Shown: piece by piece, positions 1-45,453 of the stretch | Layout of the letters: each line of letters begins with the position of its first letter | Position numbering within the stretch: position 1 is the stretch's first letter | Source of the DNA: Marinifilum sp. D737 | GTDB taxonomy: Bacteria; Bacteroidota; Bacteroidia; Bacteroidales; Marinifilaceae | NCBI RefSeq assembly: GCF_026672275.1 | Contig: NZ_JANQCD010000034.1 | Coordinates: forward strand, 1-45,453 | Reading direction: 5' to 3' | DNA length: 45,453 nucleotides | The notes under the pieces: generated by a model | Told to the model about the DNA's origin: nothing | What the model saw: only the letters and a program-made list of their open reading frames with translations | Databases searched by the model: none | Program-made: the position numbers and the translations under genes

Positions 1-209
1 CCTTCCTGCTTCTTTTAACCACAGAGAGCACAGAGATACACAGGGATGATTCTATTTTTAAATGGTAAGCTATTCAAGTACGGAACAACTAAAAATGCAC
101 AAATCACTAATCCTTCCTGCTTCTTTTAACCACAGAGAGCACAGAGAACACAGAGATGGTTCTATTTTATTAACCACAGAGAACACAGGGATACACAGAG
201 TTAAAAACA
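1..209. repeat. Direct repeats of the ACCACAGAG family
   Basis: A ~57-bp segment beginning CCTTCCTGCTTCTTTTAACC occurs at about 1-57 and again at about 112-168. A shorter third copy of the ACCACAGAGAACACAG core lies at about 173-205. Within each copy the triplet-like units CACAGAG/ACACAGG recur. Such sequences are common dispersed intergenic repeats in Bacteroidota. An open frame runs through here but consists of translated repeat, so no gene is called between 1 and 320. Confidence 0.75.
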
Positions 210-320
210 ATCACATCAAGTTGCCATTCAACATATTTGAAAATCACATCAACTCGGTTGTTTTAACTACTTTTAATGCTCACAATTCAACCTTAAATTA
301 AACAAGCAAAACACACTTTT

Positions 321-1901
321 ATGAAACGTAAGCTAAAACTCATCCTCATTGCCATTTTCATCCTGGCAGTTCACAATTCCTATGGGCAAAAAGATCCTGT
401 GGTAAAAAAAATTATCGAGATTGGAAAAACCGACAACCAGTGCATGGATCACCTGGATATCCTGAGCAACCGCTTCGGAGGCAGACTAATTGGTTCGAAT
501 GCCTATGACAATTCTGCTGCATGGGCAGCAAGCAAATTCAAAGAATGGGGCATGGAAGTGATCATGGATGAAGTTGGCAGTCTACCCGTAGGCTTTAATC
601 GTGGTCCATGGTTCGGAAGAATGCTTGGCGGAGACAACATGCACCTGCACTTTGCAACTCCTTCGTACACAGTAGGAACAAAAGGAGTACAAAAAGGACA
701 TGTGCTGTTAGAACCCAAAACTCAACGTCAATTCGATCGCATGAAGGGCAAACTAAAAGGTGCCTGGGTGCTTATTGGTGGAAAAAACAAAGGGTGGCCA
801 ATCGATTATTCGGAAAAAGCAGAAGAACGCAGAGCAGAAATTCGTGCAGAAAATGCAAAAATTGAGAAGAAAAACGACAGCATCAGAAGAATTAACTGGA
901 GAAACAGACATGGAGAACAAGTTGAATTGATTCCCCTAAAAGAAGAGCCAGCTTTATTCTACAAACAAATGGTAAATGCTGGTATTCTGGGAATTATTCA
1001 GTCGGCTAAACTTCCAATTGCTGCCATGTACGACAGAAAGAACCTGATGGATATGACTTTTGAGACACTTCCCGAAATTCCGGACATCAAACTGAATGAA
1101 CATCAATACAAAACCATTGCTCAAATGGCAAAAGAACGCCAACGATTTGAACTGGAGTTTGACATTCGCAATCATTTTAGAATGGGTCCCGTGAAGTACC
1201 ATAGTGTAATTGGTGTCATCAAGGGAAGCAAATACCCGAATGAGTATGTAATTATGGGTGGACATTTGGATGCTTTTGATATTGCAACAGGAGGTGTTGA
1301 TAATGGATCTGGTGTTTCGCCAGCCATGGAAGCTGCCCGCCTGATCATGAAAGCAGGTGGAAAACCAAAGAGAACGATTTTGGTTTGCCTTTGGGCCGGT
1401 GAAGAATTTGGCTTATTAGGTTCAAAACATTGGATCAAAACCAACCCGGAAAAGTTGGATAAAATTGCGAACATGTTTAATCGCGACAGCGGACCAACAG
1501 CTACCACTAGCCTGAGCGTTACGGAGGCCATGTGGGACGACATGGAAAAGATCTGCAAACCACTCTCAACCATTAATCCAGATATTCCTTTTACACTGAA
1601 AAAGCGACAGGCAACCAAGCGTCCTAAAACGCCATGGGGAACCGACAGTGGTCCGTTTGCAGTAGCAGGCGTTCCTACAATGGAATTTGGAAAAACCGAT
1701 CATTTTGGATATGATTTCAGCTACAGGGAAATCTGGCATACCGAGAGAGATTTGTACAACATGAGTATTGCAGAATACCAGGAACATTCTTCTATTGTAA
1801 CAGCCGTTGTGGTATATGGAATTGCGAACCTGAATCATCTTCTCTCCCGTGAAGGATATTATATAAAGGAAGGGGACAAGAAGGAGATGACGGAGAAGTA
1901 A
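321..1901 (+). CDS. Secreted M28-family zinc metallopeptidase
   Basis: This 526-residue protein has a Sec signal peptide at residues 1-22 (basic MKRKLK, hydrophobic core, cleavage near SYG-Q). The middle part, about residues 110-290, fits a protease-associated insert. The catalytic domain is at about 295-510. Zinc ligands typical of M28 are visible: His315 in GGHLDAFD, Asp327 in GGVDNGSG, the Glu361-Glu362 pair in WAGEEFGLLG, Asp389 in NRDSG, and a late His in WHTERDLYN. Family members are aminopeptidases or carboxypeptidases acting in the periplasm or outside the cell; the substrate cannot be told from sequence. It stands alone, with an A-rich leader (CAAGCAAAACACAC) before the ATG. An 8-bp tandem repeat starts immediately after the stop codon. 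Confidence 0.9.
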   Translation: MKRKLKLILIAIFILAVHNSYGQKDPVVKKIIEIGKTDNQCMDHLDILSNRFGGRLIGSNAYDNSAAWAASKFKEWGMEVIMDEVGSLPVGFNRGPWFGRMLGGDNMHLHFATPSYTVGTKGVQKGHVLLEPKTQRQFDRMKGKLKGAWVLIGGKNKGWPIDYSEKAEERRAEIRAENAKIEKKNDSIRRINWRNRHGEQVELIPLKEEPALFYKQMVNAGILGIIQSAKLPIAAMYDRKNLMDMTFETLPEIPDIKLNEHQYKTIAQMAKERQRFELEFDIRNHFRMGPVKYHSVIGVIKGSKYPNEYVIMGGHLDAFDIATGGVDNGSGVSPAMEAARLIMKAGGKPKRTILVCLWAGEEFGLLGSKHWIKTNPEKLDKIANMFNRDSGPTATTSLSVTEAMWDDMEKICKPLSTINPDIPFTLKKRQATKRPKTPWGTDSGPFAVAGVPTMEFGKTDHFGYDFSYREIWHTERDLYNMSIAEYQEHSSIVTAVVVYGIANLNHLLSREGYYIKEGDKKEMTEK

Positions 1902-1960
1902 ATGAGTAAATGAGTGAATGAGTAAATGGGTGAATGAGTGAATGAGTAAATGAGTGAATG
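1902..1960. repeat. 8-bp tandem repeat ATGAGT(A/G)A
   Basis: Seven consecutive 8-bp units plus a partial eighth, mostly alternating ATGAGTAA and ATGAGTGA, with one unit reading ATGGGTGA. The array begins directly at the stop codon of the M28 peptidase gene. The unit length is not a multiple of three, so copy-number changes would shift frames, but no gene reads through it. Confidence 0.85.
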
Positions 1961-2014
1961 TAGATAGAACTCATGTCATTTCACCCTTTTACCAAAAGAG
2001 AGAAAAAACAAAAC

Positions 2015-2058
2015 AAGCCAGGGTAAGAATGCTGATAAACTTCAACCCTGGCTTTGTA
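2015..2058. terminator. Putative terminator between convergent genes
   Basis: A 10-bp stem, AAGCCAGGGT at 2015-2024 with ACCCTGGCTT at 2045-2054, encloses a 20-nt loop and is followed on the plus strand by TGTATTTT. It lies between the M28 gene and the convergent membrane-protein gene. The large loop and interrupted T tract make it a moderate call. Confidence 0.55.
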
Positions 2059-2118
2059 TTTTCAAATCAATCTCGCTGCCACTTGCAAGGAGATCATCCT
2101 CAATTTCATAACTTTTCC

Positions 2119-2556
2119 TTACAGGTCCTTATAAATTCTCACCTGCCTGAAACCAAGAACAAAAAGAGCAAGTAACTTGATCACTTCCATTGCTATATAC
2201 ATTAAATGAACCGAGCTTTTTTCGGGCTGCATTCCTTGCATGATTAGTTGTGTATGCTCATTAAGTTCTGGCAGGAGATAACCCGATTGTGCCACAATAA
2301 ATGTAAAGATTGTGATCCCGGTTACCACTACCACCTTATCGGTATAGTATACAAACAGGTACACCAGCATAATAGCGGTAAAAATCCGCTCTACAAAATT
2401 CAATGCCCCAAACACATGCATTCCTACCTCTAAAGCCGTTGGAGTATCTAGTGATTCTGCACGAAATTTAACCCAGGCCTCCATAAAACTAATGGCAAGA
2501 ATAAAACCTGCCCAAATAAAAGTGACTACAAAACCGTATTTTATAAATTTACTCAT
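2119..2556 (-). CDS. Small four-helix integral membrane protein, unknown function
   Basis: The 145-residue product is mostly hydrophobic, with about four membrane spans near residues 7-27, 50-72, 76-94 and 112-136 and short charged loops. I do not recognise a characterised family. The overall layout (N-terminal Lys, a helix with Trp/Phe, an acidic Glu-Ala-Trp pair after helix 1, and a final helix followed by a basic tail) recalls DUF4149/TMEM205-like small membrane proteins, but that is a loose resemblance. It is monocistronic and convergent with the M28 peptidase gene. The first ATG is used because helix 1 begins soon after it. Confidence 0.7.
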   Translation of the reverse strand: MSKFIKYGFVVTFIWAGFILAISFMEAWVKFRAESLDTPTALEVGMHVFGALNFVERIFTAIMLVYLFVYYTDKVVVVTGITIFTFIVAQSGYLLPELNEHTQLIMQGMQPEKSSVHLMYIAMEVIKLLALFVLGFRQVRIYKDL

Positions 2557-2680
2557 ATCTTATTTTATTATTTTGAATGAATAAAAATAAGAAAAGAATC
2601 ATTAGCTCAAACAAAAAAAAGAAGTACCGATTCAAAAAAATCAATGAGAATCCGAACTCAAGTCGGAGTCTCAAACTGCT

Positions 2681-2731
2681 AAAATTTAAATCCGCGTAAA
2701 TCCGTTGCATCCGTGTCATTCGTGTTCCATG
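2681..2731. repeat. Dispersed ATCCGCG/ATCCGTGT repeat
   Basis: The segment carries the series AAATCCGCGTAAATCCG, TGCATCCGTG and TCATTCGTGTTCC. A copy in inverted orientation is recognisable at about 17003-17044 and a short one at about 13390-13425. It is non-coding and of a type scattered between genes in this phylum. Confidence 0.65.
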
Positions 2732-2779
2732 ACCTCCACTCAGAAGCCCTGGAGCCGGACAATTAAGAAGCTAACCTGT

Positions 2780-3030
2780 GCAAATCATTGATATTATTAT
2801 TTCACTTCACGAACTACTATTTCACTGCTCTAGCCGCAGAGGCTCTTACTTTTTCCATTGATAAAAAAGTAAGCAAAAAATCTAGGGCGAGTAAGCTCAA
2901 ACCACCTATACTTGAAAACTTAAAGTGCGGCCGGGTGATCTTCGAACAAAGTTCTCAGCTTCCCGGTCTTACTAAAAGTTTTCTGCGTCTATCTGGCTTG
3001 ATCTTCCAATGCCCCGTTGGGCCGCCATAA
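2780..3030. repeat. Probable dispersed intergenic element, non-coding
   Basis: This stretch contains an imperfect inverted repeat around CTTACTTTTT and AAAAAAGTAAG (2846-2876), followed by GC-richer sequence with many C/T runs (GTGCGGCCGGG, CCCCGTTGGGCCG), unlike the AT-rich flanks. It can be translated, but the frame has no ribosome-binding context or recognisable domain. Similar sequence with a central SIDKKVSKKS-like translation is, from general experience, a recurrent spurious reading frame in Bacteroidota. I call it a repeat by appearance; only one copy is in this window. Confidence 0.4.
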
Positions 3031-3114
3031 GCCTGTAACTCCCTTTAAGAATTTCAAACCAAGATGACACTTCTAGCAAGTTAATACATGAATCATTTCC
3101 GAACCTTCATTCAC

Positions 3115-3142
3115 AAAAAAGGCCTCATTAAAAATGAAGCCT
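3115..3142 (-). terminator. Intrinsic terminator of the YugP-like gene
   Basis: Read on the minus strand, AGGCTTCATT pairs with AATGAGGCCT across a 3-4-nt loop (one U-G pair) and is followed by six T. It lies 23 bp past the stop of the metallopeptidase gene at 3165. Confidence 0.85.
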
Positions 3143-3164
3143 CTCCTTTATCTTATATAAATCA

Positions 3165-3842
3165 TTACTCTCTCCTACCCATATACATCATCACGTAATA
3201 CATTAGCGTAGCCAAAGAAGACAATGCAGCAACAATGTATGTATATGCTGCCCATCGCAATGCATCATCTGCACTTTTTTGTGACTCGTAAGTAGTAATC
3301 CCGGTTGTCTTCAGCCACTTTAGCGCCCTGTTACTGGCATCAATTTCAACTGGCAAAGTAATAATACTAAACAAAGTAGTTGCTGCAAACATTACAATAC
3401 CCGCAAGTAGTAACTGTGGAAAGGAATTAATCATGATAATACCAGCCAATAAAATCCACTGCACCCATTTCGAGCTAAAGCTTACCACCGGCACCAAAGC
3501 CGATCTCATTTGCAACCACGAATAAGCCTGTGCATGCTGAATTGCATGTCCTGTTTCGTGAGCAGCCACTGCAGCAGCTGCAACATTTCGTCCATGATAC
3601 ACTTCCTGGCTCAAGTTAATTGTTTTCTCAGCCGGATTGTAATGATCTGACAACTGTCCACTTACTGATCCTATCCTAACTCCCGTTACTCCATGATCTC
3701 TCAACATCTGCTCTACCACCTCTTTTCCACTCATTCCATTTGAGGTAGGAATTTGAGAGTATTTTTGAAATCGCGACTTTAACTGATGACTTACCAGCCA
3801 ACTCAACAAAGTAAATCCTATAAAAATTATCCAAATGCTCAT
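3165..3842 (-). CDS. Membrane zinc metallopeptidase, YugP family
   Basis: The 225-residue protein has an N-terminal membrane helix (residues 1-17), the zincin motif HETGH at residues 95-99 within AAVAAHETGHAIQHA, and three further hydrophobic segments at about 125-140, 142-165 and 198-218. This layout, the central HExxH and the length match the YugP-type neutral zinc metallopeptidase family of bacterial inner membranes. Family members are thought to be membrane proteases, but their substrates are largely unknown. The gene is monocistronic, with a clear terminator downstream and about 275 bp of intergenic sequence upstream, shared with the divergent acyltransferase gene. Confidence 0.88.
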   Translation of the reverse strand: MSIWIIFIGFTLLSWLVSHQLKSRFQKYSQIPTSNGMSGKEVVEQMLRDHGVTGVRIGSVSGQLSDHYNPAEKTINLSQEVYHGRNVAAAAVAAHETGHAIQHAQAYSWLQMRSALVPVVSFSSKWVQWILLAGIIMINSFPQLLLAGIVMFAATTLFSIITLPVEIDASNRALKWLKTTGITTYESQKSADDALRWAAYTYIVAALSSLATLMYYVMMYMGRRE

Positions 3843-4056
3843 ATTCTCTCGTTTTATTATTTCAATTCACTTGAATCAAATTCTTTGCCAATATATAATC
3901 ATTTCATATTAGTGCCGATTTGTCAGTCACAACTTTGAGCTCATGCTGTTTGTATCACAATCAAAATCACCCCCCTAAACTTGTTATCCTAAAATCCAAA
4001 TCTTTGAATTTCAGACAGATTTACAAGCTGAAAATCCAAAAAATCGTTACATTTTC

Positions 4057-4086
4057 TTAGATTTACACATATAATGCTTATTTTTG
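4057..4086 (+). promoter_or_regulatory. Putative sigma-ABfr-type promoter
   Basis: The -7 box TATTTTTG at 4079-4086 fits TAnnTTTG exactly and lies 31 bp before the acyltransferase ATG. The -33 region is weak (TTAG, 18 bp upstream). Confidence 0.5.
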
Positions 4087-4117
4087 CCACTCCTTAAAAA
4101 ACTAATTCAACCAAAGA

Positions 4118-5287
4118 ATGATCACCGAATCAGATTTTGATGACATAAGACCATATAACGATTCAGAGGTAGTTGAAGTCATTAATCGCCTTCTTCAGGA
4201 AGAAGCGTTTATTAAATTTGCGCAACAACTTTTTCCAGGTTTCACAAAAGAAATGATAGAAAAAGCCTTGAGCGAAGTGAAAAGCATCAAGGAATTCCAG
4301 GGTAATTTTATTATCCGATTGGCGCAACACATTATCGACAACACAACCAAAGGAATCACAATTGACGGATTGGAAAACTTAGACCCTAACGAAAGTTATC
4401 TATTCATTTCTGATCATCGTGATATTATCCTTGATTCAGCACTACTTAATGTAATGCTACATCACCATGGTTTTGAAACCACTGAAATCGCAATTGGAAG
4501 TAACCTATTGATTCAGCCATGGATTGCTGATTTAGTAAAGCTGAACAAAAGTTTTGTTGTAAACAGAAATGTAACCGTTCGCCAGATGTTGGAAAGCTCA
4601 AAACAACTTTCGAATTACATCAACTTTGCTTTGAACACCAAGAAATCCTCTATTTGGATTGCCCAGCGTGAAGGACGAACAAAAGATGGTGATGACAGAA
4701 CGCAACAAAGTCTTTTAAAAATGCTACAAATGAGTGGTGGAAAAGAATTTTGTTCTCACTTTAAAAATCTAAGAATTGTTCCTGTTGCCATTTCTTATGA
4801 ATACGAGCCTTGCGATGCAATGAAAACGCTCGAAGTTCATTTAAAAGAAACCGAATCCGGATATCAAAAAACTGCGAAAGATGACTTAAGAAGTATGATT
4901 CGCGGAATGATCAACGAAAAAGGTCGTGTTCACTTCCACATTGGCAAACCAATATCTCAAATGTTGGATACCATAGAGGACATGGATGAAAGCAAAGATA
5001 AATTCAAAGCACTTGCTGATTTAATTGATTACAGAATTCACAAAAATTACAAATTGTGGCCTGACAATTACATTGCTTACGACATTGTAAACAACAGCAA
5101 AGAGTTTCTTGACAAATACACCATTGAGGAAAAAGAATTGTTCCTTAAACATATGGAAAAGAAAATTGCTACAATCGAAGACCGTGCAGAAAACATGGAA
5201 AGATTACACCAGATCTTCTTTGAGATTTACGCAAACCCTGTAAAAAACAGGTTAGAATTAACAAAACCAGAATTTGTTGAAGATTAA
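4118..5287 (+). CDS. Glycerol-phosphate acyltransferase-like protein (PlsB/PlsC fold)
   Basis: The 389-residue protein has no membrane helix. Acyltransferase blocks are visible: motif I SDHRDIILDS near residues 104-113, an IWIAQREGRTKDGD block near 188-201 corresponding to the phosphate-binding FPEG-type motif, and VPVAISYEYEPCD near 226-238 corresponding to block IV. These place it in the lysophospholipid/glycerol-3-phosphate acyltransferase superfamily, which moves a fatty acyl group onto a glycerol-phosphate backbone at the inner membrane. In motif I the His is followed by Asp at +2 and +6, not the usual Asp at +5, a variation to confirm by alignment. An all-alpha extension (residues 290-389) follows the catalytic core. 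It has its own promoter and a terminator right after the stop. Confidence 0.8.
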   Translation: MITESDFDDIRPYNDSEVVEVINRLLQEEAFIKFAQQLFPGFTKEMIEKALSEVKSIKEFQGNFIIRLAQHIIDNTTKGITIDGLENLDPNESYLFISDHRDIILDSALLNVMLHHHGFETTEIAIGSNLLIQPWIADLVKLNKSFVVNRNVTVRQMLESSKQLSNYINFALNTKKSSIWIAQREGRTKDGDDRTQQSLLKMLQMSGGKEFCSHFKNLRIVPVAISYEYEPCDAMKTLEVHLKETESGYQKTAKDDLRSMIRGMINEKGRVHFHIGKPISQMLDTIEDMDESKDKFKALADLIDYRIHKNYKLWPDNYIAYDIVNNSKEFLDKYTIEEKELFLKHMEKKIATIEDRAENMERLHQIFFEIYANPVKNRLELTKPEFVED

Positions 5288-5294
5288 ATAACTC

Positions 5295-5323
5295 AAAAGG
5301 CTTTCATAACGAAAGCCTTTTTT
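5295..5323 (+). terminator. Intrinsic terminator of the acyltransferase gene
   Basis: AAAAGGCTTTC pairs with GAAAGCCTTTT around the loop ATAAC and ends in a T run. It starts 8 bp after the stop codon. Confidence 0.92.
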
Positions 5324-5391
5324 ATTGCTTTTTCTTTTTATTGAACGAGAATTTTAATAATTTCGGTCAACGAAAAATCAACTATACAATT

Positions 5392-5607
5392 ATGAAATTG
5401 ATAAAGTTTCTTCTGATCATGTCTACCTTTTTAATAATGGTAGCCGCAATTTTTAATCTTTTAAATGCCAATGCCGAAACACCGGACAGAACCGGCGTTT
5501 ACATCGAGCTAGTTGTAATGTTTGTACTTACGCTTACGATGGTATTATTGAACAACGTAGAAAAAAAGATGAAACAATTGGAAAACAAACAGGATCAGGA
5601 GCTTTAA
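5392..5607 (+). CDS. Small two-helix membrane protein, unknown
   Basis: From the ATG at 5392 the product is 71 residues, with two hydrophobic segments at about 5-25 and 36-54, a short polar loop (ANAETPDRTG) and a charged C-terminal tail rich in Lys, Glu and Gln. A longer frame begins at a TTG at 5341, but its extra 17 residues (rich in Asn) look like leader sequence, so the ATG is preferred. No family is recognised. It is isolated between two intrinsic terminators, so it must have its own promoter in the 70 bp upstream. Confidence 0.6.
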   Translation: MKLIKFLLIMSTFLIMVAAIFNLLNANAETPDRTGVYIELVVMFVLTLTMVLLNNVEKKMKQLENKQDQEL

Positions 5608-5621
5608 CAGCTCCTTTTTTT
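5597..5621 (+). terminator. Intrinsic terminator overlapping a stop codon
   Basis: AGGAGCT (5597-5603) pairs with AGCTCCT (5609-5615), followed by seven T. The loop contains the TAA stop codon of the preceding small gene, so terminating ribosomes would cover the hairpin. Confidence 0.88.
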
Positions 5622-5773
5622 ATGCCCAAAACCTACAAATCACAGGCATTAAAAAGTTTGAAAAATTGAATTACCCAAATCCTAAATAATGTTAAGGCTT
5701 GTTAATGCATTCAATATTTCAATAAAGATTTTGGTATATTCGAATGCAAGCTCAAAACAAAAAGAAAAAAGTA

Positions 5774-5968
5774 ATGCTAGAACAAACAAAAATTGTACTA
5801 TCTAACGTCAGCTTTGACTTAGGCTTATTTCGAAAAGAACTTATTAAGGCACTTAAATGGTTACAACCATCAGAAGTTGCCGCTCTTAAAAATTGGTGTT
5901 CGGAAAATTTTTCAGGCCGTTTCGATGAAATCGCAACTGAAGTTCTCCATCCACAATTGTCTTTATAA
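5774..5968 (+). CDS. Small soluble protein, unknown
   Basis: The 64-residue product begins MLEQTKIVLS and is predicted mostly helical, with Phe/Trp positions (FRKELIKALKWL, LKNWCSENF) suggesting a small folded domain. The ATG at 5774 is chosen; an in-frame ATG at 5744 would add ten residues (MQAQNKKKKV), a lysine run that more likely reflects an A-rich leader. No family is recognised. It is monocistronic with a strong terminator 23 bp downstream, which supports a real transcription unit. Confidence 0.6.
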   Translation: MLEQTKIVLSNVSFDLGLFRKELIKALKWLQPSEVAALKNWCSENFSGRFDEIATEVLHPQLSL

Positions 5969-5990
5969 TATTTATAGCAAGAAATAATAC

Positions 5991-6021
5991 AGAGAGGTAC
6001 AACACACCTCTCTTTTTTTTT
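5991..6021 (+). terminator. Intrinsic terminator
   Basis: AGAGAGGT pairs with ACCTCTCT around ACAACAC and is followed by eight or more T. It lies 22 bp after the stop of the 64-residue protein gene. Confidence 0.92.
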
Positions 6022-6091
6022 GTTTGTAATACCGATTATGAATTAGAATGGCTCTATGTGATTTATAATGGGTAATTCTAAAGAAGTGCCT

Positions 6092-6127
6092 AAAGTACTT
6101 AGAATACTTGCAGTACTTAAAGTATTG
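6092..6127. repeat. Degenerate 9-bp tandem repeat
   Basis: Four consecutive 9-mers: AAAGTACTT, AGAATACTT, GCAGTACTT, AAAGTATTG. The rest of the 5969-6453 gap (about 485 bp) holds a terminator, this array, the palindrome at 6347 and otherwise AT-rich sequence with no convincing gene. Confidence 0.6.
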
Positions 6128-6346
6128 GTACGATAATGTTTTTTTAATCCCTTTATTCAATACAAGCTTAAATGAGTAATTGTAATGTTTATACCATACA
6201 TTTTAATTTTAAGTACTATTTAGTAACTCACCCACTAAAAATCATTTAGAACCATTAGAATGAACCTTTTGTTCGCATTACTCCAAAAGACTAACCAATT
6301 ATATATCGGCATTTCAATTTAACATTCCACAGTTTCGCTAAAGCTC

Positions 6347-6364
6347 TCCCGATTGCAATCGGGA
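6347..6364. repeat. 18-bp perfect palindrome, TCCCGAT class
   Basis: TCCCGATTG/CAATCGGGA is perfectly symmetric. A sister palindrome with the same arms and a different centre is at 42953-42970. Such palindromes occur in many copies in Bacteroidota intergenic regions. Confidence 0.75.
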
Positions 6365-6453
6365 CTGAAATTTAAGTGGTATAATTTCCTATCAGTGACC
6401 CATTTCCAATTCGAAAAATTAGCTTAACTTCGCAGCTGATAAAATTTAAAGAG

Positions 6454-6750
6454 ATGATAAAGTTTAAACGTCATATTAAAGTTGATGATCAGGTATTCGA
6501 AACCTGGTTTGGGATGGACATTAAGAAAAAAGGTGGAAAACCTAATGTGAGTATATTTTACTATACCGATGATCCAAACGAAGAATTAAGTGTTCACCAA
6601 CTAATTAAAGGGAATTTTACAAGCAAAGATGAAGCTGTAAAATATGGAACACGTTTTATGCGTAGAATGTATCAAGATATGATTAAACGTGAAAATGAAG
6701 GCAACAGTCAAGACAATGATGCAAATGAAGGCAGTGAGCTTTTAGACTGA
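6454..6750 (+). CDS. Small conserved-looking protein, unknown
   Basis: The 98-residue product starts MIKFKRHIKVDDQVFETWFG, with alternating hydrophobic positions suggesting beta strands in the first 60 residues and a helix (AVKYGTRFMRRMYQDMIK) followed by an acidic, Asn-rich tail. There is no signal peptide or membrane span. No family is recognised. A weak promoter-like TAACTTCG sits about 22 bp upstream of the ATG. A MITE-like inverted repeat begins 30 bp after the stop. Confidence 0.6.
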   Translation: MIKFKRHIKVDDQVFETWFGMDIKKKGGKPNVSIFYYTDDPNEELSVHQLIKGNFTSKDEAVKYGTRFMRRMYQDMIKRENEGNSQDNDANEGSELLD

Positions 6751-6779
6751 TCTCCTAATAATAACATGAGTATTTAAAT

Positions 6780-6869
6780 GATGAGGCTGTCCAAAAAAGT
6801 AAGATTGCCAGTATTATTTATGAAAGCCATTGAGCCTGCATAAAAGTTACTTTTTTGAACAACCTCATC
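6780..6869. mobile_element. MITE-like 90-bp element with 23-bp terminal inverted repeats
   Basis: The left arm at 6780-6802 (GATGAGGCTGTCC then AAAAAAGTAA) matches the reverse complement of the right arm at 6847-6869 (TTACTTTTTT then GAACAACCTCATC) at 21 of 23 positions. The 44-bp interior has no gene. The GAGGCTGTCCAAAA end resembles terminal repeats of several transposase-bearing IS elements (from memory). No convincing target-site duplication is visible. It could instead be a transcribed hairpin: the two mismatches become U-G pairs if it is read on the minus strand, just past the susD stop. Confidence 0.5.
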
Positions 6870-6915
6870 AAGAGCAAGAGTACGGGAGTATCACTCTAAG
6901 CGACTCCCAGGAGTT

Positions 6916-8373
6916 TTAGTTAACATCCCACCATAAGCTGGTAGTGGCAAGGTCACCACCAATAGCTTTGGCAGCAGCAGCATAATTAGGATTCATATCA
7001 TTCTCGTCGAAAGGATAAGGATATCGCTTAGGAATGTCTTTATACTTCATCTCTTCAGGAACATTCAAAACTGGGAAATCCAACCTTCTCCATTCAGTCC
7101 AGCCTTCTACTCCACGGTTATACATTGCAATCCATTTCTGTGTTCCAATCTTTTGTTTCCAGTCGCCTACTGCTGTAGCATATGCAACTTCCGGTTTTGC
7201 CAGATAAGTCGCAGCATCTGCAGCGGTTCCTCCATAATAAAGGATATTGGCAGTTATTGCATTGTTATAATGTTGTTCCGCCGTTCCTCCTACAGCATAT
7301 CCTCTTTCTACAGCTTCGGCCAGGAAAAATTCCATTTCCACATAATCAGCTAAAATTACAGGCAAATCGGCCTTGAAAAACATAGCAGAAAAATGTGAAA
7401 AATTATCGTATGTTCCACCGTCAGTTTTACCATAAGTCAACCCCACATAAGCTCCGTCCTTTTGTGAAAACCACAACGCACGTCTGGGGTCATCCAATTT
7501 ATTCATGATATCAATCAATGTATTTGATGGCACATAGTCGGATCGATTATCTATAACAAACCCACGATATATCGTATTTACATAAGGGTCCGTTCCAAGA
7601 TATTTAAAAATGGCACCTTCTCCACCAGCATTATAAATCCCTGCTGTAACCGCAGCCTCTACTACCGATTTTGAGTTAAACGAAGGTACATCAGCCATTC
7701 TCATTCCCATTCTTACTTTCAAAGCATTTCCATAAGTTTTCCACTTGTCAATATCTCCTCCAAAGAATATATCTTCAGCACCAAACGAACCCGCACCTGC
7801 TTTAAATGATTTCAAGGCAGCATCAAGACGCTTAAACAGGTCGGCATATACTGTTGCTGCATCATCATACTTAGGTGTAGTATTTTCAAGCCCTTTCAGA
7901 GCTTCAGTATAAGGGATATTACCAAATGTTTCGGCAAGCAAAGCGTATGAAGCAACTTCCATTATCTCGATGATAGCCTTTTGGTTATTTGCCTTTTCAG
8001 CCAAAGCTCCTGTGAATCCGGCATCCTTAATAATCCTTTTTGCTTCATGAAGGTCTTGTAGCACATCCCTATATATTTCAAGCCAAAACCCATCAGAAAT
8101 ACCTCTATCCTGGAAGTTATACCTACTTTCGTCTGTATAAGTTGTTTCCATCCAATATTGGGCTAACAAACGTGAAATATTATAATTCACACTCATATTA
8201 TCATATTGGTTAACAAACTGAATCTGAGCATTTGTCAACAGTGTTCCTTCCGGCACTTTGGTTGCCTTTTTAGGGTCAATATTATCATCTAGTTCACATG
8301 AAGTGAAGCCAATGCCCATCAACAGGGCACCAATTATAAAGTATGTTATTTTTTTCATCATGTCAATTTTCAT
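6916..8373 (-). CDS. SusD/RagB-family outer-membrane nutrient-binding lipoprotein
   Basis: The 485-residue protein has a lipoprotein signal (MKKITYF, hydrophobic stretch, then GFTSC with Cys26 as the lipidated residue). The body is helix-rich and Tyr/Trp-rich, with typical SusD features such as LLAQYWMETTYTDESRYN, EVASYALLAETFGNIPYTEAL and the C-terminal TSLWWDVN. This resembles the SusD-like_2 branch. SusD proteins cap the SusC barrel on the cell surface and capture glycans, peptides or other nutrients. Starts at codons 1, 5 or 6 are possible (MKIDMMKK); all keep the signal. It follows susC with a 6-bp gap in one transcript. No enzymes that would reveal the substrate lie next to it. Confidence 0.93.
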   Translation of the reverse strand: MKIDMMKKITYFIIGALLMGIGFTSCELDDNIDPKKATKVPEGTLLTNAQIQFVNQYDNMSVNYNISRLLAQYWMETTYTDESRYNFQDRGISDGFWLEIYRDVLQDLHEAKRIIKDAGFTGALAEKANNQKAIIEIMEVASYALLAETFGNIPYTEALKGLENTTPKYDDAATVYADLFKRLDAALKSFKAGAGSFGAEDIFFGGDIDKWKTYGNALKVRMGMRMADVPSFNSKSVVEAAVTAGIYNAGGEGAIFKYLGTDPYVNTIYRGFVIDNRSDYVPSNTLIDIMNKLDDPRRALWFSQKDGAYVGLTYGKTDGGTYDNFSHFSAMFFKADLPVILADYVEMEFFLAEAVERGYAVGGTAEQHYNNAITANILYYGGTAADAATYLAKPEVAYATAVGDWKQKIGTQKWIAMYNRGVEGWTEWRRLDFPVLNVPEEMKYKDIPKRYPYPFDENDMNPNYAAAAKAIGGDLATTSLWWDVN

Positions 8374-8379
8374 AAGTGG

Positions 8380-11300
8380 TTAGAATCCTAATGTGATATT
8401 AAATCCAAAAGACCTGGTAGTTGGATAAGATGCATTTGCAATACCTTGCCTGTTACCGGAACTTTGACCTGTTTCAGGATCGAACCCGGGAGTGTTTTTA
8501 TGAAGAATTGCCAGGTTGCGGCCAATAGCAGAAATTACAGCTTTTGTAAAAAAAGTTTTGTTTAAAACACTTTTAGGAAGACTATAAGACAATGAAACTT
8601 CTCTTAACTTCACATACGATGCATCATAAATATATCGAGCCGTTGGAGTACGTCCGTAATACTGGTCTCCTCCCCAGGAATCAGCTCTTGCGTATATTGT
8701 ATTTTGGGAACCATCTTCGAGAACAGCTTCGGCATGTAAAATACCACCACCATCGGCAACAGCATCTCGTTTAGGATTGCCTTTTGAATTTAAGCCGGCT
8801 GTTTCTTTGTATAAACCTGTTGCAAGGCCATATTTACGATCTACCGAATAAATATCGCCACCTTGTTGAATATCAATTAAAGCTCTCAACACAAATCCTT
8901 TGTAACTAAATGAATTTGTAATACCTGCATTCCAATCCGGCTGAATATTACCAATAACATTATCAGTTTCTGCTGTTTTCTTATAATAACCTCTTGAATC
9001 AACTGTTTTCCTACCTTTGGTGTAAACAAAATCGGTACCTCTAATCACACCATATGGTTCACCAACCTGGGCATTCACAGTAACATCCCATGCTGAAGTG
9101 ATCAAGATATTATCAACACCATTATAAAGTGATTTTACTTCATTTTTGTTCACAGCCCAGTTCGCATTCAAATTCCATTTGAAATCACCTGATTGAACAG
9201 GTGTTGCATTCAAACCTAACTCTATCCCCTTGTTTTCAATCTCACCAGAATTCACATAAACTCTTGAGTACCCCGAAGCACTAGATACATTAACTGGCAT
9301 GATCTGATCAAAAGAATTGGATTGATAAAAGGCCAGGTCGAACCCAACACGATTATTAAAAAAGTTAGCTTCCAATCCAACTTCATAACTTTCTGTCTTT
9401 TCCGGTTTTAACTTAGGATTCTGAAGGGTATTATTGACAGAAAAGGGTGCCTGATTCTCCCAATTCTTTCCCTTAACATAGGTTGAAATTAAATTATATG
9501 GCCCGGTATCATTACCTACTTCTGCGTAATTTGCTCTTAACTTAGCAAATGACAAGAAGTTTAAATCTTTCAATCCCTCCAATTCAGAAAGAATAAAACT
9601 GGTAGATACTGCCGGATATACATACCTGTTTTCATCAGAAGGTAAAGTAGATGATTCGTCAACTCTTACCGAACCTTCAACGTAGGCAATATTTCTATAG
9701 CCTACAGAAAAATTAGCATAAACACTATTCAGGTTGTTTTCATACAAATTTTCTGTTGGCGATGCTTCAACTTTAGAATTGGCAACAGTATAAAGCAAAG
9801 GCACAATTAGCCCCCCTTGCGTATATGACCAAATTGTTGAAACTTTATTTTCCCTGTAGGCAATACCAGCCAATCCGCTCAAACTAAAATCATTAACCTG
9901 TTTTTTAAATTTCAGCATAACATCACTATTCAACTCCTTAAAAGTTCTCCTGAAGTTGGTAAACTCAGATTGCCCATTGCTGCCTACTGCTATTCTTTCA
10001 TTTTGTTCTTCATGGTAATAATCCAGAGCAGTTCTCCAACTTAAAGTAAACATGTCATTGAACTCATACTCTAAGGTGGCAAACCCATAAATACGATTTC
10101 TTGTATCTTCCTCAAAGTTCATATAACGAGTCCAATATGGATTGTTTGCATAAATTGGATCCAGGTTCGTCGGACTTTTTGCATTCCAGGTACGCTGGTC
10201 ACCATCGGGAGCTTTGTAGTTATTCTTTAAACGTTTGAAATCAACATTTGTCTGGAACCATTGTGCAAAGTTCTGCATTGGGTTATTGTCATTATAACCA
10301 GTTCCATAACGACCTTTCCCTTTTGTATTCACATAGCTACCACTAAATTCAGCAGATAACTTATCATCCAAATGATATTTTGATCGAAACGAAACCGTAT
10401 TTTTCTTGATTGAACTGTTTGGCAGAATGCCTGATTCATCAGAATTGGTATAAGCCAACCTAAAACTATATTCATCGCGACTACCTTCCAAGGCTACACT
10501 GTTAATGTATTTAATACCTGTTTCAAAGAAATCATACACTGTAGATTTTGGAGCAACCCAAGGTCGCTTCTCTGCAAAATTATCAGCGGCAGGGTCTAAA
10601 GCATCCCAGTGAACCACTTTCAAATTTGGATCGAAAGCAGGGCCCCAGGAGGCATCATCATTCACATTTACAATTCGTTCCTTTTTTCCATCCCCGTCAA
10701 GATCTTGCTCAAAACTCCATTCAGGGCTATAACCTGCACCATATTCATACTGATACTCAGGCATGGTACTCTTATTTATACGACTAAATGTAATACCGGA
10801 ATTAATGGTAACCCCAATTCCTTTTTTCGTTTCACCTTTTTTGGTAGTAATTAAAATAACGCCGTTAGCAGCCCTGGAACCATACAATGCAGTAGCAGCC
10901 GCACCTTTCAGAATCGACACCGATTCAATATCTTCAGGATTAATATCCGATGCTGCATTACCATAATCGTATCCTCCCCAACCGGCAGTTTGATTACTAG
11001 AGTTCGTATTACTATTGTCAACTGGTACGCCATCAACAACAAATAAAGCCTGGTTGTTTCCGGTTAATGAAGCAGAACCTCGAATAACAATATTGGCCGA
11101 TCCCCCCATGGTATTGGCTTGGCGCACCTGTACACCAGCTGCTTTACCCGATAGAGAATTAACAATATTGGTTTCCTTTACTTCACTAACATCATCCCCT
11201 CCTATTTCAGTAACAGCATATCCCAATGACTTTTTCTCTCTTGTCACGCCTAATGCAGTAACCACAACCTCATCCACACCAATTGAATTGGTTTCCATTA

Positions 11301-11580
11301 CCACATTAACAACAGTTTTATTTCCAACTGTAATTTCTTGAGTTACCATTCCTACGAAACTAAACACCAGCACGTCTGATGGCGAAGCTACGAGCGAATA
11401 TTTTCCATCTATACCAGTACTGGACCCAATGGTAGTACCCTTAACAATTACCGAAACCCCGGGCATTCCAAGCCCATCATCGGCCGAAGTAACAATCCCC
11501 GAAACTGTTTTGGTTTGCGCAGATACATATTGCAAACCAACACATGCAAGGATTACTAAAAAACAAATTACTTTTTTCAT
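8380..11580 (-). CDS. SusC/RagA-family TonB-linked outer-membrane transporter
   Basis: From the ATG at 11580 the protein is 1066 residues. A signal peptide covers residues 1-22 (MKKVICFLV to SAQ). A carboxypeptidase-D-like regulatory domain spans about 24-110 (VSGIVTSADDGLGMPGVSV, GIDGKYSL). The plug at about 115-230 includes EVVVTALGVTREKKSLGYAV, ANIVIRGSASL, ALFVVDGVPVDN and GAAATALYGSRAANGVILIT. The remainder is a beta barrel ending in NITLGF. An upstream extension of 29 residues is open but would bury the signal peptide. It imports substrate captured by the adjacent SusD using TonB-ExbBD energy. Substrate unknown. Confidence 0.95.
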   Translation of the reverse strand: MKKVICFLVILACVGLQYVSAQTKTVSGIVTSADDGLGMPGVSVIVKGTTIGSSTGIDGKYSLVASPSDVLVFSFVGMVTQEITVGNKTVVNVVMETNSIGVDEVVVTALGVTREKKSLGYAVTEIGGDDVSEVKETNIVNSLSGKAAGVQVRQANTMGGSANIVIRGSASLTGNNQALFVVDGVPVDNSNTNSSNQTAGWGGYDYGNAASDINPEDIESVSILKGAAATALYGSRAANGVILITTKKGETKKGIGVTINSGITFSRINKSTMPEYQYEYGAGYSPEWSFEQDLDGDGKKERIVNVNDDASWGPAFDPNLKVVHWDALDPAADNFAEKRPWVAPKSTVYDFFETGIKYINSVALEGSRDEYSFRLAYTNSDESGILPNSSIKKNTVSFRSKYHLDDKLSAEFSGSYVNTKGKGRYGTGYNDNNPMQNFAQWFQTNVDFKRLKNNYKAPDGDQRTWNAKSPTNLDPIYANNPYWTRYMNFEEDTRNRIYGFATLEYEFNDMFTLSWRTALDYYHEEQNERIAVGSNGQSEFTNFRRTFKELNSDVMLKFKKQVNDFSLSGLAGIAYRENKVSTIWSYTQGGLIVPLLYTVANSKVEASPTENLYENNLNSVYANFSVGYRNIAYVEGSVRVDESSTLPSDENRYVYPAVSTSFILSELEGLKDLNFLSFAKLRANYAEVGNDTGPYNLISTYVKGKNWENQAPFSVNNTLQNPKLKPEKTESYEVGLEANFFNNRVGFDLAFYQSNSFDQIMPVNVSSASGYSRVYVNSGEIENKGIELGLNATPVQSGDFKWNLNANWAVNKNEVKSLYNGVDNILITSAWDVTVNAQVGEPYGVIRGTDFVYTKGRKTVDSRGYYKKTAETDNVIGNIQPDWNAGITNSFSYKGFVLRALIDIQQGGDIYSVDRKYGLATGLYKETAGLNSKGNPKRDAVADGGGILHAEAVLEDGSQNTIYARADSWGGDQYYGRTPTARYIYDASYVKLREVSLSYSLPKSVLNKTFFTKAVISAIGRNLAILHKNTPGFDPETGQSSGNRQGIANASYPTTRSFGFNITLGF

Positions 11581-11689
11581 TGAATGTAAATAATTAGTTA
11601 ATAAATATTTAATTATCACCTTTGTTGTAAAGGCGATTCGGTTAGACAGAACAAAAAAGAATGGCAAGCAATGAATTCAATAATATAAA

Positions 11690-11726
11690 AGAGGTAATTA
11701 CCATTAACCACAATTTCATTACCTCT
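11690..11726 (-). promoter_or_regulatory. Leader stem-loop upstream of susC, attenuator-like
   Basis: Read on the minus strand, AGAGGTAAT pairs with ATTACCTCT across a 19-nt loop and is followed by TTTATATT. It lies about 110 nt before the susC ATG and could be a terminator or attenuator in the leader. No consensus promoter was found upstream, so the transcription start is unknown. Confidence 0.45.
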
Positions 11727-12307
11727 CTTTAGTACTAACCATATATGCTAAACATGCAGATATAATGATTGGAAAAACTACATGTGATTAGCCTAAACCA
11801 AAACGAGAGCAGGAACACAATCAACCCTTATTTTTTACGGATTACACATTGCCAACAACAAGAGATACGGGTATGTTAATAATATTAATTTGCACTTTCG
11901 TGCGGACAAGTGCCTGTGATATCCTACACACAATGCTAAGTTCTCTATTTTACATTTAGCAATTCTTGAACTAATTCAAGATCTTTAAAAAATTCAATAT
12001 CATTTCACCATTAACATCGAGGCATGCTAAAATCATAGACCAGGCTTGGCATATTGACTCAAATTTTACCGCACCTAAACTGTTAATCTTTAAAATGATT
12101 TTGGAAAGTTGGTATTTAACGTGAGTTCGATAGGAAGCTTAGGTTAACAGGTGGTTGATAAGGATTGAGGTAAGAGGTCACTAACTTCAGATGCTTCACA
12201 CCTGGTTTTTGAGAATTTTTTTGGGAGAAGAGAGTAATTCATATTTCTGAATTAAAACACTACGCACATATATTTATTTTAGTGGCTTAGAGCAGAAGAA
12301 TGAAAAC
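11727..12307. other. Gene-free stretch between susC leader and crp-like gene
   Basis: About 580 bp without a supportable reading frame. It contains AT-rich sequence, an isolated GTGCGGACAAGTGCC segment near 11900, and at about 12117-12215 a segment (AGGTTAACAGGTGG, CACTAACTTCAGATGC) loosely similar to 13190-13250 on the other side of the regulator gene. I see no promoter that matches consensus closely. Confidence 0.5.
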
Positions 12308-12943
12308 TTAAAACCAATCTATCTTATTGCTTTTCTTTAATTTACTTAACCATTCCTGGCTAATTCCCATAAATTCGGCAATATATTTCGATGGAATATT
12401 ATAAATCAACTGGGGATGAAATTTTACCAAATAAGCATATAATTTTTCAGCAGGAAGGGAAAGCAACTTGCTCCTTAAAGTTATTTCGTCGCTTAAACTT
12501 GTAGTAAGCAATGAGAAATAAAGCTGATAAATTAAAGGAGCGCTTTTATACAATTCGGCAACTACAGGCCTTTTCAGTACAAGAACTTTTGACGGCCGAA
12601 CTGCCTTTAGTTTATATTTCGATTTTTTATTAAAGAAATAGCTCTCTACCGAGGTCATAAACGGGTGAAAATAAGCTGTATGAAAATTCACAGTTCGTTC
12701 CACAAGCGACTCTTCCTCAAAATACTGGCAAACAAATGCACCATCAATCACCAAAAAACATTCTGAACACTGCATACCACAATCAACAACAACTTGCTGA
12801 CTCCTAACCATTCTTAACTCTCCCACATCAGAAATAAACTCATAAATTTCAGGAGGTAAATCTACCGACAGGGCATTTTCACCATCAAAAAGAGTCTTTA
12901 CCAACTGTAAAATTTCTTTATTTGATAAGCTTTTTAGATCCAT
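12308..12943 (-). CDS. Crp/Fnr-family transcriptional regulator
   Basis: The 211-residue product starts at MDLKSLSNKE. An N-terminal cyclic-nucleotide-binding-like beta roll covers about residues 20-130 (VRSQQVVVDCGMQCSECFLVIDGAFVCQY), a dimerisation helix about 130-160, and a C-terminal helix-turn-helix includes YNIPSKYIAEFMGISQEWLSKLKKSNK. The effector pocket is not the classic cAMP signature, so the ligand is unknown; many Bacteroidota members respond to other signals. A longer frame adds 25 Cys-rich residues upstream, but the ATG preceded by AAAACAAA is more likely. It is upstream of susCD on the same strand, though separated by 727 bp, so a regulatory link is only a possibility. Confidence 0.88.
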   Translation of the reverse strand: MDLKSLSNKEILQLVKTLFDGENALSVDLPPEIYEFISDVGELRMVRSQQVVVDCGMQCSECFLVIDGAFVCQYFEEESLVERTVNFHTAYFHPFMTSVESYFFNKKSKYKLKAVRPSKVLVLKRPVVAELYKSAPLIYQLYFSLLTTSLSDEITLRSKLLSLPAEKLYAYLVKFHPQLIYNIPSKYIAEFMGISQEWLSKLKKSNKIDWF

Positions 12944-13455
12944 TTTGTTTTCAACAAACAAGCAACAGGTACCTTCCTTAATTATAGGGGATATGCAAGA
13001 AAAACATCTGTTTAGCAAGAATTACGAAATAACAACGCCTGCTTGTTATAAACATAATCCAGTAAAGATATCAATTTTATTTGTTCGATATATTGAATTA
13101 ATTCAACATCTTAATTTTGTTAGAAAAACTTTACATTATCTTAACATTAGGTGAGTTTGATATCAAACTTTTTGGTGTACAGGTGATTCAAGATTTCAGG
13201 CTTAACAGGTTGCTAAGTTCTGATACCAGATACTTTGTTTTTGAATATTTTAGCTTTTTACCTGAGTTCGTGTAGGTGAGATCATTTGTTATCCTTTTTA
13301 AGCAACTGCCGGATCTAGGGTAAGTACGATACAATCGTAGTAAAACAGGTGATTGTTAATGGATTATCCGCTTAAAAAAAATAGCAGAACACAGATAAAA
13401 TCCGACTTATCCGTGTTCCAATAAGTGAGAAGAAACAAGACTATAAATTACCTCA
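12944..13455. other. Gene-free stretch between crp-like gene and aspS
   Basis: About 510 bp without a gene. It holds a plus-strand TAATTTTG box (13112-13119) followed by the palindrome AGTTTGATATCAAACT and a T run (13154-13173), a segment resembling 12117-12215, and ATCCGACTTATCCGTGTTCC (about 13400-13420) of the ATCCGTG repeat family. Confidence 0.5.
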
Positions 13456-13490
13456 TAAAAAAACCCGATCAATTGATCGGGTTTTTCTTT
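13456..13490 (-). terminator. Intrinsic terminator of aspS
   Basis: A perfect palindrome, ACCCGATCAA/TTGATCGGGT, is flanked by A and T runs, extending the stem to at least 13 bp. On the minus strand it ends in a T run 15 bp past the aspS stop. Confidence 0.95.
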
Positions 13491-13504
13491 ATCTGAATTG
13501 TAAA

Positions 13505-15256
13505 TTATTTTTTTCTATAGTCAAGTCCTAACTCCACCATTTGCTCATCAGCAATTGTTGAAGGTGAATCAATCATCACATCGCGACCTGAATTGTTTTT
13601 AGGGAATGCAATTACATCACGGATAGACTCGATTCCTGCAAACAATGATGCCAAACGGTCGAAACCAAAAGCAATACCACCATGAGGAGGTGCACCATAC
13701 TGGAATGCATCCATTAAGAAACCAAACTGTGCTTTTGCTTCCTCATCGGTAAATCCAAGATGCTTGAACATTTGAGCTTGCAAATCGGTATCGTGAATAC
13801 GGATTGAACCACCACCAATTTCAACACCATTAATAACAAGGTCGTAAGCATTTGCACGAACTTTTCCTGGCTCTGTTTCCAACATGTGGAAATCCTCTGC
13901 CTTAGGAGAAGTAAATGGGTGGTGCATTGCGTGGTATCTTTGAGAATCCTCATCCCACTCCAAAAGAGGGAAATCAACAACCCACATTGGTTTGAATACC
14001 TTGTTATCACGTAAACCTAGCTGAGTACCCATTTCCAAACGAAGCTCACAAAGCTGAGATAAGGTTGACTTCTTATCGCCAACCAAAATCAAGATCAAAT
14101 CGCCTGGTTTTGCATTACAAGCTTCGGCCCACTTTTGTAAATCTTCAGCACTGTAGAACTTATCTACCGATGATTTAAATGAACCATCTTCGTTGTATTT
14201 CACGTAAACCAATCCTTTAGCACCAATTTGCGGACGCTTTACAAAATCGGTTAATTTATCCAATTGCTTACGGGTGTAGCTTGCACATCCTTCGGCACAA
14301 ACTGCCCCAATATATTCTGCTTCGTCGAATACTTTAAAGTCATTTCCTTTTGCAATAACGCTTAAGTCTACGAACTCCATTCCGAAACGGATATCTGGTT
14401 TATCGCTACCATATTTTTCCATAGCTGTAGCGTAATCCATGCGTGGGAAATCGTAATCGATATCCACATTTTTCAATTTCTTGAATAAGTTTTTGGTCAA
14501 TCCTTCGAAAGTATTCAAGATATCATCTTGCTCCACAAAGGCCATCTCGCAGTCAATTTGAGTAAACTCAGGCTGACGGTCGGCACGTAAATCCTCATCG
14601 CGGAAACATTTTACAATTTGATAGTAACGGTCGAAACCAGAAATCATCAACAATTGCTTAAACACCTGTGGCGACTGAGGCAAAGCATAAAACTCACCCG
14701 GATTCATTCTCGATGGAACGATAAAGTCACGAGCTCCTTCAGGAGTAGACTTAATCAATACAGGAGTTTCTGTTTCGATGAAATTCAATTGGTCAAGATA
14801 GTTGCGAACCTCGATACCCATTTTGTGACGCATCACAAGATTTTCGCGAACACAAGAACGACGCAAATCAAGGTAACGATATTTCATTCTTAACTCATCA
14901 CCACCATCGGTATCATCTTCAATTGTGAATGGAGGCAAAGCCGATTTACTTAACACCTCAAGTTTTTCAGCAATAATCTCCACATCACCTGTAGACATTT
15001 TATTGTTTTTGCTTTCTCTTTCTGCAACTTTACCTGTAATGGCAACAACGAACTCACGTCCTAGCTTACGAGCTTGCTCACACAATTCAGCATTTGTTTC
15101 CATATTGAAAACAAACTGTGTAATGCCGTAACGATCTCGAAGATCGACAAAAGTCATTCCACCCAAATCGCGTGCTTTTTGCACCCAACCACTTAATGTT
15201 ACCGTTTCGTTTACATTCTCAATTCTTAATTCTCCGCAAGTATGAGTTCTGTACAT
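13505..15256 (-). CDS. aspS: Aspartate--tRNA ligase
   Basis: The 583-residue enzyme charges tRNA-Asp with aspartate in the cytoplasm. It has the N-terminal OB-fold anticodon-binding domain ([32 protein letters not shown]), class II catalytic motifs ([60 protein letters not shown] region; [10 protein letters not shown] as motif 3) and the bacterial GAD insertion between motifs 2 and 3 (about residues 285-420). The length is usual for the bacterial type. It is divergent from tadA and ends in a strong terminator. Confidence 0.97.
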
Positions 15257-15280
15257 CTTTTACCAATTAATTGAATTAAA

Positions 15281-15317
15281 CTAGCTTTTAGCCTTTAGCT
15301 ATTAGCTCTTAGCTTTT
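15281..15317. repeat. TTAGC-rich short repeat
   Basis: Imperfect tandem units TAGCTTTTAGCC, TTTAGCTATTAGC and TCTTAGCTTTTA. A related CAGCTTTCAGCTACTAGC stretch occurs at about 40971-41008. It is just upstream of aspS. Confidence 0.6.
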
Positions 15318-15391
15318 AAAATTCCACACCAGAACATCAAAATCACACCATCAATTCGAAAATGGAATTCATTCTTTGTTACTGGTTTTGT

Positions 15392-15399
15392 TAACTTTG
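15392..15399 (+). promoter_or_regulatory. Putative -7 promoter box for tadA
   Basis: TAACTTTG matches TAnnTTTG exactly, about 66 bp before the tadA ATG. The -33 element is not well placed (a TTTG occurs only 13 bp upstream). A near-match on the opposite strand, TATTTTCG at about 15400-15408, could serve aspS. Confidence 0.5.
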
Positions 15400-15464
15400 C
15401 GAAAATACTAACAATTTGTGAAACAGAACAGCTTTCATTAACAGATTTATAAAAAAGATTATTT

Positions 15465-15926
15465 ATGAATTCGAACGATACAATTACTCCATTCTCCGAT
15501 GAATATTTTATGAAACAAGCCATGCAGGAAGCCTACAAAGCTTTCGAAGAAGATGAAATCCCTGTAGGTGCTGTAATCGTTAGTAACAATAGAATAATTG
15601 CCCGTTCGCACAACTTAACCGAGCGATTGAACGACGTAACTGCACATGCCGAAATGCAAGCCATTACTTCGGCTGCAAATTATTTGGGCGGTAAATATTT
15701 AAAAGATTGCACCCTTTACGTTACGTTGGAACCTTGCAACATGTGTGCAGGTGCTTTGGCCTGGTCGCAAATCACCCGAATTGTTTATGGTGCTGGCGAT
15801 GAAAAAAGAGGCTTCACAAGATTTACGCCTTCTCCCTTGCATCCAAGAACCGAAGTGACATCAGGAATATTGGAAGAAGAAAGCTCAGAACTCATTAAAA
15901 GCTTTTTCTCAAAAAAAAGAAATTAG
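15465..15926 (+). CDS. tadA: tRNA-specific adenosine deaminase (TadA family)
   Basis: The 153-residue zinc deaminase has the catalytic HAE at residues 61-63 (His61, Glu63) and PCNMC with Cys91 and Cys94, the three zinc ligands and proton shuttle of the CDA fold. Residues EDEIPVGAVIVSNNRIIARSHNL are typical of TadA, which converts adenosine 34 to inosine in tRNA-Arg(ACG). A guanine or other nucleoside deaminase is a less likely alternative. It has a short leader and diverges from aspS. Confidence 0.9.
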   Translation: MNSNDTITPFSDEYFMKQAMQEAYKAFEEDEIPVGAVIVSNNRIIARSHNLTERLNDVTAHAEMQAITSAANYLGGKYLKDCTLYVTLEPCNMCAGALAWSQITRIVYGAGDEKRGFTRFTPSPLHPRTEVTSGILEEESSELIKSFFSKKRN

Positions 15927-15996
15927 CCTTAATAAATTCATCGCAAAAGCGATGTAAAAAAAATCAAATCAGAATTATTTTTTTACAAAAAAAGAT

Positions 15997-16004
15997 TACT
16001 TTTG
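15997..16004 (+). promoter_or_regulatory. Putative -7 promoter box giving deoD a ~195-nt leader
   Basis: TACTTTTG fits TAnnTTTG, but the -33 region is AT-rich without TTTG. A second, weaker box TATCTTTA occurs at about 16168-16175, much closer to deoD. Confidence 0.45.
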
Positions 16005-16020
16005 TGCTCGGCTTTAAATT

Positions 16021-16061
16021 TTTAAGCAGATTTTGTTAGCAATAATTTCATCTGCCTTAAA
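16021..16061 (+). other. Stem-loop in deoD leader
   Basis: TTTAAGCAGAT pairs with ATCTGCCTTAAA (11 pairs, one bulged C) around an 18-nt AT-rich loop. It lies in the long leader between the TACTTTTG box and deoD. No T run follows it directly, so it is not a simple terminator. Confidence 0.45.
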
Positions 16062-16206
16062 GACGAAAAGCATACTACCGTCCAATCCATTTTATAATCC
16101 ATTCTCTTTTTTTAGAAAGCGAGTAAAGCGCAATATTAATTGCGGTATAATTAATTGTATACGTAAAAATATTATCTTTATTAGTAATTATTAAAAAAAG
16201 GATACC

Positions 16207-16923
16207 ATGAGTGCACACAACGAAGCAAAAATGGGCGAAATTGCCGAAACTATACTTTTACCAGGCGATCCACTAAGAGCAAAATATATTGCTGATAACT
16301 TTCTGGAAGATGTAGTATGCTACAACCAAGTAAGAAACATGCTTGGATTTACCGGAACCTATAAAGGAAAAAGAATTTCGGTTCAAGGAACAGGAATGGG
16401 AGTTCCATCAATCTCTATTTACACTCATGAGTTAATCAACCAATATGGTGTAAAAAACTTGATTAGAATTGGAACTTGTGGTTCATTCAACAAAGATGTT
16501 CACGTACGCGACGTAATTTTATCGATGACATCATGTACCGATTCTTCAATTAACAAGAATTTGTTTAGAGGTATGGATTATGCTCCTTGTGCTGACTTTG
16601 GCTTGTTAAGCGATGCGCACAAAGCTGCTGTTGAAAAAGGTGTGAATGTAAAAGTTGGATCAACTTTAACTTCTGATATTTTCTATCACGACCTTGACAA
16701 CAATCCTGAACCATTTAAACTATGGGCAGATTATGGAGTATTAGCTGTAGAAATGGAAGCTACTGCTTTGTATACATTGGCTGCTCGTCATAACGCAAAA
16801 GCATTGGCAATTATGACTGTAAGCGATCACATCCTTACAGGAGAAGAAACAAGTGCTGATGAGCGTCAAACCACTTTGAACACAATGATTGAAATTGGTT
16901 TGGAAACTGCAATTAGGCAATAA
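16207..16923 (+). CDS. deoD: Purine-nucleoside phosphorylase, DeoD type
   Basis: The 238-residue hexameric-type enzyme cleaves purine nucleosides with phosphate to base and ribose-1-phosphate, for purine salvage. Signature blocks are visible: [16 protein letters not shown] (16-31), [14 protein letters not shown] (near 64-77), RIGTCGSF (phosphate site), [11 protein letters not shown] and [10 protein letters not shown] with the catalytic Asp. Its length is exactly that of the family. It is monocistronic with a terminator 32 bp downstream; apt, another purine salvage gene, is about 1.8 kb away on the other strand. Confidence 0.96.
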
Positions 16924-16954
16924 TTTAGATCAGATACATTTTAATGTACGGAAT

Positions 16955-16988
16955 GGAGGGGCTATCGGGGCTCCTCTTTCTTTTTTTA
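16955..16988 (+). terminator. Intrinsic terminator of deoD
   Basis: GAGGGGC (16956-16962) pairs with GCTCCTC (16970-16976, one G-U pair), followed by TTTCTTTTTTT. Confidence 0.85.
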
Positions 16989-17002
16989 TAGAACCGTATA
17001 GA

Positions 17003-17044
17003 ACGCGAATGACGCGGATTTTTACGAATTTTCGCAGATTTAGG
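17003..17044. repeat. Dispersed ATCCGCG-type repeat, inverted copy
   Basis: The reverse complement reads TAAATCTGCGAAAATTCG then AAAAATCCGCGTCATTCGCG and aligns along its length with 2681-2731 in the other orientation. Confidence 0.6.
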
Positions 17045-17166
17045 TATTTTTCTACTGCATTATATAGAGATAAAGTATTATTTCACTCCTCTCCTATCGG
17101 GATTTCACCAAAACAGTGGAGAACTCCAGCATCATCGGCCTTCCCCAAAAAAAACCATGTCCAAAG

Positions 17167-17212
17167 TGCACTGCACCTCAAAAGTTGAACACAAGATTTA
17201 AGGTGCAGTTCA
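17167..17212. mobile_element. Possible IS3-like end footprint
   Basis: TGCACTGCACCT at 17167-17178 and AGGTGCAGTTCA at 17201-17212 are inverted copies with 11 of 12 matches, separated by 22 bp that begin CAAAAGTTGAACAC. CTGCACC-CAAAAGTT-GACA-type ends are, from memory, characteristic of some IS3-family elements. No transposase remains, so this would be a residue of two ends. The rest of 16989-17305 holds repeats and no gene. Confidence 0.4.
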
Positions 17213-17305
17213 TAAATTGTGAGTGGGTTAATTATTACAAATTGCTTGAATATTTTCTTAGTTTTCAAATGGGTGAAGTAATACCACTTTGCTTATAAAA
17301 ATCAA

Positions 17306-17341
17306 AGGGTGACGATTTACATTTTGTAAGTTAGTCACCCT
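17306..17341 (-). terminator. Putative terminator of aroA
   Basis: AGGGTGAC and GTCACCCT pair over a 20-nt interior that itself contains TTAC/GTAA. On the minus strand it is followed by TTGATTTTTAT, 31 bp past the aroA stop. Confidence 0.6.
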
Positions 17342-17371
17342 CTGAATTACTAGAAAATATAATTATCAGAT

Positions 17372-18598
17372 TTACTTCTCTTCAACAGCAAATCCCAATT
17401 CCTGTAGCTGTTCCCAAAATTCAGGGTAAGATTTTTTCACCACTTGTGGATCGTCTATCAAAACATCCTTGCGTAAGATGGCAACCGGAGCAAATGCCAT
17501 GGCCATTCTATGGTCGTGATAGGTTTCGATCACAATTTTCTCATCCTCCTCTTTTCGCTCTCCATCCCAGGCCAACTCACCTTCTGCTGGCTCATGAAGC
17601 ACATATCCCAATTTGCCCAACTCGGTAATTAAAGCATGAATTCTATCGGTTTCTTTAATCTTTAAAGTCTCTAGTCCTTTAAAGTGAAAAGGAATTCCTT
17701 TTAAACAGGAACACACGGCAAAAGTCTGAGCCAAATCTGGCATTTGCAAGAAATCATACACCAACTTTTTGCAATCGCTCTCCTTCTTTTCTATAAACAT
17801 GCCTCGTTTCGAGAATTGTGTTTTCACACCCAACTTTTCGAACACAGGCACCAAACCCGAATCTCCCTGGAAACTTCTTCTTCTCAATCCATCCAGGTAC
17901 AATTTCCCTTCAGCTGCCAAAGCCATAAACGACCACCAGTATGATGCTCCTGACCAATCGCCTTCAACCGTATACGGAATTCTTTGGTAAGCTTGTTTGG
18001 CAACAAATATCTCCTGTCCTTTAAATTCCGATTTTACACCAAACTCTTCCATTATATTCAGAGTCATTTCGATGTAGGATCGTGAAACCAAATCACCTTT
18101 TAATTTAATGCGCAATCCATTTTCCAATGTTGGCGCAATTAGTAAAAGTGCCGATATGTATTGCGAACTGGTATCGCCTTTCAGCTCTACTTCTTTACCA
18201 GTGATATTTGATCCAAAAATCTTTAAAGGCGGATATCCTTCTTTCTCCAAGTAGGAAATTTGAGCTCCCAACGAATTTAATGCATCCACCAAAACACCAA
18301 TAGGGCGTTCTTTCATTCTATCAGATCCTGTTAAAGTCCATTCTCCAACAATTTTCGACAAATAGGCAGTCAAAAAACGCATGCTTGTTCCGGCATGACC
18401 TACATCAAAAGTATTGGTATTCGAGAATAAAATATTTTGCATTACTCTCGAATCATCACAATCCGATAGGTTTTTAATGGGCTCGAAACTATTGCTTAAA
18501 GCATTAATTATCTGCACTCGATTCGAAATACTTTTCGACGATGGAAGTACAACTCTTCCTTCCAGAACTTTATTGGTTTTAGAAATGGAATATTGCAT
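17372..18598 (-). CDS. aroA: 3-phosphoshikimate 1-carboxyvinyltransferase (EPSP synthase)
   Basis: The 408-residue enzyme joins shikimate-3-phosphate and phosphoenolpyruvate, the sixth step of chorismate synthesis. Recognisable blocks: LPSSKSISNRVQI (Lys22, Ser23, Arg27), the GHAGTSMRFLTAYL loop (normally NAGTAMR), a GDTSSQYISALLLIAP block, a GDWSGASYWW block and LKIKETDRIHAL. It is slightly shorter than the ~427 residues of the enterobacterial enzyme, as often in Bacteroidota. Monocistronic, minus strand. Confidence 0.94.
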   Translation of the reverse strand: MQYSISKTNKVLEGRVVLPSSKSISNRVQIINALSNSFEPIKNLSDCDDSRVMQNILFSNTNTFDVGHAGTSMRFLTAYLSKIVGEWTLTGSDRMKERPIGVLVDALNSLGAQISYLEKEGYPPLKIFGSNITGKEVELKGDTSSQYISALLLIAPTLENGLRIKLKGDLVSRSYIEMTLNIMEEFGVKSEFKGQEIFVAKQAYQRIPYTVEGDWSGASYWWSFMALAAEGKLYLDGLRRRSFQGDSGLVPVFEKLGVKTQFSKRGMFIEKKESDCKKLVYDFLQMPDLAQTFAVCSCLKGIPFHFKGLETLKIKETDRIHALITELGKLGYVLHEPAEGELAWDGERKEEDEKIVIETYHDHRMAMAFAPVAILRKDVLIDDPQVVKKSYPEFWEQLQELGFAVEEK

Positions 18599-18696
18599 GG
18601 TCTTTTGGTTTGATAGTTACACCGATTAATTTTAAATCGGAAGTTAAACATTTCTCTGTTCTCGAATGGATCACAGAGAAATTTATATGCTTATAC

Positions 18697-18731
18697 AAAA
18701 ATAGGCCAACAATTATGAACGATTGTTGGCC
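18697..18731 (-). terminator. Intrinsic terminator of apt
   Basis: GGCCAACAAT and ATTGTTGGCC form a perfect 10-bp stem with an 8-nt loop; on the minus strand TATTTTTG follows, 25 bp past the apt stop. Confidence 0.9.
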
Positions 18732-18756
18732 AACATATCATTAAAAGTAAAATCCT

Positions 18757-19287
18757 TTAAAAGTGGAATAAAGAATCTACTTCGAAATTCGTATTTAGCT
18801 TATCGCGACCTTTTAAAAAGTCAAGCTCCACAAGGAAATTTACAAAAGCCTTGTTCACACCACATTTTGCAAGTAGCTTGATAGAAGCTGCTGCTGTACC
18901 TCCTGTTGCCAACAAATCGTCATGCAACAAAACAACATCATCTTCACTTAAAGCATCCTGGTGAATGTGAATTTCATCCTCGCCATACTCTAAAGTATAT
19001 TTTTCAGAATAAGTTGCAGCAGGCAATTTACCTGGTTTACGAATTGGTACAAATCCAGCATTTAATTTGTAAGCCAACACAGTTCCCAAAATAAAACCTC
19101 TACTCTCTAACCCTACTACCTTGGTAATTCCTTTGTCTTTATATTGCTCGTATAATGTTTCTACCAATGTTGCCAAATGCTTTTCATCTTTCAACATTGT
19201 AGTAATATCCTTAAAAACGATTCCTTCCTTTGGGAAGTCAATCACATCTCTGATTGAATCTTTTGCTTCTTGAAGTCTTGCTTCCAT
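18757..19287 (-). CDS. apt: Adenine phosphoribosyltransferase
   Basis: The 176-residue type I phosphoribosyltransferase makes AMP from adenine and PRPP. The PRPP loop VVLLHDDLLATGGTAAA is at residues 118-134 and the N-terminal IRDVIDFPKEGIVFKDITT hood and VVGLESRGFILG block fit apt. Cytoplasmic purine salvage. Upstream, 19288-19547 holds no gene that I can support; no clear minus-strand promoter was recognised there. Confidence 0.96.
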   Translation of the reverse strand: MEARLQEAKDSIRDVIDFPKEGIVFKDITTMLKDEKHLATLVETLYEQYKDKGITKVVGLESRGFILGTVLAYKLNAGFVPIRKPGKLPAATYSEKYTLEYGEDEIHIHQDALSEDDVVLLHDDLLATGGTAAASIKLLAKCGVNKAFVNFLVELDFLKGRDKLNTNFEVDSLFHF

Positions 19288-19547
19288 TATTAATTTATTT
19301 TTCCAGGTGTAAAAAACACAAATCCGAGTTGGCTAAAAGGCGCAACAATTCGGAAGAAGTGGAATATTCACCCCCTCATCACTTAATTATTCAAAATATT
19401 TACTTGATAAAGTGTGGGATAATTCCGGGTAAAAATAAAAAAGTCCGTTTAAATAAACATTCTAAATTGCAAAAATCGCACAATCTTTTTACAGATAGTT
19501 CAATAAAGACTATCAATCACATTTGGAAAGATATTTTCGATCAGTTC

Positions 19548-19579
19548 TTGTCGAATATATCCATTAGTTTTTACCTTTG
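19548..19579 (+). promoter_or_regulatory. Promoter of small membrane-protein gene; decides its start
   Basis: TTG at 19548-19550, 21 bp spacer, TACCTTTG at 19572-19579 (exact TAnnTTTG). Transcription would start at about 19584-19587, after the ATG at 19582, so that ATG cannot be used and the next in-frame ATG at 19603 is preferred. Confidence 0.65.
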
Positions 19580-19602
19580 ATATGGAATTTTACACACATG
19601 CC

Positions 19603-20064
19603 ATGACAATAAACAATCAAAATCGCGCAAGCTGGATTAAACTAGCCTACTATTTATTAATATTCCTTTTTTTAGCTTCAGTGATTCTTTTGTTGTATTT
19701 AAACATCAGCAAACCATACCAGGTAATCGGAATCATAAGTGCATCTGTTATTTCGGTAATTATCTTTTCATTTCATCTGAATTTTAATTTCATCATATAT
19801 AAGGAAGGCGATGATAAAATCATTCTTCGATACTATCCTCTTCATCCCTTTCATGATAATTTTAAATCCATAGAGATTCCCAGGAATTGTCTTGCCAAGT
19901 ACGATTTGGAGACAAAAACATTTGGACTTAAACCAATTGTTACACTATATCAATTAACCGAAAAAGGCATTGCAAAATATCCATCGGTTTGTTTGTCTGC
20001 ACTTTCCAAAACTGAAAGAAAGAAATTAATTGAATCCCTATCCCGAAACAGCTTGAATAAATAA
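19603..20064 (+). CDS. Membrane-anchored protein with two N-terminal helices, unknown
   Basis: From the ATG at 19603 the product is 153 residues. Two adjacent membrane helices occupy about residues 11-34 and 40-60, followed by a soluble, beta-rich domain (FIIYKEGDDKIILRYYPL) and a basic C-terminal tail. The arrangement of two helices then a small domain with repeated strands recalls bacterial PH-like membrane proteins, but no motif is decisive. A frame from 19582 adds seven residues but is upstream of the likely transcription start. An outer-membrane barrel gene follows 62 bp later and could be cotranscribed. Confidence 0.65.
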   Translation: MTINNQNRASWIKLAYYLLIFLFLASVILLLYLNISKPYQVIGIISASVISVIIFSFHLNFNFIIYKEGDDKIILRYYPLHPFHDNFKSIEIPRNCLAKYDLETKTFGLKPIVTLYQLTEKGIAKYPSVCLSALSKTERKKLIESLSRNSLNK

Positions 20065-20126
20065 TTAAGAGCATACTATAATTATATATTAAGCGTTAGC
20101 CATACCATTAACAAATACTATTAGGA

Positions 20127-20717
20127 ATGAAAATTAAAACACTAGTAGCAATTTTGCTATGTACATTATCTTTAAGCACTTTTGCTCAAAACAACGATTT
20201 ACGCCTTAATATAGGAATTCCTTTAGGCAAGTATGGCAAGTTCGATCACAAGTTTGCAGGATCCAATGAAAGCAACTATCCTTCTATTTTAATACAGCTT
20301 GAAAAAGAGTGGCAGGACAATTTTAGCATAGGTGCATACATTGGTTATGCCGGACAGAAACATGAATACGATTTTGGCCACAGCGAAACCAATTACAATT
20401 ATTACAGGTTGGGAAGTGTACTTACTTATGAATTGAATGATTGGTTATCGGATATGAATATCTCGACAGGATATGATGTTGACCTGTACACATCGGTAAA
20501 AGCAGGCATTTCTTTGGAGCACAAGAAATATGAAAACACAAGTCCCAATGCCAGTTCAAATCCAGTATACTCTCACAACTCATCAAATGATTTGTTGTTT
20601 GACCTGGGAGTTGTGCTAGGTGCACGCTATCATTTTTCAAATCAATTTGGATTATTTACAGAAATAGGCTGGGCTAATGCCGGATTTTTAACCATCGGAA
20701 CATCATTTACTTTATAA
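20127..20717 (+). CDS. Outer-membrane beta-barrel protein
   Basis: The 196-residue protein has a signal peptide at 1-21 (MKIKTLVAILL to FAQ). The mature part has alternating amphipathic strands with Gly/Tyr-rich turns (SIGAYIGYAGQKHEYDFG, YYRLGSVLTYELNDW, LGARYHFSNQFGLFTEIGWANAGFLTIGTSFTL) and ends in Phe-Thr-Leu, as 8-stranded OmpW/OmpX-like porins do. The role is unknown; such small barrels are usually structural or surface-exposed. dprA starts 48 bp downstream. Confidence 0.8.
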   Translation: MKIKTLVAILLCTLSLSTFAQNNDLRLNIGIPLGKYGKFDHKFAGSNESNYPSILIQLEKEWQDNFSIGAYIGYAGQKHEYDFGHSETNYNYYRLGSVLTYELNDWLSDMNISTGYDVDLYTSVKAGISLEHKKYENTSPNASSNPVYSHNSSNDLLFDLGVVLGARYHFSNQFGLFTEIGWANAGFLTIGTSFTL

Positions 20718-20765
20718 ATCTTTTGTAAATTCATATCCAGATTGTAGTACTCCTATTAATAAGGT

Positions 20766-21872
20766 ATGGATAGAATATACAAAATTGCAGTAAGTTTTAT
20801 CAATGGTTTTGGACCTGTTAATATTAAAAAAGCCATTGCTTACACTGGCAGTATAGAAGCTTTCTTTTCTGAGAAGAAACAAAATCTTCTGAAAATTCCG
20901 GGAATAGGTCAGGCTTTTATTCAAAAGCTCGATCGAGAAGCAGCTCTTCTTCAAGCCGAAGAGGAGCTCAAATTTATCGAGCAGAATGAAATTCAAATAG
21001 CATTCTACTTAGATGCCGATTATCCACAAAGACTTCTTAATTGTTCCGATTCGCCTTGCACGCTATATTATAAAGGTAATGCAGATTTCAATGCCAGCAG
21101 AAACATCAGCATCGTTGGCACAAGAAATGCCAGCGATTACGGAAAAGAACAATGCACCAAACTGGTTAAGGATCTATCAGAAAAATCGATAAAAACTACA
21201 ATAATTAGTGGTCTGGCTTATGGCATTGACATTTGCGCACACAAAGCTGCCATGCAATATCAACTTCCTACAATTGCCGCTATTGGTCACGGTTTTCAGC
21301 AAATGTATCCTGCTCAGCACAGAAACTATGCCGAGGAAATCATCCATAAAGGCGGAGCAATTGTTAGTGAATTCACCTCAAACAGCAAATTCGACCCCAA
21401 ACACTTTGTCCGACGTAACCGAATAATTGCAGGAATGTCGGATGCAACCATAGTAATAGAATCTGCAAGAAAGGGCGGTTCGTTGGTTACTGCTAATATT
21501 GCCAATTCATACAATAGAGATGTATTTGCTTTTCCCGGAAGAATAAGCGACAAATATTCCGAAGGTTGTAATTTTCTCATAAAAACCAACCAGGCTCACT
21601 TAATCGAAAACATCAAAGACCTGGAGTATATCCTAGCTTGGGACGATGAAACCAAAAAAGCAAAGGAAATTCAAACGAAACTTTTTGTAGAGCTCACAAA
21701 AGAGGAAGAACAAATAATATCAGCACTTCGAGATCTGGAAAAAACACCGATAGATTTGATTTGTTTGAAGAGTTCATTTCCGATGAGTAAGGTGTCAAGT
21801 TTGCTCTTAAAATTAGAATTTGATGGCATGGTGAAGTCACATCCGGGAAAAATCTACTCCCTAAATTCCTGA
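20766..21872 (+). CDS. dprA: DNA-processing protein DprA
   Basis: The 368-residue protein loads RecA on incoming single-stranded DNA during natural transformation. An N-terminal helix-hairpin-helix region (residues 1-70, KIPGIGQAF) precedes the Rossmann-like DprA core: SIVGTRNASDYG (115-126), IISGLAYGIDICAHKAAM (146-163), GGAIVSEF (196-203), RRNRIIAGMSDATIVIESARKGGSLVTANIA (from 216) and VFAFPG. The last 60 residues fit the winged-helix DprA tail. Full length for the family. It is the only competence gene in the window. Confidence 0.95.
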   Translation: MDRIYKIAVSFINGFGPVNIKKAIAYTGSIEAFFSEKKQNLLKIPGIGQAFIQKLDREAALLQAEEELKFIEQNEIQIAFYLDADYPQRLLNCSDSPCTLYYKGNADFNASRNISIVGTRNASDYGKEQCTKLVKDLSEKSIKTTIISGLAYGIDICAHKAAMQYQLPTIAAIGHGFQQMYPAQHRNYAEEIIHKGGAIVSEFTSNSKFDPKHFVRRNRIIAGMSDATIVIESARKGGSLVTANIANSYNRDVFAFPGRISDKYSEGCNFLIKTNQAHLIENIKDLEYILAWDDETKKAKEIQTKLFVELTKEEEQIISALRDLEKTPIDLICLKSSFPMSKVSSLLLKLEFDGMVKSHPGKIYSLNS

Positions 21873-21986
21873 AAATTGTCAATTTTTATGGTTTCATGTT
21901 GTAGAACAGAAATCACACCTTTATATCTGTCTGATTTCCTGCGTTTTAATTTTTACGAAAACGTTGTAAAAAAAATCAGCTTTTAA

Positions 21987-22016
21987 TTTGTGATTATTAA
22001 AATTTGTATACATTTG
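21987..22016 (+). promoter_or_regulatory. gdhA promoter, near-perfect Bacteroidota consensus
   Basis: TTTG at 21987-21990, 18-bp spacer, TACATTTG at 22009-22016. The leader to the ATG at 22077 is about 55 nt and A-rich. Confidence 0.8.
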
Positions 22017-22076
22017 ACACCAAGAACTAATAATTAAAACACAACAAACAATTTTAATTTCATAACAAGTTTGGAT

Positions 22077-23411
22077 ATGGAAGCAAAAATAATTGAATTC
22101 ATGGATAGCCTTAAGGCTAAAACTCCAGGTGAAGCTGAGTTCCATCAGGCAGTACAAGAAGTAGTAGAAACAGTTTGGGATACTTATGATGCAAATCCTA
22201 AGTATAAAGCTGCAAAGATTCTTGAAAAAATGTGTGAGCCTGAGCGCGTAATCATGTTCCGCGTACCATGGATCAACGATAACGGTGAAGTTGAAATCAA
22301 CCGTGGTTACCGCGTTGAATTCAATAGTGCAATTGGACCTTACAAAGGTGGTTTACGTTTCCACCCTTCTGTAACGTTAAGTGCTTTGAAATTCTTAGGT
22401 TTCGAGCAAACTTTCAAGAATTCATTAACTACTCTACCTATGGGTGGTGGTAAAGGTGGTTCAGACTTCAACGCTAAAGGAAGATCAGATAACGAAATCA
22501 TGCGCTTCTGCCAAAGCTTCATGACTGAGCTTTGCAAGCACATTGGTCCTAACACTGACGTACCAGCAGGTGATATAGGTGTAGGTGGTCGCGAGATCGG
22601 ATACCTATTCGGACAGTACAAGAGAATCCGTAACGAGTTTACTGGTGTATTAACTGGTAAAGGTCTTGAGTACGGTGGATCATTAATTCGTCCTGAAGCT
22701 ACTGGTTTTGGTGCTGTATACTTCGCTCAACACATGTTGGCTGAAAACAACGAAGATTTCAAAGGAAAAACTGTTGCTCTTTCAGGATTCGGTAACGTAA
22801 CTTGGGGTGCTGCTCTTAAATTGGTTGAGCTAGGTGCTAAAGTTGTTACAGTTTCAGGTCCTGACGGATATGTATACGACAAAGAAGGTTTAGATGCTGA
22901 AAAGATTGAATACTTATTGGATCTTAGAGCTTCTAACAACGACGTTGTTGCTCCTTACGCTGAAAAATTCGGTGCTGAGTTCTTCCCTGGTAAAAAACCT
23001 TGGGAATGTAAAGTTGACCTAGCTTTCCCTTGTGCAATTCAAAACGAATTGAACGAAGAAGATGCTAAGCTATTGGTTGAAAACGGATGTAAGTATGTAG
23101 TAGAAACTTCTAACATGGGTTGTACTGCTGAAGCTATGATCTACTTGGTAGAAAATTGCGCATTCGCTCCTGGTAAAGCTGCTAATGCTGGTGGTGTAGC
23201 TGTTTCTGGTTTAGAAATGTCTCAAAACTCTATGCGTTACAACTGGTCAGCTGAAGAAGTTGATGAGAAATTGGGTCGTATCATGAAAGATATTCACGAT
23301 ACTTGTGTACGTTTCGGTAAAGAAAACGGTCACATCAACTACGTTAAAGGTGCTAACGTTGGTGGATTCGTTAAAGTTGCTGAAGCTATGCTAGCTCAAG
23401 GTTGCGTTTAA
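22077..23411 (+). CDS. gdhA: NADP-type glutamate dehydrogenase
   Basis: The 444-residue hexameric enzyme interconverts 2-oxoglutarate plus ammonia and glutamate. The catalytic segment PMGGGKGGSDFNAKG holds Lys126 and the substrate loop GPYKGGLRFHPSV precedes it; the nucleotide-binding domain has LSGFGNVTWGAALKL. Length and similarity to the 447-residue GdhA type suggest NADPH use and ammonium assimilation; cofactor is inferred from family. Codons are strongly biased to GGT, GCT and AAC relative to neighbours, a sign of high expression. Start is the ATG at 22077, two codons after an in-frame TTG. Confidence 0.95.
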   Translation: MEAKIIEFMDSLKAKTPGEAEFHQAVQEVVETVWDTYDANPKYKAAKILEKMCEPERVIMFRVPWINDNGEVEINRGYRVEFNSAIGPYKGGLRFHPSVTLSALKFLGFEQTFKNSLTTLPMGGGKGGSDFNAKGRSDNEIMRFCQSFMTELCKHIGPNTDVPAGDIGVGGREIGYLFGQYKRIRNEFTGVLTGKGLEYGGSLIRPEATGFGAVYFAQHMLAENNEDFKGKTVALSGFGNVTWGAALKLVELGAKVVTVSGPDGYVYDKEGLDAEKIEYLLDLRASNNDVVAPYAEKFGAEFFPGKKPWECKVDLAFPCAIQNELNEEDAKLLVENGCKYVVETSNMGCTAEAMIYLVENCAFAPGKAANAGGVAVSGLEMSQNSMRYNWSAEEVDEKLGRIMKDIHDTCVRFGKENGHINYVKGANVGGFVKVAEAMLAQGCV

Positions 23412-23433
23412 TATACAATCACGCCTAATATAT

Positions 23434-23463
23434 AAAAAAGCCGGCTCTGCCGGCTTTTTTTTT
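23434..23463 (+). terminator. Intrinsic terminator of gdhA
   Basis: AAAAAAGCCGGC, loop TCT, GCCGGCTTTTTTTTT. It lies 22 bp past the stop. Confidence 0.96.
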
Positions 23464-23486
23464 AACTAATTTCTGTTCCATTTCCT

Positions 23487-23517
23487 TTTGTATTCCTAGT
23501 GCGATTCAATAAGTTTG
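23487..23517 (+). promoter_or_regulatory. tatD-ansA promoter
   Basis: TTTG at 23487-23490, 19-bp spacer, TAAGTTTG at 23510-23517, an exact match to the Bacteroidota consensus. The leader before the tatD ATG would be only about 10 nt. Confidence 0.78.
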
Positions 23518-23533
23518 CACAAAAAGTAAAAAC

Positions 23534-24301
23534 ATGAATCTAATCGATACACATTCACATATTTATTCAGAAGATTTTAATGGTGACATTCATCAAATCA
23601 TTGAAAATTCGAAAGAGGCAGGAGTTGAAAAAATACTTTTACCAAACATCGATTCTGAATCAATTGACCCAATGCACTCTTTGGAAAAAATGTTTCCGGG
23701 ATATTGTATTCCCATGATGGGCTTACATCCAACATCGGTAAAGGAGAATTATCAGAATGAATTAGACATTTGCAAAAATTGGTTAGATTCGAGGAAATAC
23801 TGTGCAATCGGTGAAATTGGAATTGATTTGTATTGGGATAAAACATTTGTAAAAGAACAACAAATTGCATTCGATACTCAAATCAATTGGGCTTTAAAAT
23901 TGAACCTGCCAATCGTAATTCATTCCAGGGAATCTTTCGGTGAAATATTTGAGATTTTAGAGAATTATAAGAATACAAACTTAAAGGGAGTATTCCATAG
24001 TTTCTCAGGAAATCTTGAGCAAGCAAACAAAGCTATGGAATTGGGTTTTTTACTTGGTATAAATGGCATCGTAACTTTTAAAAATTCAGGTTTAGACAAA
24101 ACCCTTGCTGAAGTACCTCTTGAAAAGTTAATACTGGAAACTGATGCTCCTTACCTGGCTCCTGTTCCCAAAAGAGGAAAACGAAACGAAAGCTCATACC
24201 TAAAGTACACCGCACAAAAAATAGCAGAAATTTATCAAACCAAAATAGAAAGGGTGGCAGAAATAACCAGCCACAATGCAAGAAATTTGTTCAACTTATA
24301 A
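23534..24301 (+). CDS. tatD: TatD-family metal-dependent hydrolase/DNase
   Basis: The 255-residue TIM-barrel protein begins MNLIDTHSHIY, giving the DxHxH metal site (Asp5, His7, His9). Other family blocks are AIGEIGIDLYWD, LPIVIHSRES, GVFHSFSGNLEQA and LILETDAPYLAPVP. TatD proteins are deoxyribonucleases acting on 3' ends; the exact role in this group is not established. It is the first gene of a pair with ansA, 11 bp downstream. Confidence 0.92.
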   Translation: MNLIDTHSHIYSEDFNGDIHQIIENSKEAGVEKILLPNIDSESIDPMHSLEKMFPGYCIPMMGLHPTSVKENYQNELDICKNWLDSRKYCAIGEIGIDLYWDKTFVKEQQIAFDTQINWALKLNLPIVIHSRESFGEIFEILENYKNTNLKGVFHSFSGNLEQANKAMELGFLLGINGIVTFKNSGLDKTLAEVPLEKLILETDAPYLAPVPKRGKRNESSYLKYTAQKIAEIYQTKIERVAEITSHNARNLFNL

Positions 24302-24312
24302 TACCTCTCTCA

Positions 24313-25347
24313 ATGGACAAAAAACAAACTTCTATTCTTATATTATATACCGGAGGTACAATCGGTATGGTAAACGATCCTGAAACAGGTTCGCTAATCC
24401 CATTTGATTTCGATCACATCCTAAAACAAGTTCCGGAATTAAAAGAGTTCGGATACGAACTTACTTCCATTGCCTTTGACCCATTAATCGATTCTTCAAA
24501 TTTAAATCCTGAAGTTTGGATAAAAATTGCAGAACTGATTAAGGAGAACTATAACAACTATGACGGATTTGTGGTTCTTCATGGGACAGATACGATGTCT
24601 TTTACCGCATCTGCATTAAGCTTCATGCTTGACAACTTGCAGAAACCAGTAATCTTAACCGGATCGCAACTTCCAATAGGCACATTAAGAACCGACGGTA
24701 AAGAAAACCTGATAACTGCTATTGAGATAGCAGCAGCATACAAAAATGGACAAGCAATGGTACCTGAGGTTTGTATTGTTTTCGAGAACCAATTGTTCAG
24801 AGGAAACCGAACCACAAAACACAATGCAGAACATTTTAATGCATTCTACTCATACAACTATCCTGATTTGGCAAAAATCGGAATCAATATCAATTACAAT
24901 TATTCCGCAATCCATTATCCAAGTCATCCAAAACAACTTGAAATTAGCACTGAGTTTGATACCAACATTGCGATTTTAAAAATCTTTCCTGGAATCAATA
25001 AACAGGTTGTCGATTCCATTTTAAATATAGAAGGATTAAAAGGAGTTGTAATGGAAACTTATGGTGCAGGCAATGCTCCAACCGATAAATGGTTTATCGA
25101 CTCCATTAAAGAGGCTATCAACAGAGGAATTGTAGTCTACAACATTACTCAATGCGCAGCAGGAAGTGTTGAAATGGGCTTGTATGAAACAAGTTTAGAA
25201 CTACTTAAGGCAGGTGTAGTAAGCGGACACGACATCACTACTGAGGCTGCAATTGGCAAACTCATGTTCATCTTAGGTAAAAAGCTTGACATGGAACAAA
25301 CCAAATTGCTTTTAAATAAATCTCTAAAGGGCGAATTAAGCCAATAG
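24313..25347 (+). CDS. ansA: Type I (cytoplasmic) L-asparaginase
   Basis: The 344-residue enzyme hydrolyses asparagine to aspartate and ammonia. The first catalytic Thr is in YTGGTIGM (residues 12-19) and the second in HGTDTMSFTASALSFML (90-106). TGSQLPIG and ITQCAAGSVEMGLY are also typical. There is no signal peptide, so it is the cytoplasmic, housekeeping type. It is the second gene of the tatD transcript and is followed by 214 bp containing the exbB promoter. Confidence 0.93.
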   Translation: MDKKQTSILILYTGGTIGMVNDPETGSLIPFDFDHILKQVPELKEFGYELTSIAFDPLIDSSNLNPEVWIKIAELIKENYNNYDGFVVLHGTDTMSFTASALSFMLDNLQKPVILTGSQLPIGTLRTDGKENLITAIEIAAAYKNGQAMVPEVCIVFENQLFRGNRTTKHNAEHFNAFYSYNYPDLAKIGININYNYSAIHYPSHPKQLEISTEFDTNIAILKIFPGINKQVVDSILNIEGLKGVVMETYGAGNAPTDKWFIDSIKEAINRGIVVYNITQCAAGSVEMGLYETSLELLKAGVVSGHDITTEAAIGKLMFILGKKLDMEQTKLLLNKSLKGELSQ

Positions 25348-25474
25348 AATATTTGTTTTTCACATTTTTTTTGTAATTTGGTGCACTGTTTAAAGCTTTC
25401 TATATTACATAAATACCTAATCGAAGGTTGTTGAAAGCATTAAAAACAGAATAGTTTTAAAGAATAATACACAA

Positions 25475-25494
25475 ACAACTAAGGAATTAGTTGT
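25475..25494. promoter_or_regulatory. Inverted repeat overlapping the exbB -33 box, operator candidate
   Basis: ACAACTAA, GGAA, TTAGTTGT is a perfect 8-bp inverted repeat. Its right arm includes the TTG of the exbB promoter, a position suited to a repressor or activator site. No regulator gene is nearby. Confidence 0.45.
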
Positions 25495-25521
25495 GTATGA
25501 GATCGCAATCGTTTAATTTTG
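25491..25521 (+). promoter_or_regulatory. Promoter of the exbB-exbD operon
   Basis: TTG at 25491-25493, 20-bp spacer, TAATTTTG at 25514-25521, exact for TAnnTTTG. The ATG of exbB is 40 bp downstream. Confidence 0.75.
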
Positions 25522-25561
25522 TAAAAAATAATTTCGTTAATTAAAATTTGAAAAACAGACT

Positions 25562-26371
25562 ATGAAAAAGTTATTTGCATTTATAGCAGTTATCGGGATG
25601 CTAAGCTTAGGAGCATCATCTTATGCAGTTGCTCAGGATGAGACAGCAGAAACTGTAGACACAACTCAGGTTGCAGAAGAAACGACTGTTGAAGAGCCTG
25701 CAGCTCCAGTTTTGGAAGAAGAAGCTATCGAAAGCACATCTTTCCACAAAGTTGTTAAGAAGCAATTCATCCAAGGTGGTGCAATGTTTATGAGCTTCGT
25801 ATTGCTAGCTCTTATCTTAGGTCTTGCTTTGTCAATTGAAAGAATCATTTACTTGAACCTTTCAACTACAAACACTAAGAAATTAATTGCTAACCTTGAA
25901 GATGCATTAAACAACGGTGGTGTTGAAGCTGCTAAAGAAGTTTGTAGAAATACTCGTGGTCCTATCGCAAGCATTTTCTACCAAGGTCTTGACCGTATCG
26001 ACGAAGGTATTGAAGTAGTAGAAAAATCAGTTGTTTCTTACGGATCAGTTCAAATGGGTCTATTAGAAAAAGGTCTTTCTTGGATTGGTTTGATGATCGG
26101 TTTGGCTCCTATGTTAGGATTTATGGGTACTGTAATCGGTATGATTGACGCTTTCGACTCAATTCAGTCTATGGGTACTATTTCTCCAGCAGCTGTAGCA
26201 GGTGGTATTAAAATCGCTTTGATTACAACTGTATCTGGTTTGATCGTAGCAATGATCCTTCAAGTATTCTACAACTACTGTACTGCTAAAGTTGACAGTA
26301 TTGTAAACAACATGGAAGATGCTTCAATCTCTCTTCTAGATATCCTTGTAAAATACAACATGAAAAAATAA
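25562..26371 (+). CDS. exbB: MotA/TolQ/ExbB-family proton channel
   Basis: The 269-residue inner-membrane protein has an N-terminal hydrophobic segment with signal-peptide character (1-25, ending AVAQ) and an acidic linker rich in Glu, Thr and Val (26-60). Three further helices lie near 73-95, 163-190 and 208-232. The block GLMIGLAPMLGFMGTVIGMIDAFDSIQSMG is the proton-channel signature (first 20 residues GLMIGLAPMLGFMGTVIGMI only partly shown by homologues). With ExbD it converts proton flow into energy for TonB-dependent transport; the SusC here is a possible client. First gene of a four-gene operon. Confidence 0.9.
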   Translation: MKKLFAFIAVIGMLSLGASSYAVAQDETAETVDTTQVAEETTVEEPAAPVLEEEAIESTSFHKVVKKQFIQGGAMFMSFVLLALILGLALSIERIIYLNLSTTNTKKLIANLEDALNNGGVEAAKEVCRNTRGPIASIFYQGLDRIDEGIEVVEKSVVSYGSVQMGLLEKGLSWIGLMIGLAPMLGFMGTVIGMIDAFDSIQSMGTISPAAVAGGIKIALITTVSGLIVAMILQVFYNYCTAKVDSIVNNMEDASISLLDILVKYNMKK

Positions 26372-26380
26372 TTATAGACT

Positions 26381-26830
26381 ATGTCAAATACATTGAGTAA
26401 ATATTTAAATATTCTTACCTATGTAATGATTGGTCTAACAGCTATTTTTGTGATCATGTTTTACTTAGGTGGAGAAATCCCAAACCAAGCACACACAACT
26501 CCAGTTTACACTGATCTTTTGATCAACTGGGCTAAAGTATTGTTTATTGCATCAGCTGCATTATCAATTCTATTCCCAATCGTTCAGATCGTTGTTAACC
26601 CTAAAGGAGCTCTTAAAGGTTTGATGGGATTAGTAGTACTTGGATTAGTAGTCCTTGTATCATACAGCATGTCAGACGCTACTTTGTTAGACCTACCAGG
26701 TTATACAGGTACTGACAACAACCCTGCTTCACTTCAATTTGCAGACACAGTACTTTACACTATGTACATCTTAGGTATAGGAACTGTAGCTTCAATTGTA
26801 GTTACTGAAATTATTAGAAGATTACGTTAA
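26381..26830 (+). CDS. Small membrane protein of the exb operon, unknown
   Basis: The 149-residue protein has four membrane helices at about 10-30, 48-70, 78-98 and 121-143 with short loops. It begins 9 bp after exbB and precedes exbD by 44 bp. Genes of similar size and layout sit between exbB and exbD in many Bacteroidota, so it is likely a functional partner of the channel, but no biochemical role is known to me. Confidence 0.75.
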   Translation: MSNTLSKYLNILTYVMIGLTAIFVIMFYLGGEIPNQAHTTPVYTDLLINWAKVLFIASAALSILFPIVQIVVNPKGALKGLMGLVVLGLVVLVSYSMSDATLLDLPGYTGTDNNPASLQFADTVLYTMYILGIGTVASIVVTEIIRRLR

Positions 26831-26874
26831 GAATATGATCCGAATTTACGGATTCGGATCGCAATACCTTTATT

Positions 26875-27453
26875 ATGGCAAGAAAAACACCAGAGATTAA
26901 CTCAAGTTCGATGGCCGATATTGCATTCTTGTTGCTGATTTTCTTCTTGGTATCAACTACTATGGATGTGGATACTGGTATCTATAAAAAGTTACCTCCT
27001 ATCCCTGAAAAACAAGAAACACCAGAAGATATTAAGGTAAAAAAACGTAATGTTTTAGCGATATTGGTAAACCGTAACGATGAGTTGTTGGTGAATGGTG
27101 AACTTTTGGACATTTCACAATTGCGTGAAAAAACCAAAGAGTTTATCCTGAATCCAAACAATAGTGATGAACTTCCTGAAAAACAAGTTAAAACAGTTCC
27201 ATATTTTGGAGATGTTATGGTTTCGAAAGGATTGGTTTCATTGCAGAACGACCGCGGTACGAGTTACGAAATGTATATTAGAGTTCAGGATGAGCTAGCC
27301 ATTGCTGCTCGTGAATTAAAAGACGAAAAAGCAATGTCTAAATGGGGAAAAGTTTACAGTGAGTTGGATAAAGAACAACAAGATGCTGTAAAGAAATATG
27401 TCCCAATGGCAATTTCCGAGGCTGAACCTAAAAACGTAGGAGGGAAAAGATAA
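26875..27453 (+). CDS. exbD: ExbD/TolR-family protein (first copy)
   Basis: The 192-residue protein begins with a cytoplasmic stretch, then one membrane helix with the key Asp: SMADIAFLLLIFFLVSTTMDVD (Asp near residue 15). A periplasmic domain follows. It is typical of ExbD/TolR stators that pair with ExbB. The stop codon overlaps the next start (TAATG), indicating translational coupling. Confidence 0.9.
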   Translation: MARKTPEINSSSMADIAFLLLIFFLVSTTMDVDTGIYKKLPPIPEKQETPEDIKVKKRNVLAILVNRNDELLVNGELLDISQLREKTKEFILNPNNSDELPEKQVKTVPYFGDVMVSKGLVSLQNDRGTSYEMYIRVQDELAIAARELKDEKAMSKWGKVYSELDKEQQDAVKKYVPMAISEAEPKNVGGKR

Positions 27454-27926
27454 TGTCAAAATTTAGAAAAGAAGGAGGCAAAGAACTTCCAGAAATTTCA
27501 ACAGCGTCACTTCCTGATATCGTATTTATGCTTCTATTCTTCTTCATGGTATCAACTACCATGCGTGATGTAGAATTGAACGTAAGCTATCTACAGCCAC
27601 AAGCTAAGGAATTGACAAAGCTAGAGAAAAAGGACTTGGTAAGTAACATCCATGTAGGTGTTCCTTTAAGAAAATACCAAAAAACTTTTGGTACTGAATC
27701 AAGAATCCAGCTGAACGATCAGTTTGCAACTGTTGACGATATTCAATCTTTCATTGCTTCGGAAAGAGAAGCAAGAAAAGAAGAATTACGTAACAAGTTG
27801 ACAACCTCTCTAAAAGTTGACAGATACACAAAAATGGGTATCATTGTTGACATCAAACAAGAGTTAAGAAAAGCAAGTGCTTTGAAGCTGAACTATTCAG
27901 CTCTTCAAGGTGCTGACGAAAACTAA
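27453..27926 (+). CDS. exbD: ExbD/TolR-family protein (second copy)
   Basis: The 157-residue paralogue has the same pattern: cytoplasmic N-terminus, SLPDIVFMLLFFFMVSTTM with the conserved Asp, then a periplasmic domain. It overlaps the first exbD by one base. Two different ExbD subunits in one operon is usual in Bacteroidota. No tonB is in this window. Followed by an intrinsic terminator. Confidence 0.9.
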   Translation: MSKFRKEGGKELPEISTASLPDIVFMLLFFFMVSTTMRDVELNVSYLQPQAKELTKLEKKDLVSNIHVGVPLRKYQKTFGTESRIQLNDQFATVDDIQSFIASEREARKEELRNKLTTSLKVDRYTKMGIIVDIKQELRKASALKLNYSALQGADEN

Positions 27927-27947
27927 AAATTTTCGCGCTTAAAATAT

Positions 27948-27977
27948 AAAAGGAGTCCATTAGGGCTCCTTTTTTTA
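27948..27977 (+). terminator. Intrinsic terminator of the exb operon
   Basis: AAGGAGTCC, loop ATTA, GGGCTCCTT with one wobble pair, then a seven-T run. Confidence 0.92.
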
Positions 27978-27997
27978 TGCAATGAATTGTATAGTAT

Positions 27998-28028
27998 AAA
28001 AAAAAAGCTTGGAAATACATCCAAGCTT
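27998..28028 (-). terminator. Intrinsic terminator of tRNA-Arg
   Basis: On the minus strand AAGCTTGG pairs with CCAAGCTT around an 8-nt loop, followed by a T run of nine or more. It starts 3 nt after the tRNA 3' end. Confidence 0.92.
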
Positions 28029-28030
28029 TG

Positions 28031-28104
28031 TGACCCGTACAGGATTCAAACCTGTGACCTTCAGAACCGGAATCTGATGTTCTATTCAGCTAAACTAACG
28101 GGCC
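28031..28104 (-). tRNA. tRNA-Arg (anticodon CCG)
   Basis: Folded by hand on the minus strand: acceptor GGCCCGT/ACGGGTC (one G-U), D arm GTTT/GAAC, anticodon stem TCAGA/TCTGA with loop TTCCGGT giving anticodon CCG (codon CGG), T arm ACAGG/CCTGT with loop TTTGAAT, discriminator A. The CCA end is not encoded. Length 74 nt. Confidence 0.93.
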
Positions 28105-28263
28105 AATGTGTGCACAAATTTAAAAAATTATTTTGTTCTCCTTTCCTACTCCAACATTCAATCTGTAATTGATTTTCAATAACTCTTCTAATCCTCTATT
28201 AACCAATTTTTAATAATAACATCAGTTCACTCAAAAACAGCCCTTTTATTTATAAACTTTTAC

Positions 28264-28271
28264 TAATTTTG
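28264..28271 (+). promoter_or_regulatory. Putative -7 box of leuS; supports its start
   Basis: TAATTTTG fits TAnnTTTG exactly. It lies on top of an upstream TTG at 28269 that would open a longer leuS frame, which therefore cannot be translated from this promoter; the ATG at 28317 is used. The -33 element is poor. Confidence 0.55.
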
Positions 28272-28316
28272 CGGACTGAATACATTGAAATAACCATATT
28301 TTATCAAAATATTACA

Positions 28317-31076
28317 ATGGAGTACACATTTAAAGAAATAGAACAAAAATGGCAGAAGTACTGGAACGACAATAAAACCTACAAGGTTGATGTCGATGCA
28401 GACAAGCCAAAATTTTATGTGCTTGATATGTTCCCATACCCATCAGGAGCGGGATTACATGTTGGTCACCCACTAGGTTACATTGCATCTGATATCTATT
28501 CTCGTTACAAAACCCTCAAAGGTTTTAATGTACTCCACCCAATGGGATACGATGCATACGGATTGCCTGCAGAGCAATATGCAATCCAAACTGGGCAACA
28601 CCCGGCAATTACCACAGAGCAAAACATTACACGCTATAGAGAACAATTGGATAAAATTGGCTTTTCATTCGATTGGGACAGAGAAGTGCGCACTTGTAAT
28701 CCTGAATATTACAAATGGACACAATGGGCATTTATTCAAATGTTCAACCACTATTTCGATAACGAGACAGAAAAAGCTCAACCAATTTCAGCATTGGTAG
28801 CAAAATTCGAAGCAGAAGGAAATGCAAATGTAAATGCTGCTTGTTCTGAAACTGAAATTTTTACAGCTGAACAATGGAAAGCTTTATCAAATACAGCACA
28901 GCAGGAAATTCTTTTGAATTATCGCCTGGCTTACCTTGCGGATACAATGGTAAACTGGTGTCCTGAATTAGGAACTGTTTTAGCCAACGATGAAGTAAAA
29001 GATGGTTTATCCGAACGTGGAGGACATCCAGTAGTTCAAAAGAAAATGCGTCAATGGTCACTTCGAGTATCTGCTTATGCAAAAAGATTACTTGATGGTC
29101 TTGACAATTTGGAATGGACAGATTCTTTGAAGGAAATTCAGAAGAACTGGATTGGTCGTTCTGTTGGTGCAGAGGTGAATTTTGGAGTGAAAGATTCCGA
29201 TATCAAAATGGAAATCTTCACCACTCGTCCCGACACCATCTTTGGAGTTACTTTTATGGTATTGGCACCAGAAAGTGAATTGGTTGATACTTTAACCACT
29301 ACTGAGTGCAGAGAAAAAGTTGATGCATATATTGAAGCTACCAAGAAAAGAACCGAAAGAGAACGTTTGGCTGATGTAAAAACAGTTAGCGGTGAGTTCA
29401 CAGGTGCTTATGCAATTCACCCATTCACAGGAGAAGAAATTCCAATTTGGGTAAGCGATTACGTGTTGGCTGGATATGGAACTGGAGCTATTATGGCAGT
29501 ACCTGCTCATGATAGCCGTGACTACTCATTTGCCAAACATTTTGATTTACCAATCATCCAGGTTGTTTCTGGTGGTGATATTTCGGAGGAATCATATGAT
29601 GCCAAGGAAGGAAAATCGATGAACTCTGATTTCCTAAACGGATTAGATGTTAAAGATGCGATTGTAAAAGCAAATGAAGAGGTAGAAGCAAGAGGCTTAG
29701 GAAAGAAAAAAATAAATTATAGATTGAGAGATGCGATTTTCTCTCGTCAGAGATATTGGGGTGAACCATTCCCAGTGTATTTCAAAGAAAACATGCCATA
29801 CATGATGGAAATGGATCAGTTGCCTTTGGAATTACCAGAAATTGACAAGTACTTGCCAACTGAAAGTGGGGAACCACCATTGGGACGTGCTAAAGATTGG
29901 AAAACAGCAGATGGTCACCCAATTGAATTGAATACAATGCCTGGTTTTGCAGGATCATCAGCATATTATTTGCGTTATATGGATCCACGCAATAACGATG
30001 CGCTAGTTTCTAAGGAAGCAAATGAATACTGGCAAGATGTTGACTTGTATATCGGTGGAACTGAGCATGCAACTGGTCACTTGATTTATTCACGTTTCTG
30101 GAACAAGTTCTTATTCGATATCAACGAAGTTTGCAAAGATGAGCCTTTCAAGAAATTGATCAACCAAGGAATGATTCAAGGGCGTTCGAACTTTGTTTAC
30201 AGAGTTAAGAACACCAACAAATTTGTTTCTTATGGATTGAGAAAAGAGCACGATACCACTGCAATTCACGTTGATGTAAACATCGTGAAGAATGATGTAT
30301 TGGATACAGAAGCTTTCAAAGCCTGGAGACCAGAATTTAAGGATGCTGAATTTATTCTTGAAGATGACAAATACATCTGCGGATGGGCTGTTGAAAAAAT
30401 GTCGAAATCGATGTTCAACGTTGTTAACCCGGATGTAATTGTAGAAGAATATGGTGCTGACACACTTCGTTTGTACGAAATGTTCCTTGGACCATTGGAA
30501 GCTCACAAACCTTGGGATACTAATGGTATTGATGGTGTTCACAAATTCTTAAAGAAACTTTGGAGATTATTCTACAAAGGTGAAAACTTTGAAGTTTCTG
30601 ATGCTGAACCTACAAAAGATGAATTAAAAGTTCTTCACAAAACCATCAAGAAAATTCAGGATGATATCGAAAGATTTTCTTTCAACACATCAATTTCTGC
30701 TTTCATGATTTGTGTGAACGAATTAAGTAGCTTAAAGTGTAACAATAAGGCTGTACTAGAAGATTTCTTAAAGCTTCTTGCTCCTTTCGCACCGCATATT
30801 TCAGAAGAATTGTGGAACAAATGTGGCAACAAGGATAGTATAACCAAAGCAAGTTTCCCTGAATTCAATGAAAGCTTTGTTGCTGAAGATACTCATTCAT
30901 ACCCAGTGTCATTTAATGGTAAAATGAGGTTTAAGCTAGAGCTGTCACTAAGTATGAGTAAGGATGAAATTGAACAGGAAGTCCTGAATTGTGAACAGGC
31001 TCAAAAATGGATTGATGGAAAAACACCTAAGAAGGTAATTATCGTTCCTAAAAAAATCATCAACATAGTAGTATAA
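28317..31076 (+). CDS. leuS: Leucine--tRNA ligase
   Basis: The 919-residue class I synthetase attaches leucine to tRNA-Leu. The HIGH-type motif is [16 protein letters not shown] (HVGH at 48-51) and the KMSKS motif is in [14 protein letters not shown] near residue 700. The editing domain lies between, with the threonine-rich [19 protein letters not shown] block and [10 protein letters not shown]. The C-terminal part is the anticodon-binding domain. Length is at the upper end of the bacterial type, due to an insertion near residues 160-190 seen in Bacteroidota. Start is the ATG at 28317, in line with the promoter and the conserved [16 protein letters not shown]. Confidence 0.97.
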
Positions 31077-31106
31077 AGTAGAAAACAATAAGCACAATTT
31101 ATAATC

Positions 31107-31140
31107 AGGCTTCGTTTTTCTAATAAACGGAGCCTTTTTT
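31107..31140 (+). terminator. Intrinsic terminator of leuS
   Basis: AGGCTTCGTTT and AAACGGAGCCT form a stem with one mismatch-like pair, followed by six T. Confidence 0.85.
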
Positions 31141-31168
31141 CTTCACATTGAATTATTTTTAAATTACA

Positions 31169-32029
31169 ATGAAATTCTCTATTAATGAATTAAAATCATA
31201 TGCTATTATTACACTTGGTTTGTGTGTTTATAGCTTTGGATGGACTGCATTTTTGATTCCTTCAGAAATTGTAGCAGGAGGTGCCGGTGGTATTGGGACC
31301 CTTATTTATTACGCATCAGGTGAGACAATTCCTGTTGGGTACTCCTATCTTGTAATTAATGTTTTTTTAATTTTAATTGCTTTACGTGTACTTGGGAGCA
31401 AATTCGGGATAAAAACCATATTTGGAATTGTTGTAGGTTCCCTTTTATTAACATTGCAACAAAGAGTATTTTCAGAACCTCTGGTAGATGACAAATTTAT
31501 GGCAACCATTATTGGAGGAATCCTAGGCGGTGCTGGTATTGGAATCACTTTTACACAAGGAGGAAGTACAGGAGGAACTGATATTATTGCAATGATGGTA
31601 AACAAATATTACAATATCAGTCCTGGCAGAATCATTCTCTATTTAGATATTTTTATCATTGCATCTTCCTATTTTCTTTTTAAAGATATTTCTACCATTG
31701 TATATGGATACGTAGTAATGGGCGTTGCTGCTTATACCATAGATATGATGATTTCCGGTTCAAAACAATCGGCTCAGCTTTTTATTATTTCCAAAAACTA
31801 CGAAGAAGTTGCAGCTAAATTAAGCGAAGAAACCGGACGTGGACTCTCTATGGTGCATACAACAGGTTGGTATACTCGTGAGGAAACCAAGATGTTAATG
31901 CTTGTAATTAGGAAGCATGAAACGCAGAACGTATTTAAAGTAATTAAGGAAGTAGATCCACAAGCATTTATCTCCATGGGAAGTGTAATGGGCGTTTACG
32001 GATTAGGTTTTGAAGAAATTAGAGCATAA
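31169..32029 (+). CDS. YitT-family membrane protein (first of tandem pair)
   Basis: The 286-residue protein has five to six helices in residues 10-200 with Gly-rich family motifs (IPSEIVAGGAGGIGTLIYY, GGAGIGITFTQGGSTGGTDIIAMM, YVVMGVAAYTIDMMISGSKQSAQ). The last 80 residues are a soluble DUF2179 domain (TGWYTREETKMLMLVIRKHE, IKEVDPQAFISMGSVMGVYG). The family has no established biochemical activity; transport is a common guess. It is followed 11 bp later by a paralogue. Confidence 0.88.
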   Translation: MKFSINELKSYAIITLGLCVYSFGWTAFLIPSEIVAGGAGGIGTLIYYASGETIPVGYSYLVINVFLILIALRVLGSKFGIKTIFGIVVGSLLLTLQQRVFSEPLVDDKFMATIIGGILGGAGIGITFTQGGSTGGTDIIAMMVNKYYNISPGRIILYLDIFIIASSYFLFKDISTIVYGYVVMGVAAYTIDMMISGSKQSAQLFIISKNYEEVAAKLSEETGRGLSMVHTTGWYTREETKMLMLVIRKHETQNVFKVIKEVDPQAFISMGSVMGVYGLGFEEIRA

Positions 32030-32040
32030 AAGAAAAAATA

Positions 32041-32907
32041 ATGGCTACTCAGAAAATCAGTTTATCAGAAAACATTCGTTCCTATTTAATTATTACCATA
32101 GGATTGCTTATTGGTTCTTTGGCATGGACCGGTTTTATAATACCATCTGGAATTGTAGGATCGGGCGTAAGTGGAATTGCAACCATGATATATTTTGTAA
32201 CCGGAATAAAGGTTGGTTATAGTGTATTTTTAATCAATACAGTATTTCTACTGATATCATTACGTGTACTTGGCTTCTCTTTTGGAATAAAAACATTGTA
32301 TGGAATTACCGTAATTTCATTTTTCCTATGGTTGTTTCAATCCATTATCACCGAACCTCTGGTTTCCGACAGGTTTATGTGTGCTATCATTGGAGGTATT
32401 ATGGCTGGCGCTGGTGCAGGAATGATCTTATCGCGTGGTGGAAGCACAGGCGGCACCGACATTCTGGCCATGATGATAAACAAGTACAAGAACTACAGTC
32501 CGGGCCAGTTGCTTTTAACTATCGACGTAATAATAATATCATCCTCTTATTTTTTGGAGAATTCCATAGAACAGGTTGTATACGGATTTGTTACCATGGG
32601 AGTAAGTGCTTATTGTGTAGATATGATTATTGAAGGAAGCAAGCAGTCTGTTCAAATAATAATATTTACACAAAAACCTGAATTAATTCGCAAGGAAGCA
32701 ATTCACAATTTAGATCAAGGACTTACTGTAATAAATGCAACTGGAGGCTATAGTAATGAGGATGTAAAAATCCTAATGCTTCTGGCCAAAAAACGTGATT
32801 CACAGACCATTTTAAATATGATAAAGCATGTAGATCCAGATGCATTCATATCTATGGGCAGTGTAATGGGCGTTTACGGTCAAGGTTTCGACAAGATCAA
32901 ATCTTAA
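32041..32907 (+). CDS. YitT-family membrane protein (second of tandem pair)
   Basis: The 288-residue paralogue follows the same plan: IPSGIVGSGVSGIATMIYF, AGAGAGMILSRGGSTGGTDILAMM, a YGFVTMGVSAYCVDMIIEGSKQSVQ block and a DUF2179-like tail ending ISMGSVMGVYGQGFDKIKS. It is clearly related to the previous gene along its whole length (identical strings include GGSTGGTDI and ISMGSVMGVYG), so the pair arose by duplication, now well diverged. Likely one transcript; a heteromeric complex is possible but not shown. Confidence 0.88.
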   Translation: MATQKISLSENIRSYLIITIGLLIGSLAWTGFIIPSGIVGSGVSGIATMIYFVTGIKVGYSVFLINTVFLLISLRVLGFSFGIKTLYGITVISFFLWLFQSIITEPLVSDRFMCAIIGGIMAGAGAGMILSRGGSTGGTDILAMMINKYKNYSPGQLLLTIDVIIISSSYFLENSIEQVVYGFVTMGVSAYCVDMIIEGSKQSVQIIIFTQKPELIRKEAIHNLDQGLTVINATGGYSNEDVKILMLLAKKRDSQTILNMIKHVDPDAFISMGSVMGVYGQGFDKIKS

Positions 32908-32949
32908 AACTTAAAAAAGCTTAAAACCTACAATCCTTAGATTATCCAG

Positions 32950-32980
32950 TTGTGTGACTATAAAAATAGTTATACCTTTA
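32950..32980 (+). promoter_or_regulatory. Putative promoter of the M23 peptidase gene
   Basis: TTG at 32950-32952, 20-bp spacer, TACCTTTA at 32973-32980 (one mismatch to TAnnTTTG), 23 bp before the ATG. Confidence 0.5.
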
Positions 32981-33003
32981 GGCTCGAATTCAAAATTTCC
33001 TAA

Positions 33004-34335
33004 ATGAAAAAGTTCTTCAACTATAAAACTCTAATTATTGCAGCGCTTGTAATGATTGGTCTCTTTCTTTTTAAAAACTTTAAATCAGATGTACCTGAAG
33101 AAGTAAAAAGCGATAGTCATGAAATGATCGATTCAACCGCATTAGAACCTGTTAATTTAAAATATGGCTTTCCAATTGATGATTTTGAACATGAAGAGGG
33201 CAAAGTAAAGAGAAACCAGAGTTTGTCTACAATTCTAAGACAATACGATGTTTCATATGCTGCAATCGATAAAATTGCAAAAAAAGCCAAAAAAGTTTTT
33301 AATGTAAGACGAATTAAATCGGGACGCGAATATTCAGTTTTATTCTCTAAGGATAGCTTAAGAACTCCAGAGTACTTTGTATACGAAAACACACCCGTAG
33401 AATATATTGTTTTTGATTTACGAGATACTTTGCATGTATACAAAGGGGAAAAAGAGATTATTTACAAGCGTAGACAAATCAAAGGAACCATTGAAAGTTC
33501 GCTTTGGAATGCCATGGTTGAAGCTAATGCAGATCCTGTTTTATCCATCGAATTATCTGAAATCTATGCCTGGACAATAGATTTTTTTGGAATTGGTAAA
33601 GGCGATGAGTTCAATATCATTTATGAAGAAGCTTTTGTAGATGATAAACCAATAAGTGATATCAAAGTACTTGCCGCCAACTTTATTCATCACAAATCAG
33701 ATAATTATGCTTTTGCTTTTAAAGAAGGTGATAAAGATGGATTTTTCGATGAAGAAGGAAAAAGCTTACAAAAGGCATTTTTAAAAGCACCATTGCGTTA
33801 TTCCAGAATCAGTTCCAGATTTTCTAACCGCAGATACCACCCTGTTTTAAAAAGATACAGATCTCATCATGGGGTTGATTATGCTGCACCAACTGGAACT
33901 CCGGTTCACACAATTGGCGATGGAGTGATTATTAAGAAAGGCTACCAAAAAAGAGGCGGCGGAAGATATTTAAAAATAAAACACAACAGTGTATACACCA
34001 CAACCTATATGCATTTATCCCGTTTTGCCAAAGGAATGAACACAGGTGTTAGGGTAAAACAAGGTCAAACCATTGCTTATGTAGGTTCTTCAGGCTTATC
34101 AACAGGGCCACATCTCGATTTTAGGGTACATAAAAATGGAAGTCCAATTAATCCATTAAGAATGAAATCACCTCCTGTAGCTCCCGTTAAGAAAGAAAAT
34201 CAGGCTCAATTTGAAGCTCTTAAAAACAAATTGATGCAAGAATTGAATGGATTAGACAGTATTCCTGAGCCATTACTTCCTGATTCAATAAATAATACAC
34301 TTACATCTACAAAGGAAGAGACAGTCCAAAAATAA
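33004..34335 (+). CDS. Membrane-anchored M23-family peptidoglycan endopeptidase
   Basis: The 443-residue protein has an N-terminal membrane anchor or uncleaved signal (about 8-24). A LysM/OapA-like region (about 60-150, SLSTILRQYDVSYAAIDKIAKKAKKV) and a second beta-rich domain (to about 270) precede the M23 domain. The latter has HHGVDYAAPTGTPVH with the metal His and Asp, and GPHLDFRVHKNG with the HxH-type ligand. It is probably a periplasmic cell-wall hydrolase cleaving peptide crosslinks. It converges with purN at a shared bidirectional terminator. Confidence 0.9.
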   Translation: MKKFFNYKTLIIAALVMIGLFLFKNFKSDVPEEVKSDSHEMIDSTALEPVNLKYGFPIDDFEHEEGKVKRNQSLSTILRQYDVSYAAIDKIAKKAKKVFNVRRIKSGREYSVLFSKDSLRTPEYFVYENTPVEYIVFDLRDTLHVYKGEKEIIYKRRQIKGTIESSLWNAMVEANADPVLSIELSEIYAWTIDFFGIGKGDEFNIIYEEAFVDDKPISDIKVLAANFIHHKSDNYAFAFKEGDKDGFFDEEGKSLQKAFLKAPLRYSRISSRFSNRRYHPVLKRYRSHHGVDYAAPTGTPVHTIGDGVIIKKGYQKRGGGRYLKIKHNSVYTTTYMHLSRFAKGMNTGVRVKQGQTIAYVGSSGLSTGPHLDFRVHKNGSPINPLRMKSPPVAPVKKENQAQFEALKNKLMQELNGLDSIPEPLLPDSINNTLTSTKEETVQK

Positions 34336-34351
34336 TAACCTGAGTTCGCTT

Positions 34352-34397
34352 AAAAATAATAGAGCAATTACATTAAAGTAATTGCTCTATTATTTTT
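34352..34397. terminator. Bidirectional terminator with perfect 20-bp stem
   Basis: AAAAATAATAGAGCAATTAC at 34352-34371 is exactly complementary to 34378-34397 with a 6-nt loop. A/T runs at both ends allow termination in both directions. The right arm and loop encode the last residues and stop of purN (stop at 34373-34375). Confidence 0.93.
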
Positions 34398-34933
34398 GGG
34401 AAGTGTTCATATTCCAATTTGTGAACTTTATTTGCAACATCCTCGGCTGTATCATCAGGTTCGACCGCACATTTGGCTTGAAATACAATTTCACCTTCGT
34501 CGTATTTCTCACTTACCATGTGTATGGTAATTCCTGATTCTGATTCGCGATTTTCTACTACCGATTTGTGAACATTCATACCATACATCCCTTTCCCACC
34601 ATATTTTGGCAACAAAGCCGGATGTATATTTACAATTCTACCTGAATATTCTTTTAGCAAATTAGTGGGAATCAACCATAAAAACCCAGCCAACACAATA
34701 AAATCAACTTGCTTTTCTTTTAAATAATCTACCACTTTTGATGTTTCCTTAAAGTCTGATTTAGAAAAAACTAAAGAAGGAATTTTTAACTTTTCGGCTC
34801 GATTTAGCACAAAAGCATTAGAATTATTTGTAAGAACACAAGCAATCTTAACATTCGAATTATTTTTAAAATACAATGCTATATTCTCTACGTTAGTTCC
34901 TGACCCCGAAGCAAATAAGGCGATTCTTTTCAT
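34373..34933 (-). CDS. purN: Phosphoribosylglycinamide formyltransferase
   Basis: The 186-residue enzyme transfers a formyl group from 10-formyl-THF to GAR, third step of purine synthesis. It has the FASGSGTNVENI nucleotide loop (7-18), the catalytic NIHPALLPKYGGKGMYG (Asn102, His104) and VSEKYDEGEIVFQ with the catalytic Asp. Full length for the family. Its final codons and stop lie inside the terminator hairpin shared with the M23 gene. It is divergent from acpP. Confidence 0.95.
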   Translation of the reverse strand: MKRIALFASGSGTNVENIALYFKNNSNVKIACVLTNNSNAFVLNRAEKLKIPSLVFSKSDFKETSKVVDYLKEKQVDFIVLAGFLWLIPTNLLKEYSGRIVNIHPALLPKYGGKGMYGMNVHKSVVENRESESGITIHMVSEKYDEGEIVFQAKCAVEPDDTAEDVANKVHKLEYEHFPKIIEQLL

Positions 34934-35048
34934 GGTAAATATGTTGTTTAAAAAGTATGTTCAAAGGTATATAAAAGCCATTGGATGTAAAATAATTTCG
35001 CTAGAAAAGGAAAAAGAATTACATTTGTCCCCAACTTTGTGAAAAAGA

Positions 35049-35080
35049 TTTGAATTTTTTCAAGTAAATTTATTTCTTTG
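35049..35080 (+). promoter_or_regulatory. Putative promoter of acpP-fabF-rnc
   Basis: TTTG at 35049-35052, 20-bp spacer, TTTCTTTG at 35073-35080 (one mismatch to TAnnTTTG), 50 bp before the acpP ATG. The leader is AT-rich. Confidence 0.6.
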
Positions 35081-35130
35081 CACAGTTGAAAATTAATTAG
35101 TTTAATATTAATCATTTAAATTTTAAAGTT

Positions 35131-35367
35131 ATGTCTGATATTGCATCTAGAGTAAAAGCTATCATTGTTGATAAGTTGGGTGTAGACGAAACTGAAGTAA
35201 CTCCAGAAGCTAGCTTCACTAACGATCTAGGAGCTGACTCATTGGATACAGTTGAGCTAATCATGGAATTCGAAAAAGAGTTTAACATCGCTATTCCAGA
35301 TGATCAAGCAGAAAACATCGGTACAGTAGGTGACGCTGTTTCTTACATCGAAGAAAACGCTAAGTAA
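35131..35367 (+). CDS. acpP: Acyl carrier protein
   Basis: The 78-residue acidic protein carries the growing fatty acyl chain on a 4'-phosphopantetheine attached to Ser37 in [16 protein letters not shown]. Length and sequence are standard. First gene of the acpP-fabF-rnc operon; fabF starts 21 bp later. Codon use suggests strong expression. Confidence 0.98.
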
Positions 35368-35388
35368 TTATTAACCAGACCCTTTTTT

Positions 35389-36642
35389 ATGGAATTTAGA
35401 AGAGTAGTTGTAACTGGGCTCGGAACAATTAACCCTATTGGTAATAGTATTGCCGAATATTGGGAGAATTTGGAGAATGGTGTAGGCGGTGCTGGAATGA
35501 TCACTCATTTCGATGCCTCTAAATTCAAGACCCAGTTCGCTTGCGAAGTTAAAAATTTCGATGCTAAAGAGCATTTTGATCGTAAAGAGGTTCGCAAACT
35601 GGATTTATATACTCAGTATGCACTTGTAGCTGTTAAAGAAGCTATGGCTGATTGCGGTTTAGATCTTGAGTCGGAAGATTTAACAAAAGCCGGAGTAATT
35701 TGGGGTTCTGGTATCGGCGGTATTAAAACTTTCTTAGATGAAGTTAAAGGATATGCAAACGGGGATGGAACTCCTCGTTTCTCTCCGTTTTTCATCCCTA
35801 AGATGATTTCTGATATTGCTGCCGGCCATATTTCGATGAAGTATGGATTCCAAGGACCAAACTACGGTACAGTTTCTGCATGCGCCTCCTCTTCACACGC
35901 AATTATTGATGCGATGAACTACATCCGTCTAGGTAAAGCTGATGTCTTTATCACAGGTGGATCTGAAGCATCAGTAAATGAAGCAGGATTAGGTGGTTTT
36001 AATTCAATGCAGGCATTGTCTACTAACAATGATGAGTTTGAAACTGCATCTCGTCCGTTCTGTAAAACTCGTGACGGTTTCGTTATGGGTGAAGGAGCAG
36101 GCTGTTTAATTCTAGAAGAATATGAACATGCCAAAGCACGAGGAGCTAAGATTTATGCTGAAGTTGTTGGTGGAGGAATGTCCGGTGATGCTTATCACCT
36201 TACTGCAACTCACCCTGAAGGTAGAGGAGCCATTAACTCAATGAATATGGCTTTGAATGACGCTGATTTGAAACCAGAAGATATCGACTATATCAATGTT
36301 CACGGAACATCAACTCCAGTTGGTGATATTCCTGAAACTAAGGCGGTACAAACTGTTTTCGGCGAGCATGCATATAAATTAAACATTAGTTCTACAAAAT
36401 CGATGACAGGACACTTGTTAGGTGCTGCAGGATCTGTTGAAGCAATTGCTAGTATCTTAGCAATGAACAACCAAACAGTTCCTCCTACCATCAATCACAA
36501 GGAGCAAGATCCACAAATCGATGAAAGACTAAACCTTACACTTCACAAAGCTCAAAAGCGCGAAATCAGAGCTGCTTTGAGTAATACTTTTGGTTTTGGC
36601 GGACACAATGCATCCGTAATTTTCAAATCATTTAGTGAATAA
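35389..36642 (+). CDS. fabF: Beta-ketoacyl-ACP synthase II
   Basis: The 417-residue thiolase-fold condensing enzyme elongates acyl-ACP with malonyl-ACP. The catalytic triad is Cys165 (TVSACASSSH), His305 (NVHGTSTPVGD) and His342 (KSMTGHLLGAAG). FGFGGHNAS near the end is the family's C-terminal motif. Second gene of the acpP-fabF-rnc operon. Confidence 0.97.
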   Translation: MEFRRVVVTGLGTINPIGNSIAEYWENLENGVGGAGMITHFDASKFKTQFACEVKNFDAKEHFDRKEVRKLDLYTQYALVAVKEAMADCGLDLESEDLTKAGVIWGSGIGGIKTFLDEVKGYANGDGTPRFSPFFIPKMISDIAAGHISMKYGFQGPNYGTVSACASSSHAIIDAMNYIRLGKADVFITGGSEASVNEAGLGGFNSMQALSTNNDEFETASRPFCKTRDGFVMGEGAGCLILEEYEHAKARGAKIYAEVVGGGMSGDAYHLTATHPEGRGAINSMNMALNDADLKPEDIDYINVHGTSTPVGDIPETKAVQTVFGEHAYKLNISSTKSMTGHLLGAAGSVEAIASILAMNNQTVPPTINHKEQDPQIDERLNLTLHKAQKREIRAALSNTFGFGGHNASVIFKSFSE

Positions 36643-36645
36643 TTT

Positions 36646-37386
36646 GTGATTAAGTCTATTATTCAATCCATAAAACTTTTTTTCTTTCCTAGGAGGGAGT
36701 TTTATGGATTGTTATTTGATTTTCTAGGGTTTTATCCTAACAAACCCGACTTGTATGAATTGGCTTTCATACACAAATCGGCCAGTATACCTAAGAATGG
36801 CTTTAACATGAATAATGAACGTCTGGAATATCTGGGCGATGCAATTCTTGGTGCCGTAATTGCCGATATCCTTTACAAGTATTTCCCTAACAAAGACGAA
36901 GGTTTCCTAACTCAAATTCGTTCTAAAATTGTTAGTCGCGAATCGCTAAACAAACTTGCCCTTAAAATTGGCTTGGATAATCATGTTGTATCTAATGTAA
37001 ATATGAATAACAACAAACATATTTATGGAGATGCATTCGAAGCTTTAATTGGAGCAATTTATCTTGACCAGGGGTATCTTAAAACCCGTACTTTTATCGA
37101 AGATAAAATCTTTAAGAAATATATCAATTTGGAAGAAGTTGTGACAGTAGAAACCAACTTTAAGAGCAAATTGATTGAATGGGCACAAAAGAATAAAAAA
37201 GACGTTTTCTTCGACACACAAGAAGATGGTGTTGATAAGACATTGCGTTTGCCTTTATTTATTTCTGAAGTTGAAGTAGAGGAAGTAAAAATGGGTAAAG
37301 GTATTGGTACTTCAAAGAAAGAAGCACAGCAGAAAGCTGCTCGTGAAGCCTTGAAAAGAATCAACCAGAAAGAACTGGCATCCTAA
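36646..37386 (+). CDS. rnc: Ribonuclease III
   Basis: The 246-residue enzyme cuts double-stranded RNA, for example in rRNA maturation. Its signature NERLEYLGDAIL is at residues 57-68 and the second acidic site DAFEALIGAIYLD near 129-141. A dsRNA-binding domain occupies about 165-240 (NFKSKLIEWAQ, GKGIGTSKKEAQQKAAREAL). A GTG start at 36646, three bases after the fabF stop, gives translation coupling. The position after acpP-fabF is conserved in Bacteroidota. Confidence 0.95.
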   Translation: MIKSIIQSIKLFFFPRREFYGLLFDFLGFYPNKPDLYELAFIHKSASIPKNGFNMNNERLEYLGDAILGAVIADILYKYFPNKDEGFLTQIRSKIVSRESLNKLALKIGLDNHVVSNVNMNNNKHIYGDAFEALIGAIYLDQGYLKTRTFIEDKIFKKYINLEEVVTVETNFKSKLIEWAQKNKKDVFFDTQEDGVDKTLRLPLFISEVEVEEVKMGKGIGTSKKEAQQKAAREALKRINQKELAS

Positions 37387-37493
37387 TTCAATTTATCCTT
37401 TGTATTATTAAAATTCTTCAGGTGATTTAATAAATCAAGCTGACAGGAATTGCCATGTCTAAATGTAAGCATATTTTGGTGAATACCAGATAC

Positions 37494-37586
37494 AAAAAAA
37501 AGGACGGTAACCACAACCGCCCTTTCATCTAACTATTAACCAAAATTTTTAATCAAGGAGATTGTTCCTTATAGATTCGCTCTCCG
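37494..37586 (-). ncRNA. Candidate small RNA, ~93 nt
   Basis: A minus-strand transcript starting about 5 nt after the TATATTTG box would contain the hairpin AAGGA-ACAATC-TCCTT, a weak ATTAA/TTAAT hairpin, and a final GGGCGGT/ACCGTCC stem (one U-G pair) followed by eight T, an intrinsic terminator. No minus-strand gene lies downstream for several kb, so it is not an evident leader. It does not resemble tmRNA, SRP RNA, 6S or RNase P RNA as far as I can tell. The remainder of 37387-37918 holds no gene. Confidence 0.5.
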
Positions 37587-37590
37587 ATAG

Positions 37591-37620
37591 CAAATATAGT
37601 ATCAAATTATAAACTTCAAA
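37591..37620 (-). promoter_or_regulatory. Minus-strand consensus promoter for the candidate small RNA
   Basis: On the minus strand: TTTG (37617-37620), 18-bp spacer, TATATTTG (37591-37598). Both boxes match the Bacteroidota consensus exactly. Confidence 0.7.
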
Positions 37621-37773
37621 TACCTTTTCAGTAAAAATTTGTTGAAATAACGAATTTTTCCACTAATTATAATCAATCCTAATTTAGAGAAGCTATATTT
37701 CATTAAAATATTCTAATTTCCTGATCAATAACAAACTTATACATCACTTGTGTTAAAGATTGTTAAGTCGTAA

Positions 37774-37801
37774 TTGTAGGATAATGATTTTTTTATCTTT
37801 G
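37774..37801 (+). promoter_or_regulatory. Putative promoter of the two-component operon
   Basis: TTG at 37774-37776, 17-bp spacer, TATCTTTG at 37794-37801 (exact). The leader to the kinase ATG is about 110 nt. Confidence 0.6.
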
Positions 37802-37870
37802 TATACGTGAAACAAGCATGATTAAAATAATTATTCAAAACACACTACAGTAATTGTTTTTATCTTGCAG

Positions 37871-37905
37871 CTTCCTCCCGGTAATATTGGGATGACTAAT
37901 GGAAG
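37871..37905 (+). other. Stem-loop in the leader of the kinase gene
   Basis: CTTCC-TCCC pairs with GGGA and GGAAG with an unpaired TGACTAAT on one side. It lies 14 bp before the kinase ATG and could affect translation. Confidence 0.4.
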
Positions 37906-37918
37906 AAAATAAAAAAAG

Positions 37919-39406
37919 ATGAATCAGAAGTACATTTGGTTAGTTACGATTGTTTTGTGTATATCATTGTTTGGATTGATATTGGTCCAAATAAAATACT
38001 TTCAATCTGCATCAAAACTTAAAGAAGAACAATTTGCTTTAACCGTTAGCAAAGCTTTAGATCAAGTTGTTAAAAAGTTGGAACATGATGAAAAATGGCA
38101 TTCTATCGTAAAGGGGAATGGCACGAATAGCTCTGGTACTTCCGGACAAACTTCCATCATAAATGAAAGTTCCAAGTTTACCTATACCATGGATCCAAAA
38201 CACGATATGTTGACCTTTAGTATTTCTCATGAGAACAAAAATATTAATATCGCTTCAGGACCATTAAAATCAGGTGGATTAGCAAATTTTCAGCAGCAAT
38301 TCAATAAAGCCCTAAAAAATAGTGGGGGTAATATTGGTCAATTTGCATCCAAACTAAGAAATGAAAATTTAAAACTAAACGATCGTATTGATCTTAAGGA
38401 ACTTCCAAAACTAATAAAGCAAATACTGCGAGATAATGGTATTAATTTAAATTTCGAATATGCCGTCAAAGTAAACAATATCAAATTTGAAACTGCATCG
38501 AAAAATTACTTTAGGAATCCATCGGTCATCAGGTATACAAAATTAATGTTTCCAAATGATGTTTTTGCCAGTTCAAATGTTTTACACATTTATTTTCCTG
38601 GCCAACAAAAGCATATGATTCAATACACCATGCTGTTTCCTTCATTTATTCTTACATTGGTATTGATACTTTGCAGTGCTTTTACAATTTTCATCATCTT
38701 CCGCCAAAAAAAATTGTCGAAAATCAAAAACGATTTTATCAACAATATGACTCACGAGTTTAAAACTCCGATTTCAACAATATCATTGGCATCACAAATG
38801 TTGAAAGACAATAGTGTTGCAACCACACAAAGCTTTATCGATCATATTGCAAAAATCATTAACGATGAAAGTAAACGATTAACTTACCAGGTTGAAAAAG
38901 TATTGCAAATGGCAGTATTTAATGAAGCCAGAATGAAGTTAAAGTTGAAACCTATAAGTGTTCATAAAATAATTCAAAATTTATTACCTAACTTTACTAT
39001 TAGAGCAGAAGATAAAAGTGGTAACATGTATCAAAATTTAGACGCCAGCCAGGATACAATTATGGCGGACGAGGTTCATGTTAGCAATGTTATCTCAAAC
39101 CTGTTGGACAATGCAATTAAATATTGCAAGGACAATCCGGAAATCAGTATCAGTACCAGAAACAAAGACAAGGGTATTGTTATTTCGATTACTGATAATG
39201 GCATTGGAATATCGAAAGAAGATCAGAAAATGGTTTTCGAGCGCTTTTTCCGTGTTCATACAGGCAACGTGCACGATGTAAAAGGATTTGGCTTGGGCTT
39301 ATCCTATGTGAAGAAAGTTGTTGATGCACACAATGGTGAAGTAAATGTAGACAGTGTTCTCGAAAAGGGATCCAAATTTGAAGTATATCTTCCTTTAAAA
39401 AAATAG
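37919..39406 (+). CDS. Membrane sensor histidine kinase
   Basis: The 495-residue protein has membrane helices at about 7-27 and 238-261 enclosing a ~210-residue periplasmic sensor domain with no recognised fold. After a short linker without a clear HAMP domain comes the H box MTHEFKTPIS with phospho-acceptor His279, then N box NVISNLLDNAIKYC, G1 DNGIGIS, F box FERFFRV and G2 GFGLGLSYV. It probably phosphorylates the response regulator 5 bp downstream. The signal is unknown. Confidence 0.93.
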   Translation: MNQKYIWLVTIVLCISLFGLILVQIKYFQSASKLKEEQFALTVSKALDQVVKKLEHDEKWHSIVKGNGTNSSGTSGQTSIINESSKFTYTMDPKHDMLTFSISHENKNINIASGPLKSGGLANFQQQFNKALKNSGGNIGQFASKLRNENLKLNDRIDLKELPKLIKQILRDNGINLNFEYAVKVNNIKFETASKNYFRNPSVIRYTKLMFPNDVFASSNVLHIYFPGQQKHMIQYTMLFPSFILTLVLILCSAFTIFIIFRQKKLSKIKNDFINNMTHEFKTPISTISLASQMLKDNSVATTQSFIDHIAKIINDESKRLTYQVEKVLQMAVFNEARMKLKLKPISVHKIIQNLLPNFTIRAEDKSGNMYQNLDASQDTIMADEVHVSNVISNLLDNAIKYCKDNPEISISTRNKDKGIVISITDNGIGISKEDQKMVFERFFRVHTGNVHDVKGFGLGLSYVKKVVDAHNGEVNVDSVLEKGSKFEVYLPLKK

Positions 39407-39411
39407 ACGCA

Positions 39412-40098
39412 ATGGAACAAGTTAAAATCTTATTAGCCGAGGATGATGCGAATCTAGGCCTTTTGCTTAAAGAATATTTAATCGCTAAAAATTATAACAC
39501 TACTCTTTGCGAAGATGGTGACAAAGCTTACGATGAGTTCTTGAAGAATCCATACGACCTGTGCATTTTTGATATCATGATGCCTCATCGGGATGGTTTT
39601 ACACTTGCAAAGGATATTCGTTTAATCAATAGCGAAATTCCAATTATCTTTCTTACTGCAAAATCGATGAAAGAAGATGTTCTGGAAGGTTTCAAACTTG
39701 GTGCTGATGATTATATGACCAAGCCATTTAGTATGGAAGAACTTTTGGTAAGAATAGAAGCTGTATTGAGACGAACTTCGGGAGTAAAACCTGAAAACAA
39801 CCAGGAAGAATTTAAATTGGGTCGTTATACTTTCGATGCTAAAAAGCAATATTTGGTTGATGGAGATGAAACCATTAAACTAACAACCAAAGAATCGGAA
39901 CTTTTAAAGCTACTTTGCAACAATGTAAATAAGGTATTGGAGCGAAACCTGGCATTAAAAACCATTTGGTCCGACGATAATTATTTCAATGCGCGTAGTA
40001 TGGATGTTTACATTACAAAACTTCGTAAACACTTAAAGGAAGAGCCAAGCATCGAAATTATAAACGTTCACGGTAAAGGTTATAAACTGATAATGTAA
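39412..40098 (+). CDS. OmpR-family response regulator
   Basis: The 228-residue regulator has a receiver domain (1-120) with acidic pocket Glu10-Asp11-Asp12, phosphorylated Asp54 (FDIMMP), Thr82 and Lys104, and a winged-helix DNA-binding domain (about 130-228; KLTTKESELLKLLCNN, RSMDVYITKLRKHLK, INVHGKGYKLIM). It is cotranscribed with the kinase and ends at a strong terminator. Confidence 0.95.
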   Translation: MEQVKILLAEDDANLGLLLKEYLIAKNYNTTLCEDGDKAYDEFLKNPYDLCIFDIMMPHRDGFTLAKDIRLINSEIPIIFLTAKSMKEDVLEGFKLGADDYMTKPFSMEELLVRIEAVLRRTSGVKPENNQEEFKLGRYTFDAKKQYLVDGDETIKLTTKESELLKLLCNNVNKVLERNLALKTIWSDDNYFNARSMDVYITKLRKHLKEEPSIEIINVHGKGYKLIM

Positions 40099-40111
40099 TC
40101 CACCAGATATC

Positions 40112-40143
40112 AAAAAAGCTGCTTTAAAAAGCAGCTTTTTTTT
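40112..40143. terminator. Terminator between response regulator and convergent gene
   Basis: AAAAAAGCTGCTTT pairs with AAAGCAGCTTTTTT around AA, with T runs at both ends, so it can serve both strands. Confidence 0.92.
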
Positions 40144-40161
40144 GATTATGAGGGCAAGAAA

Positions 40162-40860
40162 CTACTCCTTTTGTTTCTTCGATTTCTTTCTTTTAATCTT
40201 TTTCACCTTCTTTCCATCCTTCTCCTCTACCGTAACCTCAACATCCACTTCGTGATCTCCATGTTTCTCAATCCAAACATTGTCTTTGCCCGAACTCTTA
40301 ATTTTAATAATTTTCACACCATCCTCCTCAGTAATTTCAACATCGTCGGAATCTTGAATGATGATAATTTTTTCTGCTTTTTTCCCATGAAATGGAAGTA
40401 CATTTAATTTGTGTTTACCTCCTTTAAGCATTTCAATATGGATGTCTTTCGAAATACAAGAATCACCTGAGTGAAAAATAAAATCCTTATCCGGGAACTT
40501 AAATTTCTTCATTATTCTTATTGCATCCCCATCAAAAGTAGAGTCGACATTAAAAACAAAGCTCTCGATCATTTTGGAATGCTTTCCATGCTTTTTATCA
40601 TCATTAGAATACCAAACCATATGCTTTCTCATTAAAGAGTCTGGCACACCCTTTAATTCAATAATTTTCATGATTTCATCATGATCTTTATGCTCGTAGA
40701 AAATCGTATCGATAACAGTTTCTTTTCCATCTTCAACCACTTTAACCTTTACATGTACCTCATGTTTTTCCTTTTTCTTATCCTTCTCTTGAGCGAAAGT
40801 AACTTGTGACATCAACAAAACAGCACAACACAGGCTTAGTAAGAGTCTAAATCGTTTCAT
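40162..40860 (-). CDS. Secreted Lys/His/Asp-rich protein, unknown
   Basis: From the ATG at 40860 the product is 232 residues with a signal peptide (1-23, MKRFRLLLS to FAQ). The mature part is very rich in Lys, His, Asp and Glu (EKDKKKEKHEVHVKVKV near the start and KKVKKIKRKKSKKQKE at the end) with alternating valines suggesting beta strands. No domain is recognised; the many His and acidic residues could bind metal, but this is a guess. It converges with the two-component operon and could be one of its targets or sensors, which is not shown. In-frame codons 40866-40861 (MV) upstream are ignored. Confidence 0.65.
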   Translation of the reverse strand: MKRFRLLLSLCCAVLLMSQVTFAQEKDKKKEKHEVHVKVKVVEDGKETVIDTIFYEHKDHDEIMKIIELKGVPDSLMRKHMVWYSNDDKKHGKHSKMIESFVFNVDSTFDGDAIRIMKKFKFPDKDFIFHSGDSCISKDIHIEMLKGGKHKLNVLPFHGKKAEKIIIIQDSDDVEITEEDGVKIIKIKSSGKDNVWIEKHGDHEVDVEVTVEEKDGKKVKKIKRKKSKKQKE

Positions 40861-40970
40861 AACCATTGTATTTAAATTTGACTTGAATTATCTACTTTCA
40901 AAATTATCATACAACTGAAAAAAAGGCAGTTAAGCTTTAGCTAAAAAGAGTTAAGGAAAGGTTAAAATAG

Positions 40971-41008
40971 CGATCAGCAGTCAGCTTTCAGCTACTAGCC
41001 CCAAGCTA
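40971..41008. repeat. CAGC/TAGC-rich short repeat
   Basis: GCGATCAGCAGTCAGC, TTTCAGCTACTAGCC and CCAAGCTA are imperfect repeats of an AGCTTT(C/T)AGC motif, related to 15281-15317. Confidence 0.5.
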
Positions 41009-41061
41009 TAAAACTTATTACGCTTAAAATTGTTATTATAAGCCTCTTTAGCGCTTGGAGT

Positions 41062-41095
41062 AAAAAAAAAGCTGTCCGAAAAATCGAACAGCTTT
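41062..41095 (-). terminator. Intrinsic terminator of lepA
   Basis: Minus strand: AAAGCTGTTCGA pairs with TCGGACAGCTTT (one mismatch-like pair) and runs into nine T. It is 51 bp past the lepA stop. Confidence 0.85.
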
Positions 41096-41145
41096 GTATA
41101 TTTTTTTATGCTGACAGGATCTCCGAACGCTGTCAGATTACATTA

Positions 41146-42933
41146 TTAGTCTAACTTAAGAACCGCAAGGAAAGCTTTCTGAGGTACTTCTACGTTACCC
41201 ACCTGCTTCATACGCTTCTTCCCTTTTTTCTGCTTTTCCAAAAGTTTACGCTTACGCGTGATATCACCACCATAACATTTAGCAGTTACATCTTTACGAA
41301 CAGCCTTAACAGTTTCACGAGAAATAATTTTGGCTCCAATTGCCCCTTGAATGGCAATATCAAACTGCTGTCTTGGAATCAATTCTTTCAGCTTCTCACA
41401 CATTCTTCTACCGAATGCCTGTGCATTATCGAAGTGAATTAAAGTAGAAAGTGCATCCACACCTTCACCATTCAACAGAATGTCCAGTTTTACCAATTTT
41501 GCAGGACGGAATCCAATCTGGAAATAATCGAAAGAAGCATATCCTTTCGAAATACTTTTTAGCTTATCGTAGAAATCGAATACAATCTCACCCAATGGCA
41601 TTTCGTAAGTCAGCTCTACCCTGTCGCTGGTCAAGTATTGCTGATTGGTCATGATACCACGTTTGCTCATACAAAGTGTCATCAACGGACCAACAAACTC
41701 CGATTTAGAGATAATCTGAGCTCGAATAAATGGCTCCTCGATATAATCCAATGCATTCGGATCTGGCATATCTGATGGATTGTGCATCTCGAACTCATCA
41801 CCTTTCTTGGTGTGTGCAATATACGATACGTTAGGAACCGTGGTAATTACGTTCATATCGAACTCACGATCCAAACGTTCCTGAACAATTTCCATGTGCA
41901 ATAGTCCCAGGAATCCACAACGGAAACCAAAACCAAGTGCCAATGACGATTCCGGCTCAAAAGTCAGGGAAGCATCATTCAGCTTCAATTTCTCCATTGC
42001 TGCACGCAAATCTTCATAATCTTCCGAATCGATTGGGTAAACCCCGGCAAATACCATTGGTTTTACTTCCTCGAAACCTTCAATGGCTGCATCGCAAGGA
42101 TTCGCTTTGTGTGTAATGGTATCCCCTACCTTTACCTCGGTTGATGTTTTAATACCCGAAATGATATAACCTACATCACCCGTTTTCAGAACCTTTCTTG
42201 GTTCCTGAGTCAAACGCAGCACACCAATTTCATCGGCCTGGTATTCCTTCTCGGTATTTACGAATTTTACCAAATCACCTTTGCTGATTTCACCATTCAA
42301 AATACGAATGTAGGTAATGATACCACGGAACGAATTGTATTCCGAATCAAAAATCAAAGCTTGCAATGGTGCATCAGGATCTCCTTCCGGAGCTGGAACA
42401 CGATCAACAATGGCTTCCAATATATCAGGAACTCCCTCACCGGTCTTTCCACTGGCAGCCAAAATCTCACTCTCATCACATCCCAACAAATCCACAATCT
42501 GATCCTTCACGTCTTCAGGATTCGCATTTGGCAAGTCAATCTTGTTCAAGACCGGAATAATTTCCAAATCATTTTCGATTGCCAAATAAAGATTGGATAT
42601 GGTTTGTGCCTGAATTCCCTGGGTAGCATCAACAATCAACAATGCTCCTTCGCAGGCAGCAATCGATCTTGACACCTCGTAAGAGAAGTCAACGTGACCC
42701 GGTGTATCAATCAGGTTTAAGGTATACTTTTCACCATCGCGCATATAATCCATTTGGATTGCATGACTCTTGATGGTAATCCCACGCTCGCGCTCCAAAT
42801 CCATATCATCTAGTACCTGCGCCTGCTTTTGGCGGTCGGTAATGGTGTTGGTAACGTCTAACAAACGATCGGCCAAGGTAGATTTACCGTGGTCGATGTG
42901 GGCTATGATGCAAAAATTTCGAATGTTCTTCAT
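41146..42933 (-). CDS. lepA: Elongation factor 4 (LepA)
   Basis: The 595-residue ribosomal GTPase promotes back-translocation or helps in initiation and 30S maturation under stress. The G1 loop AHIDHGKST is at residues 11-19, with [12 protein letters not shown] (G3) and [11 protein letters not shown] (G4). The C-terminal LepA-specific region includes [44 protein letters not shown], of which [12 protein letters not shown] is diagnostic. Start at ATG 42933 is chosen over a TTG two codons upstream. It has its own promoter at 43028. Confidence 0.97.
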
Positions 42934-42952
42934 TGTCAATTACGAATTACGA

Positions 42953-42970
42953 TCCCGATAGCTATCGGGA
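42953..42970. repeat. 18-bp perfect palindrome in lepA leader
   Basis: TCCCGATAG/CTATCGGGA, the same class as 6347-6364. It sits in the ~90-nt leader of lepA, 20 bp before the ATG, flanked by AATTACGAATTACGAT-type sequence. Confidence 0.75.
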
Positions 42971-43027
42971 ATAAATTACCAATTAGAAGTTACAAATTAC
43001 GAAAGTTTTATCCCGATTCGTAATTCG

Positions 43028-43057
43028 CAAATATAAATTCCTAATTGAATCCGCAAA
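43028..43057 (-). promoter_or_regulatory. lepA promoter
   Basis: Minus strand: TTTG at 43054-43057, 18-bp spacer, TATATTTG at 43028-43035. Both elements match consensus exactly. It separates lepA from the upstream peptide locus. Confidence 0.75.
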
Positions 43058-43119
43058 GATATTTAATTCCTTGGACTTTGGAAAGTTGAATTGCGAAATC
43101 GCATCGAAGAAATTGGGAA

Positions 43120-43350
43120 TTAAGAAAATGTGATGATTCCCAGCAAAAAAAGTAGCAACTTGAAGTCTGCAAGCAGCATGACAAGCATGAAAAATGCATT
43201 CTCTTCTCGTTCTTTAAGAAGGTAGTAAATATTTTATCGAGCCATCCACACCCCCAAGAACTCACCCATTTCGAAAACCTGCATGCCTACAATGGTCATC
43301 AATGCAAATAAACAGGTCAACTCTTCCTTGCTCAATTTTATTCTCTTCAT
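43120..43350 (-). pseudogene. Small two-helix membrane protein with an in-frame stop
   Basis: An ATG at 43350 opens a 38-codon frame beginning MKRIKLSKEEL and ending EFLGVWMAR at a TAA (43234-43236). The same frame continues for 37 more codons (NIYYLLKEREENAFFML onward, hydrophobic, to a stop at 43120-43122) with typical protein-like composition. Joined, the two parts would give a ~76-residue protein with two membrane helices. The simplest reading is a recent nonsense mutation; a functional 38-residue peptide is the alternative. It begins 6 bp after the preceding two-helix gene. Confidence 0.5.
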
Positions 43351-43356
43351 CGTATT

Positions 43357-43542
43357 CTAAATTTTAAATTTCTTTTTTAAGGTTCTTCCGATAAGCAACA
43401 AGCCTATTCCAATACCATTGCATAACAATCCCATTATTAAATACAAAGGATCTGCACCTGCCAATATTCTTGTGATTAGGTATAAACCTATAAAGAAAAG
43501 AAGAGTTGACAGAATAAGTATAATTGTAGAAAATTCCTTCAT
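43357..43542 (-). CDS. Small two-helix membrane protein, possible immunity factor
   Basis: From the ATG at 43542 the 61-residue protein has two helices (about 5-25 and 33-52) separated by RILAGADP and ends in the basic tail TLKKKFKI. A frame from further upstream adds 33 residues but would require a third helix and an unlikely start. Function is unknown. In the context of two double-glycine-leader peptides upstream on the same strand, a role as immunity protein is a reasonable guess only. Confidence 0.55.
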   Translation of the reverse strand: MKEFSTIILILSTLLFFIGLYLITRILAGADPLYLIMGLLCNGIGIGLLLIGRTLKKKFKI

Positions 43543-43647
43543 AACGTAATATGTGTTAAATATACTAATTCTTTTTAGTATACCATTCATACCGCTCAAC
43601 AGAATAATAATTAATAACGATAATTTAAAATAAATTGCCACTTTATT

Positions 43648-44088
43648 CTAAGTGAGAATCACATTTACTGCTAATATACAAGCAAATAAGCCTGAACTTA
43701 AATTATCTAATTTATCCATTTTACAACTTTTGAAGAAAGAGCTACTCCTTGTGAAGAAACCCACAGGAAGGTTTAATGGTCTTAATATTGAATTATACAG
43801 GTTAGATATCAACCAAATTTTCAATTTGATAAAAATAAAATGCCACAAAATCATGCCTATTAGGGGTGCCATAATATCGTAAATATCAAAATTTCGTCCT
43901 GCTTTAAAAAGATCATATTCCATTAGAATAATTGAAACGATACTTATGAAAAAAAACCAAACTACATTTAACTTAGGGTAAAGAAATCGCAATGTTATTG
44001 GAAAAATAAGTCCAATATCTAAAAGACATGTTTTTTTCGATACAAAAGGTGTATTAAAATAATTGCTATAACTGTAAGAAACGTGCAA
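43648..44088 (-). CDS. VanZ-like membrane protein or fragment
   Basis: The open frame is 146 residues and overlaps the end of the CPBP gene by 70 bp. Two hydrophobic segments surround the segment EYDLFKAGRNFDIYDIMAPLIG, which resembles the C-terminal half of VanZ-like domains (G-R-x-FDxxDxxAxxxG). The usual N-terminal helices are missing and the last 50 residues do not look domain-like, so it is either truncated or starts inside the CPBP gene at an unidentified site. AT-rich like its neighbours. Confidence 0.4.
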   Translation of the reverse strand: MHVSYSYSNYFNTPFVSKKTCLLDIGLIFPITLRFLYPKLNVVWFFFISIVSIILMEYDLFKAGRNFDIYDIMAPLIGMILWHFIFIKLKIWLISNLYNSILRPLNLPVGFFTRSSSFFKSCKMDKLDNLSSGLFACILAVNVILT

Positions 44089-44879
44089 AGTATTGATCCT
44101 TCGAAGCCAAAATCACCACCATTAAAGATATTTTTTACAGATATATCAAAAGTAACAAAGGAATTGATATTTATCCCACTCACATTATAATCAAATACAC
44201 AAGCTTGAATAAAATTCCAAAACAAATGTAAACTAATAGGATACCAGATATTTTTGGTATAAATATATGTACTGCCTAAAAGAATCCCTGCCAATACAAG
44301 ATTAAGAATACTCAACCAATTTAGATTATCATTGAAGCTATGAAGTAATGCAAATATGCAGGATGTTATTATTAATGCCCATTTTTTATTCATAGTATCC
44401 ATCAGATTATTAAGAATATAACCTCTACATAATACTTCCTCTCCTAAAGATATTGTTGCAAAAAGAAGAATTCCATAAATAAAATCACTTCTATCAAAAT
44501 CAATAGAAATAATGCTAATTTGATTAAATACCACTAGTATTACAGTGCCAAAACATATAATAAAAATAGCTGTAAGTCCTCCCAATACAATATCCTTAAC
44601 TTTATTTGTTAATGAAAAGCCCATTGAGACAATACTCTTTAAATCAGCACATCTACGAAATACAAATACTACTAATAAAGTACCGATTAATCCAATCCCT
44701 TGACAAATAAAATTTTGCTTTAAAGATAAATTCTGAGGTTGAGAAAAATTATTTAGATTACCATCAACGATTAAATATCCGAATAAACCAAAAAGGCCAC
44801 TAACAAACACATAGCTTATTAAGATTAGGATTATTCTTACTCCTATGGGAAGAATTGGAATGGGTTTATTGTTTGTCAT
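44019..44879 (-). CDS. CPBP-family intramembrane protease
   Basis: The 286-residue protein has about eight membrane helices. The CPBP/Abi catalytic motifs are visible: motif 1 EEVLCRG with Glu147, Glu148 and Arg152; motif 2 FALLH with His180; motif 3 HLFWN with His218 and Asn222. The family includes Rce1-like CAAX proteases and bacterial members that confer immunity to, or mature, bacteriocins and peptide pheromones. Here it follows two double-glycine-leader peptide genes by 68 bp on the same strand, which points to such a role. The gene is AT-richer, with more ATA and AAT codons than the housekeeping genes, a possible sign of transfer. Confidence 0.88.
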   Translation of the reverse strand: MTNNKPIPILPIGVRIILILISYVFVSGLFGLFGYLIVDGNLNNFSQPQNLSLKQNFICQGIGLIGTLLVVFVFRRCADLKSIVSMGFSLTNKVKDIVLGGLTAIFIICFGTVILVVFNQISIISIDFDRSDFIYGILLFATISLGEEVLCRGYILNNLMDTMNKKWALIITSCIFALLHSFNDNLNWLSILNLVLAGILLGSTYIYTKNIWYPISLHLFWNFIQACVFDYNVSGININSFVTFDISVKNIFNGGDFGFEGSILCTFLTVIAIILIHLLYRKKHVF

Positions 44880-44901
44880 CTATTTTCATTTGTAAAGTAT
44901 T

Positions 44902-44938
44902 CTTCTATCCCAAAAAACTTGTGTTGTTGGGATAGAAG
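44902..44938 (-). other. Inverted repeat between peptide genes and CPBP gene
   Basis: CTTCTATCCCAA and TTGGGATAGAAG form a perfect 12-bp stem with a 13-nt loop. On the minus strand the stem is followed by AATACTTTAC, not a clean T run, so it may be a partial terminator or an RNA-stability or processing element that sets a high peptide:protease ratio. Confidence 0.65.
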
Positions 44939-44947
44939 AAATTTATA

Positions 44948-45106
44948 TTATTTACTTCCCATCATATCCCATGGTGCATGTGAATTGTGCTTCCCATAGT
45001 GATAATTATTACTTACAAAAAAACCAAGGAATTCAGCCATCCAACCTCCTCCATTAATTGATTTTAATTCTCGTTTAGATAGGTCTTTTATTTTTTTAGA
45101 TTTCAT
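44948..45106 (-). CDS. Double-glycine-leader peptide (His/Trp/Tyr-rich)
   Basis: The 52-codon gene encodes a basic leader ending LSKRELKSINGG (residues 9-20), with Glu-Leu at -8/-7, Ile at -4 and Gly-Gly at -2/-1, the standard C39-peptidase recognition pattern. The predicted mature part is 32 residues, begins GWMAEFLGFF and is rich in Asn, His, Tyr and Trp, ending APWDMMGSK. No Cys, so no lanthionine or disulfide. It starts 18 bp after the first peptide gene. Bacteriocin- or signal-like role inferred from leader and context. Confidence 0.72.
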   Translation of the reverse strand: MKSKKIKDLSKRELKSINGGGWMAEFLGFFVSNNYHYGKHNSHAPWDMMGSK

Positions 45107-45124
45107 AATTTTAATTTTTAGTGT

Positions 45125-45304
45125 TTATTGATAATAATTGGCAGCTGAATCCCATCCACTTTTATAATCATCAGGATTATTTTGAGCATCATTAATACAC
45201 GCTCCAATAAACAAGGCTAAAGATAACCATACTAGTCCTCCATCAGTGCCTTTTAATTCCTTAGCATCCATTTCAAGAACGCCGTACTTTTCTAACTTTT
45301 TCAT
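45125..45304 (-). CDS. Double-glycine-leader peptide (first of pair)
   Basis: From the ATG at 45304 the 59-residue precursor has the leader MKKLEKYGVLEMDAKELKG then TDGG, with Glu-Leu at -8/-7 and Gly-Gly at -2/-1. The predicted 36-residue mature peptide has a hydrophobic start (LVWLSLALFIGACI) and an acidic, aromatic tail (DDYKSGWDSAANYYQ), with one Cys. This pattern is frequent among Bacteroidota bacteriocin-like peptides. Most upstream gene of the locus within the window. I found no consensus promoter in the ~150 bp before it. Confidence 0.78.
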   Translation of the reverse strand: MKKLEKYGVLEMDAKELKGTDGGLVWLSLALFIGACINDAQNNPDDYKSGWDSAANYYQ

Positions 45305-45453
45305 ATTCACAAAATTTTAAATTGTTTATTAAATCAATTAATTTTGTGCAGGCTTTTAAGCTAAGTCCGATGAACAGCATGGGTTCTCCAAAACACTTCT
45401 GTTTTTCGGGCTTTTTAACCTACACTTTATATATTCGCATTGGCCAAATTTGA
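45305..45453. other. Upstream region of the peptide locus, window edge
   Basis: No gene seen. It contains AT-rich sequence next to the first peptide ATG and a short AAAACA/TGTTTT inverted repeat near 45394-45415. No exact TAnnTTTG box was found on the minus strand. The window ends here, so the exporter or promoter may lie beyond. Confidence 0.4.

Follow-up and report, generated by a model that had tools for sequence, protein, structure and literature searches.

Two-peptide bacteriocins of class IIb, of the plantaricin EF and JK type, are encoded by two adjacent, unlike precursors with double-glycine (GG) leaders, together with a C39 exporter, an adaptor and a CPBP-type putative immunity protein. 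In the sections of PMC8538875 used here, CPBP/Abi-like proteins are described as the immunity of such two-peptide systems. The pneumococcal blp locus, according to the available portion of PMC6422914, is found in all strains with highly variable GG peptides and Abi proteins, is regulated by a pheromone system within the locus (BlpC/BlpRH) and has no functional transporter in some strains. Within the Bacteroidota, the bacteroidetocins are GG-leader peptide toxins with an ABC exporter that carries a double-glycine peptidase domain. As defined in the accessible part of PMC6671954, they are single peptides with at least two cysteines beside an exporter and a transmembrane (TM) protein gene, usually with a thiol oxidoreductase and with no obvious immunity gene.

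The locus described here lies in Marinifilum sp. D737, at one end of a stretch of 45,453 nucleotides that was analysed as a whole and is referred to as the window. As in class IIb systems, it contains two adjacent, different GG precursors (P1 and P2), a pair that was also observed in three other genomes, and a dedicated C39 exporter with an accessory protein, which is located on a second contig (C79) placed by synteny and whose HlyD gene is in two frames. It differs from class IIb, as covered in the same sections of PMC8538875, in belonging to the Bacteroidota, in peptides that do not exceed the cut-offs of curated bacteriocin families, and in an HTH protein with a GG-like tail adjoining the exporter. 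Variable GG peptides, an Abi-type protein and a transport machinery that may be impaired are comparable to blp, whereas blp belongs to an unrelated phylum and has its own pheromone regulation (PMC6422914, same portion). The definition of bacteroidetocins in PMC6671954, in the part available, does not describe this locus, which encodes two peptides with at most one cysteine each, plus a CPBP gene. We favour a class-IIb-like two-peptide bacteriocin with CPBP immunity, at a probability of roughly 0.68. As part of this explanation, the segment 43648-45453 would represent the variable cargo of a locus for GG-peptide export whose place is fixed, with lepA on one side and a conserved cluster of genes on the other.

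The contig ends at position 45453, which is also the right edge of the window. Read from right to left on the minus strand, the genes are P1, P2, the CPBP gene, a VanZ-like frame, a 61-aa protein, a 38-aa frame and lepA. A previous reading of the sequence alone had named the same CPBP, VanZ-like, 61-aa and 38-aa frames, and all of them were found. P1 (45125-45304, minus strand, 59 aa) has a leader of 23 aa ending in KELKGTDGG and a predicted mature peptide of 36 aa, while P2 (44948-45106, minus strand, 52 aa) has a leader of 20 aa ending in ELKSINGG and a predicted mature peptide of 32 aa. The predicted mature parts are dissimilar; P1 contains one cysteine and P2 none. A filter for leader-shaped ORFs retrieved P1 and P2 and no others from the 45-kb window, and the same filter applied to 40 dinucleotide shuffles of the whole window yielded a mean of 0.05 ORFs and a maximum of 1. 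Furthermore, two leader-type ORFs appeared in none of 300 shuffles of the region 42941-45453, which substantiates the earlier claim of two adjacent minus-strand GG precursor genes.

Comparison of the two precursors with NCBIfam bacteriocin models gave only matches below the cut-offs. For instance, the leader regions of both resemble TIGR03949 (lactobin A/cerein 7B), with scores of 17.0 bits for P2 and 14.2 bits for P1 under a cut-off of 21.5 bits, and the leader region of P2 resembles NF047798 (leader_Chryseo), again below the cut-off. By eye, P1 has an A-xxx-G pattern (ALFIG) that may serve as a GxxxG-like helix motif; P2 has no GxxxG, which is present in its relatives at three other loci (L069-L071). 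P1 had no match in a plasmid collection, and its alignment (A3) had none among viral contigs. A phage or plasmid origin of P1 is therefore unsupported by the plasmid and viral-contig collections searched.

In a genome collection covering 84,980 species, four relatives of P1 were identified, in a Flavobacteriales MAG, in Psychroflexus and in two uncultured Tenacibaculum. The first three (L069, L070 and L071) contain the mature P1 core INDAQNNPDD..G, and in each of them the P1-type gene is directly adjoined by a P2-like gene with the motif GGGW[ML]A..LG, so that the cores of P1 and P2 (GW[ML]A..LG) are each common to these three genomes. With the window included, the exact P1 core occurs at four loci, each of which has a P2-like neighbour. 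The window has the two genes in the order P1-P2, and the other three loci have them in the order P2-P1. In the fourth relative, from Tenacibaculum, the likeness by eye lies mainly in the leader. The proposal of a two-peptide system, made earlier from the unlikeness of the mature parts, is thus strengthened by three other genomes in which the unlike genes again lie side by side.

Across a sample of 395 genomes of the phylum, 8 matched the P1 profile, and the mature part was matched only in G000 (the present genome) and G399, which makes the P1 core rare; in G399, the core sits in frames without a GG leader. An iterative profile of mature P1 recruited 8 of 124 cargo peptides, and one further locus (L156) contains a P1-like peptide with no partner listed. 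Synonymous changes in the P1 core ranged from 0 to 6 of 30 bases, a count that follows from choosing identical residues and is no measure of selection. Additionally, two small frames (L070:8219-8383 and L149:9315-9476) were observed with a P1-like core (INDAQNHP.D) and a hydrophobic N-terminus replacing the GG leader. Such frames may encode mimics of P1 that act as immunity proteins or decoys.

The CPBP gene (44019-44879, minus strand) encodes a 286-aa intramembrane protease of the Rce1/Abi type, which is a candidate immunity protein. It matches PF02517 with 78 bits (E 6.9e-22) against a gathering cut-off of 22.4, and the motifs EEVLCR, FALLH and HLFWN, read by eye as EExxxR, FxxxH and HxxxN, are all intact, in agreement with the sequence-only reading. 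That reading had also suggested looking for conserved co-occurrence of CPBP proteins with the precursors, and PF02517 genes do recur beside GG precursors in eight other loci. These came from scans of proteins picked by eye, in which 3 of 7 membrane proteins (L069, L071, L063) and 5 of 8 proteins (L149, L145, L077, L079, L093) matched. At the P1/P2 loci themselves, the CPBP gene directly follows the pair in L071 (PF02517 E 2.6e-9) and lies one gene beyond it in L069 (E 6.9e-10); no CPBP gene was seen by eye at the Psychroflexus locus. Against this recurrence beside GG precursors, seen also at two of the other three loci with the P1/P2 pair, stands the reading of the CPBP protein as a housekeeping membrane protease located by chance behind two GG genes. 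Its closest relative (58% identity, G020) has no adjoining GG gene among the frames listed, and family relatives are located elsewhere, with a GG precursor beside none of the 14 CPBP places inspected out of 29. We regard such a chance neighbourhood as improbable and retain the CPBP protein as a probable partner of the peptides, with an immunity role suggested by the genomic association.

The VanZ-like frame (43648-44088, minus strand, with the fragment at 43648..44018) lacks its N-terminal half and covers positions 61-123 of the 126 positions of the profile. It misses the cut-off of the VanZ family PF04892 (16 bits against a gathering score of 30.1, E 0.019), and its sole in-frame start between the CPBP stop and the ATG at 43923 is a TTG at 43992. 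Given the partial profile match and this single alternative start, the frame looks like a fragment; the earlier description as VanZ-like holds for the presence of the frame, which is truncated and under the Pfam cut-off. The fragment weakly resembles a protein near the P1/P2 pair in L071 (E 2.4e-4) and a protein adjoining GG genes in L065 (E 0.015), and VanZ-like proteins may represent a second partner type of GG loci.

The 61-aa two-helix membrane protein (43357-43542, minus strand) is nested in a 94-aa frame with a GTG start. It is kept in two congeners, G003 (46% identity, E 1.6e-13) and G001 (E 4.9e-9), which have no GG genes at this place. The protein is therefore a resident neighbour outside the cassette, and what varies is the GG segment. 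Its previous assignment as a partner within the peptide locus was mistaken, as it belongs to the chromosomal neighbourhood. The 38-aa frame (43234-43350, minus strand) had no match in Pfam or NCBIfam.

The statement that the exporter is absent was correct for the window, since the contig stops at 45453. In the rest of the genome, four C39 places were found with PF03412. One of them is at the left end of contig C79, which carries a C39 exporter, an HlyD gene and an HTH gene. The exporter is encoded in a 709-aa frame that runs to the contig end, contains DCGAACL and scores 133.4 bits against PF03412. In the congener G002, lepA is followed by two GG precursors, a C39 exporter, HlyD and HTH, and then by the same gene as on C79. 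The same order was observed in two other genera (G023 and G009) with different cargo. Moreover, in all three genomes the spacer that follows the stop of the exporter gene can be aligned with the right end of the window, and counting on this alignment leaves about 90 bases between the end of the window and the end of C79. On the basis of synteny and spacer likeness across an unbridged gap, C79 appears to adjoin the right end of the window, which places both the C39 ABC transporter and the HlyD adaptor where the sequence-only reading had advised searching.

The HlyD gene on C79 (L037:2175-3310) is divided into two frames of 189 and 181 aa, compared with a protein of 380 aa in relatives, and the two pieces are 93% and 90% identical to the intact protein of G002. 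Either decay or a sequencing error would account for the split. In view of the two frames, secretion may be off in this genome unless the split reflects an error of sequencing or the exporter works with a different adaptor. The split gene, the truncated VanZ-like frame and the 38-aa frame without a family match are what a decaying remnant, formerly an active cassette and now non-functional in this genome, would leave behind. This explanation appears unlikely to us, given that the frames of P1, P2, CPBP, the exporter (709 aa to the contig end) and HTH are intact and that the genome contains two further ABC-length C39 frames, whose exporters might substitute. Contigs C56 (L038:5075-10389) and C35 (L039:6032-13112) each carry another C39 exporter locus that has GG precursors of its own; in the C35 locus, a second C39 place is found in a 514-aa frame, and an HlyD-like gene was identified by eye.

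Returning to the bacteriocin interpretation, comparison within the family revealed a constant machinery with changing cargo. Over 701-720 positions, the exporters of six genomes (G000, G002, G023, G009, G025 and G004) show 90-96% identity to each other, and the HTH proteins beside the exporter share 43-90% identity among the five compared. In contrast, eight in-frame mature cargo peptides from six genomes match each other only over 4-15 residues; a ninth, from G025, was read out of frame and is not counted. In G025, one GG precursor and a CPBP gene lie behind the exporter, and in G004, GG precursors and a CPBP gene are located upstream of lepA with the exporter on a different contig. Among frames of at least 40 aa, the congeners G001 and G003 have no GG gene and no exporter between lepA and the next cluster. 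The nearly constant exporter, the short matches between mature peptides and the two congeners without either element identify a swappable-cargo locus, in which the cargo is replaced while the exporter stays. The filter that lists cargo peptides selects for leaders, and the cargo lists are hence no independent proof of the leader.

The P1 and P2 genes themselves were absent from close relatives. Among 56 family genomes, P2 matched only itself and, weakly, one sequence of its own genome that contains stops (E 0.064), while P1 had matches at E ≤0.1 in five genomes. The best non-self match was a cargo peptide of G023, with 32% identity over the whole precursors (E 1.2e-4) and mature parts that do not match.

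The spacer between the exporter gene on the next contig and the first GG gene (45305..45453, minus strand) is strongly conserved in five family genomes despite their different cargo genes, and it ends with an AT-rich inverted repeat immediately ahead of the start codon. It may serve as an operator, as a promoter or at the RNA level, and the stretch 45307-45453 occurs only once in the genome. A structured RNA is not claimed here, since the folding of the last 91 bases was barely above that of shuffled sequences (z -0.9 to -1.6) and two-sided pair changes were found in 0 of 38 predicted pairs with four sequences and in 1 of 27 with five. Rfam returned two matches on 44800-45453 far under the gathering scores (E 0.34 and 0.7).

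Outside the window, C79 encodes a winged-HTH protein (C79:3378-3707 in L037; HTH_11 E 1.6e-6) with a C-terminal GG-leader-like segment followed by a short tail. The GG is invariant in the six HTH proteins first compared. Alignment A7 consists of rows picked for GG, and the invariant GG within it is by construction. A profile search of 295 genomes of the order gave HTH matches in 41, and 60 regions around the hits, excluding the own genome, yielded 64 HTH ORFs from 57 of the regions. The GG tail was found in 21 of these 64. Of the 46 ORFs with enough flank, 17 have a C39 gene within 5 kb, and 11 of them carry the tail, versus 4 of the 29 others (Fisher p 7.7e-4); the other 18 ORFs, six of them tailed, were set aside (contig end at less than 3 kb, no C39 seen). 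Where an HTH gene lies no more than 500 bases from a C39 gene, which is so in five cases, it always carries the tail. In an overlapping set of 30 short loci, 8 combine an ABC match with an HTH ORF, and 7 of these have the tail. In this order-level set, CPBP genes lie within 5 kb of 4 of the 21 GG-tail HTH genes versus none of the 43 others (Fisher p 0.009; three of the four belonged to the training set of the profile). With just these 4 of 21, CPBP is one among several partner types of GG-tail HTH loci.

The residues preceding the GG follow the register of a leader. A strict pattern (hydrophobic at -12; E, D or Q at -8) was observed in 19 of the 21 tails versus 1.4 expected from shuffling the residues preceding GG, and a hydrophobic residue at -4 in 16 of 21 versus 7.0 expected from the same shuffling. 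The tail after GG mostly comprises 12-40 residues. Within the family, the GG is present in six exporter-adjoining HTH genes (G000, G002, G009, G023, G025 and G004:C126) and absent from the HTH proteins encoded in G055 and on contig C487 in G004, where no exporter lies within the stretch read. At the level of the phylum, 82 of 395 genomes match the HTH profile, many through long proteins that share just the HTH part. Among 29 phylum loci with short flanks, 20 match an exporter or HlyD; the tail was found in 13 of these versus 2 of the other 9 (p 0.05), and in four of the seven tail-less loci with exporter or HlyD, AG replaces GG by eye. Many of the phylum HTH loci have two adjoining GG precursors, as listed by the leader filter. 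Two related observations come from G004: a partial GG-tailed HTH end near lepA with GD replacing GG (L063:2258-2416), and a similar intact HTH end with an exporter (L148:3695-4012) on a contig other than that of lepA.

NCBIfam leader models gave three weak matches among ten GG-tailed HTH proteins, none over the cut-off. An AlphaFold model of the Tenacibaculum HTH protein, made from two sequences, has a wHTH-like order of elements at a mean pLDDT of 67.7, with values below 50 in the last residues, and is not used as proof. We know of no GG-tailed HTH protein in blp. Limited open-access full-text searches returned no description of such a regulator, and the portion of PMC8939145 available describes none. 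From the register and the association with C39 genes, the regulator seems to carry the recognition tag of the exporter itself. We tentatively propose, at somewhat less than even odds, a secretion-coupled transcription factor, widespread in the Bacteroidota as a class, in which the C39 exporter would bind and cut its own GG-tailed regulator. The transcription of the swappable toxin cassettes could then be set by the load of cargo, by the occupancy of the exporter or by the tail peptide once released.

GG leaders are also used by pheromones, and the sequence-only reading had left open whether this locus beside lepA serves peptide secretion and immunity or signalling. If P1 and P2 were pheromone signals, the CPBP protein would process the peptide or its receptor, and the response would come from a regulator within the locus or from a two-component system nearby. 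The HTH gene within the same locus, a histidine kinase paired with a response regulator on the far side of lepA (window 37919-40098) and a weak BlpC-type NCBIfam match of P2 (13.4 versus 70 bits) are consistent with this. However, a response regulator lies beside lepA in G009 (L067) despite other cargo, which makes the kinase/regulator pair look resident, and the turnover of cargo between genera at a constant exporter, often as unlike pairs with membrane partners, is typical of an arms race between toxin and immunity. The general assignment as a peptide locus is supported, and signalling is given a low probability relative to a bacteriocin.

In the bacteriocin interpretation, the neighbouring C39 ABC exporter would recognise P1 and P2 by their GG leaders, cut them after GG with its C39 domain and export them together with the HlyD adaptor. 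The products of 36 and 32 residues would act together as a toxin on bacteria related to the producer, probably in the form of membrane-active helices, and the CPBP protein would protect the producer. Exchange would affect the cargo and leave the exporter, the adaptor, the regulator and the spacer in place. In this genome, we infer the adjacency across the contig gap, cleavage, secretion, killing and immunity from the DNA.

The locus combines a swappable two-peptide cargo, a CPBP partner and a GG-tailed regulator, and its part within the window belongs to a known kind. If this explanation is true, a search between the constant exporter and the next resident gene would reveal many peptide toxins of the Bacteroidota. 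It would also define a type of locus distinct from the bacteroidetocins, described in the available part of PMC6671954 as single peptides without an obvious immunity gene. The GG-tailed regulator would further allow exporter-to-promoter reporting to be tested directly, by asking whether the exporter cuts its own regulator.
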